Notes: generated from the sequence alone by a model not told the origin. A stretch of 47,574 nt of DNA from Conexibacter sp. (GCA_025964325.1 JAOPZA010000052.1:1-47574), one strand, 5' to 3'. Positions 1-47,574 are shown, counted from the stretch's first letter. Numbers and translations: made by a program.

Positions 1-691
1 CGATGATCAGCGTGCGCTCGAACTGGCCCATGTTCTCGGTGTTGATGCGGAAGTAGGCCTGCAGCGGCATCTCGACGTGGACGCCCGGCGGCACGTAGAC
101 GAACGAGCCGCCGGACCAGACGGCCGAGTTGAGGGCCGCCAGCTTGTTGTCGTTCGGCGGGATGATCGTCGCGAAGTACTCCCGCAGCAGGTCGGGGTGC
201 TCGCGCAGCGCCGTGTCCATGTCGGTGAAGATCACGCCCTGGTCCTCCAGGTCTCTGTGGACCTGGTGGTAGACGACCTCGGACTCGTACTGCGCGCCGA
301 CGCCGGAGAGGAATCTGCGCTCCGCCTCCGGGATGCCGAGGCGGTCGAACGTCTTCTTGACGTCGTCGGGCACGTCGTCCCACGAGCGCTCCGAGCGCTC
401 GGAGGCGCGCACGAAGTAGTGGATGTTGTCGAAGTCGACCTCGGCCAGCATCGGCGAGCCCCACGTCGGCATCGGACGGGCGAGGAAGTACTCGAGCGCC
501 TTCAGGCGGAACTCGCGCATCCACTGAGGCTCGTCCTTGAACTCGGAGATTCTCTCGACGATCTCGCGGTTGATGCCCTTCGGGGCCTTGTAGAGGTAGT
601 TCTCGGCGTCATGGAAACCGAAGCGCTCGGTGTAGTCGGCGTTGATTCCCTTGAGCCCCTCCTGCTCTGCGAGGACTTCGGGCGTGGCCAT
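1..691 (-). CDS. sufB: Fe-S cluster assembly protein SufB, N-terminal half (cut by window edge)
   Basis: SufB is the core scaffold subunit of the cytoplasmic SufBCD complex, on which Fe-S clusters are built from sulfur delivered by SufS/SufU and driven by the SufC ATPase. The complement strand reads from an ATG (base 691) through 230 codons without a stop and runs off the window. Family-typical stretches are visible, such as FGFHDAENYLYKAPKGI near residue 25, PMPTWGSPML near residue 80, and SGGSFVYVPPGVHVEMPLQAYFRIN near residues 190-215 (quoted here only as landmarks). Full SufB proteins are about 470 residues, so half is missing. It starts one base after the stop of the Rieske ferredoxin gene, so the two are probably translationally coupled. 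SufD is not in the window and may lie further downstream. Identification is firm. Confidence 0.95.
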   Translation of the reverse strand, partial: MATPEVLAEQEGLKGINADYTERFGFHDAENYLYKAPKGINREIVERISEFKDEPQWMREFRLKALEYFLARPMPTWGSPMLAEVDFDNIHYFVRASERSERSWDDVPDDVKKTFDRLGIPEAERRFLSGVGAQYESEVVYHQVHRDLEDQGVIFTDMDTALREHPDLLREYFATIIPPNDNKLAALNSAVWSGGSFVYVPPGVHVEMPLQAYFRINTENMGQFERTLII

Positions 692-692
692 G

Positions 693-1010
693 TCAGTCAA
701 CCTCCAGCTTGATCATGTTGTCGTCGATGACCACGGGGAACGTGTCCACCGGGACGTATGCCGGCAGCGTGGTCGGCTTGCCGGTCTTCAGGTCGAAGAG
801 GGATCCGTGGCGCGGGCATTCGATCGCGCACGACTCCTCGTGCAGCACGCCTTCGACGAGCGGACCGTCGTCGTGCGAGCAGCGGTCCTCGATCGCGTAG
901 ATCGCGCCGTTGCAGTTGAAGACGCCGATCTCCAGGTCGTCCCACTCGACCAGGCGCTTGGCGCCGGGCGGGAGCTCGCTGAGAGGGCAGACGGTCAGGG
1001 TTTCGGGCAC
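693..1010 (-). CDS. Rieske-type [2Fe-2S] ferredoxin in the suf operon
   Basis: Small soluble Rieske protein of about 105 residues when started at the GTG at base 1010. An in-frame TTG start at base 1073 would give 126 residues, but the extra N-terminus does not look like the family. The two cluster-binding motifs are present: C-S-H at residues 44-46 and C-P-R-H at residues 65-68, each giving one Cys and one His. Such proteins are annotated as ferredoxin subunits of non-heme iron oxygenases. Related genes sit inside suf operons of other actinobacteria, so a role in electron supply for cluster assembly or repair is an inference from context. It lies between sufU and sufB on the same strand, with one base to sufB. 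No oxygenase gene is nearby. Confidence 0.85.
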   Translation of the reverse strand: MPETLTVCPLSELPPGAKRLVEWDDLEIGVFNCNGAIYAIEDRCSHDDGPLVEGVLHEESCAIECPRHGSLFDLKTGKPTTLPAYVPVDTFPVVIDDNMIKLEVD

Positions 1011-1100
1011 GACGGAGAAAGTCCTAGTGAGGAGATCGGATTTCGACCACGGATTGTAGCGGGCAGCACGCAAGCGACCGCTCGCCGACGGCGAGTCGGG

Positions 1101-1514
1101 CTACGCGGCCTCGTCGGCGTCCGGCCAGGCGGCCGCGCCGCCGAGGGCCGCGCTTCTCAAGACCTTCAGCGACAGCAGGGCGCATCTGATGCGCGTGGCC
1201 GAGATGTCGATCCCGAGCAGGTCGAGCACGAAGGACTTGTCGAGTCTCATGAGGTCGTCGACCGACATCCCGACGATCTCCTCGGAGCTCATCGAGGCGG
1301 CCGCCTGCGAGATCGCGCAGCCGTGGCCCGAGAAGCGCACGTCGGTGACGCGTCGGTCGCCGTCGACCGCGAGCTGCACCCGCAGCGTGTCGCCGCAGAG
1401 CGGGTTGGCGTCCTCGAACTCGAGATCCGCGTGCTCCAGCTCTGGCTGCGGCGGACTCCAGTTCCGCGGGCGCTTGTAGTGCTCGAGGATGTACTCGCGG
1501 TAGAGGTCGTCCAT
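1101..1514 (-). CDS. sufU: SufU, sulfur-accepting zinc protein of the SUF system
   Basis: A 137-residue SufU/IscU-fold protein. It accepts persulfide sulfur from SufS and passes it to SufBCD. The three conserved cysteines are C40 (in PLCGD, with the zinc-ligand Asp at 42), C66 (in GHGCAIS) and C111 (in RIRCALL), which match the zinc ligands of Bacillus subtilis SufU. The insertion between the second and third Cys typical of SufU, compared with IscU, is present. It follows sufS on the same strand but after an unusually long 230-base gap with a strong hairpin. Part of its expression may therefore come from its own promoter or be reduced by attenuation. The ATG start is well placed. Confidence 0.95.
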   Translation of the reverse strand: MDDLYREYILEHYKRPRNWSPPQPELEHADLEFEDANPLCGDTLRVQLAVDGDRRVTDVRFSGHGCAISQAAASMSSEEIVGMSVDDLMRLDKSFVLDLLGIDISATRIRCALLSLKVLRSAALGGAAAWPDADEAA

Positions 1515-1686
1515 CTGTCCTACACCCTATCTGGCGTGGTCGAGGGCACTATTTACTTGAGTTCGGCATAACGAGGCACTACGATCTCGGGATCCGGTCG
1601 AGCGAGGCGCGTAGCGCTTTCGTGGAGACGCCGGACCAGCCGCCATCCATCTGCTCGCGGGGACGCGGGCTGCAGCGGCGAAGCGG

Positions 1687-1713
1687 CGGGGCTGAGCGCG
1701 ACCCTCAGCCCCG
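1687..1713. terminator. Strong hairpin between sufS and sufU (attenuator or terminator)
   Basis: Perfect 10-base-pair stem CGGGGCTGAG / CTCAGCCCCG with a 7-base loop. It lies 32 bases past the sufS stop and about 170 bases before sufU. No U-tract follows on the minus strand, so full rho-independent termination is unlikely. It could trim transcript levels or protect the 3' end of the sufCS message. Nothing that looks coding is seen in the rest of the 1515-1744 gap. Confidence 0.6.
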
Positions 1714-1744
1714 TCGTCGTTAACGGACGGTCCGGGTCGCATGG

Positions 1745-2989
1745 TCAGAGCTGGAAGACCTTGCGCACGCCGTGCAGGCCGTCGATCAGCGCGTCGACCT
1801 CCGCCGTCGTCGTGTGCGCGGCGAAGCTCGCGCGCGTCGTGGCGGGGACGCCGAGCCGGCGCATCAGCGGCTGGGCGCAGTGGTGGCCGGCGCGGACGCA
1901 GATCTGCGAGCGGCCGAGGATGTCGGCGACGTCGTGCGGATGGACGCCGTCGAGCGCGAACGAGACGAGCGCGCCACGGTGCTCGGCGGCCGGCCCGTAG
2001 ATCGTCAGCCCCGGCACCTCGGCGAGGCGCTCGAGCGCGTACGCCGTGATCTCGGCCTCGTGCGTGCGGACGGCCTCGACCCCGAGGCCGCCGAGCCAGT
2101 CGATCGCCGTGCCGAGCGCGGTCGCCTCCGCGTACGCGGTCGTGCCCGCCTCGAACTTCCACGGCAGCTCTCTCCAGGTCGAGGACTCGAAGTCGACCTG
2201 TCCGATCATGTCGCCGCCGGCGAGGAACGGCGGCATCGCCTCGAGCAGCTCGCGGCGCGCCCACAGCACGCCGACCCCGGTCGGTCCGTAGACCTTGTGG
2301 CCGGTGAAGCCGTAGAAGTCGGCGCCGAGCGCCTTCACGTCGACCGGACCGTGCGGAACCGCCTGGGCGCCGTCGACGAGCACGAGCGCGCCGGCCGCGT
2401 GCGACCGTGAGACGATCTCCTCGATCGGATTGCGGGTGCCGAGCACGTTCGAGATGTGCGCGACGGCGACGAGCTTCGGCCCCTGCGCGAGGAGCGCGTC
2501 GAGCGAGTCGAGGTCGAGGCGGCCGTCCTCGGTCAGATCGACGTAGGCGAGCTTCGCGCCGACCTCCTGCGCGAGCAGCTGCCACGGCACGATGTTGGAG
2601 TGGTGCTCCATCGGCGTCAGCACGATCGTGTCGCCCGCGCCGACGTTGCGGCGCCCCCACGAGTAGGCGACGAGGTTGATCGCCTCCGTCACGTTCTTCG
2701 TGAAGATCGTCTCGGAGGGACGGCCGCCGACGAAGCGCGCGATCCGCTCGCGCGCCCCCTCGAAACGCTCCGTCGCCTCCTGCGCGAGCGCGTAGACGCC
2801 GCGATGGATGTTGGCGTTGTGGAGCCGTAGCGAAGCGTCGAGCGCGTCGAGCACGGCTTCCGGCTTCTGCGCCGTCGCACCCGAGTCGAGGTAGACGATC
2901 CGCTTGCCGTCGATCTCGCGCTTGAGGATCGGGAACTGCGCCGCGACGGCGGCGACATCGAACGTGCTGGGGACGGCGCTCGCGGTCAT
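1745..2989 (-). CDS. sufS: Cysteine desulfurase SufS
   Basis: PLP-dependent group II cysteine desulfurase of 414 residues, which takes sulfur from L-cysteine as an enzyme persulfide and hands it to SufU. The PLP-binding lysine is K232 in the context FTGHKVYGPTG. The catalytic cysteine is C371 in RAGHHCAQPL, the short loop typical of SufS rather than IscS. The N-terminal stretch YLDSGATAQKP (residues 33-43) and the THHSN-like EHHSNIVPW are also family hallmarks. The length is normal. Its ATG lies 4 bases after the sufC stop, so sufC and sufS are tightly linked in one message. Confidence 0.97.
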   Translation of the reverse strand: MTASAVPSTFDVAAVAAQFPILKREIDGKRIVYLDSGATAQKPEAVLDALDASLRLHNANIHRGVYALAQEATERFEGARERIARFVGGRPSETIFTKNVTEAINLVAYSWGRRNVGAGDTIVLTPMEHHSNIVPWQLLAQEVGAKLAYVDLTEDGRLDLDSLDALLAQGPKLVAVAHISNVLGTRNPIEEIVSRSHAAGALVLVDGAQAVPHGPVDVKALGADFYGFTGHKVYGPTGVGVLWARRELLEAMPPFLAGGDMIGQVDFESSTWRELPWKFEAGTTAYAEATALGTAIDWLGGLGVEAVRTHEAEITAYALERLAEVPGLTIYGPAAEHRGALVSFALDGVHPHDVADILGRSQICVRAGHHCAQPLMRRLGVPATTRASFAAHTTTAEVDALIDGLHGVRKVFQL

Positions 2990-2993
2990 CGGA

Positions 2994-3761
2994 TCAGGCC
3001 GCCGCGGCCTCGACCTCGTCCTTGATCCAGCCGTAGCCCTTCTCCTCGAGCACCGTGACGAGCTCGGGACCGCCCTCCTTGACGATCCGGCCCTGGTACA
3101 TCACGTGCACGTGGCTCGGCTCGACGAGGTGGAGGATGCGCTGGTAGTGCGTGATGATCAGCACGCCCATGTTGCCGTCGGCGACGGCGTTGATGCCCTT
3201 CGAGACGGTCCGCAGCGCGTCGATGTCGAGGCCGGAGTCGGTCTCGTCGAGGATCGCCATGGCGGGCTTCTGCAGCGCCAGCTGCAGGATCTCAAGGCGC
3301 TTCTTCTCGCCGCCGGAGAAGCCGTCGTTGAGGTAGCGGCTGGAGAACTCGCGCGGGACCTCGGTCAGTCTCATCGCGGTCTCGACCGTCTGGCGGAAGT
3401 CTCTCAGCGAGATCGGCTCCTCGCCGTTGCTCTCGCGGTGCGCGTTGATGATCGTGCGCAGGTACTTGGTGATCGTCACGCCCGGCACGGCGACCGGGTA
3501 CTGGAACGCCATGAAGAGCCCGGCGCGGGCGCGCTCGTCGGTGGCCGCCTCCGTGATGTCCTCGCCCTTGAAGATGATCTGGCCCTCGGTCACCTCGAGG
3601 TTCGGGTGACCCATGACGGCATTGGCGAGGGTCGACTTGCCGGAGCCGTTCGGGCCCATCAGCGCGTGGATCTCGCCCTTGCCGACTGCGAGATCGAGAC
3701 CTCTAAGGATCTCCTTGTCGCCGGCGCGGACGTGGAGGTTGCGGATTTCGAGCTCGGCCAT
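2994..3761 (-). CDS. sufC: Fe-S cluster assembly ATPase SufC
   Basis: ABC-type ATPase of 255 residues that powers the SufBCD scaffold; it is soluble and not a transporter. Walker A is GPNGSGKST at residues 36-44. The signature region reads FSGGEKKRLEILQLALQKP, where the GEKKR variant is specific for SufC. Walker B ends in AILDETDSGLDIDAL, and the switch His lies in IITHYQRIL. The ATG at base 3761 was chosen because the alignable domain begins there (MAELEIRNLHV). The reading frame continues upstream but has no family similarity. It sits 26 bases after the Rrf2 regulator. Confidence 0.97.
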   Translation of the reverse strand: MAELEIRNLHVRAGDKEILRGLDLAVGKGEIHALMGPNGSGKSTLANAVMGHPNLEVTEGQIIFKGEDITEAATDERARAGLFMAFQYPVAVPGVTITKYLRTIINAHRESNGEEPISLRDFRQTVETAMRLTEVPREFSSRYLNDGFSGGEKKRLEILQLALQKPAMAILDETDSGLDIDALRTVSKGINAVADGNMGVLIITHYQRILHLVEPSHVHVMYQGRIVKEGGPELVTVLEEKGYGWIKDEVEAAAA

Positions 3762-3787
3762 GGTCTCCGTCGGGTTCGTGGGGATGA

Positions 3788-4306
3788 TCAGACCGCCGGG
3801 GCGGTCGTGGCAGGCGCGGACGCGCCAGCGGAAGCGGACACGGTCACGTGCGCGGGAAGACGTCCCACCTCGCGCCGCGAGAACTCCACCAGCTCGGCGA
3901 GCGTGGTGGTCTGGAGCGAGCGCGCGATGCCGCCCTGCACGCGCGTCCAGAGCAGCTTGGTGGCGCAGGTGTGGCCGGCGTCCGGCGCGGAGTGCGAGCA
4001 CAGCACGCGCTCGGTGTGCTCCGTCACGAAGCACTCCATCGGCGCGATCGCGCCCTCGAGCGCGAGCACGACCTGGTCCATCGTGATCTCGTCCGCGGGG
4101 CGCGCGAGCCAGTAGCCGCCGTGCGCGCCGCGGGCGCTCATCACGAGTCCCGCCTTCTTGAGACGGGCGACGACCTGCTCGAGGTAGGCGAGCGGCAGCG
4201 ACTCGGCCGCGGCGATCGCCTTCAGGCTGGTCGGCTGCTCCGGCGTCTGCCGGCCCAGCTCGACCATCAGGCGGACCCCGTACTCGGCCTTCGAAGAGAA
4301 GATCAT
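3788..4306 (-). CDS. Rrf2-family regulator with three cysteines (IscR/SufR-like)
   Basis: A 172-residue Rrf2-type winged-helix regulator. The N-terminal stretch MIFSSKAEYGVRLMVELG and the wing motif ARGAHGGYWLARP (around residues 58-70) are typical. Three cysteines at 92, 103 and 114 correspond in order to the [2Fe-2S] ligands of IscR, although spacing is wider (10 residues between each). It is therefore probably an Fe-S sensing regulator of the downstream suf genes. The C-terminus (about residues 150-172) is a low-complexity Ala/Thr/Ser tail. As first gene of the operon it very likely autoregulates. Actinobacterial suf operons are more often led by an ArsR-like SufR, so an Rrf2 member here is a noteworthy variant. 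Confidence 0.88.
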   Translation of the reverse strand: MIFSSKAEYGVRLMVELGRQTPEQPTSLKAIAAAESLPLAYLEQVVARLKKAGLVMSARGAHGGYWLARPADEITMDQVVLALEGAIAPMECFVTEHTERVLCSHSAPDAGHTCATKLLWTRVQGGIARSLQTTTLAELVEFSRREVGRLPAHVTVSASAGASAPATTAPAV

Positions 4307-4340
4307 CGGGGAAATCCTACCACTGGGGTTGGATAACCCT
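4307..4340 (-). promoter_or_regulatory. Candidate promoter/operator of the suf operon
   Basis: Reading the complement, a TAGGAT -10-like hexamer lies 8 bases before the Rrf2 ATG. A transcript would begin at or next to the start codon (leaderless). Directly upstream is an inverted repeat GGGTT-GGAT-AACCC (4326-4339), placed where a repressor such as the Rrf2 protein could block polymerase. No consensus -35 is visible. The assignment rests on position and the repeat only. Confidence 0.35.
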
Positions 4341-4424
4341 GGGAGGCCACGGCGACCGGCGCAGGCGGGCGCGCGCGGGCGCGCGGCGACGACTCCGGGC
4401 AGCGTCGGTCATGATGGTACGTGC

Positions 4425-5615
4425 ATGACCGCCGACACGATCCCCACGCTCGCGGCGCCCGGCGAGGTCGCCGAGGTCGCCCGGCTGGCGCGCGCCGCGG
4501 GTCGGCTCGGGATCGACACGGAGTTCATGTCGGAGGGCCGCTACCGCGCGCTGCTCTGCCTCGTCCAGGTGGTCGCACCGGATCCGAGCGCGCCGGACGG
4601 GCTGCGGATCGCGCTGTTCGACCCGCTCGCCCCGCTCGATCCCGGGCCCCTCGCCGAGGTGCTGGCCGATCCCGAGATCGAGATCGTCCTGCACGCGGCC
4701 CGCCAGGACGTCGCGATCCTGCGGCGCGCCTGGAGCACCGAGATACGCAACGTCTTCGACACGCAGGTGGCCGCCGGCTTCGCCGGCTTCGGCGCCCAGA
4801 CCGGCTACGGCAACCTGCTCGGCGGCCTGCTCGGGCTGCGCGTCGGCAAGACCGCCAGCTACACGCGCTGGGATGCCCGTCCGCTGACGGAGGAGCAGCT
4901 CTCCTACGCGCGCGAGGACGTCCTGCACCTGCTCGAGCTGAGCGACGAGCTGCACACGCGGCTGACCGCCAGCGGGCGGCTCGAGTGGGCGCGCGAGGAG
5001 TGCCGCCGGCTCGAGGACGCGACCGACGAGCGCGATCCCGAGACGGCCTTCGAGCGCCTCGGGCGCGCGGGCGCGCTCGACGGCCGCTCGCGCGCGGTCG
5101 CGCAGCAGGTCGCCGCCTGGCGCGAGCGCACGGCGCAGGACGAGGACAAGCCGGTCGGCACGATCCTGCCCGACCCCGCGCTCGTCGAGATCGCCAAGCG
5201 CAAGCCGTCGCAGCCGTCCGAGCTGGAGCAGATCCGCGGCCTCCACGGCGGTCATGTGCGCCGCCGCGGGCCCGCGATCATCGCCGCCGTCGACCGCGGC
5301 CGCGACGCCGAGCCGCTCGCGCGCGATCCGCGCGGGCCCGGCTCCGAGCCCGGCGACGCGCCCCTGATATCGCTGATCGAGGCCGTCATCCGAGCGCGCG
5401 CGCTCGACGCCGAGCTGGCCTACGAGCTGGTCGCCTCCCGCTCCGAGCTCGAGCAGATCGTCGTCGCCGCGCGCCGCGGCGACGAGGAGCCGAGCGTGCG
5501 GGCGCTGAACGGCTGGCGCCGCGAGCTGGTCGGCGCGGAGATCGCCGCGCTGCTCGCGGGCGAGCGGGCGGTCACGATCGCCGACGGCGCCCTCGTCGTC
5601 GAAGCCTCGCGCTGA
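4425..5615 (+). CDS. rnd: Ribonuclease D (3'-5' exoribonuclease with HRDC domain)
   Basis: A 396-residue DEDD-family 3'-5' exonuclease for tRNA and other RNA 3' processing. The first catalytic motif is IDTEF (D31, E33). The last is the YxxxD form in LSYAREDVLHLLEL, typical of RNase D. The core AARQDVAILRR and VFDTQVAAGFAGFG lie between. The C-terminal half contains one clear HRDC-like region (LPDPALVEIAKRKPSQPSEL, then a GLHGGHVRRRG helix-turn). The ATG at base 4425 starts the alignable protein; 32 upstream in-frame codons look non-coding. It diverges from the suf operon with 118 bases between the starts. Length and motifs are normal. Confidence 0.93.
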   Translation: MTADTIPTLAAPGEVAEVARLARAAGRLGIDTEFMSEGRYRALLCLVQVVAPDPSAPDGLRIALFDPLAPLDPGPLAEVLADPEIEIVLHAARQDVAILRRAWSTEIRNVFDTQVAAGFAGFGAQTGYGNLLGGLLGLRVGKTASYTRWDARPLTEEQLSYAREDVLHLLELSDELHTRLTASGRLEWAREECRRLEDATDERDPETAFERLGRAGALDGRSRAVAQQVAAWRERTAQDEDKPVGTILPDPALVEIAKRKPSQPSELEQIRGLHGGHVRRRGPAIIAAVDRGRDAEPLARDPRGPGSEPGDAPLISLIEAVIRARALDAELAYELVASRSELEQIVVAARRGDEEPSVRALNGWRRELVGAEIAALLAGERAVTIADGALVVEASR

Positions 5616-5636
5616 GCGTCGAAGCCTCGCGCTGAG
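5597..5636 (+). repeat. 20-base tandem duplication spanning the rnd stop codon
   Basis: The unit CGTCGAAGCCTCGCGCTGAG occurs twice head to tail with no mismatch (5597-5616 and 5617-5636). The first copy encodes the last residues EASR and the TGA stop of ribonuclease D; the second copy repeats the same codons and stop in non-coding DNA. It looks like a recent slippage duplication. Confidence 0.9.
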
Positions 5637-5648
5637 CGCTCGGCTTCG
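5620..5648 (+). terminator. Hairpin after rnd
   Basis: Outer stem CGAAGCC / GGCTTCG, with an inner GCGCT-G-AGCGC stem, formed largely by the second copy of the 20-base duplication. No T-run follows, so this is a weak terminator candidate. The rest of 5649-5767 shows nothing recognisable. Confidence 0.45.
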
Positions 5649-5767
5649 ATTGCGGGTGTTCGCCCAGGGGGCGAAACGAGCGCCCGCGGCTCGGCCTAGC
5701 GCTGCCGTCGCCCGGTTGGCGCCGACGGCTGCGAGTGCCGGTGCGCCAAATGCACGGAATCGTGCTC

Positions 5768-5785
5768 AGCTGGCGCGCGCCAGCT
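5768..5785. promoter_or_regulatory. 18-base perfect palindrome upstream of the deacetylase gene
   Basis: AGCTGGCGCGCGCCAGCT is a perfect palindrome ending 25 bases before the start of the secreted deacetylase. It could be an operator or a short hairpin in the leader. No cognate regulator can be named. Confidence 0.35.
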
Positions 5786-5810
5786 CCGATCCATATGGTG
5801 CACCCGCCCC

Positions 5811-7160
5811 ATGCGCCGCCCTCGCTCCTCCACCACCCTCCCGGTCGTCATCGCCGTCGTCGTCGCCGCGGCCGGCATCGCCGCCTCCGCGCCAGCCGCG
5901 TCGCCCTATGACCTCGTGCTGAACAACGGCGGCGCGAGCACGGTCCCCGCGGCCGCTCCGGCGGGCGGCGCGACGACCGACGGCGCCGGCGGGGCCGCCC
6001 CCGGCGCGGCGCCGAGCACCGGCGCGGCGAGCACCACGCCGACGACGACCACGCCGCCGGCGACGCCCGCCGTGCCGCGGATCGCCCCGCTCCGGCTCCA
6101 CGCCGCGACGCTCAGACAGGACGGCCATGCGCTCGTCTTCGACCTCTCGACGCGCGACCCGTGGACGGCGGCCTCGCTGCTGCGCGGCAAGCGCTCGCTC
6201 TGCGTGCGACTCGTCTACGACGACGGCGGCTTCCAGTCGCGGGACGTGTGCGCGAGCCGCCGGGGCGCTGGCATGACGATCGCGCGCGTGTTGCAGTCGG
6301 GCCGGCACGGCCCGCTCCACACGCTCGACGGCGCCCGCACGAGCCGGCCGACGCGGCGCAGCCTCCTCGCACGGCTCGACCCGCACACGATCGGCCTGCC
6401 CTACGCCCCCGTCCACTGGCGCGCCCTCTCGACCACCGACGGATGCATCGTCAGCGAGCGCGCCTCCTGCTACGAGGCGCTCCCCCAGGCCAGCGCCATA
6501 ATCGACCTCCATGCGCCGCAGCCGATCGGCTGCACGGCGACGGGCCCCAGCTACGTCACGAACGGATCGCGCACGAAGAAGGTCGTCGCGCTCACGTTCG
6601 ACGACGGGCCCTCGATCTACACCTCGCGCTACCTCGACGTGCTCGAGGGCGCGAAGATCCCGGCCGCCACGTTCTTCATGATCGGCGAGCAGGTCGCCGG
6701 CAACGGCGCGCTGCTGAAGCGCGAGCTGGCCGACGGCTACGAGCTCGGCGACCACACGTGGAGTCACCCGAACGTCGCCGGCGGCGGCGCGTTCGCGGCC
6801 GGCCAGATCACCTCGACCGCCAACGCGATCCAGACCGCGAGCGGCTTCCGCCCGTGCCTCTTCCGGGCCCCCGGTGGCGCCGTCAGCGGCTCGCTCACGA
6901 GCGGGGCGCGCGCGCTCGGCTTCACGACGATCGAGTGGGACGTCGACCCGCAGGACTGGGCACGGCCCGGAACCGACGCGATCTACTCGCGGATCATGAG
7001 CCAGGTGCGGCCCGGCTCGATCATCCTGATGCACGACGGCGGTGGCCCGCGCGAGCAGACGCTCGCCGCCCTGCCGCGCGTGATCGCGTCGCTGAAGGCG
7101 CGCGGCTATGGCTTCGTGACCGTCGGTCAGATGATCGGCTCTCAGCTGCGCTACGGCTAG
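5811..7160 (+). CDS. Secreted polysaccharide deacetylase (NodB domain)
   Basis: A 449-residue exported protein. Residues 9-31 are a hydrophobic signal or anchor segment, followed by a Gly/Ala/Thr/Pro-rich linker (about 40-90). A middle region with paired cysteines (about 95-245) has no family I recognise. The C-terminal NodB fold (about 255-445) carries the metal and catalytic motifs TFDDGP (262-267), HTWSHP (315-320), RAPGG (352-356) and LMHDGGG (406-412). It should remove N-acetyl groups from peptidoglycan or another extracellular polysaccharide. The His-rich metal triad (D, H, H) is complete. The gene stands alone, with hairpins on both sides. Confidence 0.9.
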   Translation: MRRPRSSTTLPVVIAVVVAAAGIAASAPAASPYDLVLNNGGASTVPAAAPAGGATTDGAGGAAPGAAPSTGAASTTPTTTTPPATPAVPRIAPLRLHAATLRQDGHALVFDLSTRDPWTAASLLRGKRSLCVRLVYDDGGFQSRDVCASRRGAGMTIARVLQSGRHGPLHTLDGARTSRPTRRSLLARLDPHTIGLPYAPVHWRALSTTDGCIVSERASCYEALPQASAIIDLHAPQPIGCTATGPSYVTNGSRTKKVVALTFDDGPSIYTSRYLDVLEGAKIPAATFFMIGEQVAGNGALLKRELADGYELGDHTWSHPNVAGGGAFAAGQITSTANAIQTASGFRPCLFRAPGGAVSGSLTSGARALGFTTIEWDVDPQDWARPGTDAIYSRIMSQVRPGSIILMHDGGGPREQTLAALPRVIASLKARGYGFVTVGQMIGSQLRYG

Positions 7161-7180
7161 CCCAGGACCCAACGCCGCCC

Positions 7181-7274
7181 GCAGGTTCGGCGCCAGCCGA
7201 ACCTGCAATGGAGCCGGCGCCAGCCGGCTCCACCGCCAGCCGAACCTGCAATGGAGCCGGCGCCAGCCGGCTCC
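7181..7274 (+). repeat. REP-like hairpin repeats with a shared CGCCAG loop
   Basis: Three stem arms share the same six-base loop CGCCAG. Hairpin 1 (7181-7206) pairs GCAGGTTCGG with CCGAACCTGC. Hairpin 2 (7210-7231) and hairpin 3 (7253-7274) both pair GGAGCCGG with CCGGCTCC. A 41-base unit is repeated exactly (7191-7231 and 7234-7274) with a 43-base period; in the second unit the left arm of hairpin 1 is lost. It lies just after the deacetylase stop and may terminate it, but the repeated design resembles a dispersed palindromic element. The remaining bases to 7409 contain no gene I can support. Confidence 0.8.
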
Positions 7275-7409
7275 GCCGCCTCCAGAATCCAAGCTCCATG
7301 TAGCGGAATTTTGGTATGGTGGCGCAGCCGATTGGGAACACGGATGTTCTCCGTTAACGAGTCCACGCCGCGCGGCTGCCATGCTGCGTCCACCCAGGGG
7401 GCCCGCCGC

Positions 7410-8084
7410 ATGTCGTCCAGGGACTTCGGAGCGAAGCCGCGACGCCAATGGGCGCCCGACGCCCGCGCCCTCAGCGTGGTCGGCGACCGCTGGCTGATGG
7501 TGATCGTCCGCGACCTCGCCGCCGGCCCGCTGCGCCTCGACGAGCTGCGCCGCTGGCTGCCCGGCGTCTCGGCCGGTGCGCTCGAGGCGCGGCTCGTCCG
7601 GATGGTCGACGAGGGCCTGATCGCGCGGCGCCGCTACCGCTCGCTGCCGCCGCGCGTCGACCTCGAGCTGACCGAGCGCGGTCGCGAGCTGCTGACCGTG
7701 ATCGGCGAGCTCGCGCGCTGGGAGCTGCGCACGCACTGGTCGCGCCCGCGCGAGGACGAATGGGTCGACGTGGCGGCCTGCTTCCGGCTCGCGCCGTTCC
7801 TCGTCCCGGGCCCCGGCGCCGTCGACGGCGAATTGGGGCTGACGATCTCCGACGCGCACGATGCGAGCAACGAGGAGCGCTACGCGTTCGTGCGCGAGCG
7901 CGGCCGCGCGAAGGTCGAGCACCGACCGGCGTCCGGGGCCGACGCCGAGATCAACGGCAGCGAGGCGGCATGGGTCAGAGCGATCAGCCCGACGCACGAC
8001 CCGGACGAGCTCGACGTCGCCGGCGACCGCGGCCTCGCGCAGGGCTTCCTCGACCTCTTCGTCGTCGGCGCGCCGCGCGACTGA
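7410..8084 (+). CDS. HxlR-type winged-helix regulator with C-terminal SCP2-like domain
   Basis: A 224-residue regulator. The N-terminal half (residues 1-110) is an HxlR/DUF24 winged helix: ALSVVGDRWLMVIVRDLAAGP, then LRRWLPGVSAGALEARLVRMVDEGLI and the wing RYRSLPPRVDLELTERGREL. The C-terminal half (about 120-224) resembles the sterol-carrier-like ligand pocket often joined to this HTH in actinobacteria, though I am less sure of that domain. HxlR regulators usually respond to aldehydes, quinones or other electrophiles. The ATG at base 7410 follows an AGGGGG ribosome site; in-frame upstream codons cross the hairpin repeats and are rejected. No obvious target gene is adjacent. Confidence 0.82.
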   Translation: MSSRDFGAKPRRQWAPDARALSVVGDRWLMVIVRDLAAGPLRLDELRRWLPGVSAGALEARLVRMVDEGLIARRRYRSLPPRVDLELTERGRELLTVIGELARWELRTHWSRPREDEWVDVAACFRLAPFLVPGPGAVDGELGLTISDAHDASNEERYAFVRERGRAKVEHRPASGADAEINGSEAAWVRAISPTHDPDELDVAGDRGLAQGFLDLFVVGAPRD

Positions 8085-8109
8085 CCCGGCCGCCTCGCCG
8101 GCAAGGTTC

Positions 8110-8146
8110 TCGGCGACCGTCGCGTCCCCCACGCGACGGTCGCCGA
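8110..8146. terminator. Very stable hairpin after the HxlR-type gene
   Basis: Perfect 16-base-pair stem (8110-8125 with 8131-8146) closed by a CCCCC loop, starting 25 bases after the regulator stop. No U-run follows, but the stem is strong enough to act as a terminator or RNA 3'-end protector. Confidence 0.65.
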
Positions 8147-8168
8147 AGCCGAGGGCCGGCCGATGGCC

Positions 8169-8450
8169 CTACGGGCGGGTGGCGGTGCTGGCGCTCGGCT
8201 GGCGCGACCAGGGCGAGGCCCCGGGGTAGAAGACGCCGAGCCGCTCGTCGGGCTCGGGGCTCCGGGTCCACGTCCCCGCCCGGTCGCGCGCCTGGGCGCG
8301 CACCGCCACGCGCTGCCGATGGGGATGCGCCACGCCGCGTACCGGCGTGACGGTGCCTCCGTCGCGCCCGAGCGCCCCGTGCAGGAGAGCGTTCTTCGCG
8401 AGCCGGCGCACGTGTCGATCCCCGATCGACAGGTCTGTGAAGGTAATCAT
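8169..8450 (-). pseudogene. Possible remnant of a secreted beta-sandwich domain protein
   Basis: An open frame of 93 codons starting at the ATG at base 8450. The segment LLHGALGRDGGTVTPVRG, then VRAQARDRAGTWT, and later FYPGAS, faintly resembles Ig-like or carboxypeptidase-regulatory-like repeats of secreted actinobacterial proteins (rings of the kind G-D-G-x-P-x-x-G and a final YPG). It has no signal peptide, and the resemblance breaks between the two parts as if frameshifted. This is a weak call; the stretch may be non-coding. Confidence 0.25.
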
Positions 8451-8502
8451 TCGCAATTTGGAGAATGGTGAATAAAGCGCAGCGACAGACTGCCGTCGCT
8501 GC
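8413..8502. other. Two palindromes flanking an AT-richer patch in a poorly coding 0.77 kb gap
   Basis: The region 8085-8858 has no convincing intact gene. Besides the stem at 8110-8146 it holds TGTCGATC-CCC-GATCGACA (8413-8431) and GCAGCGAC...GTCGCTGC (8479-8502). On the complement strand the second is followed by CGCTTTATTC, which is terminator-like. Between them, bases 8436-8476 are clearly AT-richer than the surroundings (for example GGTAATCATTCGCAATTTGG). The patch could be a regulatory site or a scar of inserted DNA. I see nothing recognisable in 8503-8800. Confidence 0.4.
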
Positions 8503-8811
8503 CCCACTGTGCGAAACAGCCCGCTCAAGCGCGACTTCGCGATGCGGACGCTAACGGAGGCGGCCGGCATCAGTCAAGCGCCGAATTCAGGCCGGGGACG
8601 AATCCCGCCGGTCAGAACACACGCGCATTTCCAGCGCACAGCGGCAGGCTCGTTGTTCGCCTTCTTGAGGAAACGATCCGCATCGTCGCGACCTGGACGG
8701 ATGTACGAGGTCGAACGGTGAGCATCGGTTGAGCATTCGCTCGTGGCCCCTCCGCACTGCTTCGCGGGCGCCCGGCTGCCGGCCGATCTGACACGGAATC
8801 TTGGTACCCTC

Positions 8812-8832
8812 CGTTTCCGAATCCCGGAAACG
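8812..8832. promoter_or_regulatory. Inverted repeat, probable operator of the IclR-family gene
   Basis: CGTTTCCG-AATCC-CGGAAACG is a perfect 8-base inverted repeat 26 bases before the IclR start. IclR regulators usually bind such palindromes in their own promoter region, so autoregulation is likely. A CTGACA -35-like hexamer lies at 8788-8793, but no well-spaced -10 is visible. Confidence 0.5.
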
Positions 8833-8858
8833 AGGAGCGTCTCGAAATTCCCAGGCAG

Positions 8859-9647
8859 GTGAGGAATCCGGCGATCGTCCAGTCCGTCGCGCGCGGCTTC
8901 GATCTGCTCGAGGCCGTCGCGGCCGCCGACGAGGTCGGCCTCGTCGAGCTGGCGAATCAGACCGGCCTGCAGCCGAGCACGACGCATCGGCTGCTGACCA
9001 CGTTGATCGAGTGCGGCTACGTCGTGCAGAACCCGCAGACGAGCCGCTACCGGCTCAGCCACAAGGTGGTGGAGCTGGCGGGCGGCGCGGAGGCGCGGAT
9101 CGAGCGTCTGCGGACGGCCGTGCGCGGGCACCTCGTCGCGATCCGCGACATCACCGGCGAGACGACGAACCTCTGCGTGCTGGACCGCTTCACGATCGTC
9201 TACGCCGACCAGGTCGAGAGCCGTCGCACCGTCCGCATGTTCAGCGAGACCGGGCGGCGCGTGCCCGCGCACGCCTGCAGCGCCGGCAAGGCGATGCTCG
9301 CCTTCCAACCGCCGAACGCGCTCGGCGACCTGATGGCGCGCGCGCCGTTCGCCTCGCTCACGCCGCACACGCTGACGAGCCCCGAGCAGCTCGAGGGCGA
9401 GCTGCGACGCGCGCGCACGCGCGGGTACGCGATCGACCGCGAGGAGTTCGAGGAGGGCGTCGTCTGCGTCTCGGCGCCGATCTTCGGCCCGACCGGCGAC
9501 GTGCTGGCGGCGACCAGCGTCTCGGGTCCGGCTGCGCGGCTGCAGCGCGTCGACCTGGCCGAGCTGGGCGCGCTCGTGCGGGGCCGCATGCTCGAGGTCT
9601 CGCGCGAGCTCGGGCACCGGCCCGTCGAGGAGCCGGCGACGGCCTGA
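8859..9647 (+). CDS. IclR-family transcriptional regulator
   Basis: A 262-residue IclR protein. Residues 1-65 form the winged helix (AIVQSVARGFDLLEAV, then QTGLQPSTTHRLLTTLIECGYV). The C-terminal effector domain includes HACSAGKAMLAF, TLTSPEQLEGELRRARTRGYAIDREEFEEGVVCV (quoted in part as landmarks) and APIFGPTGDVLAATSVSGP. The GTG start at base 8859 puts the protein at normal length. The next gene downstream on the same strand, 105 bases away, is a class III aminotransferase that may be its target; this is an inference from position. Confidence 0.92.
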   Translation: MRNPAIVQSVARGFDLLEAVAAADEVGLVELANQTGLQPSTTHRLLTTLIECGYVVQNPQTSRYRLSHKVVELAGGAEARIERLRTAVRGHLVAIRDITGETTNLCVLDRFTIVYADQVESRRTVRMFSETGRRVPAHACSAGKAMLAFQPPNALGDLMARAPFASLTPHTLTSPEQLEGELRRARTRGYAIDREEFEEGVVCVSAPIFGPTGDVLAATSVSGPAARLQRVDLAELGALVRGRMLEVSRELGHRPVEEPATA

Positions 9648-9752
9648 GAGGCGGCGGCGCCCGGGCGGGCACGCCGCTGCACACAACTGGGCGGGACGAC
9701 GTTGGACACGCGCTCGGTTGCCGGCACTTCCCCGCATTGCGAGAGTAGGCGC

Positions 9753-11039
9753 ATGCCCTCCACCGAGCACACGGGAGCGCCGGCCGGCGACACGCGGCTG
9801 TGGCATCCCTTCTCCGACATGTCCGTCGTCCGCGCGGCCGAGTTCGTCGTCACGCGCGCCGACGGCGTGTGGGTGTGGGACGACCAGGACCGCCGCTACC
9901 TCGACGGCACCGCGAGCCTCTGGTACGCGAACGTCGGACACGGGCGCCGCGAGATCGCCGACGCCGCGCACGCCCAGATGCTGCGGCTGGAGACGTACTC
10001 GGCGTTCGGCGACTACGCGAACGAGCCGGCGCGCGAGCTCGCCGCCCGCATCGCCGACCTCGCCCCCGTCGACGACGCCCGCATCTTCTTCACGACCGGC
10101 GGAGGCGAGGCGATCGACACGGCCGCGAAGATCGTCCGCCGCTACTGGTCGGCGCGCCGCCAGCCCGAGCGGGTCCACCTGATCGGCCGCACGTCGGGAT
10201 ACCACGGGACGAACGGCTACGGCACGTCGATCGGCGGGATCGAGCCCAACCGCGCCGGCTTCGGCCCGCTGCTGCCGGGCACCTCGTCGGTGCAGCACGA
10301 CTCGCTCGAGGCGCTCGAGCGGGAGATCCTGCGCGTCGGCTCCGAACGCGTCGCGGCTGTCTTCGCCGAGCCGGTGATCTGCGCCGGCGGCCTCTACCCG
10401 CCGGCCGACGGCTACCTCGAGGGCGTACAGGCGATCTGCCAGGAGCACGGCGTCCTCTTCGTCGCCGACGAGGTGATCTGCGCCTGGGGTCGCCTCGGCG
10501 AGTGGTTCGGCTCGAACCGCTGGGAGCTGCGGCCCGACCTGATCACCTTCGCGAAGGGCGTCACGAGCGGCTACCTGCCGCTCGGCGGCGTCGTCGTCTC
10601 GGGCACGGTCGCCGAGCCGTTCTGGGACGAGCCGGGGAACGTGCTGCGCCACGGCGCGACCTACTCGGCCCACGCGACCTGCTGCGCGGCCGCCGCGGCC
10701 AACCTCGACCTGCTGGCGCAGGACGGGCTCGTCGCGCGCGGGCGCGAGCTGGAGCGCGAGCTGCTCGCGGCGCTGACGCCGCTCGCCGAGCACGAGCTGG
10801 TCCGCCAGGTGCGCGGCGGCGTCGGGCTGCTGGCCGCGGTCGAGATCGCGCCCGAGCACCTGCGTGGCGGCGCGACGGTGCAGGAGGTCTTCCAGGCGGC
10901 GCGCGAGCGGGGCGTGATCGTCCGCCCGCTCGCCAGCGGACTCGCCCTCTCGCCGCCGCTCATCGTCAGCCCCGCGGAGATCGCGCTGGCGGCGCGGACG
11001 CTGGAGCACGCGCTCGACGCCGTGCTCGCCGTCCACTGA
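9753..11039 (+). CDS. Class III (omega-type) aminotransferase
   Basis: PLP-dependent aminotransferase of 428 residues from the ATG at base 9753; an upstream in-frame start at 9702 adds 17 unlikely residues. Fold-type I, subgroup II signatures are present: WHPFSDM near residue 17, the Gly-rich FFTTGGGEAIDTAAKIVRRYW near 112-132, the cofactor Asp in VADEVICAWGR (D239) and the PLP lysine K268 in ITFAKGVTSGYLPLGGVVVS. Such enzymes move an amino group from an amine, beta-alanine, taurine or similar to pyruvate or 2-oxoglutarate; the exact donor cannot be read from sequence. The IclR regulator directly upstream suggests an inducible catabolic role. Confidence 0.9.
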   Translation: MPSTEHTGAPAGDTRLWHPFSDMSVVRAAEFVVTRADGVWVWDDQDRRYLDGTASLWYANVGHGRREIADAAHAQMLRLETYSAFGDYANEPARELAARIADLAPVDDARIFFTTGGGEAIDTAAKIVRRYWSARRQPERVHLIGRTSGYHGTNGYGTSIGGIEPNRAGFGPLLPGTSSVQHDSLEALEREILRVGSERVAAVFAEPVICAGGLYPPADGYLEGVQAICQEHGVLFVADEVICAWGRLGEWFGSNRWELRPDLITFAKGVTSGYLPLGGVVVSGTVAEPFWDEPGNVLRHGATYSAHATCCAAAAANLDLLAQDGLVARGRELERELLAALTPLAEHELVRQVRGGVGLLAAVEIAPEHLRGGATVQEVFQAARERGVIVRPLASGLALSPPLIVSPAEIALAARTLEHALDAVLAVH

Positions 11040-11105
11040 GCGCGAGCGGCCCGACGGAGCGCCGATGCGCCACTTCGCTGGCCGCCGGGTGATTTGATAA
11101 AAGTT

Positions 11106-11124
11106 TGTCTGCTGTCGACAGACA
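11106..11124. terminator. Palindromes between two convergent genes
   Basis: TGTCTG (11106-11111) pairs with CAGACA (11119-11124), or alternatively CTGTCGACAG (11112-11121) is a perfect palindrome. On the complement strand the structure is followed by AACTTTTATC, giving a fair terminator for the glutathionyl-hydroquinone reductase gene. On the plus strand it lies about 65 bases after the aminotransferase stop. The rest of 11040-11264 shows GC-rich inverted segments but no gene. Confidence 0.45.
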
Positions 11125-11264
11125 GCGGCCCCGGCCACGCTGCCCCGCGTGGCTTGGAACCGGCCGGTCGCGCTCCCCCTGGCGCGGCCGGCCACCCTTC
11201 CTGCCCGGGAAGGAGCCCGAAGCGCGCCGGCTGCGCCAGGCGGCCGGCCACTTCTTGCTTCTCG

Positions 11265-12212
11265 TTACGCCCCGACGTGCTCCCGCCCGTGCGGGCGGTC
11301 GAGGTCGAGCGCGGGGCCTCTCGGGACGATCCGCGTCGGGTTGAGCTGCGGGTGCGTGCCGTAGTAGTGGCGCTTGATCTGGTCGAAGTCGACGGTCGCG
11401 GCGATCCCGGGCTGCTGGAAGAGGTCGCGCAGGTAGCCCGACAGGTGCTCGTAGTCGGCGATCCGCCGCAGGTTGCACTTGAAGTGGCCGACGTAGACGG
11501 CGTCGAAGCGCACGAGCGTGACGAAGAGCCGCCAATCGGCCTCGGTGATCGCGTCGCCGAGCAGGTAGCGGCGCGTCGCGAGCCGCTCGTCGAGCCAGTC
11601 GAGGGAGGCGAACAGCTCGTCGAATGCCTCCTCGTAGGCCGCCTGCCGCGTCGCGAAGCCGGCCTTGTAGACGCCGTTGTTGACGGTGTCGTAGACGCGT
11701 GCGTTGAGCGCGTCGATCTCGCCGCGGTCAGCGGCGGGATAGAGGTCGATCGAGGGATCGCCGTAGGCGTCGAACGCGGAGTTCAGCATCCGCACGATGT
11801 CGGCGCTCTCGTTGTTGACGATCCGCCGCGTCTCGGTGTCCCACAGCACGGGGACCGTCACACGACCCTGGAAATCCGGGTCGCTCGCAAGGTAGGCCTC
11901 CGAGAGGAAGGCGAAGCCGTTGATCGGATCGGGCTCCTCGGTCGTGAAGCGCCAGCCGCGCTCGTCGCGGACGGGGTCGACGACGGTGATCGAGATCACG
12001 TCCTCGAGCCGCTTGAGCTGGCGCACGATCACCGCGCGGGAGGCCCACGGACAGGCGAGCGAGACGTAGAGGTGGTAGCGGCCGGGAACGGCCGGATAGC
12101 CGCTCGAGCCGTCGGCCGTGACCCAGTCGCGGAACGTGCTCTGCTGCCGCACGAACGCGCCGCGGCGGTCGGATTCGCGCGGGAACTGCGCGGTGCTGCC
12201 GGACGTGCTCAT
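11265..12212 (-). CDS. Glutathionyl-hydroquinone reductase (Xi-class glutathione transferase, YqjG/ECM4-like)
   Basis: A 315-residue Xi-class glutathione S-transferase-fold reductase. The catalytic cysteine is C54 in the family motif LACPWASRAV. The long N-terminal arm (ESDRRGAFVRQQSTFRDWV), the TVPVLWDTETRRIVNNES thiol-binding segment and the C-terminal HPQLNPTRIVPRGPALD are all typical. These enzymes reduce glutathionyl-hydroquinones; in actinobacteria without glutathione the thiol partner is uncertain (mycothiol is possible). The ATG at base 12212 follows a GGGAGG ribosome site. It is divergent from the phosphoribosyltransferase gene, with 76 bases between the starts. Confidence 0.93.
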   Translation of the reverse strand: MSTSGSTAQFPRESDRRGAFVRQQSTFRDWVTADGSSGYPAVPGRYHLYVSLACPWASRAVIVRQLKRLEDVISITVVDPVRDERGWRFTTEEPDPINGFAFLSEAYLASDPDFQGRVTVPVLWDTETRRIVNNESADIVRMLNSAFDAYGDPSIDLYPAADRGEIDALNARVYDTVNNGVYKAGFATRQAAYEEAFDELFASLDWLDERLATRRYLLGDAITEADWRLFVTLVRFDAVYVGHFKCNLRRIADYEHLSGYLRDLFQQPGIAATVDFDQIKRHYYGTHPQLNPTRIVPRGPALDLDRPHGREHVGA

Positions 12213-12288
12213 CGAGCCTCCCAAGATCGTTGCATGCACAACTACTGTAGCGGGCGACGACGCGCCCTGCCTCGCTACGCTGGCGGGC

Positions 12289-12819
12289 ATGGCATCGACG
12301 CGCGAGGGAGGGAACGACGCGGTCCCCGACGAGCGCGAGCTGATGACCTGGCCGGAGCTCGGCGTCGCCTCGCGGCTGCTGGCCCAGCAGGTCCACGACG
12401 ACGGCTACCGCCCCGACATCGTCTTCGCGATCGCGCGCGGCGGGCTGCTGGTCGCGGCGACGATGGCGTACGCGCTCGGCGTCAAGAACACGTACACGAT
12501 GAACGTCGAGTTCTACACCGACGTCGACACGCGGATGGAGCTGCCGATCATCCTGCCGCCGGTCCCCGAGCTGGTCCAGCTCGAGGACGCGAAGCTGCTG
12601 ATCGCCGACGACGTCGCCGACACCGGCGCCACGCTGGCCCTCGTGCGCGAGTTCTGCGAGGGGAAAGTCGCAGAGGTGCGCACCGCCGTGCTCTACGAGA
12701 AGCCACGATCTCTCGTCAGATGCGATTACGTGTGGCGACGGACCGAGCGCTGGATCACCTTCCCATGGAGCGCGGAGGCGCCGGTCGGCTCCCCGCCGGC
12801 CGCGCGGCCGACCGGTTGA
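12289..12819 (+). CDS. Type I phosphoribosyltransferase
   Basis: A 176-residue PRTase-fold protein. The PRPP-binding motif is LLIADDVADTGATLALV (about residues 103-119) and the hood/PPi loop is FAIARGGLLVAATMAYALG (about 44-62). The sequence resembles archaeal-type hypoxanthine/xanthine-guanine-like PRTases, but substrate choice cannot be set from sequence. The ATG at 12289 begins the alignable part; in-frame codons upstream run across the divergent promoter. Its last 55 bases overlap the start of the following helicase gene in another frame. Its stop is TTGA-overlapped with an alternative TTG start of that gene, so the pair is probably co-translated. Confidence 0.88.
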   Translation: MASTREGGNDAVPDERELMTWPELGVASRLLAQQVHDDGYRPDIVFAIARGGLLVAATMAYALGVKNTYTMNVEFYTDVDTRMELPIILPPVPELVQLEDAKLLIADDVADTGATLALVREFCEGKVAEVRTAVLYEKPRSLVRCDYVWRRTERWITFPWSAEAPVGSPPAARPTG

Positions 12820-15005
12820 GCCGGGCGGCGGCGACCCCGCCGGCCGACGGGGACCCGTTCGCCGGCGACGTGCTCGTGCGGTCGCGGCGGTTCGCCAGCG
12901 AGGAGAGCGGCTTCGCGGTCCTGGACGGCGAGGTCGGCGGCGAGCGCGTCGTCCTCGTCGGTCCGCTCGTCCATCTCGAGGAGGGCGAGCGCGCGACCGT
13001 CACCGGCGTCTGGGTGCGCGACCCGCGCTACGGGCCGCAGGTGAAGGTGCGCGAGGCGCATCCGGCCGCGCTCGCGGGCGACGACGCGCTCGCCGCCTAC
13101 CTGCGCAGAGTCCGCCACATCGGCGCGCGCCGCGCCGCCGGGCTCCTGGCCGCGCACGGCGACCAGGTGCTGAGCGCGATCGACGCCGATCCGCGGGCGG
13201 CGTTCGCACACGCCGGCCTCTCCCCCGCGCGCGCCTCCGAGGCCGCGCACTCGTGGGACGCGCTGCGCGCGACGCGCTCGCTCCACCTGCTGCTGGCGCC
13301 GCGCGGCCTCGCCCACCTCGCCAACCGCATCCACAAGCACTACGGCGACCGCGCGTACCGGATCGTGCGCGAGCAGCCGTACGAGCTGACGGCCGTCTTC
13401 GGCGTCGGCTTCCCGACCGCCGACGCGATCGCGCACGGCGTCGGCGTGCCGCCGCAGAGCCCGGCCCGCGCGCGTGCCGCGCTGCTGCACGTGCTCGCCG
13501 AGGCCGAGCGGGACGGCTCGACCTGCCTGCCGGCCGGGGTGCTGTGCGCGCGCGCCGGGGAGCTGCTGGGGCTCGCCTCGCCGGGGATCGAGCTGCTGCG
13601 CGAGCTGGCCGAGCACGGCGACGTCGAGCTCGACCAGGACGCCGAGGCGACCTGGGTCTACCGCGCCGAGACCGCGCAGCTGGAGCGCGAGCTGGCGGAG
13701 CGGGTGCACGAGCTGCTGACCGGCGGCTCCTCGGAGAAGCTGGCGGCGCCCGACGAGCCGCCGAGTGGCGTGCTGCCGGACGGCGTCGAGCTGGCGCCGG
13801 AGCAGTGGGCGGGCGTGCAGGGTGCGTTCGTCCACCGCCTCTCGCTCGTGACCGGCGGCCCGGGCACGGGCAAGACGGCCTCGATCCGGATGATCGGCGC
13901 GGTCGCGATCGCGCAGGGTGCGCACGTGCTGCTGGCGGCGCCGACCGGGCGCGCGGCGCTGCGGATGACGGAGGCGACGGGGCTCGACGCGACGACCGTC
14001 CACTCGGCGCTCGGGTGGATCCCCGGGCAGGGGCCGACGCACGACGCGGACGCGCCGCTGCGCTGCGACCTGCTGATCGTCGACGAGACCTCGATGGCGA
14101 ACCTCGAGCTGCTCGTCACGCTGCTGCGCGCGATCGGCGCCGGCACGCACGTCGTGCTGGTCGGCGACGCCGACCAGCTCGCCCCGGTCGGCGCCGGCAA
14201 GCCGTTCGCGGAGCTGGTCGGCTCCGGGCTCGTGCCGACCGCGCGGCTCGCCCACATCTTCCGCCAAGCGGCCGGCAGCATGATCGTGCAGGGCGCGCAC
14301 GCGATCCGCGCGGGACGGCCGCCGTCGTTCGCGCGCTCGGAGGAAATGCGCCACGACCTCTTCCTGATCGCGCGCGAGGACCCGGTCGCCGCCCGCGACG
14401 AGATCGTCAGCCTCGTCAGCGAGCGGCTGCCGGCGCACTACGGCGTCGACCCGCTCAGCGAGATCCAGGTCTTCGCGCCCGTCTATCGGGGCGAGCTGGG
14501 GATCGACGCGATCAACGGCGCGCTGCGGGACGCGCTCAATCCCGCCGGCGCGCCGGTCGGCAACGGCCGCCTGCGGATCGGCGACAAGCTGATGCTGGTC
14601 GGGCGCAACCTGCACGACCTCGGCGTCATGAACGGGACGCTGCTGCGGCTGTTGGAGGAGCTGGAGGACGGCGGCGAGGAGGACGACGGCGACGGCGGGC
14701 TGCTCGTGAGCGCCGACGGCCGCGCGCTCGTCGAGATCCCCGCCGCGGAGGTGCGCGGGCTGCAGCTCGCGTACGCCTGCTCGGTCCATCGCGGCCAGGG
14801 GATCGAGCTGCCGATCGCGATCGTCGTCGCGCACCCGGCCGCCGGCGGCCGCTTCCTGCGTCGCGAGATGCTCTACACCGCGATCACCCGCTCGACCGTC
14901 GCCACCGTCGTCGTCGGCACCCGCGAGATGGTCGCGCGCGCTGCCCGCACGGCGGACACGGGCCGGCGTCACAGCCGGCTGGCCGCGCGGCTCGAGCGGG
15001 CGTGA
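12765..15005 (+). CDS. recD2: RecD2-like superfamily 1 DNA helicase
   Basis: About 746 residues from the ATG at 12765. An alternative TTG start at 12816 (728 residues or so) overlaps the upstream stop codon and may be the true one. The N-terminal region has the OB/helix-hairpin-helix layout of RecD2 (GPLVHLEEGERATVTGVWV, then RRVRHIGARRAAGLL). The SF1B helicase motifs are in order: Walker A TGGPGTGKT ending at residue 371, Walker B DETSM from residue 440, VLVGDADQLAPVGAGKPF, the motif IV-type arginine in HIFRQAAGSMIV, and SVHRGQGIELPIAIV from residue 673 followed by LYTAITRS. RecD2 works without RecBC as a 5'-3' helicase in DNA repair. No recB or recC is nearby. Confidence 0.93.
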   Translation: MERGGAGRLPAGRAADRLSRAAATPPADGDPFAGDVLVRSRRFASEESGFAVLDGEVGGERVVLVGPLVHLEEGERATVTGVWVRDPRYGPQVKVREAHPAALAGDDALAAYLRRVRHIGARRAAGLLAAHGDQVLSAIDADPRAAFAHAGLSPARASEAAHSWDALRATRSLHLLLAPRGLAHLANRIHKHYGDRAYRIVREQPYELTAVFGVGFPTADAIAHGVGVPPQSPARARAALLHVLAEAERDGSTCLPAGVLCARAGELLGLASPGIELLRELAEHGDVELDQDAEATWVYRAETAQLERELAERVHELLTGGSSEKLAAPDEPPSGVLPDGVELAPEQWAGVQGAFVHRLSLVTGGPGTGKTASIRMIGAVAIAQGAHVLLAAPTGRAALRMTEATGLDATTVHSALGWIPGQGPTHDADAPLRCDLLIVDETSMANLELLVTLLRAIGAGTHVVLVGDADQLAPVGAGKPFAELVGSGLVPTARLAHIFRQAAGSMIVQGAHAIRAGRPPSFARSEEMRHDLFLIAREDPVAARDEIVSLVSERLPAHYGVDPLSEIQVFAPVYRGELGIDAINGALRDALNPAGAPVGNGRLRIGDKLMLVGRNLHDLGVMNGTLLRLLEELEDGGEEDDGDGGLLVSADGRALVEIPAAEVRGLQLAYACSVHRGQGIELPIAIVVAHPAAGGRFLRREMLYTAITRSTVATVVVGTREMVARAARTADTGRRHSRLAARLERA

Positions 15006-15089
15006 GGCTGCCCGCCGGGCCGGCCTGCGTCGACGGCTGCTCGCGAGCCGATCGCCGACGTCGACGCCGTCGCGCGCCGGGCCGTATCG

Positions 15090-15119
15090 TTTCCGACAGT
15101 AAACCGAAAACCGTAATTC
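15090..15119 (+). promoter_or_regulatory. Candidate promoter/operator of the first FCD GntR gene
   Basis: TTTCCG (15090-15095) and TAATTC (15114-15119) are spaced 18 bases and could be a promoter for the GntR gene about 150 bases downstream. Overlapping it, CGAAAACCGTAATT (15105-15118) matches 11 of 14 positions of the box CGAAAACGGTAAAC found at 29536-29549 before the ABC permease. A common regulator is therefore plausible. No gene is seen in 15006-15267. Confidence 0.4.
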
Positions 15120-15267
15120 TGCGGCCGCGACGCGCGACCCGCAGCTCCGCGCCGTCGCGTGTGCGAAGCTCGGCGCACCCGCGCCGCCGCTGCGGGAGCC
15201 GGGCGAGCGCCCGCAGCGCGCGCCGCCGCATCCCTGACCACGCCTGACGAGGACACCGATCGACCAG

Positions 15268-15993
15268 ATGACGAGCCTCAACCTCGGCCGCCACGCCACG
15301 CCGTCGCCGGTGCTCGCGCCCGGCCAGCACGCCGTCAAGCTCGATCGCAGCGTCTACTCCGGCCGCGTCGCGTCGATCCTGCGGGAGGCGATCATCGAGG
15401 GCGAGCTGACGGCGGAGGCGCCGCTCGTCGAGGCGCGCCTGGCGGAGCAGCTCTCGGTCAGCCGCGGCCCCGTCCGCAACGCTTTGCAGGTGCTCGAGGG
15501 CGAGGGGCTCGTGCGCACGCGACCGAACGGCCGCACCGTCGTCGTCGGCTTCGACGCCGCCGATCTCGAGGACCTCACGGGCGTGCGCTACGAGCTGGAG
15601 GCGGCGGCGATCCGGCGCGGCGTCGAACGGCGCGCCGACATCGCACCGGTGCAGGAGGCGTTCGCCGCGATCGAGCGCGAGGGCGCCTCGACGCAGCGAC
15701 TCGTCGACCTCGACATCGATTTCCACCTGCGCCTGCTGGAGCTCTCCGGGAGCCGCTTCCTGACGCAGGCATGGCTCGCGATCGCGCCGGTGATCCACAC
15801 CGTCATAACGATCGGCAACCGCCGCCTCGCCGAGCGCGAGCCGGAGCAGAACTTCGCCCGCATCGTCGACGCCCACCGGCCGCTCGTCGCGGCGATCGCC
15901 CGCTACGACGCGAGACGCGCGACCGCGCTGCTGGCGAAGCAGTTCGACGTCACGACGTCGATGTTCAGCGGCCGCACGGTGGAGCGGGCCTAG
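15268..15993 (+). CDS. GntR-family regulator, FCD (FadR-like) type
   Basis: A 241-residue regulator. The winged helix spans about 25-95 (VASILREAIIEGELTAEAPL, LAEQLSVSRGPVRNALQVL, GLVRTRPNGRTVVVGF). The all-helical FCD domain follows, with the metal-site residues D and H in LDIDFHLRLLELSGS and a later H in IVDAHRPLV. It is strikingly similar to the second GntR gene in the opposing operon (24895-25665), about two thirds identical across the HTH. Its TAG stop shares the CTAG tetranucleotide with the stop of the convergent E2 gene. It probably controls the adjacent catabolic operon. Confidence 0.92.
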   Translation: MTSLNLGRHATPSPVLAPGQHAVKLDRSVYSGRVASILREAIIEGELTAEAPLVEARLAEQLSVSRGPVRNALQVLEGEGLVRTRPNGRTVVVGFDAADLEDLTGVRYELEAAAIRRGVERRADIAPVQEAFAAIEREGASTQRLVDLDIDFHLRLLELSGSRFLTQAWLAIAPVIHTVITIGNRRLAEREPEQNFARIVDAHRPLVAAIARYDARRATALLAKQFDVTTSMFSGRTVERA

Positions 15994-16721
15994 CCCACGA
16001 GCCGCTCCGGCTCCTGCAGCCCGTCGCGGACGTCGCCGAGGAAGCGCGCGGCGTCGGCGCCGTAGAGGATGCGGTGGTCGCAGGTCAGCGTCAGCGTCAG
16101 CTGCTGGACGGCGACGATCGCGCCGTCGCGCGGGACGGCGACGCCGCGCACCGCGCCGACGGCGAGGATCGCCGCCTGCGGGGGGTTGATCACGGCGTCG
16201 AAGTGACGGACGCCGAACATCCCGAGATTCGAGACGGTGAAGGTGCCGTCGGCGAGCGCAGCCGGCGCGATCGTCCGCTCCCGCACCGCCTGGGCGAGCG
16301 CGCGCGTCTCCTGCGCCACCTCCGCGAGCGACTTGCGGTCGGCGTCGACGATCGTCGGCACGAGGAGGCCGTCCTCGGAGGCGACCGCGACGCCGACGTT
16401 GACGTGCTCCCAGAGGCGGAAGGCGCCGCCCTCCTCGAAGGAGCCGTTCACGCGCGGGTGCGCCCGCAGGGCGAGCGCGCAGGCGCGCACGACCATGTCG
16501 TTGTAGGACGGCACGGGCGTGCCGCCTGCGGCCGCCGTCTTCAGCTGCGTCCGCAGGCCAGCGGCCGCGTCCATCTCGACGTCGAGCGCGACCGAGAACT
16601 CCGGCACGCCGGCCTTCGCCTCGACCATCCGGCGCGCGATCGTCCTCTGCGTGCGCGTCAGGCGCTGCGGCGCGCCGGGGCCGCGGCCGTCGACCTCCGC
16701 GGGCGCGCCGAGGTCCGTCAT
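15990..16721 (-). CDS. 2-oxo acid dehydrogenase E2 catalytic core (acyltransferase), no lipoyl domain
   Basis: A 243-residue dihydrolipoamide acyltransferase core. It begins almost directly with the catalytic fold (LTRTQRTIARRMVEAKAGVPEF) and contains VPSYNDMVVRACALALRAHP and TFTVSNLGMFGVRHFDAVINPPQAAILAVG (landmark in part). The active-site segment DHRILYGADAARFL has its histidine near residue 216; a Tyr replaces the Asp of the common HRxxDG form. The lipoyl domain is a separate upstream gene, and I see no peripheral subunit-binding domain. The ATG start overlaps the lipoyl gene stop (ATGA). It is the last gene of the operon and its stop overlaps that of the convergent GntR gene. Confidence 0.92.
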   Translation of the reverse strand: MTDLGAPAEVDGRGPGAPQRLTRTQRTIARRMVEAKAGVPEFSVALDVEMDAAAGLRTQLKTAAAGGTPVPSYNDMVVRACALALRAHPRVNGSFEEGGAFRLWEHVNVGVAVASEDGLLVPTIVDADRKSLAEVAQETRALAQAVRERTIAPAALADGTFTVSNLGMFGVRHFDAVINPPQAAILAVGAVRGVAVPRDGAIVAVQQLTLTLTCDHRILYGADAARFLGDVRDGLQEPERLVG

Positions 16722-16963
16722 GCCGCGAGCTCCTGCGCAATGCGGACGACGACGTCGCCGACGCTGCACTCCTGGCCCTCGCTGACGAGGATCTCGGCGA
16801 TCGTGCCCTCGGCGCCGGCCTCGACCTCGAAGGTCGCCTTGTCGCCCTCGACCTCGACGACCGAGTCCTCCGCGCCGACCCGCTGCCCGACCTCGACCAT
16901 CACGGCGAGGATCTCCACCTCGACCGTAGACATGCCCATCTTCGGGATGTGGACGTCGATCAT
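16718..16963 (-). CDS. Free-standing lipoyl-domain protein
   Basis: An 81-residue single biotinyl/lipoyl domain. The modified lysine is K42 in the hairpin VEGDKATFEVEA, with the flanking glycine rule G-x(about 11)-G kept. MIDVHIPKMGMSTVEVEI is the usual N-terminal strand. It should be the swinging-arm substrate of E1 and of the next gene, the E2 core. In most complexes these are one polypeptide; here an ATGA overlap couples two separate genes. There is no linker or E1/E3-binding domain. No biotin-enzyme genes are nearby, so lipoylation is much the likelier use. Confidence 0.9.
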   Translation of the reverse strand: MIDVHIPKMGMSTVEVEILAVMVEVGQRVGAEDSVVEVEGDKATFEVEAGAEGTIAEILVSEGQECSVGDVVVRIAQELAA

Positions 16964-17937
16964 CGGAGCGCCTCCTTGGTCAACACGGCACGGACCGCCG
17001 TCACGAGCTGCTCGCGGTTCGGCAGCAGCGCGAGCTCGAGCTCGACGGCGAACGGGATCGGCGCGTCGGCGCGCGTGACGCGCTTCGGCGCCACGACGAG
17101 CGGGAACTCCTCCGCCGCCGTCGCGAGCACCTCCGCGGCGAGGCCGCAGGTGCGGTTGGTGTCGTCGAAGACGACCAGCCGGCCGGTCTTCTCGACCGAC
17201 GCGCGCAGCCCCTCCCAGTCGAACGGCAGGATCGAGCGCGGGTCCCAGACCTCGGCCGAGATGCCCTCCTCCGCGAGGTCGGCGGCGACCACGAGCGCGT
17301 CGCGCACGAGGTGCCCGATCGCGACGATCGTGACGTCGTCGCCGGCGCGATGGACGCGGCCGCTGCCGAGCGGGATCGCGTCGAGCTCGTCCGGCACCTC
17401 CTCTCTCGTGCCGAGCACGGCGGCCGGCGCGAAGAAGACGACGGGGTCGTCCTCGCGGATCGCGCCGATCAGCAGCCCGTAGGCGTCGGCGGCGGTCGCC
17501 GGCACGACGGTCTTGACGCCGGCCTGCGCGAAGAGCGCGTAGGGATGGTCGGAGTGCTGCGCCGCGAGCCCCAGTCGCGCGCCGGAGCCGGGGACGATGT
17601 AGGTCACCGGCACGGTCGCCTGCCCGCCCGTCATCAGGCGGAACTTCTGCGCCTGGTTGACGATCGGCTCGAACGCCGTGAACAGCAGCGACGGGATCTG
17701 GTACTCGACGACCGGCCGGTGGCCGGCGAGCGCGGCGCCCATCGCAAAGCCGGTGAAGGCCTGCTCGGAGATCGGCGTGTCGATCACGCGCTGGCGCCCG
17801 AAGTCGGCGACGAGCCCTCTCGAGACGCCGCGCAGGGAGGCGCGCACGTCCTCGCCGATGATGAAGACCTTCTCGTCGCGCGTCATCTCGTCGCGCAGCG
17901 CCTTCGCGAGCGCCTGCTGATATCGCATCCGGGCCAT
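16960..17937 (-). CDS. 2-oxo acid dehydrogenase E1 component, beta subunit
   Basis: A 325-residue transketolase-like E1 beta subunit (pyruvate/branched-chain/acetoin dehydrogenase group). MRYQQALAKALRDEM, VFIIGEDVRASLRGVSRGL and VIDTPISEQAFTGFAMGAALAG form the pyrimidine-binding half; the TPP-activating Glu is in PISEQAF. GARLGLAAQHSDHPYALFA is the usual active-site segment of the family. The C-terminal domain (about 200-325) carries VTIVAIGHLVRDALVVA. The ATG at base 17937 touches the E1 alpha stop by one base (TGATG). Together with E1 alpha it forms the alpha2beta2 decarboxylase. The acetoin dehydrogenase branch looks closest, but substrate is not certain. Confidence 0.93.
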   Translation of the reverse strand: MARMRYQQALAKALRDEMTRDEKVFIIGEDVRASLRGVSRGLVADFGRQRVIDTPISEQAFTGFAMGAALAGHRPVVEYQIPSLLFTAFEPIVNQAQKFRLMTGGQATVPVTYIVPGSGARLGLAAQHSDHPYALFAQAGVKTVVPATAADAYGLLIGAIREDDPVVFFAPAAVLGTREEVPDELDAIPLGSGRVHRAGDDVTIVAIGHLVRDALVVAADLAEEGISAEVWDPRSILPFDWEGLRASVEKTGRLVVFDDTNRTCGLAAEVLATAAEEFPLVVAPKRVTRADAPIPFAVELELALLPNREQLVTAVRAVLTKEALR

Positions 17938-18899
17938 CAGGCCGACACCCCCTGTCGCGGCGCTGGGCCGGTCGCGTACACGTACTCCATCGCGTCGGCG
18001 GCCTGCGGCCGCGGGCTCTCGCGCGCGAACGCGAGCGCCTCCTGCAGCAGCGCCTCGACCTCCGCGTCGACCGCCGCGACGTCGTCCGGCGACATCCGGC
18101 CGCCGGTCACGAGCAGCGGGTCGCGCAGGCGCCAGCGCTCGATCTCCTCGTCGGTGCGGTAGCCGAGCCCCATCGTGCGCTCGGCGGTGTGGTGGCCGAC
18201 GAAGCGGTAGGTCGTGCACTCGACGAAGCTCGGTCCCTCGCCCGCGCGGGCGCGGGCGACGGCGCGCTCGGTCGCCTCGAGCACGACCTCGGCATCCATC
18301 CCGTCGACTCTCTCGGCCGGCATCCCGTAGGCGGCGGCGCGCTCGACGATCGAGCCGGCGGTCGCCTCCTCCTGCGCGAACGAGACGGCGTAGCCGTTGT
18401 TCTCGCAGACGAACAGCAGCGGCAGCTTCCAGATCCCGGCCATGTTCATCGTCTCGTGCAGGACGCCCTGGTTGACGGCGCCGTCGCCGAAGAAGCAGAC
18501 GGCGACGCGGTCGCTCCCGGCCTGGACGCCGGCCCACGCGGCGCCCGCCGCGATCGGGGCGCCGGCGGCGACGATCCCGTTCGCGCCGTAGATCCCGAGC
18601 GAGACGTCGGCGATGTGCATCGAGCCGCCGCGGGCGTGGTTGAGCCCCGTCGTGCGGCCGAGCAGCTCGGCCATCATGCCGCGCACCGCGGCGCCTTTCG
18701 CGATCACGTGCCCGTGGCCGCGGTGGGTGCTCGTGATCACGTCGTCGCGGCGCAGCGCGGCGCAGACGCCGCTGGCGACGGCCTCCTGGCCGATGTACTC
18801 GTGCGTCACGCCCGCGATCTCGTTCGCGTTGACGAGCTCGACGATCTGCTCCTCGAAGCGGCGGATCGTACGCATCGTGCGGTAGAGGTCGCGCCTCAT
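17937..18899 (-). CDS. 2-oxo acid dehydrogenase E1 component, alpha subunit
   Basis: A 320-residue thiamine-diphosphate-binding E1 alpha subunit. The TPP/Mg motif is complete, from GDGAVNQG (138-145) to ENNGYA (166-171). THRGHGHVIAKGA (58-70) and HARGGSMHIAD (88-98) are active-site segments shared with pyruvate and acetoin dehydrogenases. The phosphorylation-loop-like TYRFVGHHT is also present. It overlaps the upstream hydroxyacid dehydrogenase gene by four bases (ATGA). The supply of a 2-oxo acid by that neighbour would fit this enzyme as the next step. Confidence 0.93.
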   Translation of the reverse strand: MRRDLYRTMRTIRRFEEQIVELVNANEIAGVTHEYIGQEAVASGVCAALRRDDVITSTHRGHGHVIAKGAAVRGMMAELLGRTTGLNHARGGSMHIADVSLGIYGANGIVAAGAPIAAGAAWAGVQAGSDRVAVCFFGDGAVNQGVLHETMNMAGIWKLPLLFVCENNGYAVSFAQEEATAGSIVERAAAYGMPAERVDGMDAEVVLEATERAVARARAGEGPSFVECTTYRFVGHHTAERTMGLGYRTDEEIERWRLRDPLLVTGGRMSPDDVAAVDAEVEALLQEALAFARESPRPQAADAMEYVYATGPAPRQGVSA

Positions 18900-19864
18900 C
18901 GCGACACCGGCACCGGGTCGCGGGGTGACTGGCCGGCGAGCACGCGCAGGACGTCGTCGAGCGCGCGCGTGCGCACCTCGGCGAGCGCCTGCTCGGAGAA
19001 CGCCGCCGAGTGGGGGGTGACCACAGCAGACTCCATTCTGAGCAAGGGACTTTCGGGGGAGAGCGGCTCGGCCTCGAAGACGTCGAGGCCGGCGCCGCCG
19101 AGACGGCCGTCGGCGAGCGCCGCGGCGAGCGCGGCCTCGTCGACGATCTCGCCGCGGCTGGTGTTTACGAGCAGCGCGCCGGGCCGCATCCGCGCCAGCT
19201 CCGCGGCGCCGATCAGTCCGCGCGTCGCGGCGGTGAGGGGAAGGTGGATCGAGACGGCGTCGGCCTCCGCCAGCAGCGCGTCTGCGTCGGCCGCGCGCCG
19301 CGCGCCGGCGATCGAAAGGTCGATCTCCTCGACGCCCGGGTCATGGACGAGCAGCTCCATCCCGAACGCCTGCGCGCGGGCGCCGACGGCGCGCGCGATG
19401 CGACCAAAGCCGAGCAGGCCGAGCACGCCGCCGCGCAGGCGCCGCATCTCGCCGAGCTGCGCGTAGGCGAGCCAGCGGCCGTCGCGCAGCGCGCGGTCGG
19501 AGGCGGGCACGCGCCGCGCGAGGGCGAGCAGCAGCGCGAGCGTGTGGTCGGCGACGTCCTCGACGCCGTAGTCGGGCACGTAGAGCACCTCGATCCCCCG
19601 CGCGCGGGCGGCCGCGACGTCGATGTTGTCGTAGCCGCTGCCGCAGCGGGCGATCGCGCGCAGCGCCGGCAGCCGCGCGATCAGCCCGGCCGTCAGCTTC
19701 GCGTGGTAGACGAAGACGGCCGCCGCCTCGCGGCCGGCCGCGGCGATCGCGTCCGCCGCATGGCCGTCGCACTCGGTCAGCGCGACGCCCGCCGAAGCGA
19801 GCGTCGCGCGGTTGGCCGCGTCGAACGGGAAGCGGTCGCGGTCGGTCAGCAGGACCTCGGTCAT
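18896..19864 (-). CDS. D-2-hydroxyacid dehydrogenase, NAD-dependent
   Basis: A 322-residue member of the D-isomer-specific 2-hydroxyacid dehydrogenase family. The Rossmann motif is GLLGFGRIA (149-157). The catalytic trio is present: Arg in NTSRGEIVD, Glu in FEAEPLSPESP and His in VTPHSAAFSE. It interconverts a 2-hydroxy acid and a 2-oxo acid. Sitting directly before E1 alpha with a 4-base overlap, it probably feeds the dehydrogenase complex by oxidising a hydroxy acid; this direction is inferred. Phosphoglycerate dehydrogenase is unlikely because no ACT domain is present. Confidence 0.92.
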   Translation of the reverse strand: MTEVLLTDRDRFPFDAANRATLASAGVALTECDGHAADAIAAAGREAAAVFVYHAKLTAGLIARLPALRAIARCGSGYDNIDVAAARARGIEVLYVPDYGVEDVADHTLALLLALARRVPASDRALRDGRWLAYAQLGEMRRLRGGVLGLLGFGRIARAVGARAQAFGMELLVHDPGVEEIDLSIAGARRAADADALLAEADAVSIHLPLTAATRGLIGAAELARMRPGALLVNTSRGEIVDEAALAAALADGRLGGAGLDVFEAEPLSPESPLLRMESAVVTPHSAAFSEQALAEVRTRALDDVLRVLAGQSPRDPVPVSR

Positions 19865-19871
19865 CGGCCGC

Positions 19872-22800
19872 TCATGGGCGCACCTGGAAGCTGTCGACCT
19901 GCACGATGGCAGCGGTCGCGTCGTAGTTGCGCTCGCCGAGCACCTCCACCGTCAGCGTGTGCGTCCCGCCGGTCGGGAAGGTCGCCTGGTAGAGCGCGGC
20001 CTGCGCGACGTCGGGCCCGCGGTAGCCGTAGGTGTCGACGCGCGCGGCGAACGTCCCGTCGAGCGAGACGTCGGCCTTGCCGCAGGCCGGGCAGAGTCTC
20101 CCGACCCAGGTGATCCGCCGGCCCGTGAAGGTGACGGTCGCGGTGTCGCCGGCGTGCGCGCTGACGTGCGCGACGCCGCCCGAGGAGGCCGTGCTCGACG
20201 CCGTCGACCAGCCGCTGCCGGCGTAGGCGACGGCGCTGTCGCCGTCCTCCTTCACGCTGGCCGCGTTCGTCAGTGCCTGGAAGCCGTCGACGTTGATCGC
20301 GTGCCCGCTCGCGCGCCCCCCGGTCGTGCCCGACTCGACGACCTCGATCGTATGCGTCCCGTTGGTCGGGAACGTCTTCGTGTAGACCGGGATCGACCAG
20401 TTGTCGTCGTCGGGCGCGTAGAGGTCGATCGTCGCGTCGGTGACGCCGTCGATCTTGACCGTCGCCTTGCCCTGGTCGGGGCCGAGCTTCGCGAGCCAGC
20501 TGACCTGGCCGCCGGTGAACGTCCAGCTCGCCTTCGGCGTCGAGGTGCTGGGCGGCGGGTCGCCCTGGTAGGTGACGTAGGGATCCCAGCTGGTCGCGTC
20601 GTTGACGTAGTCGCCGTTGCGGTTGATCTCGAAGCGGATCGCGTCGCCGGCCGCGACCGTCACGTTCGCGACGTTCGCGTCGACCCCGGTCACGTCGTTG
20701 CCGGCGATCGTCGTCGGCCCCCAGATCGTCGTGCCGTTCTTCGTGATCTTCACGATCACGCCGTCGCCCTGGGTGTTCATCTTCGCGGCGTGGCTGGCCA
20801 CGTCGACCGTGCCCGCTCTCGGCGCCACCCAGGTGCGGGCGGTGTCGTTCGCGGAGCCCGGGTGCTCGGCGCCCGGCCAGACGAAGCCGCCGGTGCCGTC
20901 GTGCCACTCGCGCATGCCGAGGTAGCCGCTCGCGCTGTAGGCGGCGATGTCCTGCCACGACGAGCCGACGAGGTCCTGGTAGCGCCAGTCGTTCGCCCCC
21001 TGCGTGGACGAGAAGCCGGTGCAGGCGTCGTGGCAGGAGGTCGAGCTCGACAGCGTTCCGCCGGAGGCGTCCGGGATCCCGGTCGTCACATGCGACCAGC
21101 TGCCGGTGTAGGCGACGCCGGCGTCGGCGTCGTCGGCGGCGACCGTGTCGGCGGTGAAGCCGGGCGCGGTGGCGGCGGCCGATCTGTTGCCGTCGCCGTC
21201 GACGGTCTTGATCACGTACGGCGCGTTCGGCGAGTTGAGGTGCCCGTGGTCGAAGAACGTCGTGCCCTTCGCGACGAAGCCGATCACGTTGCCGAGCAGC
21301 GAGACCTCGTAGCCGCTGACGTGGGTGTCGTCGGTGCCCGCGCCCCAGGTGACCTCGGTGCCCGCGTAGCCCATGTTCGTCGCGATCCGCGCCCCCACGT
21401 GGGTGGGCGCGATCGGCGCGGTCGTGTCCTGGCCGCCGCCGGGATGGTTCGCGAGGCCGATCCAGATCAGCTCGCCGGCCTGGATCGACGGCAGCGTGAC
21501 GCCGTTGGCCATCAGGTCGGCGCCGGTGCGCGAGGCGCTGCCGGAGGCGAGCTGGTAGCGGACGTCGTAGGTGCGTCTCGGGTCGAGGCCCTTCGGCATC
21601 ACCGTGACGGAGCTGCCGGAGCCCGCGCCCTTGTAGACGACGAGCGCGCGCTGCTGATGGCGAGAGACGCGCTCGAACCAGTTGCGGTCGGCGTCGGTCG
21701 CGGTCGGGTGGAACTGGTGCACCCAGCGGCCGGCCACGCCCTGCTCGCGGATGTAGTGGTAGAGGTCGACGAGCTTGCGCATGCAGGCGAGCTTCGTCGG
21801 GTCGCTCGTGTCACCGGTGAAGTCGGGGTTGAAGGCGAGCAGTGCGTTCCACGCCGTCGTGCAGCTGCCGGGGTTCCAGGCGTCCGGGATCCCGCTGATC
21901 TTGTCGGCCGGGAAGAGGCGCGAGGCATCGTAGGACTCGCCGGCGCCGTCGCGGTCGGTGATCGAGAAGCTCGACGTCATCCGCATGAACTCCCAGCTGA
22001 CCTCGTTGCCGCCGCTGTCGACCGCCTGGATCGCGGAGCCGGGGCGGGTGTCGAGGAAGCGCTGCTGGACGCGGCGGAAGGCCTGGTCCTGCGCGAGCTG
22101 CCGGCCGCCGCTCCAGTCGCCGACCGGGCACGAGTCGTTGCGCCACTGGAAGTCGCCCCAGGCGGCCGCTCTGCCGATCAGCAGGTCGCCCATCCAGGTC
22201 TCGGCGGCCGGGTTCGTGAGGTCGATCAGCTTGTCGGCGTACCCGCACGGCGAGTTCGTGGCGAACCAGTCGGGGTGGTCTCTGTAGACCTGCGAATTCG
22301 TGTTCGCGTCGTAGGCCATGAAGTAGACGAGCTGCTTCATCCCCGACTTGCCGAGGTAGTCGACGCTCTGCTTGAAGTCCGGCCCGTTCCAATTGCCGGG
22401 CGTGTCCCACCAGCCGTTGTCGCGGTGGTAGGTGTCCGCGCCCATCGTCTGCAGGTGGCCGGCGATGCCGAAGATCTTCTGCAGCGTCCCGGCCTGGTCC
22501 CACGAGCCCGTCCACTGGCTGCCGTCGTACCAGTAGCCGAGCATCCGGATCGCGCCGAAGTAGGGGTTGCGCGTGTAGTCCCAGAGGTAGCGGTACTGCC
22601 AGTCGAGCAGCCGGTTCGTCATGTCGTCGGTGTCGTTCACGTAGACGGACGTGAACGCCTTCGGGCCGCTCATCACAGCGTTCGGCGCGAGCGACTCGGA
22701 GTAGTTGGGGATGCTCAGCGAGAGGCTGCCGGTGCCGGTGCCCTGGTCGCCGGCGGACATCGCCCAGCGGCCGTCGTAGTCGAAGCCGATCGCGATGCCG

Positions 22801-24098
22801 TCTCTCTGCGTGCGGTTGAAGACGCTGAACCACGGGATGTAGACCGCCGAGGTCTCGCTCCAGCCGGCGTTCGCGCAGCCGGTCGCGGCGTCGAAGTCCT
22901 GGTAGCGCCAGGCGTTCGCGCCCTGCGTCGCGGAGAAGCCGGTCGAGGCGGTGAAGGAGGCGCCGCCGCTGCCCTGGTATCCGACCGTCGGATCCCAGCT
23001 CGTCGCGTCGAACGCCCAGTCGCCGTTGTTGCCGATCACGAAGCGGATCACGTCGCCGGCGGTGACGGCGACGTTCGCCACGTTCGCGTCGATGCCGGTC
23101 GTGTCGCTGCCCGCGATCGTGTGGTTCGACCAGATCGCGCTGCCGTTCTTCGTGATCGAGACGACGACGCCGTTGCCCGACGTGTTCATCTTCGCGACGT
23201 GGCTGGTGATGTCGACGGTGCCGCTGGTCGGCGCCGTCCAGGCGCGCGCCGTGTCGTTCGACGGGCCGGGGTGCACGGCGCCGGGCCAGACGAAGCCGCC
23301 GGAGCTGTCGTGCCACTCGCTCATGCCGTTGTAGCCGCTCGCGCTGTAGGCGGAGATGTCGTGCCAGCCGGCGACGCCGGCCGTGGTCGCGGGGCAGTCG
23401 AAGCTGTCGTAGGAGTCGAACGTCCGCGCGTAGCTGCTCGAGAGCGGCGTCGAGCGCTGCTGCCACGAGTTGTCGACCGCGCGTGCGCCGCTCATCCACG
23501 AGAGCGTCGAGTCGGCCGTCTCGTCGCCCATCACGTGCTGTTCGAGGAACGACGGTCTCGCGAGCGTGTGCGCGCTCGCGTCGGTGTTGCGGATGTCGGT
23601 CCACTCGCGCACGACGCCGGTGCGCGGGTGCACGACGTAGTGCTTCGTCGCGCGCAGGCCGGTGCGCGCGAGCGTCACGTCGAGCTGGATCGCGGCCGCG
23701 CCGCCGACGGTCGTGCTGGCCGCGGAGCCCGACGTGCAGCTCCAGCCGGCGGTCGCGCCGGTGATCGTCGCGCCGTCCCAGTCGAAGCGCAGCTCGCTCG
23801 AGGGCGTGCTCGCGTCGACGTACTCGCGCACCGGGCTGGTCAGCTTGTTCTTGAAGCTGGTCAGCGCGTAGGTGCCCGAGGCGCTCGAGAAGGACAGCAC
23901 CTTCTCGACCGCGGCGGTGCCGATCGTCCACGTGCACGCGTTCGCACCCTGCGTGGCATAGGCATCGCCGACCGTCAACGCGCCGGCATCGGCGGCACCG
24001 GCGGCGAGCACGACGAGCGCGACAGACAGGGCGAGCGCGACCGCTCGCGTGGGATGACGTCGGAGCAGGTGGCGCATGACAGGACGACCCTTCCTCAC
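19872..24098 (-). CDS. Giant secreted clan GH-D (alpha-galactosidase-like) glycosidase with accessory modules
   Basis: A 1408-residue exported protein; GTG at 24098 overlaps the SDR stop (GTGA), while the ATG at 24077 is an alternative. The signal peptide ends near residue 40. The catalytic barrel spans about 490-880: YHRDNGWWD (557-565) is the GH27/36-type DNGW motif, the nucleophile is probably D655 in WRND, and the acid/base D715 in SITDRDG after DSGGNEVSW. An about 130-residue beta module (WHDISAYSASGY to DATSWDP) occurs twice, at 245-375 inside the N-terminal domain and at 1049-1177. A fibronectin-III-like domain lies near 893-975, and two further related beta modules close the protein (1190-1276, 1319-1406). 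It probably cleaves an extracellular alpha-glycoside to feed the ABC importer encoded upstream in the same train. Exact substrate is unknown. Confidence 0.85.
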   Translation of the reverse strand: MRKGRPVMRHLLRRHPTRAVALALSVALVVLAAGAADAGALTVGDAYATQGANACTWTIGTAAVEKVLSFSSASGTYALTSFKNKLTSPVREYVDASTPSSELRFDWDGATITGATAGWSCTSGSAASTTVGGAAAIQLDVTLARTGLRATKHYVVHPRTGVVREWTDIRNTDASAHTLARPSFLEQHVMGDETADSTLSWMSGARAVDNSWQQRSTPLSSSYARTFDSYDSFDCPATTAGVAGWHDISAYSASGYNGMSEWHDSSGGFVWPGAVHPGPSNDTARAWTAPTSGTVDITSHVAKMNTSGNGVVVSITKNGSAIWSNHTIAGSDTTGIDANVANVAVTAGDVIRFVIGNNGDWAFDATSWDPTVGYQGSGGASFTASTGFSATQGANAWRYQDFDAATGCANAGWSETSAVYIPWFSVFNRTQRDGIAIGFDYDGRWAMSAGDQGTGTGSLSLSIPNYSESLAPNAVMSGPKAFTSVYVNDTDDMTNRLLDWQYRYLWDYTRNPYFGAIRMLGYWYDGSQWTGSWDQAGTLQKIFGIAGHLQTMGADTYHRDNGWWDTPGNWNGPDFKQSVDYLGKSGMKQLVYFMAYDANTNSQVYRDHPDWFATNSPCGYADKLIDLTNPAAETWMGDLLIGRAAAWGDFQWRNDSCPVGDWSGGRQLAQDQAFRRVQQRFLDTRPGSAIQAVDSGGNEVSWEFMRMTSSFSITDRDGAGESYDASRLFPADKISGIPDAWNPGSCTTAWNALLAFNPDFTGDTSDPTKLACMRKLVDLYHYIREQGVAGRWVHQFHPTATDADRNWFERVSRHQQRALVVYKGAGSGSSVTVMPKGLDPRRTYDVRYQLASGSASRTGADLMANGVTLPSIQAGELIWIGLANHPGGGQDTTAPIAPTHVGARIATNMGYAGTEVTWGAGTDDTHVSGYEVSLLGNVIGFVAKGTTFFDHGHLNSPNAPYVIKTVDGDGNRSAAATAPGFTADTVAADDADAGVAYTGSWSHVTTGIPDASGGTLSSSTSCHDACTGFSSTQGANDWRYQDLVGSSWQDIAAYSASGYLGMREWHDGTGGFVWPGAEHPGSANDTARTWVAPRAGTVDVASHAAKMNTQGDGVIVKITKNGTTIWGPTTIAGNDVTGVDANVANVTVAAGDAIRFEINRNGDYVNDATSWDPYVTYQGDPPPSTSTPKASWTFTGGQVSWLAKLGPDQGKATVKIDGVTDATIDLYAPDDDNWSIPVYTKTFPTNGTHTIEVVESGTTGGRASGHAINVDGFQALTNAASVKEDGDSAVAYAGSGWSTASSTASSGGVAHVSAHAGDTATVTFTGRRITWVGRLCPACGKADVSLDGTFAARVDTYGYRGPDVAQAALYQATFPTGGTHTLTVEVLGERNYDATAAIVQVDSFQVRP
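20568..20954 (-). repeat. Second copy of an intragenic duplicated module (C-terminal)
   Basis: This part encodes residues 1049-1177 of the glycosidase. It matches the segment at 22974-23366 (residues 245-375) in protein, and in DNA over long runs; a 22-base run around TAGCCGCTCGCGCTGTAGGC is identical at 20923 and 23332. Shared motifs include WPGA-x-HPG, NDTAR-x-W, AKMNT and DATSWDP. Similar modules occur in many secreted glycosidases and polysaccharide lyases. Confidence 0.85.
22974..23366 (-). repeat. First copy of the duplicated module, nested in the N-terminal domain
   Basis: This part encodes residues 245-375. The TQGAN-x-WRYQD motif that precedes the C-terminal copy (about residue 1032) is found after this copy instead (390-401), and a partial TQGAN occurs at residue 49. 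The module therefore seems inserted or permuted within the N-terminal beta-sandwich of the glycosidase. Confidence 0.75.
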
Positions 24099-24898
24099 AG
24101 CAGCGCGCCGCCGTTCACGCGCAGGACGTGACCGGTGACGAAGGTGGACAGGGGACTGAGCAGGTAGACGCAGCCGGCCGCGATCTCCTGCGGCTGGCCG
24201 AGACGGGCGAAGAGCGTGCGCGAGCCGGCGAGCGCCTTCTGCTCGGGCGTCGTCGCGCGCAGCGCGGCGGTCTCGATCGGGCCGGGCGAGAGGGCGTTGA
24301 CGCGCACGCCGGCCGGACCGGCCTCGCGGGCAAGGGACTTCGTCAGTCCGATCACCCCGGCCTTGGCGGCGGCGTAGTGGGCGGCCGGGCTGATCGAGCC
24401 GTACTCGCCGGCGGTCGAGGCGACGTTGACGATCGAGCCGCTGCCGCGCGCGACCATCGCCGGCAGGACCGCGAGGCAGCCGGCCGCGGCGGTGCCGAGG
24501 TTGGCGGCGACGATCCGCGACCAGGCGGTCGCGTCGATCGTCTCGAACGCCGCGATCTCGAACAGGCCGGCGCAGTTGACGAGCCCGTCGACCGGCCCGA
24601 GCTCCGCCGCCACGCGCTCGTGCAGCGCGGCGAAGGCCGCCTGGTCGCTCGCGTCGATCGCGACCGCCAGCACGTCGGTGCCGGCCTCGCGCAGCTCGCG
24701 CTCGACCGGCGCGAGCGCGCCGGCGTCGAGGTCGGTGAGGGCGACGCGCGCGCCGGCGGCGCCGAGCACGCGCGCGGTCGTGCGGCCGATGCCGCCGCTC
24801 GCCCCGGTCAGGATCACGGTGCTGCCGGCGAGCAGCGGCACGTGGCCGCCGACCGCCGCCTCGACGGCGCTCGCCCCTACGGCCACGTCACTGCTCAT
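24095..24898 (-). CDS. Short-chain dehydrogenase/reductase (SDR)
   Basis: A 267-residue classical SDR. The cofactor motif is TGASGGIG (31-38), and the acidic residue in VALTDLDAG favours NAD. The catalytic Ser161, Tyr175 and Lys179 are in place (NVASTAGEYG and HYAAAKAG). The C-terminal LLSPLSTFVTGHVLRVNGGALL is typical. It oxidises or reduces a hydroxyl group of a sugar, polyol or hydroxy acid. It is fused by overlaps to both neighbours: ATGA with the GntR gene and GTGA with the glycosidase. Its place in the train suggests the first oxidation of the imported compound. Confidence 0.92.
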   Translation of the reverse strand: MSSDVAVGASAVEAAVGGHVPLLAGSTVILTGASGGIGRTTARVLGAAGARVALTDLDAGALAPVERELREAGTDVLAVAIDASDQAAFAALHERVAAELGPVDGLVNCAGLFEIAAFETIDATAWSRIVAANLGTAAAGCLAVLPAMVARGSGSIVNVASTAGEYGSISPAAHYAAAKAGVIGLTKSLAREAGPAGVRVNALSPGPIETAALRATTPEQKALAGSRTLFARLGQPQEIAAGCVYLLSPLSTFVTGHVLRVNGGALL

Positions 24899-25665
24899 CG
24901 TCCTGCTCCCCCGTCGGCGTTGAGGCCGTCACCGTCGAACATCGAGCCGGTGAGGCCGAACTGGTCCCGCAGCAGCGCGAGCGCCTCCTCCGTCTCGCGC
25001 CGGCGGACCGCGTCCATCAGCGGCCGGTGCGAGGAGATGATGCGTCCGAAGTGCTGGGTCGGGTCGGCGACCGTGAGGCGCCGGTTGCCGACCGTGATGA
25101 CGGTCTGGATGACGGGCGCGATCGCCTGCCACGCCTCCAGCAGGAAGCGGCTGCCGGAGCACTCCAGCAGCGTCCGGTGGAAGGCGATGTCGAGCTCGAC
25201 CAGCCGCGGCGTCGTCTCGCCCTCGACCTCGAAGGCGGCCAGCGCCCGTTCGAGCGGCGCCAGCGGCGCGGCGCGCTCGACGCCCCAGCGGATCGCCGTG
25301 CTCTCGAGCTCGTAGCGCACGCGCAGCAGGTCCTGCAGGTCCTCGGTGCCGAAGCCGACGACGCTCGTGCGGCCGTTCGGCAGCGTGCGCACGAGGCCCT
25401 CGCCCTCGAGCACGTGCAGCGCGCTCCGGACCGGGCCGCGGCTGACCGCCAGCTCCTCCGCGACGCGCATCTCGACGAGCGGCGTGCCGGCCGCGAGCGT
25501 GCCGTCGACGATCGCCTCGCGCAGGACGCCGGCGACCCAGCCGGAGTAGATGCTGCGGCCCAGCTTGGTCGCGTGCTGACCGCTCGCCGGCCCGCTCGCG
25601 GGGCCGCCGAGCTGCACCAGCCGCGTGCGCGCGAGCGCCTCGGCGCGGTCGCGCAGCGGCGTCAC
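24895..25665 (-). CDS. GntR-family regulator, FCD type, embedded in the catabolic operon
   Basis: About 256 residues from the GTG at 25665, which overlaps the ATPase stop (GTGA). The winged helix (VAGVLREAIVDGTLAAGTPL, VAEELAVSRGPVRSALHVL, GLVRTLPNGRTSVVGF) and the FCD domain (LDIAFHRTLLECSGS, later SSHRPLMDAV) are intact. It is a close paralogue of the GntR gene at 15268-15993; the helices IAPVI-x-TVIT-x-GNRRL are nearly the same. Being translated between the importer ATPase and the SDR, it is a local repressor, probably sensing the imported compound. Confidence 0.92.
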   Translation of the reverse strand: MTPLRDRAEALARTRLVQLGGPASGPASGQHATKLGRSIYSGWVAGVLREAIVDGTLAAGTPLVEMRVAEELAVSRGPVRSALHVLEGEGLVRTLPNGRTSVVGFGTEDLQDLLRVRYELESTAIRWGVERAAPLAPLERALAAFEVEGETTPRLVELDIAFHRTLLECSGSRFLLEAWQAIAPVIQTVITVGNRRLTVADPTQHFGRIISSHRPLMDAVRRRETEEALALLRDQFGLTGSMFDGDGLNADGGAGR

Positions 25666-27197
25666 GCGAGCACCTCGCCGACCGGCGGGGCGGCGGTCGT
25701 CGTCGCCTCGATCACGCGCGCCTCGGAGCCCTCGCCGCGGGCGAACTCGTCGACCACGGCGCCGTCCGCGAGCACGAGGCAGCGGTCGCAGATGCCGACC
25801 AGCTCGACGATCTCGGAGGAGACGACGAGCAGCGTCACGCCGCGGTCGGCGAGCTCGATGATCAGCCGGTAGATCTCCTGGCGCGTCTCGACGTCGACGC
25901 CCTTCGTCGGCTCGTCGAGCAGCATCACCTTCGGCGCGTTCATCAGCACCCGCGCGAGCAGGATCTTCTGCTGGTTGCCGCCGCTCAAATGCGCGACGTC
26001 GGCGGACGCCGAGGGCGCCTTGATCTGCAGCGACTGGACGAAGCCCTGGGCCGCGCGCCCCTCGGCGCGGCGGTCGACGACGCCCCAGCGCGCGATCCCG
26101 CCGAGGTTGCCGATCGTGACGTTCTCGCGCAGCGCGAAGTTGAACAGGAGGCCGCTGCCCTTGCGGTCCTCGGTGAGCATCGCGATGCCCGCGCGGCGCG
26201 CGTCGGCGGGACCGCGCAGCTTCCGCTCGCGTCCCTCGACGCAGATCGTGCCGCTGTGCGGCAGGCGGCCGTAGATCGCGCTCAGCAGCTCGGTGCGGCC
26301 GGAGCCGACGACGCCGGCGATCCCGAGGATCTCGCCGCGCCGGGCGCGGAAGGAGACGTCGCGGACGACGTCGTGGGCGCGGGCGGGGTGCGGGACGCTC
26401 ACATGCTCCAGCCGCAGCACCTCCTCCTCGCCGGGAACGGACTCGCGCCGTGGGTAGAGCGCCTCGATCCGGCGCCCGACCATCGCCGCGACGATGTCGC
26501 GCTCGTTGAAGGCCGCGCGCTCGAGCTCCGCGACCGAGCGGCCGTCGCGCAGCACGGTGGCGCGATCGCACATCCGCATCACCTCGGGGATGCGGTGCGT
26601 GATGAAGATCATCGTCACGCCCGTCTCGCGCAGGCGGTTCAGGACGCCGAAGAGGCGGTCGGTCTCGCGGCCCGCGAGCGACGCGGTCGGCTCGTCGAGG
26701 ATCAGCACGCGCGGATCGGTCGCGAGCGCGCGGGCGATCATCACGAGCTGGCGCTGCGTCGCGCTCAGCGCGCCGACGGGGGTGCTGGGATCGAGCGGCA
26801 CGTCGAGCCGCGCGAGCAGCTCGGCGGCGCGCCGCCGCAGCTCGCGGAAGGAGACGAGCGGGCCGCGCGCGAGCCCGGTCTGGCCGACGTAGACGTTCTC
26901 GGCGACCGTCAGCTGCTCGACCACCTGGATCTCCTGCGGCACGTAGGAGATGCCGTTGGCGCGCGCCTGCGCCGGCGAGCCGAAGCGCATCGTCTGCCCG
27001 TCGAGCTTGATCTCGCCGTCGTAGGAGCCGGCCGGGTGCACGCCCGTCAGGACCTTCACGAGCGTCGACTTGCCGGCGCCGTTGTGGCCGATCAGCGCGT
27101 GGATCGTGCCGGGCGCGAGGCGGAAGTCGACGCCGCTCAGCGCGGGCACGCCGGCGAACTGCTTGCCGAGCCGTTCGGTTTCGAGGACGTAGGTCAT
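25662..27197 (-). CDS. Ribose-type sugar ABC transporter ATPase, two nucleotide-binding domains
   Basis: A 511-residue RbsA/MglA-like tandem ATPase. The first domain has Walker A GHNGAGKST (37-45) but a degenerate signature, ALSATQRQLV, and Walker B VLILDEPTASL. The second domain has a degenerate Walker A, GVVGSGRTEL, but an intact signature, HLSGGNQQK, and Walker B VMLLDEPTKGVD. This asymmetric pattern is normal for the family. It energises uptake through the permease at 28386-29483 of the ligand captured by the lipoprotein at 27279. A strong hairpin separates it from the binding-protein gene. Confidence 0.96.
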   Translation of the reverse strand: MTYVLETERLGKQFAGVPALSGVDFRLAPGTIHALIGHNGAGKSTLVKVLTGVHPAGSYDGEIKLDGQTMRFGSPAQARANGISYVPQEIQVVEQLTVAENVYVGQTGLARGPLVSFRELRRRAAELLARLDVPLDPSTPVGALSATQRQLVMIARALATDPRVLILDEPTASLAGRETDRLFGVLNRLRETGVTMIFITHRIPEVMRMCDRATVLRDGRSVAELERAAFNERDIVAAMVGRRIEALYPRRESVPGEEEVLRLEHVSVPHPARAHDVVRDVSFRARRGEILGIAGVVGSGRTELLSAIYGRLPHSGTICVEGRERKLRGPADARRAGIAMLTEDRKGSGLLFNFALRENVTIGNLGGIARWGVVDRRAEGRAAQGFVQSLQIKAPSASADVAHLSGGNQQKILLARVLMNAPKVMLLDEPTKGVDVETRQEIYRLIIELADRGVTLLVVSSEIVELVGICDRCLVLADGAVVDEFARGEGSEARVIEATTTAAPPVGEVLA

Positions 27198-27219
27198 GTC
27201 AGCTCTCGCTCGGACGGGA

Positions 27220-27255
27220 GCGGCCGGCGCCGGAAGGAGGAGCGGCGCCGGCCGC
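27220..27255. terminator. Intercistronic hairpin between binding protein and ATPase genes
   Basis: Perfect 12-base-pair stem GCGGCCGGCGCC (27220-27231) / GGCGCCGGCCGC (27244-27255) with a 12-base loop, directly after the binding-protein stop and before the ATPase ATG. Such stem-loops commonly protect the message of the binding protein or cause partial termination, giving more binding protein than ATPase. That role is inferred. Confidence 0.7.
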
Positions 27256-27278
27256 GGTGCCCGTTGTTCGTGGGTCCT

Positions 27279-28346
27279 CTAGAGGCCCTTCGTGGCCGCG
27301 TCGGCCTCGTCGAGCAGGGACGTGTATCTCGGCACGTCGGCTCTCGTGATGATCGCCGCGGGGAGCGGGTTCTCGTACGAGACCGTCTTGCCGGAGGCCA
27401 GCTCGTCGAGCAGGTCGGCGGTTCTCGCGCCCTCCTGGAAGAGCGGCTGGCCGACGACCGCGAAGACCTGACCGCTGCTGACGAGGTCGAGGTTCTGACG
27501 GACGTAGTCCATCCCGATGATCGTCAGTCTCTTGCCCGACTGCTGCTGCGCGCCGGCCCATGTGACGGGGCCGCCGCCGGTCGTCGAGAAGGCGGCGTTG
27601 ATGCTCGGATCCGACTGCAGGATCGAGACCGCCTTCGCCTTCGCGGCGGGGGCGTCGAAGCCCTCCTCCTGCGGCTTCAGCACCTTCACGTTCGGGTACT
27701 GCGCCTTCATCGTGTCGGTGAACGTCTTCGCGACGAGGTTCTCGACCGTGTTGAACGAGCCCTCGGTGACGGCGACGGTGCCCTTGCCGCCGATCTGTCT
27801 GCCGATCGCGATCGCGGCGTTTCTGGCGTAGTCGGTCGGCACGCAGCCGGTCGTCGCCTTCAGGCCGGGCGCGTCACCCTGTCTGACGGGGATGTGCCAG
27901 GAGACGATCGGATGGTCTCTGCCCCATCTCGCGATGAAGGGGTACGTCGAGGGGTCGTAGGCGTAGACGCCCATCCCCTTGATGCCGCCCTTCGAGAGCA
28001 CGGCGTCGGCGAGCGGCGCGGTCGCCGGCATGTCGAGCGTCTCGGAGCCGACGATCTCGCACTGGTAGCCGAGTCTCTTGCACTCCGACAGGAATCCGCC
28101 CTGCATGATCCGGTGGACCGGGTTGTTGCGCAGCGGCTGGACCCACAGCAGCTTGCCCTTCGAGCCGCCGGTGCTGGCCGAGGCGTTCGTGCTGCCACCG
28201 CTCGAGGCGCTGCCCGTGCTGCTGTTGCTGCTCTTGCTGCTCGACCCGCACGCTGCGAGCGCGACGGCGGCGAGTCCGGCCACCGCCACGAGCAGAAGCG
28301 CGCGCAGGCGCCTCCAGCGTGACGGCATGGTGAATTCAACGTCCAT
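27279..28346 (-). CDS. Sugar ABC transporter substrate-binding lipoprotein (RbsB-like)
   Basis: About 355 residues. The ATG at 28346 follows GGAGAGGAGAGAG; a downstream ATG at 28328 lacks a ribosome site. The lipobox LAAC places the lipidated Cys at residue 33, followed by a Ser/Gly/Asn linker. The periplasmic-binding-protein type I fold (about 65-355) shows KGKLLWVQPLRNNPVHRIM, GVYAYDPSTYPFI, FSTTGGGPVTWAGAQQ and TIIGMDYVRQNLDLV. The ligand is probably a sugar, polyol or related small molecule. It is notable for codon use: 10 of 13 arginines in the mature part are AGA by hand count, very unlike the neighbouring ATPase gene, perhaps a sign of high expression. Confidence 0.92.
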   Translation of the reverse strand: MDVEFTMPSRWRRLRALLLVAVAGLAAVALAACGSSSKSSNSSTGSASSGGSTNASASTGGSKGKLLWVQPLRNNPVHRIMQGGFLSECKRLGYQCEIVGSETLDMPATAPLADAVLSKGGIKGMGVYAYDPSTYPFIARWGRDHPIVSWHIPVRQGDAPGLKATTGCVPTDYARNAAIAIGRQIGGKGTVAVTEGSFNTVENLVAKTFTDTMKAQYPNVKVLKPQEEGFDAPAAKAKAVSILQSDPSINAAFSTTGGGPVTWAGAQQQSGKRLTIIGMDYVRQNLDLVSSGQVFAVVGQPLFQEGARTADLLDELASGKTVSYENPLPAAIITRADVPRYTSLLDEADAATKGL

Positions 28347-28385
28347 CTCTCTCCTCTCCACAGTGAGCCCGGCCCCGGTGCGGGA

Positions 28386-29483
28386 CTAGGCGCCTTCTGT
28401 CGCGGGCGCGGTCTCGGCTGGGGCGCGCCGCTTGCGCGCCCCTCCGGTCAGCGAGACCCGCCGCCGCGCGATGTCGACACCGACGGCGAGCACCATGATC
28501 AGCCCGACCGCCACCGTCTGCCAGTTGGGGTTGACCCCGACGACCACCAGGCCGCTCTGCACCACCTGCAGCAGCAGCATCCCGATGATGCCGGCGGCGA
28601 CCGTCCCGACGCCGCCGAACAGGCTGACGCCGCCGATCACGACGCCGGCGATCACCGTCAGCTCCCAGCCCGTCCCGATCGAGGGCGTCCCGCTCGCCCC
28701 GTCGGCCAGCACGAGCATCCCGGCGACCGCCGAGAGCGCGCCGACGATCATGAAGCAGACGACCTTGTAGCGGCGCGTGTCGATGCCGACCAAGCGCGCC
28801 ACCTCCTCGTTGCCGCCGGTCGCGAACAGGTTGCGCCCGATCGTGGTCCGGCGCAGCACGAGGTCGCCGACGATCGCCAGCACGACGAGGATCACGAAGC
28901 TCCAGCCGAGCCCGAACAGGACCTCGGAGCTGCCGATGTTCCCGATCACCTTCGGCAGCGGGTAGATCGGGTAGCCGTTCGTGATGACGTAGGTGAAGCC
29001 TCTCGCGGCGTACAGCATCCCCAGCGTCGCGATGAAGGCCGGGATCCCGACGCCGACGACGAGCACCCCGTTGACGAGCCCGACGAGCGCGCCGGTCACG
29101 AGGCCGCCGAGGATGCCGAGCGGCACCGGCAGGTGGCCCTTCGCCATCAGCCAGGCGCTGACGATCGCCGAGAGGCCGGCGACCGAGCCGACCGAGAGGT
29201 CGAACTCGCCGGCGACGAGCAGCAGCGTCTGGCCGACCGCGATGATCCCCACGAACGAGATCGCCGTCAGCATCGAGCGGATGTTCGTGCCCGACAGGAA
29301 CGCCGGCTCGAGCAGGTAGAAGACGAGCACGAGCCCGGCGAGCGAGACGAGCACGCCGGCCTCGCTGATCGCGAGCGCCCGGCGCAGCCGGTTGGGGGCG
29401 GACGGGGCCGCGACGACGGCGCCGGCATCGGCGGCGCCGGCCGGCGCGGGCGCGCCGGACCGCTCTCGCTGCATGAGGGTCAC
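28386..29483 (-). CDS. Ribose-type sugar ABC transporter permease
   Basis: About 365 residues, started at a GTG (29483) that has GGAGAG four bases upstream; the ATG at 29474 is an alternative. A polar N-terminus of about 30 residues is followed by some eight to ten membrane helices. Family landmarks are VGIIAVGQTLLLVAGEFDLSVGS (part), GIPAFIATLGMLYAARG, the cytoplasmic loop FATGGNEEVARLVGI and GGVSLFGGVGTVAAGIIG. This is the single RbsC/XylH-type membrane component that pairs with itself. It is the first gene downstream of the duplicated operator-like boxes. Confidence 0.95.
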   Translation of the reverse strand: MTLMQRERSGAPAPAGAADAGAVVAAPSAPNRLRRALAISEAGVLVSLAGLVLVFYLLEPAFLSGTNIRSMLTAISFVGIIAVGQTLLLVAGEFDLSVGSVAGLSAIVSAWLMAKGHLPVPLGILGGLVTGALVGLVNGVLVVGVGIPAFIATLGMLYAARGFTYVITNGYPIYPLPKVIGNIGSSEVLFGLGWSFVILVVLAIVGDLVLRRTTIGRNLFATGGNEEVARLVGIDTRRYKVVCFMIVGALSAVAGMLVLADGASGTPSIGTGWELTVIAGVVIGGVSLFGGVGTVAAGIIGMLLLQVVQSGLVVVGVNPNWQTVAVGLIMVLAVGVDIARRRVSLTGGARKRRAPAETAPATEGA

Positions 29484-29535
29484 ATCTCTCTCCTGGACTT
29501 GTCGCCGCCGTCTCGCACCCCGGGGGAGGTGCAAA

Positions 29536-29590
29536 CGAAAACGGTAAACAATTTACGAAGACGGTATACAGGCGAGATATGCGGTGTCAA
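29536..29590 (-). promoter_or_regulatory. Near-consensus promoter with a duplicated operator-like box before the ABC permease
   Basis: On the complement strand TTGACA (29585-29590) is followed after 16 bases by TATACC (29563-29568). On the plus strand two boxes, CGAAAACGGTAAAC (29536-29549) and CGAAGACGGTATAC (29556-29569), lie 20 bases apart, two helical turns, and the second covers the -10 element. A related box lies before the first GntR gene at 15105-15118. These are the likely binding sites of one or both FCD GntR paralogues. Confidence 0.65.
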
Positions 29591-29605
29591 GAAATTCGTG
29601 CGTCG

Positions 29606-30382
29606 CTAGACGAGCCGGGCCAGCAGACCCGCGTCGGCGACGACCGTCGTGCCGTTGAGGACCGCCGCGTCGGGCGATGCCAGCCACGCGATCACCGCGG
29701 CGATCTCCTCCGGCGCCGCCACACGGCCGATCGCCGTGCTGCCCGCCTCCCCGCTCGCGAACCCCGCCTCCTCCGCCGAGACGCCGCGCCGCGCCAGCTC
29801 GTGGCGCGTCATCGGCGTGTCGACCGAGCCGGGCGCGACCGCGACCGCGCGGATCCGATCCGGTGCGAGGTCGAGCGCCAGCTGCCGCGTCAGCGCCGTG
29901 ATCGCGCCCTTCGAGGCGGCGTACGCGGCGTTGTCGGTCATCGTCGCGAAGGCGTGGACCGAGCTCGTGTTCACGATCACGCCGCCGCCGGCGGCCCGCA
30001 TCAGCGGGATCGCGTGGCGTCCGAGGCGGAAGATCGCGCCGACGTTGACCTGCAGCACGAGCTCGAGCTGCGCGTCGGAGATCGTCTCGACGCCGTCGGG
30101 CGCGGTCGTCATGCCGGCGACGTTGACGAGCCCGCCGAGCGGCCCGAGGCGCGCCGCGGCGGCGACCGCCGCGGCGCAGTCGTCGCTCGAGGCGACGTCG
30201 AGGACCGCCGGCTGCGCGCGGCCGCCACACGCCGCGATCTCCCGCGCGACGCGCGCGAGGCCCTCGCCGTCGCGATCGGCGAGCAGCACGACGTCGCCGG
30301 CCGCCGCGAGCCGCACGGCGGTCGCGCGACCGATTCCCGACGCCGCGCCGGTGACGATCACGACTCGTTCGCTCTGCTCCAC
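29606..30382 (-). CDS. Short-chain dehydrogenase/reductase (SDR), upstream of the ABC operon
   Basis: A 258-residue classical SDR from the GTG at 30382, which follows GGAGGAAC; the frame remains open to a TTG at 30454. TGAASGIG (11-18) binds the cofactor. The Ser of NTSSVHAFA and the YAASK pair give the catalytic residues. AVAPGSVDTPMTRHEL is the usual substrate-loop start. It is a different subgroup from the SDR at 24095. It shares strand with the catabolic operon but is separated by 122 bases holding the permease promoter, so it may be transcribed independently. Confidence 0.9.
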   Translation of the reverse strand: MEQSERVVIVTGAASGIGRATAVRLAAAGDVVLLADRDGEGLARVAREIAACGGRAQPAVLDVASSDDCAAAVAAAARLGPLGGLVNVAGMTTAPDGVETISDAQLELVLQVNVGAIFRLGRHAIPLMRAAGGGVIVNTSSVHAFATMTDNAAYAASKGAITALTRQLALDLAPDRIRAVAVAPGSVDTPMTRHELARRGVSAEEAGFASGEAGSTAIGRVAAPEEIAAVIAWLASPDAAVLNGTTVVADAGLLARLV

Positions 30383-30447
30383 GCCCGTTCCTCCGCCCCG
30401 CGCCCGCGGAACTTCGTCCCGCGCTTCTGCCCGGGATTCGTTTTCTG

Positions 30448-30474
30448 TTGACAATCCCTCCGGGACCGTAGAGG
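30448..30474 (+). promoter_or_regulatory. Weak promoter candidate upstream of uppP
   Basis: TTGACA at 30448-30453 matches the -35 consensus, but the best -10 (TAGAGG, 30469-30474) is at only 15 bases. The 30383-30581 intergenic region also holds a CCCTC...GAGGG inverted repeat (30456-30475). It must carry promoters for both divergent genes. Confidence 0.3.
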
Positions 30475-30581
30475 GTTGGCGCGCGCGCCGTCAAGCATGC
30501 CGGGCGCGGCGAAAGCAGGCGGGCGGCCGCCGGTCCGCCGCGCGGCGGTCGTCGGCAACGGTCACTACCCTGTGGCGCTGC

Positions 30582-31397
30582 GTGGATGCCTTGCAAGCCA
30601 TCGTCCTGGGAATCGTCCAGGGTCTGACCGAGTTCCTGCCGATCTCCTCGACCGCGCATCTGCGCATCGTCCCGGCGATCTTCGGCTGGCAGGATCCCGG
30701 CACCGCGTTCACGGCGGTCGTCCAGCTGGGAACGATGCTGGCGGTGCTGATCTACTTCCGCGACGATCTCTGGCGGATCCTCAAGGCATGGGTCGCGGGC
30801 CTGCGCGACCCGCGTCAGCGCAGAACCCTCGACGCGCGACTCGGCTGGTACATCATCCTCGGCACGATCCCGATCGGGATCCTCGGGCTCGCGCTCAAGC
30901 ACCCGATCGAGCATCAATTCCGCAGCCTCTACCTGATCGGCGCGTCGCTGGTCGTCGGCGGCGTCGTGCTCGCGTGGATCGACATCACGGCCCGCCGTCG
31001 GCGCCACATCGAGCAGCTCGACGAGCGCGACGGCGCCTTCATCGGCGTCGCCCAGGCGCTCGCGCTCGTGCCCGGCGTCTCGCGCTCGGGCGCGACGATC
31101 TCCGCCGGCCTGCTGCGCGGCCTCACGCGCGAGGCGGCGGCGCGCTACTCGTTCCTGCTGTCGGTCCCGGCGGTCGTGCTGTCGGGCCTGTTCGAGCTCA
31201 AGGACGTCGGCAGCGGCGGCGGCGCGGGCGCCGTCTCCACGGTGATCGCGGTGCTGCTCGCGTTCGTCGTCGGCTACGCCTCGATCGCCTTCCTGCTCAG
31301 ATACCTGGCCGAGCACACGCTGCGGATCTTCGTGCTCTACCGCGTCGGAATCGGCCTGCTCGTGATCGTGCTCGCGGCCGCGGGCGCGATCGCCTAG
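30582..31397 (+). CDS. uppP: Undecaprenyl-diphosphatase UppP (BacA)
   Basis: A 271-residue integral membrane phosphatase that recycles undecaprenyl diphosphate to the monophosphate carrier for cell-wall synthesis, giving bacitracin resistance when abundant. Signature 1 is VQGLTEFLPISSTAHL (about 12-27, with the catalytic Glu at 17). Signature 2 is PGVSRSGAT (164-172). About eight hydrophobic helices are visible. The GTG at 30582 gives the normal length. Its TAG stop shares the CTAG tetranucleotide with the stop of the convergent excalibur-like gene. Confidence 0.96.
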   Translation: MDALQAIVLGIVQGLTEFLPISSTAHLRIVPAIFGWQDPGTAFTAVVQLGTMLAVLIYFRDDLWRILKAWVAGLRDPRQRRTLDARLGWYIILGTIPIGILGLALKHPIEHQFRSLYLIGASLVVGGVVLAWIDITARRRRHIEQLDERDGAFIGVAQALALVPGVSRSGATISAGLLRGLTREAAARYSFLLSVPAVVLSGLFELKDVGSGGGAGAVSTVIAVLLAFVVGYASIAFLLRYLAEHTLRIFVLYRVGIGLLVIVLAAAGAIA

Positions 31398-31876
31398 CCG
31401 TAGCTCTCGCAGGCGACGCCGTCGTTGTCGGCGTCGTGCTCGGGGTCCGAGCCGGGCGTGACGTTGAACGAGTGGCCGATCTGACTGCAGTTCATGCCCG
31501 CGTACTGGCCGCCGTCGCCGGAGGAGGAGCCGCCGCCGGAGGACCCGCCGGAGGACGCGGGCGTCGGGTCCGCGCCCGGCGCCGGCGCCGCGACGGTGAC
31601 GGTGCGGGTGCGCACCCTCCACTTCACGTGTTCGACCGTCCGCGTCGCGCGCACGGTCTTGACGCGGGTGACGGGAACGGTCTTCGTGACCGTCTCGGTG
31701 CGGACGCGGTCGACCGCGCGGGCCTGCGTGACCGTCGTCGTGTCGCCCCCGCCGGAGCTGGCGAGCGCGCCGAGCAGGGCTCCCGCGACGAGCCCGAGGA
31801 CCGCCATCCCGACCAGCTTCGCTCGTGCGGACGTGCCTGTGATGCCGCGCTCGGGCGGCGTGGTGTCATCTCCCAT
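31394..31876 (-). CDS. Membrane-anchored protein with C-terminal excalibur-like calcium-binding motif
   Basis: A 160-residue protein with a cytoplasmic N-terminus and one membrane helix (about 19-41). A Thr/Val/Arg-rich repetitive stalk follows (about 46-95, T-V-x-x-V-R pattern), then a Gly/Ser linker and a C-terminal region (about 128-160) with a Cys pair and DADNDGVACES. That last motif is the D-x-D-x-D-G-x-x-C-E calcium loop of excalibur domains, which is usually extracellular. It is probably a wall-associated protein of unknown job. It is convergent with uppP with overlapping stops. Confidence 0.75.
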   Translation of the reverse strand: MGDDTTPPERGITGTSARAKLVGMAVLGLVAGALLGALASSGGGDTTTVTQARAVDRVRTETVTKTVPVTRVKTVRATRTVEHVKWRVRTRTVTVAAPAPGADPTPASSGGSSGGGSSSGDGGQYAGMNCSQIGHSFNVTPGSDPEHDADNDGVACESYG

Positions 31877-31921
31877 GCACCGTTTGTCGGCATGAAGCCG
31901 GGGGAGCTGTAGCGGCCGGCG

Positions 31922-32152
31922 CTACGCCACCGGCGGCATCCGCACGATGCACGGCAGCCCGCCGACGCCGCGCCACTCGCGGCACTCGAGCGCGCCGCGG
32001 TCGTCCGCGACGCGCAGCGCCTGAGCGATCTCCTCGTCCTCGTCGCCGCGCCCGAGGCGGTGTGCGACGTCACGGCCGTCGACCGCGTCGTCGTGCGCCG
32101 ACAGCTGGCGCGCGGCTTCGACCACCCGCCGGATGAGGGTCTCGTCGGACAT
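31922..32152 (-). CDS. Small hypothetical protein
   Basis: A 76-residue soluble, charged protein starting MSDETLIRRVVEAARQLSAH; a GTG one codon earlier is possible. The middle DVAHRLGRGDEDEEIAQALRVADDRGAL looks like a small helix-turn-helix or wing pattern (landmark in part), with a C-terminal beta segment ending VGGLPCIVRMPP. I do not recognise a named family. The codon pattern (GC-rich third positions) supports real coding. Confidence 0.6.
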   Translation of the reverse strand: MSDETLIRRVVEAARQLSAHDDAVDGRDVAHRLGRGDEDEEIAQALRVADDRGALECREWRGVGGLPCIVRMPPVA

Positions 32153-32261
32153 CACAGGCTCTCGTTACCCGCATCGCGCGCGGGCGGACCGCACACCGAC
32201 GAGATCGTCCCGGGCGACGGGCGGCACCCGGTCCTGGCGCCGCCCCGCCTCCCGTCGTTGC

Positions 32262-32624
32262 TTATCTGCCGAAGTGGAGCGTCAGGTGCGCGCCCGTCGG
32301 GTTGGACCTGACCGTCTTCAGCGTGAAGGCGTACTCCGAGCCGCCCATGAGGAAGCGGGCGTTGCTGATCGAGTAGGAGCCTCTGGATCTCGCCGGCGTG
32401 ACGGTGACCGATCTCAGCTTGAGGTTTCTGGCGGTCAAGCGGATCACGACGGAGCGGCTGCTCGCTCTGCCGGCGATGCTGACGGTCGCTGTGCACGCCG
32501 TCGCGCTGCCGCGGCATCTGACGGTCGTCGTCTTGGCCGCCGGTGCAGCGACCGCGCTTGCGGCGGATACGGCGAGGACGGCGAACGCCATGACGACGGC
32601 GATGAGACGTCTGCTGCCGATCAT
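32262..32624 (-). CDS. Secreted small hypothetical protein
   Basis: A 120-residue protein with a clear signal peptide (residues 1-27, ending ASAVAA). The mature part is about 93 residues, basic and beta-rich, with two cysteines near residues 37 and 44 (VRCRGSATACTATV) that may pair. No family recognised. Codon use is unusual: 8 of 14 arginines are AGA by hand count, as in the RbsB-like binding protein. The gaps on both sides (32153-32261 and 32625-32795) show no further genes. Confidence 0.7.
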   Translation of the reverse strand: MIGSRRLIAVVMAFAVLAVSAASAVAAPAAKTTTVRCRGSATACTATVSIAGRASSRSVVIRLTARNLKLRSVTVTPARSRGSYSISNARFLMGGSEYAFTLKTVRSNPTGAHLTLHFGR

Positions 32625-32795
32625 CTGTGAACCTCCTGGGAAGGATGGTGGGGGTATCGCAAGGGTCCCAGCGCCCGCACCGAGGGATGTTGGGGCCGGA
32701 GGGCGATCCCGTTAGCCGAGCGGTCCGTTGGCGTCCGTCCGCTGTGCGACCGATCGCGAGGTGCCAGTTCGACGGTCGACGGGGATGATGCCGGC

Positions 32796-33734
32796 ATGCC
32801 GATCTCGCTGATGTTGGCGACCCTGACCGACCGTCGCGACTTCGGCGACGACTGGCTGCTGGAGCGCAAGCTCGACGGCGAGCGCTGCGTCGCCCGCAAG
32901 GACGGCGGCGACGTGCGGCTCGAGTCGCGCACCGGCAAGGACCTCACCGGCACCTACCCGGAGATCCGCGCCGCGGTGGCAGCTCAGCCGGCCGGGGAGC
33001 TCCTGCTCGACGGAGAGGTCGTCGCGTACGACGGCGAGCAGACGTCCTTCGGGCGGCTCCAGCAACGCCTCGGGGTCGCCACGCCCTCGCCAGAGCAGCT
33101 GGCGGCGAACCCCGTCGTCTACTGCGTCTTCGACCTCCTCGAGCTCGACGGCGAGGAGCTCACCGGCCGACCACTGATCGAGCGCCGCGCCCGGCTGGCG
33201 AGAGCGATCCGGCCGACGGCGGCATTGCAGCTCACCGAAGCCTGGCGCGACGACGCCCAGCGGCGGTTCGCCGAGGCCTGCCGGTCCGGCTGGGAGGGGC
33301 TGATCGCCAAGCGCGCCGACGCACCGTACGCGCCGGGCCGCTCGAGGGCCTGGCTGAAGCTGAAGTGCGCCTGGGAGCAGGAGCTCGTGATCGGCGGCTA
33401 CACGGATCCCGCCGGCAGCCGGACCGACTTCGGTGCCCTGCTCGTGGGCCACTACGAGGACGGCCGACTGCGGTACGCCGGCAAGGTCGGCACGGGCTAC
33501 GACCAGGCGACGCTCCGCGACCTCGGCGCCCGGCTGCGGGAGCTGGAGACCTCCGAGCCGCCGTTCGCCGACGCGCGACCGGTCCCGCGCGGCACGCACT
33601 GGACGCGGCCCGAGCTGGTCGCCCAGGTCGGCTTCGCGGAGTGGACGAGCGACGGGCGGCTGCGGCAGCCGCGCTTCCTCGGGCTGCGTGACGACAAGCG
33701 CCCGGCCGAGGTCGTCCGGGAGCGGCCGCGGTGA
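32796..33734 (+). CDS. ATP-dependent DNA ligase (LigC/LigD ligase-domain type)
   Basis: A 312-residue single-polypeptide ATP-dependent DNA ligase. The adenylation motif I is LERKLDGERC, with the nucleotidyl lysine K25. Motif III is VYCVFDLLELDGE, motif IV WEGLIAKRADAPYAPG, and motif V AWLKLKCAWEQELVIGGYT, leading into an OB-fold (about 190-300). The layout matches the ligase domain of LigD without primase or nuclease domains, i.e. a LigC-like repair ligase. It overlaps the following DNA glycosylase gene by four bases (GTGA), so the two repair enzymes are made together. Confidence 0.93.
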   Translation: MPISLMLATLTDRRDFGDDWLLERKLDGERCVARKDGGDVRLESRTGKDLTGTYPEIRAAVAAQPAGELLLDGEVVAYDGEQTSFGRLQQRLGVATPSPEQLAANPVVYCVFDLLELDGEELTGRPLIERRARLARAIRPTAALQLTEAWRDDAQRRFAEACRSGWEGLIAKRADAPYAPGRSRAWLKLKCAWEQELVIGGYTDPAGSRTDFGALLVGHYEDGRLRYAGKVGTGYDQATLRDLGARLRELETSEPPFADARPVPRGTHWTRPELVAQVGFAEWTSDGRLRQPRFLGLRDDKRPAEVVRERPR

Positions 33735-34396
33735 GCACGGGCCGCGGTCACGAGCGCGGTGGCGCGGAAGCCGGCGACGACCGCTGGGCGGCCGGACGGG
33801 AGGTGCTGTGCGCGGTGGACCCGCGGATGGCGGCGCTGGTCGAGGCGGAACCGCGGCTGGACCCCGACGACCTGCTCGACAGCCTGCCGAGTGACCTGTG
33901 GGGGGCGCTGGTCCTGCAGGTGATCGGCCAGCAGCTCTCGCTGGCAGCCGCCGCCGCGATCCTGGGTCGGCTCGAGGCGTTGCACGGCGGCCGCCTGCCG
34001 ACGCCCGCCGAGCTGCTCGACACGGACGCCCAGGCCCTGCGCCAGATCGGCCTGTCGCGGGCGAAGGCCGTGTACCTGCACGACCTCGCGGCGCGGCTGG
34101 AGGATGGGCGGCTGGACCCGGAGCGGCTGCGGACCCTCGACGACGACGACGCCCGGACCGAGCTGACCCAGGTCAAGGGCGTCGGTCGCTTCACCGCCGA
34201 CGGCGTGCTGATGCTCGCGCTGCGCCGGCCCGACGTGTGGCCCGCGGCCGACCTGGCGCTGCGCCGCGCGGTCGAGCAGGTGTGGGAGCTGGATCCCCCG
34301 GCGTCGGTCGCGCAGGTCGACGCCCTCGGCGACCGCTTCCGCCCGTGGCGGACGCTCGCGGCCACGTACCTCTATGCGCTGCGGCGGGGCGGGTGA
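33731..34396 (+). CDS. HhH-GPD DNA glycosylase (3-methyladenine/AlkA-like)
   Basis: A 221-residue base-excision glycosylase. The helix-hairpin-helix is QVKGVGRFTADGVLMLAL (about 147-164) and the catalytic Asp is D174 in WPAADLALRRAV. The upstream IGQQLSLAAAAAILGRLEAL (65-84) is typical for the AlkA group. It lacks the C-terminal Cys cluster of EndoIII/MutY. It should remove alkylated purines. The GTG start overlaps the ligase stop, suggesting a small repair operon in which an excised lesion is later sealed by the ligase. The gap 34397-34548 shows a GCCGGC-GCTT-GCCGGC hairpin and no gene. Confidence 0.92.
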   Translation: MSTGRGHERGGAEAGDDRWAAGREVLCAVDPRMAALVEAEPRLDPDDLLDSLPSDLWGALVLQVIGQQLSLAAAAAILGRLEALHGGRLPTPAELLDTDAQALRQIGLSRAKAVYLHDLAARLEDGRLDPERLRTLDDDDARTELTQVKGVGRFTADGVLMLALRRPDVWPAADLALRRAVEQVWELDPPASVAQVDALGDRFRPWRTLAATYLYALRRGG

Positions 34397-34548
34397 CACT
34401 CTGCGCGAGCTCGAGACGGCGACCCCTTCATCGGCATCCGCGCCACGTCACAGCCCCAGGCGCATGACGTGCCGGCGCTTGCCGGCCGTCCCCACCCTTT
34501 CGAATCCACGGGCCTCGAAGGGCTACGTCGACAACGCCTGGGCGCGCC

Positions 34549-35727
34549 TCACCGTCGACGTGCGCTGACGGCGGGCCCGAGCATGGTGACCGCGGACATG
34601 GCGGCGGTGAGGCCGCCCAGTGCGAAGACGCTCGCCACGCCCGACGCACCGGTGAGCACGCCGGCCACGGCCGAGCCCAGCGCGGCCCCGGTGAAGAGGG
34701 CGGCGGTCTGCCAGGTGAACGCCTCGGTCCTCGTGCCCGGCGGCGCGAGCTCGGCCACGAGGCCGTACTGGCACGAGAACACGGGCGCCATCGGCAGTCC
34801 GGCGAGCGCGCACAACACCATGCTGAGCGCGAACGAATGCGAGGCCATCAGCGGCAGGTCGCAGACGGCGAGCGCGAACAGCAGCACGCGGTAACGCGGG
34901 CGGATCGGGCCGCGCCAGCTGCGCGCGCCGTAGACGACGCCGCCCGCGGCGCTGCCCAGCCCCCAGAGGGCGAGCAGGATCCCGGCGTCCCGCGTGGAGC
35001 CGCTCTCCAGCGCGAGGGTGGGGATCGCCACCTGCAGCGCGCCCATCCCGAAGCCCATCAACGCCACGGACGCGACGACGACGCGCAGCTCCGGACTCGA
35101 CAGCGCCCGGCGGCGCGCGCCGTCGTACACCTCGGCGCGCCAGCGGCGGCTGAGCGGTGACGTGGCGAAGACGCCGGTGCCGACGAGCGTCAGCGCCGCG
35201 CACAGCAGGACCGCGGCGGCCGGCGAGGCGACCGCGACCAGCACCGCGACGATCAGCGGACCCCCCACGAAGATCAGCTCCTGCGTGATCGCGTCCAGTG
35301 CGAACGTCGCCTCCCGCGTCAGCGGGTCGGGCGGCACCTCCGACCACAGAGCCCGCGCGCACGCGGCGAGCGGCGGCATCAGCGCCCCCGCGGCCGCCGC
35401 GACGGCGACGATCGCGGCGTCCGACGCGCCGGACGACGCGACGACGACGAGCGCCACGAGCAGCGCCGCCTGCGTGACAGCGCTGACGAGCAGCACGCGC
35501 GGCTGGCCGAGCCGATCGACGAGCGCGCCCTGCACCGGCGCGGCGATCGCTCCTGTGACGGCGAAGGCGCCCACGGTCGCGCCGGCGACGCCGATCGATC
35601 CCGTCCGGTCCTCCACGAGCAGCAGGACCGCGAGCGAGTAGATCCCGAGGGGCAGCCGCCCGACGACGCAGCTTACGAGCGCCCGCGGGAGCCCGGCGAT
35701 GGAGAGGACGGCGCGATACCCCGACAT
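34549..35727 (-). CDS. MFS transporter
   Basis: A 392-residue major facilitator with about 12 hydrophobic helices in two halves of six. The loop between helices 2 and 3 reads GALVDRLGQPRVLL, the MFS motif A pattern. The central loop SPLSRRWRAEVYDGARRRAL separates the halves. Proteins of this type are often predicted drug or metabolite exporters; nothing identifies the substrate. It stands on the same strand downstream of the polyamine-type ABC genes (87 bases after the ATPase stop), so readthrough is possible. Confidence 0.88.
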   Translation of the reverse strand: MSGYRAVLSIAGLPRALVSCVVGRLPLGIYSLAVLLLVEDRTGSIGVAGATVGAFAVTGAIAAPVQGALVDRLGQPRVLLVSAVTQAALLVALVVVASSGASDAAIVAVAAAAGALMPPLAACARALWSEVPPDPLTREATFALDAITQELIFVGGPLIVAVLVAVASPAAAVLLCAALTLVGTGVFATSPLSRRWRAEVYDGARRRALSSPELRVVVASVALMGFGMGALQVAIPTLALESGSTRDAGILLALWGLGSAAGGVVYGARSWRGPIRPRYRVLLFALAVCDLPLMASHSFALSMVLCALAGLPMAPVFSCQYGLVAELAPPGTRTEAFTWQTAALFTGAALGSAVAGVLTGASGVASVFALGGLTAAMSAVTMLGPAVSARRR

Positions 35728-35814
35728 GGCGCGACCGAGCGAGCGCCGTTCAGCCGAGCCGCGACGGCGAGGACGGCGTCTGCGCCCTCGCCGCCGACCC
35801 CGCCGCCGCGGTGC

Positions 35815-36957
35815 TCACGGACCGACGGCGAGGGCGTCCGGCTGGAGCGGGGCATCCGCGTCGCCCGCCGTACCGGGCGCGCCGGCGTCGACGTCGGTGA
35901 CGAGGACGGTCTCCTCCGGCGGCACGTAGAGCTCGACGGGCTGGCCCACGGCGAGGTCCGCCGCGGCGTGGGCGGCGATCAGCGCGACGACGCGGCCGGC
36001 ATCCGGCACGTCGAGGATGACCTCGCGCTCGTCGCCGAAGAGCAACGTCTCCGCGACCGTGCCGCGGACGACGAGGCAGTTCGGCGACGGCTCACGGCGC
36101 AGGCTGCGCCGGCGCACGGCGAGCTGCACGGGGCCGGCGATCTCACCGGCGACGCGGCAGCTCAGCTCGTCCTGGCCATAGCGCACGCGGGCGGAGTCCG
36201 GACCCAGGCGCTCCACGAGCGTGACGGGCAGCAGGTTCGAGCTCGCGAAGAAGCTCGCGACGAAGCTGCTCGCCGGCCGGTAGTAGAGCTCCTCGGGCGT
36301 GTCGACGCATTGGAGCCGGCCGTCGCGCATGATCGCGATCCGATCCGACAGCGCGAGGGCCTCCTGCTGATCGTGGGTGACGTAGACGACCGTCGCCTCG
36401 AGGTCGCGGTGGATGCGCCGGATGACCTGCTCCATCTCGATCCGGAGCGCGCGGTCGAGCGCGCCGAGCGGCTCGTCCATCAGGATGATCTCGGGGTCGT
36501 ACGCCAGCGCGCGCGCCAGCGCGACGCGCTGCTGCTGCCCGCCCGAGAGCTGACGCGGGTAGCGCGCCTCGTAGCCCTCCAACCGCACGAGGTCGAGCAT
36601 CTCCCCCACCCGCTCGCGCTGCTCGGCCCGCGGCCAGCGCCTGAGCTTCAGCCCGTACGCGATGTTGTCCGCCACGGTCATGTGCGGGAACAGCGCGTAC
36701 TGCTGGAACACCATCCCGGCCGAGCGGTCGGCGGGGCTGAGCCCCGAGATGTCGCGCCCGCCCAGCAGGATCCGCCCCGCGGTCGGCGACTCGAACCCCA
36801 CGATCATCCGCAGGAGCGTCGTCTTGCCGGACCCGCTCGGACCCAGCAGGGTGAGGAACTCGCCTCGGTGAACCTGGAGCGTGACCCGCTCCAGCGCGTT
36901 GGTGGCCCCGAATGCCTTCGAGACCTCCTGGATATCAAGAGCGATTTCGTCAGTCAC
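35815..36957 (-). CDS. Spermidine/putrescine-type ABC transporter ATPase (PotA-like)
   Basis: A 380-residue ATPase from the GTG at 36957, which overlaps the permease stop (GTGA). Walker A is GPSGSGKTT (39-47), the signature is QLSGGQQQRVALARALA, Walker B IILMDEPLGALD, and the switch is VTHDQQEALALSD. A C-terminal TOBE domain (about 270-360) is the regulatory part typical for PotA/FbpC/UgpC. It energises the two permeases encoded next. Substrates of this subfamily include polyamines, amino-acid derivatives, phosphonates and iron; context here suggests the compound degraded by the flavin monooxygenase system. Confidence 0.93.
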   Translation of the reverse strand: MTDEIALDIQEVSKAFGATNALERVTLQVHRGEFLTLLGPSGSGKTTLLRMIVGFESPTAGRILLGGRDISGLSPADRSAGMVFQQYALFPHMTVADNIAYGLKLRRWPRAEQRERVGEMLDLVRLEGYEARYPRQLSGGQQQRVALARALAYDPEIILMDEPLGALDRALRIEMEQVIRRIHRDLEATVVYVTHDQQEALALSDRIAIMRDGRLQCVDTPEELYYRPASSFVASFFASSNLLPVTLVERLGPDSARVRYGQDELSCRVAGEIAGPVQLAVRRRSLRREPSPNCLVVRGTVAETLLFGDEREVILDVPDAGRVVALIAAHAAADLAVGQPVELYVPPEETVLVTDVDAGAPGTAGDADAPLQPDALAVGP

Positions 36958-37802
36958 TGTCCCGTCCTTCGCAGTCGCAGGGCGATAAGCATCAGGACGC
37001 TCGTGAACAGCATCAGGAGCGTCGCGATGGCGGTGATCACGGGGTCGACCCCGAACCGCACCGAATCGAAGACGGCCTTCGGCAGCGTCACCTGCCCTGG
37101 ACCACCCAGGAAGTTGATGAACACGGCCTCGTCGAAGCTCGTGATGAACGCGAGCACGGCGCCCGCGAGGATCGCGGGGATGAGCAGGCGCAGCGTGATG
37201 CCCGCCCACGCCCGCAGACGGCTCGCGCCGGCCGTCATCGCGGCGAGCTCGAGCTCGACCGGGATGCGGCTCATGGCCGCCGTCGTGACGACGAGGATCA
37301 TCGGGAACGCGAGCACCGTGTTGGCGATGACGAGCCCGAGATACGTCGCCAGCAGGTGCAGCTGGACGAACACGCCGTACATCGCCACCGCATACGCCGA
37401 GAGCGGCACGATCAGCGACGTGACCCCCGCCGCCTGCAGCGCGTGGCGCAGCGGCAGCCGGCTGCGGTTGATCGCGAACACGGCCGGCACCGCGATCAGC
37501 GTCGAGAGCACGACGGCCGGGACCGCGATCTTGACCGACAGCCAGATCGCGTCGCCCCACTGCGGCGAGGTGAACAGCGTGTGGTACTGCCGCGTCCCCC
37601 ATGATCTCGGGGGGAAGTTGAAGTACTTGTCGTTGGAGAAGGAGAGCGCGACGACCAGCGCTGCCGGGATCAGCAGCAGCAGCGCGGCGATCGTGACGAC
37701 CGTGCCGCCCCCGAGCCGGGTCGCCCGATCGCTGAGGTGGCGCATCCGCTCGCGACGGTTGCGATCGGCCGTCACGGCGTTCCTGTCGTGAAGCGGGGCC
37801 AT
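36954..37802 (-). CDS. PotC-like ABC transporter permease
   Basis: About 282 residues from the ATG at 37802; a GTG two codons earlier would overlap the upstream stop and is possible. Six membrane helices are predicted. The cytoplasmic EAA loop is VELELAAMTAGASRLRAWAGITLRLLIPA (landmark in part), with the PotC-like order. FSNDKYFNFPPRSWGTRQYH near the first periplasmic loop is typical of the family. Pairs with the following PotB-like subunit. Confidence 0.93.
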   Translation of the reverse strand: MAPLHDRNAVTADRNRRERMRHLSDRATRLGGGTVVTIAALLLLIPAALVVALSFSNDKYFNFPPRSWGTRQYHTLFTSPQWGDAIWLSVKIAVPAVVLSTLIAVPAVFAINRSRLPLRHALQAAGVTSLIVPLSAYAVAMYGVFVQLHLLATYLGLVIANTVLAFPMILVVTTAAMSRIPVELELAAMTAGASRLRAWAGITLRLLIPAILAGAVLAFITSFDEAVFINFLGGPGQVTLPKAVFDSVRFGVDPVITAIATLLMLFTSVLMLIALRLRRTGQ

Positions 37803-37804
37803 GG

Positions 37805-38707
37805 TCACGCCACCGCCCGGACGAGACGCTCGCGGCCGACGAGGCGCAGGGCGATCCCGAGGATGGCGGTTGCCACGACGAGGAGGACGACCGACGCCGC
37901 GCTCGCGAAGCCGTAGTCGTAGTAGGTCAGGATGTTCGCCTGGATGACGCTCGCCATGAACGGCGTCTGGCCGCCGCCGAGCAGGACCGGGGTGACGTAG
38001 AACCCGACGCTGATCGCGAACACGAGCGCGGCGCTGGCGACCGCGCCGGGCATCGCGAGCGGGACGAGGATCGTGCGCAGCGCCTGGATGCGGCTTGCGC
38101 CCATGCTCTGGGCCGCGGAGAGCAGCGACTGGTCGATGCCGGCGAACACGCCGTAGAGCGAGAAGACGGCGTACGGCACCATCGAGTAGACGATCCCGAT
38201 GACGACCGCGCCGCTCGTGTAGAGGATCTGCTGGCGGCCGATCCCGACCGCGGCGAGCAGGTCGTTGAGCAGGCCGTCGTGGGAGACGAACAGGATGATC
38301 GCGTAGTTCTTCACGACGGTGCCCATCCAGAACGGCGCGAGGACCGCGAGCCACAGCACCGCGCGGACGGCCGGGCTGCGCACGGTGACGAGGTGCCACG
38401 CCAGCATCGCCCCGATCGCGACCGTGATCGCGGTGACGATCACGCTCGCGATCAGCGTCGTGTAGAGCGCGCGCCGTGTCGATGCGTTCGCGAAGACGTC
38501 GGAGTAGTTGCGCAGCCCGTGGTCGGACGTCAGCGAGTCGATCGCGAGCTTGACGAGTGGATAGAAGACGAAGCCGACGAGGAGGGCGACGAGCGGCGCG
38601 AGGAGGATCAGCGCCTTGACGTTGCCGACGGTCGGGCTCCACGGGCGCGCGCCCTCCCGTCGCAATGACGGGAGAGCGCGGCGAATGGTCTGTGCGTGGG
38701 TAGGCAT
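37805..38707 (-). CDS. PotB-like ABC transporter permease
   Basis: A 300-residue inner-membrane subunit with six helices. The EAA-like loop is QSLLSAAQSMGASRIQALRTILVPLAMPG (landmark in part). The N-terminus of about 30 residues is polar. LAPFWMGTVVKNYA and FYVTPVLLGGG are conserved in PotB/PotH proteins. It starts 9 bases after the binding-protein stop. Confidence 0.93.
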   Translation of the reverse strand: MPTHAQTIRRALPSLRREGARPWSPTVGNVKALILLAPLVALLVGFVFYPLVKLAIDSLTSDHGLRNYSDVFANASTRRALYTTLIASVIVTAITVAIGAMLAWHLVTVRSPAVRAVLWLAVLAPFWMGTVVKNYAIILFVSHDGLLNDLLAAVGIGRQQILYTSGAVVIGIVYSMVPYAVFSLYGVFAGIDQSLLSAAQSMGASRIQALRTILVPLAMPGAVASAALVFAISVGFYVTPVLLGGGQTPFMASVIQANILTYYDYGFASAASVVLLVVATAILGIALRLVGRERLVRAVA

Positions 38708-38716
38708 CGAGCCGGC

Positions 38717-39832
38717 TCAGCCCCGGACGTAGTTCTGCCACTGCTGGTTCATCGCGGCCGCGTTCTTCGGCTCCGCGTACCACTGGAAGTTCGGCACCGC
38801 GAGCTTGCGGAAGTTCGGCGGATAGTCCGCGAGCCGAATCGCCTTGGCCTTCGGCAGCAGCTTCATCGCCTTCGGGCTCGGGACGGAGTAGTCCAGCGCC
38901 GCCGCCCATCTCGCCTGGGCCTCCGGATGATCGGCGATCCACTGCATGAACTTCAGTGACTCGTCGACGTGCTTGCTGCCCTTGATGACCGCCCAGATCG
39001 CCGGCTCGTAGGCACCGCCGTCGAGGTTGATCTGGATGTTCATGCCGTTGTCCTTCAGGCGCCAGGCGCGACCGCTCCACATCAGCGCCATGTCGACTTC
39101 CCCGCTGCGCATCATCTGCTCGGACTGGTCCGCCGACTCCCAGAAGGCCTTCACCTTCGGGCGCAGCTTGCCGAGCGCCGCGAAGGCCGGGGGCAGGTTC
39201 GGCGCGATCGTGCTCGTGGCGGACGCGGGCGTGCCGCCCGCGACCGTCGCCATCGTCATCGTGTAGATCGGGGCGCCGCTGGGCAGCGCACGGCTCTGCG
39301 GGAATCTCTGGACGTCGAAGAACTCCGGGATGCTCGACGGGCAGGTCTTCATCCGATCCATGTTGCAGACGATCACGTACGCCAAATTGCTCATCGTGAA
39401 GCCGAAGTCCGTCACCTTCGTCGGCCCCAGCGTCTTCTTGAGCTGGGTCTTCATCGCCGCCGGCAGGTGAACCAGATACCCCTTGCGGTCGAGCAGGTAG
39501 GCGTCCGCAGCGGAGATCGAGTCGACGAGATCCCATGTGACCGAGTGCGATCTCTGCTGCGCCTCGATGCGCGCCACCTGCGTGTCGGAGGCATCGTCGA
39601 ACTTGACGCTCGCGCCTCCCGCTGCGGCGAAGGGGTCGGCATAGAACTGCTTGGTCCCCTGATCGAACGCCCCTCCCCAGTCCCCGACGACGAGCGCCTC
39701 GCCGCTTCCACCCTTACTGGAGCCGCCACCGCCGCTCGAGCTTCCGCAGGCACTGACGACGAGCGCGCAGGACGCCGCGGCGAGGCAGAGCCCCGCCCGC
39801 AGCATGCGCGAACGACCGCATAGTTGACCCAT
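38717..39832 (-). CDS. PotD-like substrate-binding lipoprotein
   Basis: A 371-residue extracytoplasmic binding protein. The lipobox VSAC gives the lipidated Cys29, followed by a Gly/Ser linker. The mature fold (about 45-371) is the type II binding protein of the spermidine/putrescine group: EALVVGDWGGAFDQGTKQFY, WDLVDSISAADAYLLDR, SGEVDMALMWSGRAW and KFMQWIADHPEAQARW. Ligand-contact acidic residues of true polyamine binders cannot be confirmed by eye, so the ligand is open. A GAGGAGAG ribosome site precedes the ATG. It lies 37 bases after the flavin reductase gene, probably in the same message. Confidence 0.92.
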   Translation of the reverse strand: MGQLCGRSRMLRAGLCLAAASCALVVSACGSSSGGGGSSKGGSGEALVVGDWGGAFDQGTKQFYADPFAAAGGASVKFDDASDTQVARIEAQQRSHSVTWDLVDSISAADAYLLDRKGYLVHLPAAMKTQLKKTLGPTKVTDFGFTMSNLAYVIVCNMDRMKTCPSSIPEFFDVQRFPQSRALPSGAPIYTMTMATVAGGTPASATSTIAPNLPPAFAALGKLRPKVKAFWESADQSEQMMRSGEVDMALMWSGRAWRLKDNGMNIQINLDGGAYEPAIWAVIKGSKHVDESLKFMQWIADHPEAQARWAAALDYSVPSPKAMKLLPKAKAIRLADYPPNFRKLAVPNFQWYAEPKNAAAMNQQWQNYVRG

Positions 39833-39869
39833 CTTCTCTCTCTCCTCTTGATCTCAAACCGGTTGGTTG

Positions 39870-40412
39870 CTACCGGCCACCGGACCAGCCCTCGCCGAGT
39901 CCCAACTCGACGAAGTCGCCCCGGTGGAAGACGAGCGGGTGACCCTGTTCGATCCCCATGTCGTCGATCTCGCCGACGACGACGTCGTGGTCGCCGAGGG
40001 TGATGAGCGAGTGCATGCGACAGCTCAGGTAGGCCAGCGCCTTGCGCACGTACAGCTGGCCGTCCGTCGAGCGCGACACGTCCTCGTGCGGGAATGGCTC
40101 CCTGGTACGGCTGAACCGCCGCGCGACGTCCTGCTGGCCACGAGCCAGGACGCTGACGGTGAAGCGAGCGCTCACCCGCACGGCCTCGAGCGTCCTGCTC
40201 GTGTGACTGAGCGACGCCAGGACGAGCAACGGATCGAGCGAGACGGACGTGAACGAATTGATCGTCGCTCCCGCCGGTCCGCCGGGACCCTCTGCGATGA
40301 CGACCGTCACTCCGGTCGTGAAGTGACCCATGCACTCGCGGAACCGCTCCCGCGCGAGCGGATCAGCCCGGGCGTCGTCGCCTGACGTGACAGTGAGGGG
40401 CCTCTTGGACAC
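39870..40412 (-). CDS. Flavin reductase (HpaC/RutF-like component of a two-component monooxygenase)
   Basis: A 180-residue FMN-binding split-barrel flavin reductase. It starts at a GTG with AAGGAG eight bases upstream. FRECMGHFTTGVTVVIAEG, AGATINSFTSVSLDPLLVLASLSHTSRTL (landmark in part) and FTVSVLARGQQDVARRFS are family hallmarks, and the closing HPLVFHRGDFVEL is typical. It makes reduced flavin for a partner monooxygenase, most probably the LLM protein at 43986-45059. It opens the transporter operon, with a promoter carrying the same operator-like box as the LLM promoter. Confidence 0.92.
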   Translation of the reverse strand: MSKRPLTVTSGDDARADPLARERFRECMGHFTTGVTVVIAEGPGGPAGATINSFTSVSLDPLLVLASLSHTSRTLEAVRVSARFTVSVLARGQQDVARRFSRTREPFPHEDVSRSTDGQLYVRKALAYLSCRMHSLITLGDHDVVVGEIDDMGIEQGHPLVFHRGDFVELGLGEGWSGGR

Positions 40413-40467
40413 AGCATCAACTCCTTCGAGCGCTCGCCCAAGCGAGCCTCCTGTTCAAGCGTGCAGG

Positions 40468-40496
40468 AGTATAGGCGTTCCTACACAGTTGTGCAA
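40468..40496 (-). promoter_or_regulatory. Promoter and TetR-operator candidate of the flavin reductase/transporter operon
   Basis: On the complement strand TTGCAC (40491-40496) and TATACT (40468-40473) are spaced 17 bases. The -35 is part of the inverted-repeat box TACACAGTTGTGCA (plus strand 40482-40495). The 13-base core CACAGTTGTGCAA is identical to that at 45130-45142. The transcript leader to the GTG would be about 50 bases. The remainder of the gap 40413-40579 shows no gene. Confidence 0.7.
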
Positions 40497-40579
40497 GAGC
40501 GGCGAGCCAGCGGATCCCCGACGGCCCGGCGGCACGACCTCGAAGCACGAGGCGCCGCCGTCCGGGGCCGAGATCGCCG

Positions 40580-41260
40580 CTAGATCTTGGGGCGCGCGGC
40601 GCGCGAGGGCGCGGAGCCGGCGCCGTCCGCAAGCGACCCGGAGATCATCTGACGGCACGCGTGCATCATCGCCTCCGGATCGACCGACTCGTGGTTCAGG
40701 CACCACTCGAGCCACAAGCCGTCGAGGAGCGCGGACAGCGCGAAGACGAGGCGGTCGTGGTCCGGGCCGCGACCGACCGCCGCCACGAGCAGGTCGCTGA
40801 GCATCGTGCGGAAGCTCGAGTAGATCTCGTCGTGGACGCGGCCGACGTCCGCGTCGGTGCGGGCGAGACCCCAGAACAGGAACCGCGCGGTGATGTACTC
40901 CTCGTTGAGGAACCGCGGCTCGAACCCGACCCGCAGGAAGGCCATCAGTCGTTCGTACGGGTCCTCACCCGCAGCGTGCAGCGCCTGCGCCTCCGCCTCG
41001 CGCATCTGCCGCGAGAGGTACGTATACGCGCCGCTCAGCAGCTCCTTCTTGCCGCCGAAGTGGTACGTGATGAGGCTCGGCGAGAGGTCCGCCTCGCTTG
41101 CGATCGCACGGACCGTCGTGCCGACGGGGCCGCGTGTGACGAGGCACCGCAACGTCGCCCGGATGAGCTCCTCGTGACGCACTTCGGGAAGGCCGCGCGT
41201 GATGACACGACGGGGCTTCTCGTCAGGCCCGGGGCCCTTGGTCGGCGCGTCTTCTAGCAC
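40580..41260 (-). CDS. TetR-family regulator (BetI-like)
   Basis: A 226-residue TetR protein from a GTG at 41260. The HTH (about 28-75) reads RHEELIRATLRCLVTRGPVGTTVRAIASEADLSPSLITYHFGGKKELL (landmark in part), with the recognition helix near LSPSLITYHFG. The C-terminal domain, with FRTMLSDLL and ALLDGLWLEWCLN, is the BetI/TetR_C_6 type. It is the only specific regulator in the 35.8-45.6 kb cluster. A variant of the cluster operator box covers its start codon, so autoregulation is likely. It follows the NIPSNAP gene by 37 bases. Confidence 0.9.
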   Translation of the reverse strand: MLEDAPTKGPGPDEKPRRVITRGLPEVRHEELIRATLRCLVTRGPVGTTVRAIASEADLSPSLITYHFGGKKELLSGAYTYLSRQMREAEAQALHAAGEDPYERLMAFLRVGFEPRFLNEEYITARFLFWGLARTDADVGRVHDEIYSSFRTMLSDLLVAAVGRGPDHDRLVFALSALLDGLWLEWCLNHESVDPEAMMHACRQMISGSLADGAGSAPSRAARPKI

Positions 41261-41270
41261 AGGTGTTCAA
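41257..41270. promoter_or_regulatory. Variant operator box over the TetR start codon
   Basis: GCACAGGTGTTCAA matches 12 of 14 positions of GCACAGTTGTGCAA at 45129-45142. It overlaps the GTG start of the TetR gene, a position suited to autorepression. Fewer symmetric positions are kept than at the other two sites. Confidence 0.5.
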
Positions 41271-41297
41271 CGCTACCAGAGCACCCGGGCCGGGATT

Positions 41298-41648
41298 TCA
41301 GTCGTCGCCGGACAGTCGACGCGCAGGGTCCAGCGCCCGCAGTACCCGGCGCTCGATGCTCGCGATCAGCGGTCCGTCGCGCTCGGTGACCTCCCGCACG
41401 CGCGTCCAGCGCGCGTCCGCCACGAACGCCTCCCACGTGCGCCGCATCTGCTCCTCGTCGCGCCACGCGAGGACATAGTGCAGGTGGCCGGGACCGTCGT
41501 CGTCGCGCCCGAACGCGAGGACCCGCATGCCATGCGCGTCGAACAGCGGGAAGGTGTGCGCATGGAAGCGGCGCACGAGCCGGTCCGCGCAGCCCGGCGC
41601 CGCCACGTAGTGGCGCCACTCGAGGATCCCGTCGGCGTCGCCGGTCAC
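41298..41648 (-). CDS. NIPSNAP-family protein
   Basis: A 116-residue dimeric alpha/beta-barrel-like protein from the GTG at 41648, overlapping the aldehyde dehydrogenase stop (GTGA). ILEWRHYVAAPGCADRLVRRF and TFPLFDAHGMRVLAFGRDDDGPGHLHYVLAW (landmark in part) fit NIPSNAP, a family often found with degradative monooxygenases but without a settled catalytic role. It may be an isomerase- or monooxygenase-like helper. In the operon it follows the LLM, hydrolase and aldehyde dehydrogenase genes. Confidence 0.82.
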   Translation of the reverse strand: MTGDADGILEWRHYVAAPGCADRLVRRFHAHTFPLFDAHGMRVLAFGRDDDGPGHLHYVLAWRDEEQMRRTWEAFVADARWTRVREVTERDGPLIASIERRVLRALDPARRLSGDD

Positions 41649-43111
41649 CGCTCGTTGACGTACTTGGGGACGAGGTAGGCGGCGAGACCCTCGATGCCGC
41701 CCTCGGTTCCGTGGCCGCTGTCCTTGACCCCGCCGAACGGCGACTCGGGCGTCGAGATCTCGAAGCTGTTGATGGCGAGCATGCCGACCGCCAGACGGTC
41801 GGCGACCGCGCGCCGCGTCTCGAACGAGCGCGCGAACGCGTAGCCCGCCAAGCCGTAGCCCAGCGCGTTCGCCCGGGTGAGGACCTCGCGCAGGTCGGAG
41901 AACGGCGTGATCGGGGCGATCGGCCCGAACGGCTCCTCGCGCATCACGCACACGTCGTCGGACTGCGTGAGCACGACCGTCGGGCGCCAGAACGACCCGC
42001 CTTGCGGCACGTCCCGGTCCGAGGTCTGGACCGTCGCGCCGACGGCCGTCGCGGCGTCCTCGACGAGCGCCGCCATCGCAACCACGCGGCGAGCGTTCGC
42101 GAGCGGCCCCATCTCGGTCGCCTCGTCCAGGCCGTCTCCGACGCGCAGCGCGAACGCCGTCTTCGTGAAGGCCTCCACGAAGCGGTCGTGGACCTTGCGG
42201 TGCACGAAGAACCGCGAGGGCACGACGCAGATCTGGCCGGCATTGCGGAACTTCGCGCGGGCGGCCGCGATCGCGACGGGCACGACGTCCACGTCGTCGA
42301 AGACGATGACGGGAGCGTGGCCGCCGAGCTCCAGGCTGACGGGCTTGAGGTGGCGCCCCGCCAGCGCGGCGATCTCGCGGCCGACCGGGATCGAGCCGGT
42401 GAAGGAGACCTTGCGGATGATCGGCGAGGCGATCAGGTGCTCGGCGACGACCGGCGGGTCCCCGAAGACGACGTTGACCGCCCGCTCCGTCACGCCCGCG
42501 TCGAGACACGCGCGCACGACCTCAAGGAAGCTGCCCGGCGTCTCCTCGGCGGGCTTGATCACGCACGAGCACCCCGCGGCCAGCAGCTCGGCGAGCTTGC
42601 GAGCCGGCGACAGGACCGGGAAGTTCCACGGCCCGAACGCGGCGACGGGACCGACCGGCTCTTCGACCACCAGCTGGCGCACGCCCGGGGCGCCGCTCGG
42701 CAGCAGGCGGCCGCAGCGGTGGCGCGCCTCCTCCCCGCTCCACTCGAACGTGTCGGCGGTCCGCAGGATCTCGCCGCGCGCCTCGGGCAGCGTCTTGCCC
42801 TCCTCGAGCGTGATCACGCGGGCGATCGCGTCGGCCCGCTCGCGCAGCAGCTCGGCGGTGCGCTTCAGCACCGCGCCGCGGTCCCACGCCGAGACCGTGC
42901 GCCAGGCCTCGAACCCCTGCTGGGCCGACGCGAGCGCCCGGTCGACGTCGTCCGGCGTCGCGAGCGGCAGCTGCCCGATGACGGCGGAGGTGGCGGGGTT
43001 CGTCACGTCCACGCAGTCGCGGTCGCGGGAGCCGATCCACTCGCCGTCCAGGTAGAGCCCCAGCGCGGTGTACTGCGCCGGCACGGAAGTCGCTTGCGGT
43101 GTCTGGGTCAC
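41645..43111 (-). CDS. Aldehyde dehydrogenase family protein (NAD(P)-dependent)
   Basis: A 488-residue aldehyde dehydrogenase from the GTG at 43111, overlapping the hydrolase stop (GTGA). The catalytic Cys is C295 in NAGQICVVPSRF, the general base E261 in SLELGGHAPVIV, and the oxyanion Asn N163 in GPWNFPV. K186-region IKPAEETP and the cofactor loop SFTGSIPVGREI are present. It should oxidise an aldehyde released upstream in the pathway, such as succinate-semialdehyde-like or other small aldehydes. It is similar in length to the usual family. Confidence 0.94.
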   Translation of the reverse strand: MTQTPQATSVPAQYTALGLYLDGEWIGSRDRDCVDVTNPATSAVIGQLPLATPDDVDRALASAQQGFEAWRTVSAWDRGAVLKRTAELLRERADAIARVITLEEGKTLPEARGEILRTADTFEWSGEEARHRCGRLLPSGAPGVRQLVVEEPVGPVAAFGPWNFPVLSPARKLAELLAAGCSCVIKPAEETPGSFLEVVRACLDAGVTERAVNVVFGDPPVVAEHLIASPIIRKVSFTGSIPVGREIAALAGRHLKPVSLELGGHAPVIVFDDVDVVPVAIAAARAKFRNAGQICVVPSRFFVHRKVHDRFVEAFTKTAFALRVGDGLDEATEMGPLANARRVVAMAALVEDAATAVGATVQTSDRDVPQGGSFWRPTVVLTQSDDVCVMREEPFGPIAPITPFSDLREVLTRANALGYGLAGYAFARSFETRRAVADRLAVGMLAINSFEISTPESPFGGVKDSGHGTEGGIEGLAAYLVPKYVNER

Positions 43112-43989
43112 GCTGCATCCATGTGTCGTCGGAGGACCTGGCAGAGCTCGCTGCGAGGATCCGCGAGCGACTCGACCAGCGAGTAGTGGTTGTGGCCGGC
43201 GAGCACCGCCGTCTCGATCGGAGCCGACCGGCTGTCCCACTGGACCTGCATGGCGCGGGCCTGCCGGATGAACTCGGCGCCCTCGTCGCCGCCGACCGAG
43301 AGGTGCAGCGGCGCGCGGACCGTCGGTCCGAGGCGAAGCGGACTGTTGTCGAAGACGTCCTCGATCCCGAGCCGCAGCGTCTCGTCCAGGTAGGACTGGC
43401 GGATCGGCTCGAGGTCGAAGAGCCCGCTGAGCGCCAGCCCGCCGCGCACCGCGTCGGGCCCGACGCCCCACGGCTCCCAGTCCGTCGCCATCAGCATCGC
43501 GACGATGTGCCCGCCGGCCGAGTGGCCGGTGAGGTGCAGGCGGGTGCTGTCGCAGTGCAGCTGCGCGGCGTTCGCGTGCACGTGGGCCAGCGCCCGGCGG
43601 CACTGGTCCAGGAGCTGCGTCATCGTCACCGCCGGCATCAGCGCGTACTCGACCACGACGAGCGTCGCGTCGAGCGCGACGATGCCGTCGGCCAAGAACG
43701 AGTAGCGCTCCTTCGTGCTCGCCCGCCAGTACCCGCCGTGGAAGAAGAAGACGGCCGGCGCACCGGGCGTCGCTGCGGGGAAGACGTCGAGCCGCTCGCG
43801 CGGGTGCTCGCCGTACGCGACGTCGAGCAGCGGGTCGCTCGCCGCCCGCGCCGCGACGCTGCGCGCCTCGAACCGATCCAGGTACTCGTCGACGTCCGGA
43901 ACCTGGCGCGCCGCCTCGTACAGCCCGTCGAGCTCCGCCTGGCTGTAGCCGAGATAGCGCCGCCCGCCCCGTCCGCCGTCGCCTGTCAT
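43108..43989 (-). CDS. Alpha/beta hydrolase, arylformamidase/carboxylesterase-like
   Basis: A 293-residue hydrolase from the ATG at 43989, overlapping the LLM stop (ATGA). The oxyanion motif is HGGYW (84-88), and the nucleophile is S157 in LTGHSAGGH. A late His in LAGHNHYSLVE completes the triad. The HGGYW form and overall pattern are those of kynurenine formamidases and related amidases/esterases. It may cleave a formamide, amide or ester formed by the monooxygenase. No tryptophan-pathway genes are nearby, so kynurenine is not implied. Confidence 0.9.
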   Translation of the reverse strand: MTGDGGRGGRRYLGYSQAELDGLYEAARQVPDVDEYLDRFEARSVAARAASDPLLDVAYGEHPRERLDVFPAATPGAPAVFFFHGGYWRASTKERYSFLADGIVALDATLVVVEYALMPAVTMTQLLDQCRRALAHVHANAAQLHCDSTRLHLTGHSAGGHIVAMLMATDWEPWGVGPDAVRGGLALSGLFDLEPIRQSYLDETLRLGIEDVFDNSPLRLGPTVRAPLHLSVGGDEGAEFIRQARAMQVQWDSRSAPIETAVLAGHNHYSLVESLADPRSELCQVLRRHMDAA

Positions 43990-45059
43990 GCGATCGTGGT
44001 GCTCACGCCGTCGCGCTGGAACTCCGGCATCACGGACTCCGCGAAGAGCCGCATCGAGCGCATCGTCGTCTCCTGGTCGTAGCCGAGGTCGAAGTACGCG
44101 CTGAACTGGTCGACGCCCATCTCCGCGTACTGGCGGATCTGCTCGCGGACGGTGTCGGGGTCGCCGAACGGCACGGTCTCGAGGACCTCCTGCGCGGTGA
44201 CCTCGTTCTTCACGGGACGGATCTCGATCCTCCCGTTGACGTAGCGCTCGTTGCCCTCGAGCTGCGCGTAGAGCCCGCGGTGGACGTCGATCATCTGCGG
44301 GATCGCCTCGTGGACGTCCGCCATCGTCTCGCCGACGTACGTCGTGCGGTTGACGGCGAAGGCGCCGTCGGAGCGGGCGAAGCCGTTGTCGGCGAGCGCC
44401 TGCTCGAACGCGTCGTAGCCCTTCTGCAGCTCCGACATCGGGTTGCGGAACGGGCTCGTGATGATCTTCGGCGGGATGCCGAGCTTGCGGCACGTCGCGA
44501 CCTGCCCGGTGATCGACTGCGGCGTCAGCCCGGACAACCACAGCGCCGGCAGCGGCTTGGTGACGGGGCGCGGCAGGATCGTCACGTCGTCGAAGTCGAA
44601 GAAGCGGCCGTGGTGGGAGATGTCGACGTCGCTCATCCACCCCCGCGTCATCACCTCGAGGTGCTCGGAGAAGTACGCGCGGCTCTCCTCGACCTCCATC
44701 GCGTTGCCGAGCTTCAGCGCCTCGAAGCGCGACGAGCCGCGACCGACCGCCGTCTCGAACCGACCGGGATACAGGACGTCGATCTGGGCCAGCTTGCCCG
44801 CGAGCTGCAGCGGGTGGTGGTTGGGGAGGATGAAGACCGCGACCCCGACGCGGATGCGTTCGGTGCGCTCGAAGATCCGCGTCGCGAGCTGGAGGGGATC
44901 CGGGAGCAGGTTGTAGTTGTTGAAGTGGTGCTCGACCAGCCAGACCAGGTCGAAGCCGAGCTCCTCCGCCACGACCGCCTGCTCCGTGAGGTCGTCGAAC
45001 AGCTGTGACTCGCTGCGCCCGTCCAGGTTGTGCGCCGCCAGGAATGTCGCGAATTCCAT
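43986..45059 (-). CDS. LLM-class flavin-dependent monooxygenase (luciferase-like)
   Basis: A 357-residue bacterial-luciferase-like TIM barrel using reduced FMN supplied by a separate reductase. VVAEELGFDLVWLVEHHF (29-46) carries the conserved EHH. IRVGVAVFILPNHHPLQLAGKLAQID and the phosphate-binding FETAVGRGSSRFEALKLG are typical (landmarks in part). WLSGLTPQSITG and the C-terminal VPFGDPDTVREQIRQYAEMGVDQF are also family features. GGAG precedes the ATG. It is the first gene of the minus-strand operon and diverges from the cupin gene. Substrate unknown; related enzymes attack C-N, C-S and C-C bonds or aldehydes. Confidence 0.92.
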   Translation of the reverse strand: MEFATFLAAHNLDGRSESQLFDDLTEQAVVAEELGFDLVWLVEHHFNNYNLLPDPLQLATRIFERTERIRVGVAVFILPNHHPLQLAGKLAQIDVLYPGRFETAVGRGSSRFEALKLGNAMEVEESRAYFSEHLEVMTRGWMSDVDISHHGRFFDFDDVTILPRPVTKPLPALWLSGLTPQSITGQVATCRKLGIPPKIITSPFRNPMSELQKGYDAFEQALADNGFARSDGAFAVNRTTYVGETMADVHEAIPQMIDVHRGLYAQLEGNERYVNGRIEIRPVKNEVTAQEVLETVPFGDPDTVREQIRQYAEMGVDQFSAYFDLGYDQETTMRSMRLFAESVMPEFQRDGVSTTIA

Positions 45060-45102
45060 GTATCCGTCTCCGGTCGCGCGGCTTTCTCCTCAGAGCCGCT
45101 GT

Positions 45103-45142
45103 TGCACGGTCGTACAGTACCTCCTTCTGCACAGTTGTGCAA
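45103..45142 (-). promoter_or_regulatory. Promoter and TetR-operator candidate of the LLM operon, between divergent genes
   Basis: On the complement strand TTGCAC (45137-45142) and TACTGT (45114-45119) are spaced 17 bases. The -35 belongs to the inverted repeat TGCACA-GT-TGTGCA (45128-45141). A degenerate second copy, TGCACGGTCGTACA (45103-45116), covers the -10. Operators on both elements would block this promoter and could also affect the divergent cupin gene, which starts about 100 bases away. Confidence 0.7.
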
Positions 45143-45244
45143 TAAGCTGCGGTGGCACGCGCACGTTCTCTGCGCGCCACCGCCGAGCTGACGGGCGCGG
45201 GCGCTGAGCCCGCCGCCGCGACGCCTGACCGAGGGGAAAGCAAC

Positions 45245-45583
45245 ATGGACGCGATGCACGTGAAGGCCGCCACCGTGGGCCTGGACGAATGGGGCGTGCG
45301 CAAGGGCGCCGACAGCGGCGAGCCGCTCACGTCGGGCCTGCGCCTGCACGAGAAGGGCTCGAAGCCGGAGGCCGGCGTCTGGGCCTGCACCCCGGGCGGC
45401 TGGGCGATCGAGGACCGCCCCAACACGGAGGTCAACGTGATCCTCTCCGGCCGCGCGCGGATCACGAACGAGGACGGGTCCGTGGTCGAGCTGGAACCGG
45501 GCGACCTCGTCGTGCTGCCGACGGGCTGGTCGGGGCGCTGGGACATCCTCGAGCCGCTTCGCAAGACGTACGCCATCTGGTAG
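45245..45583 (+). CDS. Cupin-domain protein
   Basis: A 112-residue single-cupin protein from the ATG at 45245, after GAGGGGAAAG; a longer frame upstream crosses the operator region and is rejected. The fold is visible in GVWACTPGGWAIEDRPNTEVNVILSGRARITNEDGS (landmark in part) followed by LEPGDLVVLPTGWSGRWDI. It resembles the DUF861 or ureidoglycine-aminohydrolase-like cupins. The usual metal His residues are mostly missing, so a ligand-binding or non-metal role is possible. Divergent from the LLM operon and probably under the same TetR control. Confidence 0.85.
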   Translation: MDAMHVKAATVGLDEWGVRKGADSGEPLTSGLRLHEKGSKPEAGVWACTPGGWAIEDRPNTEVNVILSGRARITNEDGSVVELEPGDLVVLPTGWSGRWDILEPLRKTYAIW

Positions 45584-45678
45584 CGCCTGGGCTCGGGCGG
45601 TGGTGGTCGTCGTCATCGCCGCGACCGAAGGTCCCCGGAGATCGAGAGCCGCTGGCGCGCGGCCTCTACGCTGAACGG

Positions 45679-46377
45679 GTGTCGGTCCTGTCGACCGCCG
45701 GGTTGGTCAAGCGCTTCGGCGCCGGGCGCGCCGCACGGGTGATCCTGGACGGCGCGGCGCTCGACGTGGCCGCCGGCGAGCTGGTCGCCGTGATCGGGCG
45801 GTCGGGGTCGGGCAAGTCGACGTTGCTGCACCTGCTCGGCGCTCTCGAGCGGCCGGACGCGGGATCGGTAACGGTCGACGGAGTGCGCCTCGAGCGCCTC
45901 GGCGAACGCGAGCTCGCGCGGGTGCGAGCGACGCGGATCGGCTTCGTCTTCCAGTTCTTCCACCTCGTGCCCGAGCTGAGCGGGATCGAGAACGTCGCGC
46001 TGCCGACGCGGCTGTCGGGGGCGCCGCGTGGCGGCCGCAGCCGCGCGGCCTCGCTCGTCGAGCAGCTTGGCCTCGGCGCGGTCGCCGGCGCGCTCCCGCA
46101 GACGCTCTCCGGCGGCGAGCAGCAGCGCTTCGCGATCGCCCGGGCGCTCGTCAACGACCCGCCGCTGCTGCTGGCCGACGAGCCGACCGGCAACCTCGAC
46201 CGCGACACCGGCTTGGCCGTGGCCGCGCTGCTCCGCGACGCCGCCCGCGCAGGACGCGCGGTCCTGGTCGTCACGCACGACCAGGAGGTCGCCGCGATCG
46301 CCGACCGGCTGTTGGCGCTGGAGCACGGTCGGCTCGTGCCGGCAGCGCCGCCGTCGCTGGAGGTCGCCGCACGATGA
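45679..46377 (+). CDS. LolD/MacB-type ABC transporter ATPase
   Basis: A 232-residue ATPase from a GTG at 45679. Walker A is GRSGSGKST (40-48), the signature TLSGGEQQRFAIARALV, Walker B LLLADEPTGNLD, and the switch VVTHDQEVAAIAD. RATRIGFVFQFFHLVPELSGIENVALP (landmark in part) is typical of the MacB/LolD/FtsE family that works with FtsX-like permeases rather than importing solutes. Its stop overlaps the start of exactly such a permease (ATGA). Confidence 0.94.
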   Translation: MSVLSTAGLVKRFGAGRAARVILDGAALDVAAGELVAVIGRSGSGKSTLLHLLGALERPDAGSVTVDGVRLERLGERELARVRATRIGFVFQFFHLVPELSGIENVALPTRLSGAPRGGRSRAASLVEQLGLGAVAGALPQTLSGGEQQRFAIARALVNDPPLLLADEPTGNLDRDTGLAVAALLRDAARAGRAVLVVTHDQEVAAIADRLLALEHGRLVPAAPPSLEVAAR

Positions 46378-47574
46378 GTGGCCGGCTCCGCGCGGCGAGC
46401 TCGCGCCTGCGGCGCGCATCGGGCGGTGCGAGCGGTGCGGGCGGTGCGCTGCACGAGGCCGCGCAGCGCTTGGGGCGACGTCCGCGCCGCGCGCTGCTGG
46501 CCGCGCTCGGCGTGTTCGCCGCCGCGATCATGCTGGGCGCGGCCGTGAGCGTCTCCTACGGGCTCGCGACCGGCTACGGGCGAGCCGCGACCCGCGCCGG
46601 GCTGCCCGACGTGATCGCCCGCTTCGAGACCCAGCCGCTGTCGCAGATACGCGCGCGCGTCGAGGCGCTGCCCGACCTCGCGACCGCCTCCTACCGCGAG
46701 GAGGCGCTGAGCATCGCGCTGGCAGCGCGGGGCCACGCGACCGGCAGCGGCGCGCTCGAGCTGCTGTACGGCGGCCGCCACGGCTACGCGGTCGTGGCCG
46801 GCCACGACCTCCCGCGAGACGGGCTGGCGGTGCTGGTCGAGCGCGGACTCGCCCGCGCATGGAACCTGCGGGTCGGCGATCGGCTGCACGTCGGGCGCCT
46901 CGGCGACCTCCCGATCGCGGGGGTCGTCGTCGCACCGGACGACGTCGCCTATCCGCTCGCGCGCGCCGCGCACGTCTACGTCTCGCTGCCGCTGCTCGCC
47001 GCCCACGGCGGCGTCGAATCCGCACCCCGCGCGAACGTCGCGCAGCTGTGGCTGCGCGACCGTCGCTACGGCGACATCGTGCTGGCACAGGCGCGCGCGA
47101 CGAGCGCAGGCGTCGCCGGACTGACGTTCGTGACGCGCAGCGGCGTGGAGGCGCTGATCGACCAGGCCGGCGGGATCGTGATCGCGCTGCTGGTCGCCGT
47201 CTCGCTCGTCGCGCTGGCGGCGGCCGCGGTGATGCTGGCGGCGTCGTGGCGCGCGGAGGTGCAGCGGCGGCTACCGTCGATCGGCGTCCGCCGCGCCCTC
47301 GGCTTCTCGCGCGGACACGTCGCCGCGCTCCACGGCTTCGAGGCCGCGCTCGTCGGCGCCCCGGCGGCCGCGCTCGGGCTCGCACTCGGCGCGCTGCTGG
47401 CGAACGCCCCGAGCGCACGGCTGCTGGAGGCGCTCAACGAGCTGCCGCCGGGCGCCGCCCTGCTGGGACCGCTCGCGCTGACCTGGCTCGGGGTCGTGCT
47501 GCTGGTCGCGGCGGCCGCGACGTGGCCGGCGTGGCGCGCGGCCGGCCGCGGCCCGGTCGCGCTGATGCGCGGCG
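46374..47574 (+). CDS. FtsX-like ABC permease, N-terminal part (cut by window edge)
   Basis: An open frame of 400 codons that starts at the ATG at 46374 and runs off the window. Residues 1-35 are basic and cytoplasmic, and the first helix is LLAALGVFAAAIMLGAAVSVSYG (about 40-62). A large extracytoplasmic domain of the MacB periplasmic-core type follows (about 65-260, with AWNLRVGDRLHVGRLGDLPIAGVV as landmark). Further helices lie near 263-285, about 320-345 and about 360-385, with the FtsX loop PSIGVRRALGFSRGHVAALHG between. Together with the ATPase it probably forms a lipoprotein-, peptide- or drug-handling mechanotransmission complex. Confidence 0.9.
   Translation, partial: MSGRLRAASSRLRRASGGASGAGGALHEAAQRLGRRPRRALLAALGVFAAAIMLGAAVSVSYGLATGYGRAATRAGLPDVIARFETQPLSQIRARVEALPDLATASYREEALSIALAARGHATGSGALELLYGGRHGYAVVAGHDLPRDGLAVLVERGLARAWNLRVGDRLHVGRLGDLPIAGVVVAPDDVAYPLARAAHVYVSLPLLAAHGGVESAPRANVAQLWLRDRRYGDIVLAQARATSAGVAGLTFVTRSGVEALIDQAGGIVIALLVAVSLVALAAAAVMLAASWRAEVQRRLPSIGVRRALGFSRGHVAALHGFEAALVGAPAAALGLALGALLANAPSARLLEALNELPPGAALLGPLALTWLGVVLLVAAAATWPAWRAAGRGPVALMRG

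Follow-up and report, generated by a model that had tools for sequence, protein, structure and literature searches.

A palindrome at three gaps of a TetR/LLM monooxygenase gene cluster of Conexibacter sp. as a probable operator of the embedded TetR-family regulator

Which genes does a TetR-family regulator control when it is embedded in a cluster of enzyme and transporter genes, and through which DNA sites would it do so? This question is raised by ten genes, all on the minus strand, at 35.8–45.06 kb of the window, by which we mean the whole analysed stretch of 47,574 nucleotides from Conexibacter sp., an actinobacterium of soil type. An earlier note on this DNA had claimed that a single operator sequence, shared by several sites, "fixes" the TetR regulon. 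Our analysis supports the operator reading, as the sequence is unique in the genome and its motif shows no genomic excess, whereas the word "fixes" is too strong. Very probably, the palindrome is the operator of a local TetR autorepressor that acts over three units and would be relieved by a compound of the pathway. The sequences and positions of the sites, their uniqueness in the genome, their phase relative to the promoters, the genes of the cluster and the TetR family assignment are shown by the analysis; binding, repression, inducer, autoregulation and transcription starts are the parts of this reading that we infer.

The cluster begins with the gene of an LLM (luciferase-like) flavin-dependent monooxygenase (43986–45059), which has bacterial luciferase alpha chains among its structurally solved relatives and whose start codon has a ribosome-binding-site-like GGAG. 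It is followed by the genes of an alpha/beta hydrolase (43108–43989), a succinate-semialdehyde-dehydrogenase-like aldehyde dehydrogenase (41645–43111) and a NIPSNAP/EthD-like small protein (41298–41648), and these four genes are joined by 4-base overlaps. Gaps of 37 bp between the NIPSNAP gene and tetR (40580–41260), 167 bp between tetR and the flavin reductase gene (39870–40412, with an RBS-like AAGGAG upstream), and again 37 bp between the latter and the gene of the solute-binding protein follow. The solute-binding protein (SBP_bac_8, 38717–39832), a PotB-like permease (37805–38707), a second permease (36954–37805, start codon approximate), and an ATPase (ABC_tran plus TOBE_2, 35815–36957) constitute an ABC importer, and their genes are nearly contiguous. 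The NIPSNAP/EthD-like protein and the flavin reductase (PF01613) were assigned by domain matches, and the LLM protein, the hydrolase, the aldehyde dehydrogenase, the solute-binding protein and the PotB-like permease by domain or family matches. A divergent gene on the plus strand encodes a Cupin_3 protein (45245–45583) and has the intergenic region upstream of the LLM gene in common with it; whether it belongs to the regulon is uncertain.

The protein encoded at 40580–41260 (226 aa) is a TetR family member, as it contains the domains TetR_N (PF00440, 9.9e-11) and TetR_C_6 (PF13977, 4.3e-18), the latter being a BetI-type C-terminal domain. Its structure model is all-helical with nine helices (pLDDT 78.5, shallow alignment), and the best fold matches are TetR proteins, the first being 3e7q from P. 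aeruginosa; the regulator of nicotine degradation NicR2 and a choline-bound regulator are among the others listed. The C-terminal domain, the best NCBIfam match (BetI, TIGR03384) and a linked aldehyde dehydrogenase gene are features in common with BetI, the TetR repressor that senses choline and controls the bet genes. However, the 98.6 bits of this match are below the cut-off of 201.3, and no choline/betaine genes are linked, and we therefore rejected an identification as BetI. In contrast to bet systems, no choline dehydrogenase gene was seen in the cluster, which instead has LLM, hydrolase, SSADH-like aldehyde dehydrogenase and ABC importer genes, and the aldehyde dehydrogenase reached 365.5 bits with the BADH model, for which the cut-off is 668.6. 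No clear ribosome-binding site was found upstream of the GTG start codon of tetR (41258–41260), so that this start is not certain, and neither is the placement of any site on it; it is possible that tetR is translated leaderless or coupled to NIPSNAP.

The sequence that raised the question is the 13-mer CACAGTTGTGCAA, which the earlier note had found in identical form at 40484–40496 and 45130–45142, and we recovered exact copies at both positions, ~4.6 kb from each other. The variant described at the TetR start codon was likewise found, as a copy with two mismatches at 41258–41270. The 14-bp palindrome TGCACANNTGTGCA occurs without mismatch at 45128, with one at 40482, with two at 41256 and with three at both 45103 and 40452, and the 16-bp palindrome pattern of the operator is TTGCAC-N4-GTGCAA. 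Of these sites, the one at 45103 agrees with a degenerate copy that had been noticed at the −10 region of the LLM gene; the four sites listed previously thus stand, but their count has to be raised by a fifth at 40452–40465.

These five sites are distributed over the three gaps before the LLM gene, tetR and the flavin reductase gene. The putative primary operator O3 (45127–45142, minus-strand form TTGCACAACTGTGCAG), which is the best match to the palindrome in the genome, covers the −35/spacer region of the LLM operon promoter, and a weaker partner O3b (45102–45117, CTGTACGACCGTGCAA), centred 25 bp from the centre of O3, overlaps the TACTGT hexamer and the probable transcription start. A second putative primary operator, O1 (40481–40496, TTGCACAACTGTGTAG), lies in the same way over the −35/spacer region of the flavin reductase promoter, with a weaker partner O1b (40451–40466, CTGCACGCTTGAACAG) downstream of the −10 at a centre-to-centre distance of 30 bp. 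Both main promoters thus have a primary site on the −35/spacer and a weaker partner 25–30 bp downstream, and these spacings correspond to 2.4 and 2.9 helical turns, neither being a whole number. The candidate operator O2 (41255–41270, TTGAACACCTGTGCTA) covers the annotated GTG codon, and its half-sites are still recognizable exactly at the tetR start. A scan of the 37-bp gap between the flavin reductase and solute-binding protein genes gave no such site. That every proposed transcription unit is preceded by a gap with sites, and that this gap has none, supports the operator reading.

The claim that TTGCAC serves as −35 with a 17-base spacer to a good −10 could be confirmed with respect to the spacing at both promoters, but not with respect to the strength of the boxes. 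The putative LLM operon promoter (45114–45142) consists of TTGCAC at 45137–45142, the 17-base spacer, and TACTGT at 45114–45119, and the putative promoter of the flavin reductase and importer genes (40468–40496) has TTGCAC, the 17-base spacer and TATACT at 40468–40473. TTGCAC matches TTGACA at 3/6 positions, and TACTGT matches TATAAT equally at 3/6. A sigma-70 consensus scan returned one promoter (TGCACA-16-TATACT at 40495–40468, 9/12) and none in the region 45040–45260, neither on the LLM side nor on the plus strand. Both promoters are weak by the sigma-70 consensus, and the argument from placement therefore rests on equal spacing and not on box strength. The looser actinobacterial −10 element is TANNNT, which occurs on the minus strand of the 47.6-kb window at 24 of 47,569 positions and exactly once in each of the two large gaps, namely as the two hexamers mentioned. 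At both promoters, the distance from operator to hexamer is 11 bp, and transcription would be expected to start about 48–50 bases from the start codons of the LLM and flavin reductase genes.

To what extent could such an arrangement result from chance? At up to three mismatches, the 389 bases of the three gaps together with the tetR start contain five sites, as compared to 0.109 on average and never more than two in 5000 dinucleotide shuffles; as the pattern was drawn from the data itself, the fair count is four sites beyond the reference. An exact word of at least 13 bases common to the two large gaps was found in 2/600 shuffles (~0.3%), and the exact repeat alone is therefore only moderately surprising and not decisive. 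The whole window contained 11 sites at up to three mismatches with 8.05 expected, which is no enrichment; the signal is a concentration of sites in promoter gaps and not a window-wide excess.

A genome-wide scan, which had been proposed to find out whether the motif is common elsewhere, covered 4.34 Mb and gave no excess over control and no exact copies outside the cluster: TTGCACAACTGTG occurs exactly twice, both times in the cluster. With the pattern TTGCACANNTGTGCAA, four sites were found at up to two mismatches, three of which are in the cluster (45127, 40481 and 41255), within 4 kb of each other and of tetR. At up to three mismatches, there were 17 sites versus 22 for a reversed control pattern, and we therefore regard the motif outside the cluster as background. 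On contig C175, a site with one mismatch (GTGCACATATGTTCAC, 16-bp form) adjoins the start of another TetR-like gene and is, as judged from translations, opposite a ferredoxin-reductase-like gene. It is probably the own site of that TetR-like regulator, which suggests that TG(C/A)ACA half-sites may be common to several TetR proteins. The matches on contigs C191 and C29 overlap open reading frames.

Our preferred reading has the following mechanism. A TetR dimer would bind to the −35/spacer regions of two promoters and to the start of its own gene, and RNA polymerase would be blocked at the LLM-hydrolase-aldehyde dehydrogenase-NIPSNAP(-tetR) unit, at tetR itself, and at the flavin reductase-SBP-permease-permease-ATPase unit. 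The weaker second sites 25–30 bp downstream at the LLM and flavin reductase units may strengthen repression. The inducer would be a compound that the ABC importer takes up, or its product, which would bind to the C-terminal domain of TetR and lift repression, so that importer, flavin reductase and monooxygenase would be switched on together. As luciferase-type monooxygenases depend on a partner for their reduced flavin, a coupling of the flavin reductase to the monooxygenase makes sense; the co-regulated flavin reductase also points to FMN rather than F420 as the probable cofactor of the LLM protein. Repression through promoter-overlapping palindromes is described for many TetR proteins, and the targets of most lie within 200 bp of the regulator gene (PMC6790063). 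The V. harveyi LuxR, also a TetR protein, recognizes a dyad around four non-specific bases (PMC2628434), a geometry that is comparable to that of the cluster palindrome. That the regulatory logic is a textbook TetR on/off switch, ordinary in kind, is well supported. We consider the chances to be evenly balanced that a dedicated repressor and its operators at three promoters, paired as strong and weak sites at the promoters of the structural genes, control an undescribed flavin-dependent catabolic pathway with importer, LLM monooxygenase/reductase, hydrolase and aldehyde dehydrogenase, which our searches did not detect in other genomes of the order. With this reading, the ten-gene cluster becomes a defined and testable regulon with predicted operator positions, and its promoters are a ready reporter for the inducing compound and hence for the monooxygenase substrate.

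The operator reading is supported by the uniqueness of the sequence, by the fact that three of four genome sites are in the cluster, by the five-site count, by the equal hexamer spacing and by the embedded TetR, whereas the weak sigma-70 boxes, the lack of an orthologous cluster in the order and phylum samples searched, the P value of 0.15–0.20 obtained with a Roseovarius cluster (see below) and the uncertain tetR start count against it. The palindrome could belong to another TetR protein or to a global factor, with the cluster TetR acting elsewhere or being a mere target. Such an assignment would agree with the presence of other TetR genes in the genome, of which the one on C175 has a related palindrome at its own start, with half-sites that are not private to the cluster TetR, and with primary sites at −35 elements that do not belong to tetR. 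However, a global factor would be expected to have many sites, and no genomic excess over the control pattern was seen; moreover, the targets of TetR proteins are mostly neighbouring genes (PMC6790063), and one of the sites is on the cluster tetR itself. We therefore consider this assignment improbable. A narrower form of the operator reading, which does not exclude the full one, limits regulation mainly to the LLM and flavin reductase promoters and takes O2 and the partner sites as chance matches or as sites without effect. It draws on the two mismatches of O2 and the three of the partners, on partner spacings that are unequal and not whole helical turns, and on the possibility that tetR is read from the LLM operon through the 37-bp gap, but the gaps contain five sites where 0.109 are expected, and the O2 half-sites coincide with the tetR start; this form is possible, yet we regard it as rather doubtful.

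Chance alone, with a short repeat arising where two promoter regions are richer in AT than the GC-rich genome around them, would be compatible with the shared words seen in 2/600 shuffles, but it is highly improbable given a 13-mer that is palindromic, unique in the genome and equally spaced from the sole −10-like hexamer, and that is accompanied by three further copies. As the element is an inverted repeat, it might also act in RNA, as a terminator or riboregulator, rather than as a DNA operator. However, the searches revealed neither terminator-like sites nor a matching Rfam family, and O1 and O3 are upstream of the probable transcription starts, which makes a function in RNA extremely improbable. 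In the rut system of pyrimidine utilization, rutA encodes a flavin-dependent monooxygenase of the LLM superfamily and rutF its flavin reductase. As in RutR/rut of E. coli, a TetR-type repressor and a palindrome of ~16 bp are found with an adjacent catabolic operon that includes a transporter. RutR acts on the rut operon as well as on its own gene via a palindrome of about 16 bp, the geometry of which is comparable to that of the cluster palindrome, and it is released by uracil (PMC10891134). In contrast to rut, the flavin reductase reached only 54.2 bits with the RutF model TIGR03615 (cut-off 254.75), an ABC importer takes the place of RutG, and the cluster TetR is nearer to BetI than to any Rut model; for the LLM protein, no Rut model was among the best 25 of 30 NCBIfam matches. 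By analogy, the cluster would work like RutR/rut, yet it is no member of that system. In the collection of papers that we searched for the motif or for a TetR/LLM operon of this kind, we found nothing directly relevant.

With respect to relatives, TetR and LLM searches of the order (232 genomes) and of a phylum sample (396 genomes) found no orthologous cluster at strict thresholds, and looser thresholds gave only distant matches, with the nearest TetR of the phylum at ~30% identity; the cluster is thus without a close footprint in these samples. A scan of genome contigs with the TetR returned only TetR proteins with 30–47% identity over partial stretches, and tblastn detected no cluster homologues beside the TetR genes covered (later loci were apparently left out). 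Pyridine-degradation (pyr) clusters, in which the ring is cleaved, have a similar gene content and are a possible lead. Overlapping sets of LLM, flavin reductase, aldehyde dehydrogenase, hydrolase, NIPSNAP/EthD and ABC importer genes were found on three plasmids, with LLM identities of just about 28–30%. The Rhizobium phaseoli plasmid has the complete enzyme and importer set with a GntR regulator, the Arthrobacter crystallopoietes plasmid a partial set with a PucR regulator, and the Roseovarius pelagicus plasmid a partial set with a TetR that is 36% identical to that of the window. This Roseovarius tetR is divergent from an SBP-flavin reductase-LLM-tautomerase-hydrolase-permeases-ATPase-SSADH series, and between them are CGTACATATGTACG and CGTACAAATGTACA, tandem 6-2-6 palindromes 26 bp apart, which resemble the O3/O3b pair in geometry (6-2-6, ~25 bp apart). 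The excess of palindromes as such was modest (P 0.019, shuffles), and the match to the window motif was not significant (P 0.15–0.20), and we therefore rejected these sites as a sequence-conserved footprint of the motif. Relatives of the Roseovarius TetR are present in 7/295 Roseobacter genomes, and LLM and/or hydrolase homologues adjoin tetR in three of the seven; upstream of tetR at these three loci, we found no palindrome of the window type. As a suggestive side observation, -AC-N4-GT- palindromes adjoin BetI-like tetR genes, namely CTGAAC-GACC-GTTCAG at locus L055 and TTATAC-AAAC-GTATAA in Ruegeria.

An operon on a Rhizobium phaseoli plasmid (L039:7230-17226) carries a set of enzymes and importer components almost equal to that of the window cluster, comprising hydrolase, flavin reductase, LLM, ALDH, NIPSNAP, ABC importer and SSADH genes, but the adjoining regulator is a GntR protein, whereas it is a TetR protein in the window cluster. 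The two sets are a catabolic module that recurs and whose regulators are exchangeable. On a Roseovarius pelagicus plasmid, the palindromes CGTACATATGTACG and CGTACAAATGTACA (L042:36697-36710 and 36723-36736), spaced 26 bp, lie in the region that separates a BetI-like tetR from an LLM/flavin reductase/ABC/SSADH operon transcribed in the opposite direction, and they probably represent an operator pair for this adjoining TetR.

Palindromes were also seen at other TetR genes. In the window's own genome, GTGCACATATGTTCAC (L003:1500-1515, contig C175) is located where a further TetR-like gene begins, which is divergently oriented from a ferredoxin-reductase-like gene, and it appears to be the operator of the regulator encoded there. 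The perfect palindrome CTGAACGACCGTTCAG, immediately upstream of a BetI-like TetR gene of another actinobacterium (L055 and L087; G487:C19), is possibly an autoregulatory operator of that gene.

The window's LLM/TetR/ABC importer cluster is adjoined by genes for an ATP-dependent DNA ligase and, directly following it, an HhH-GPD base-excision repair protein (32796-34393, plus strand).
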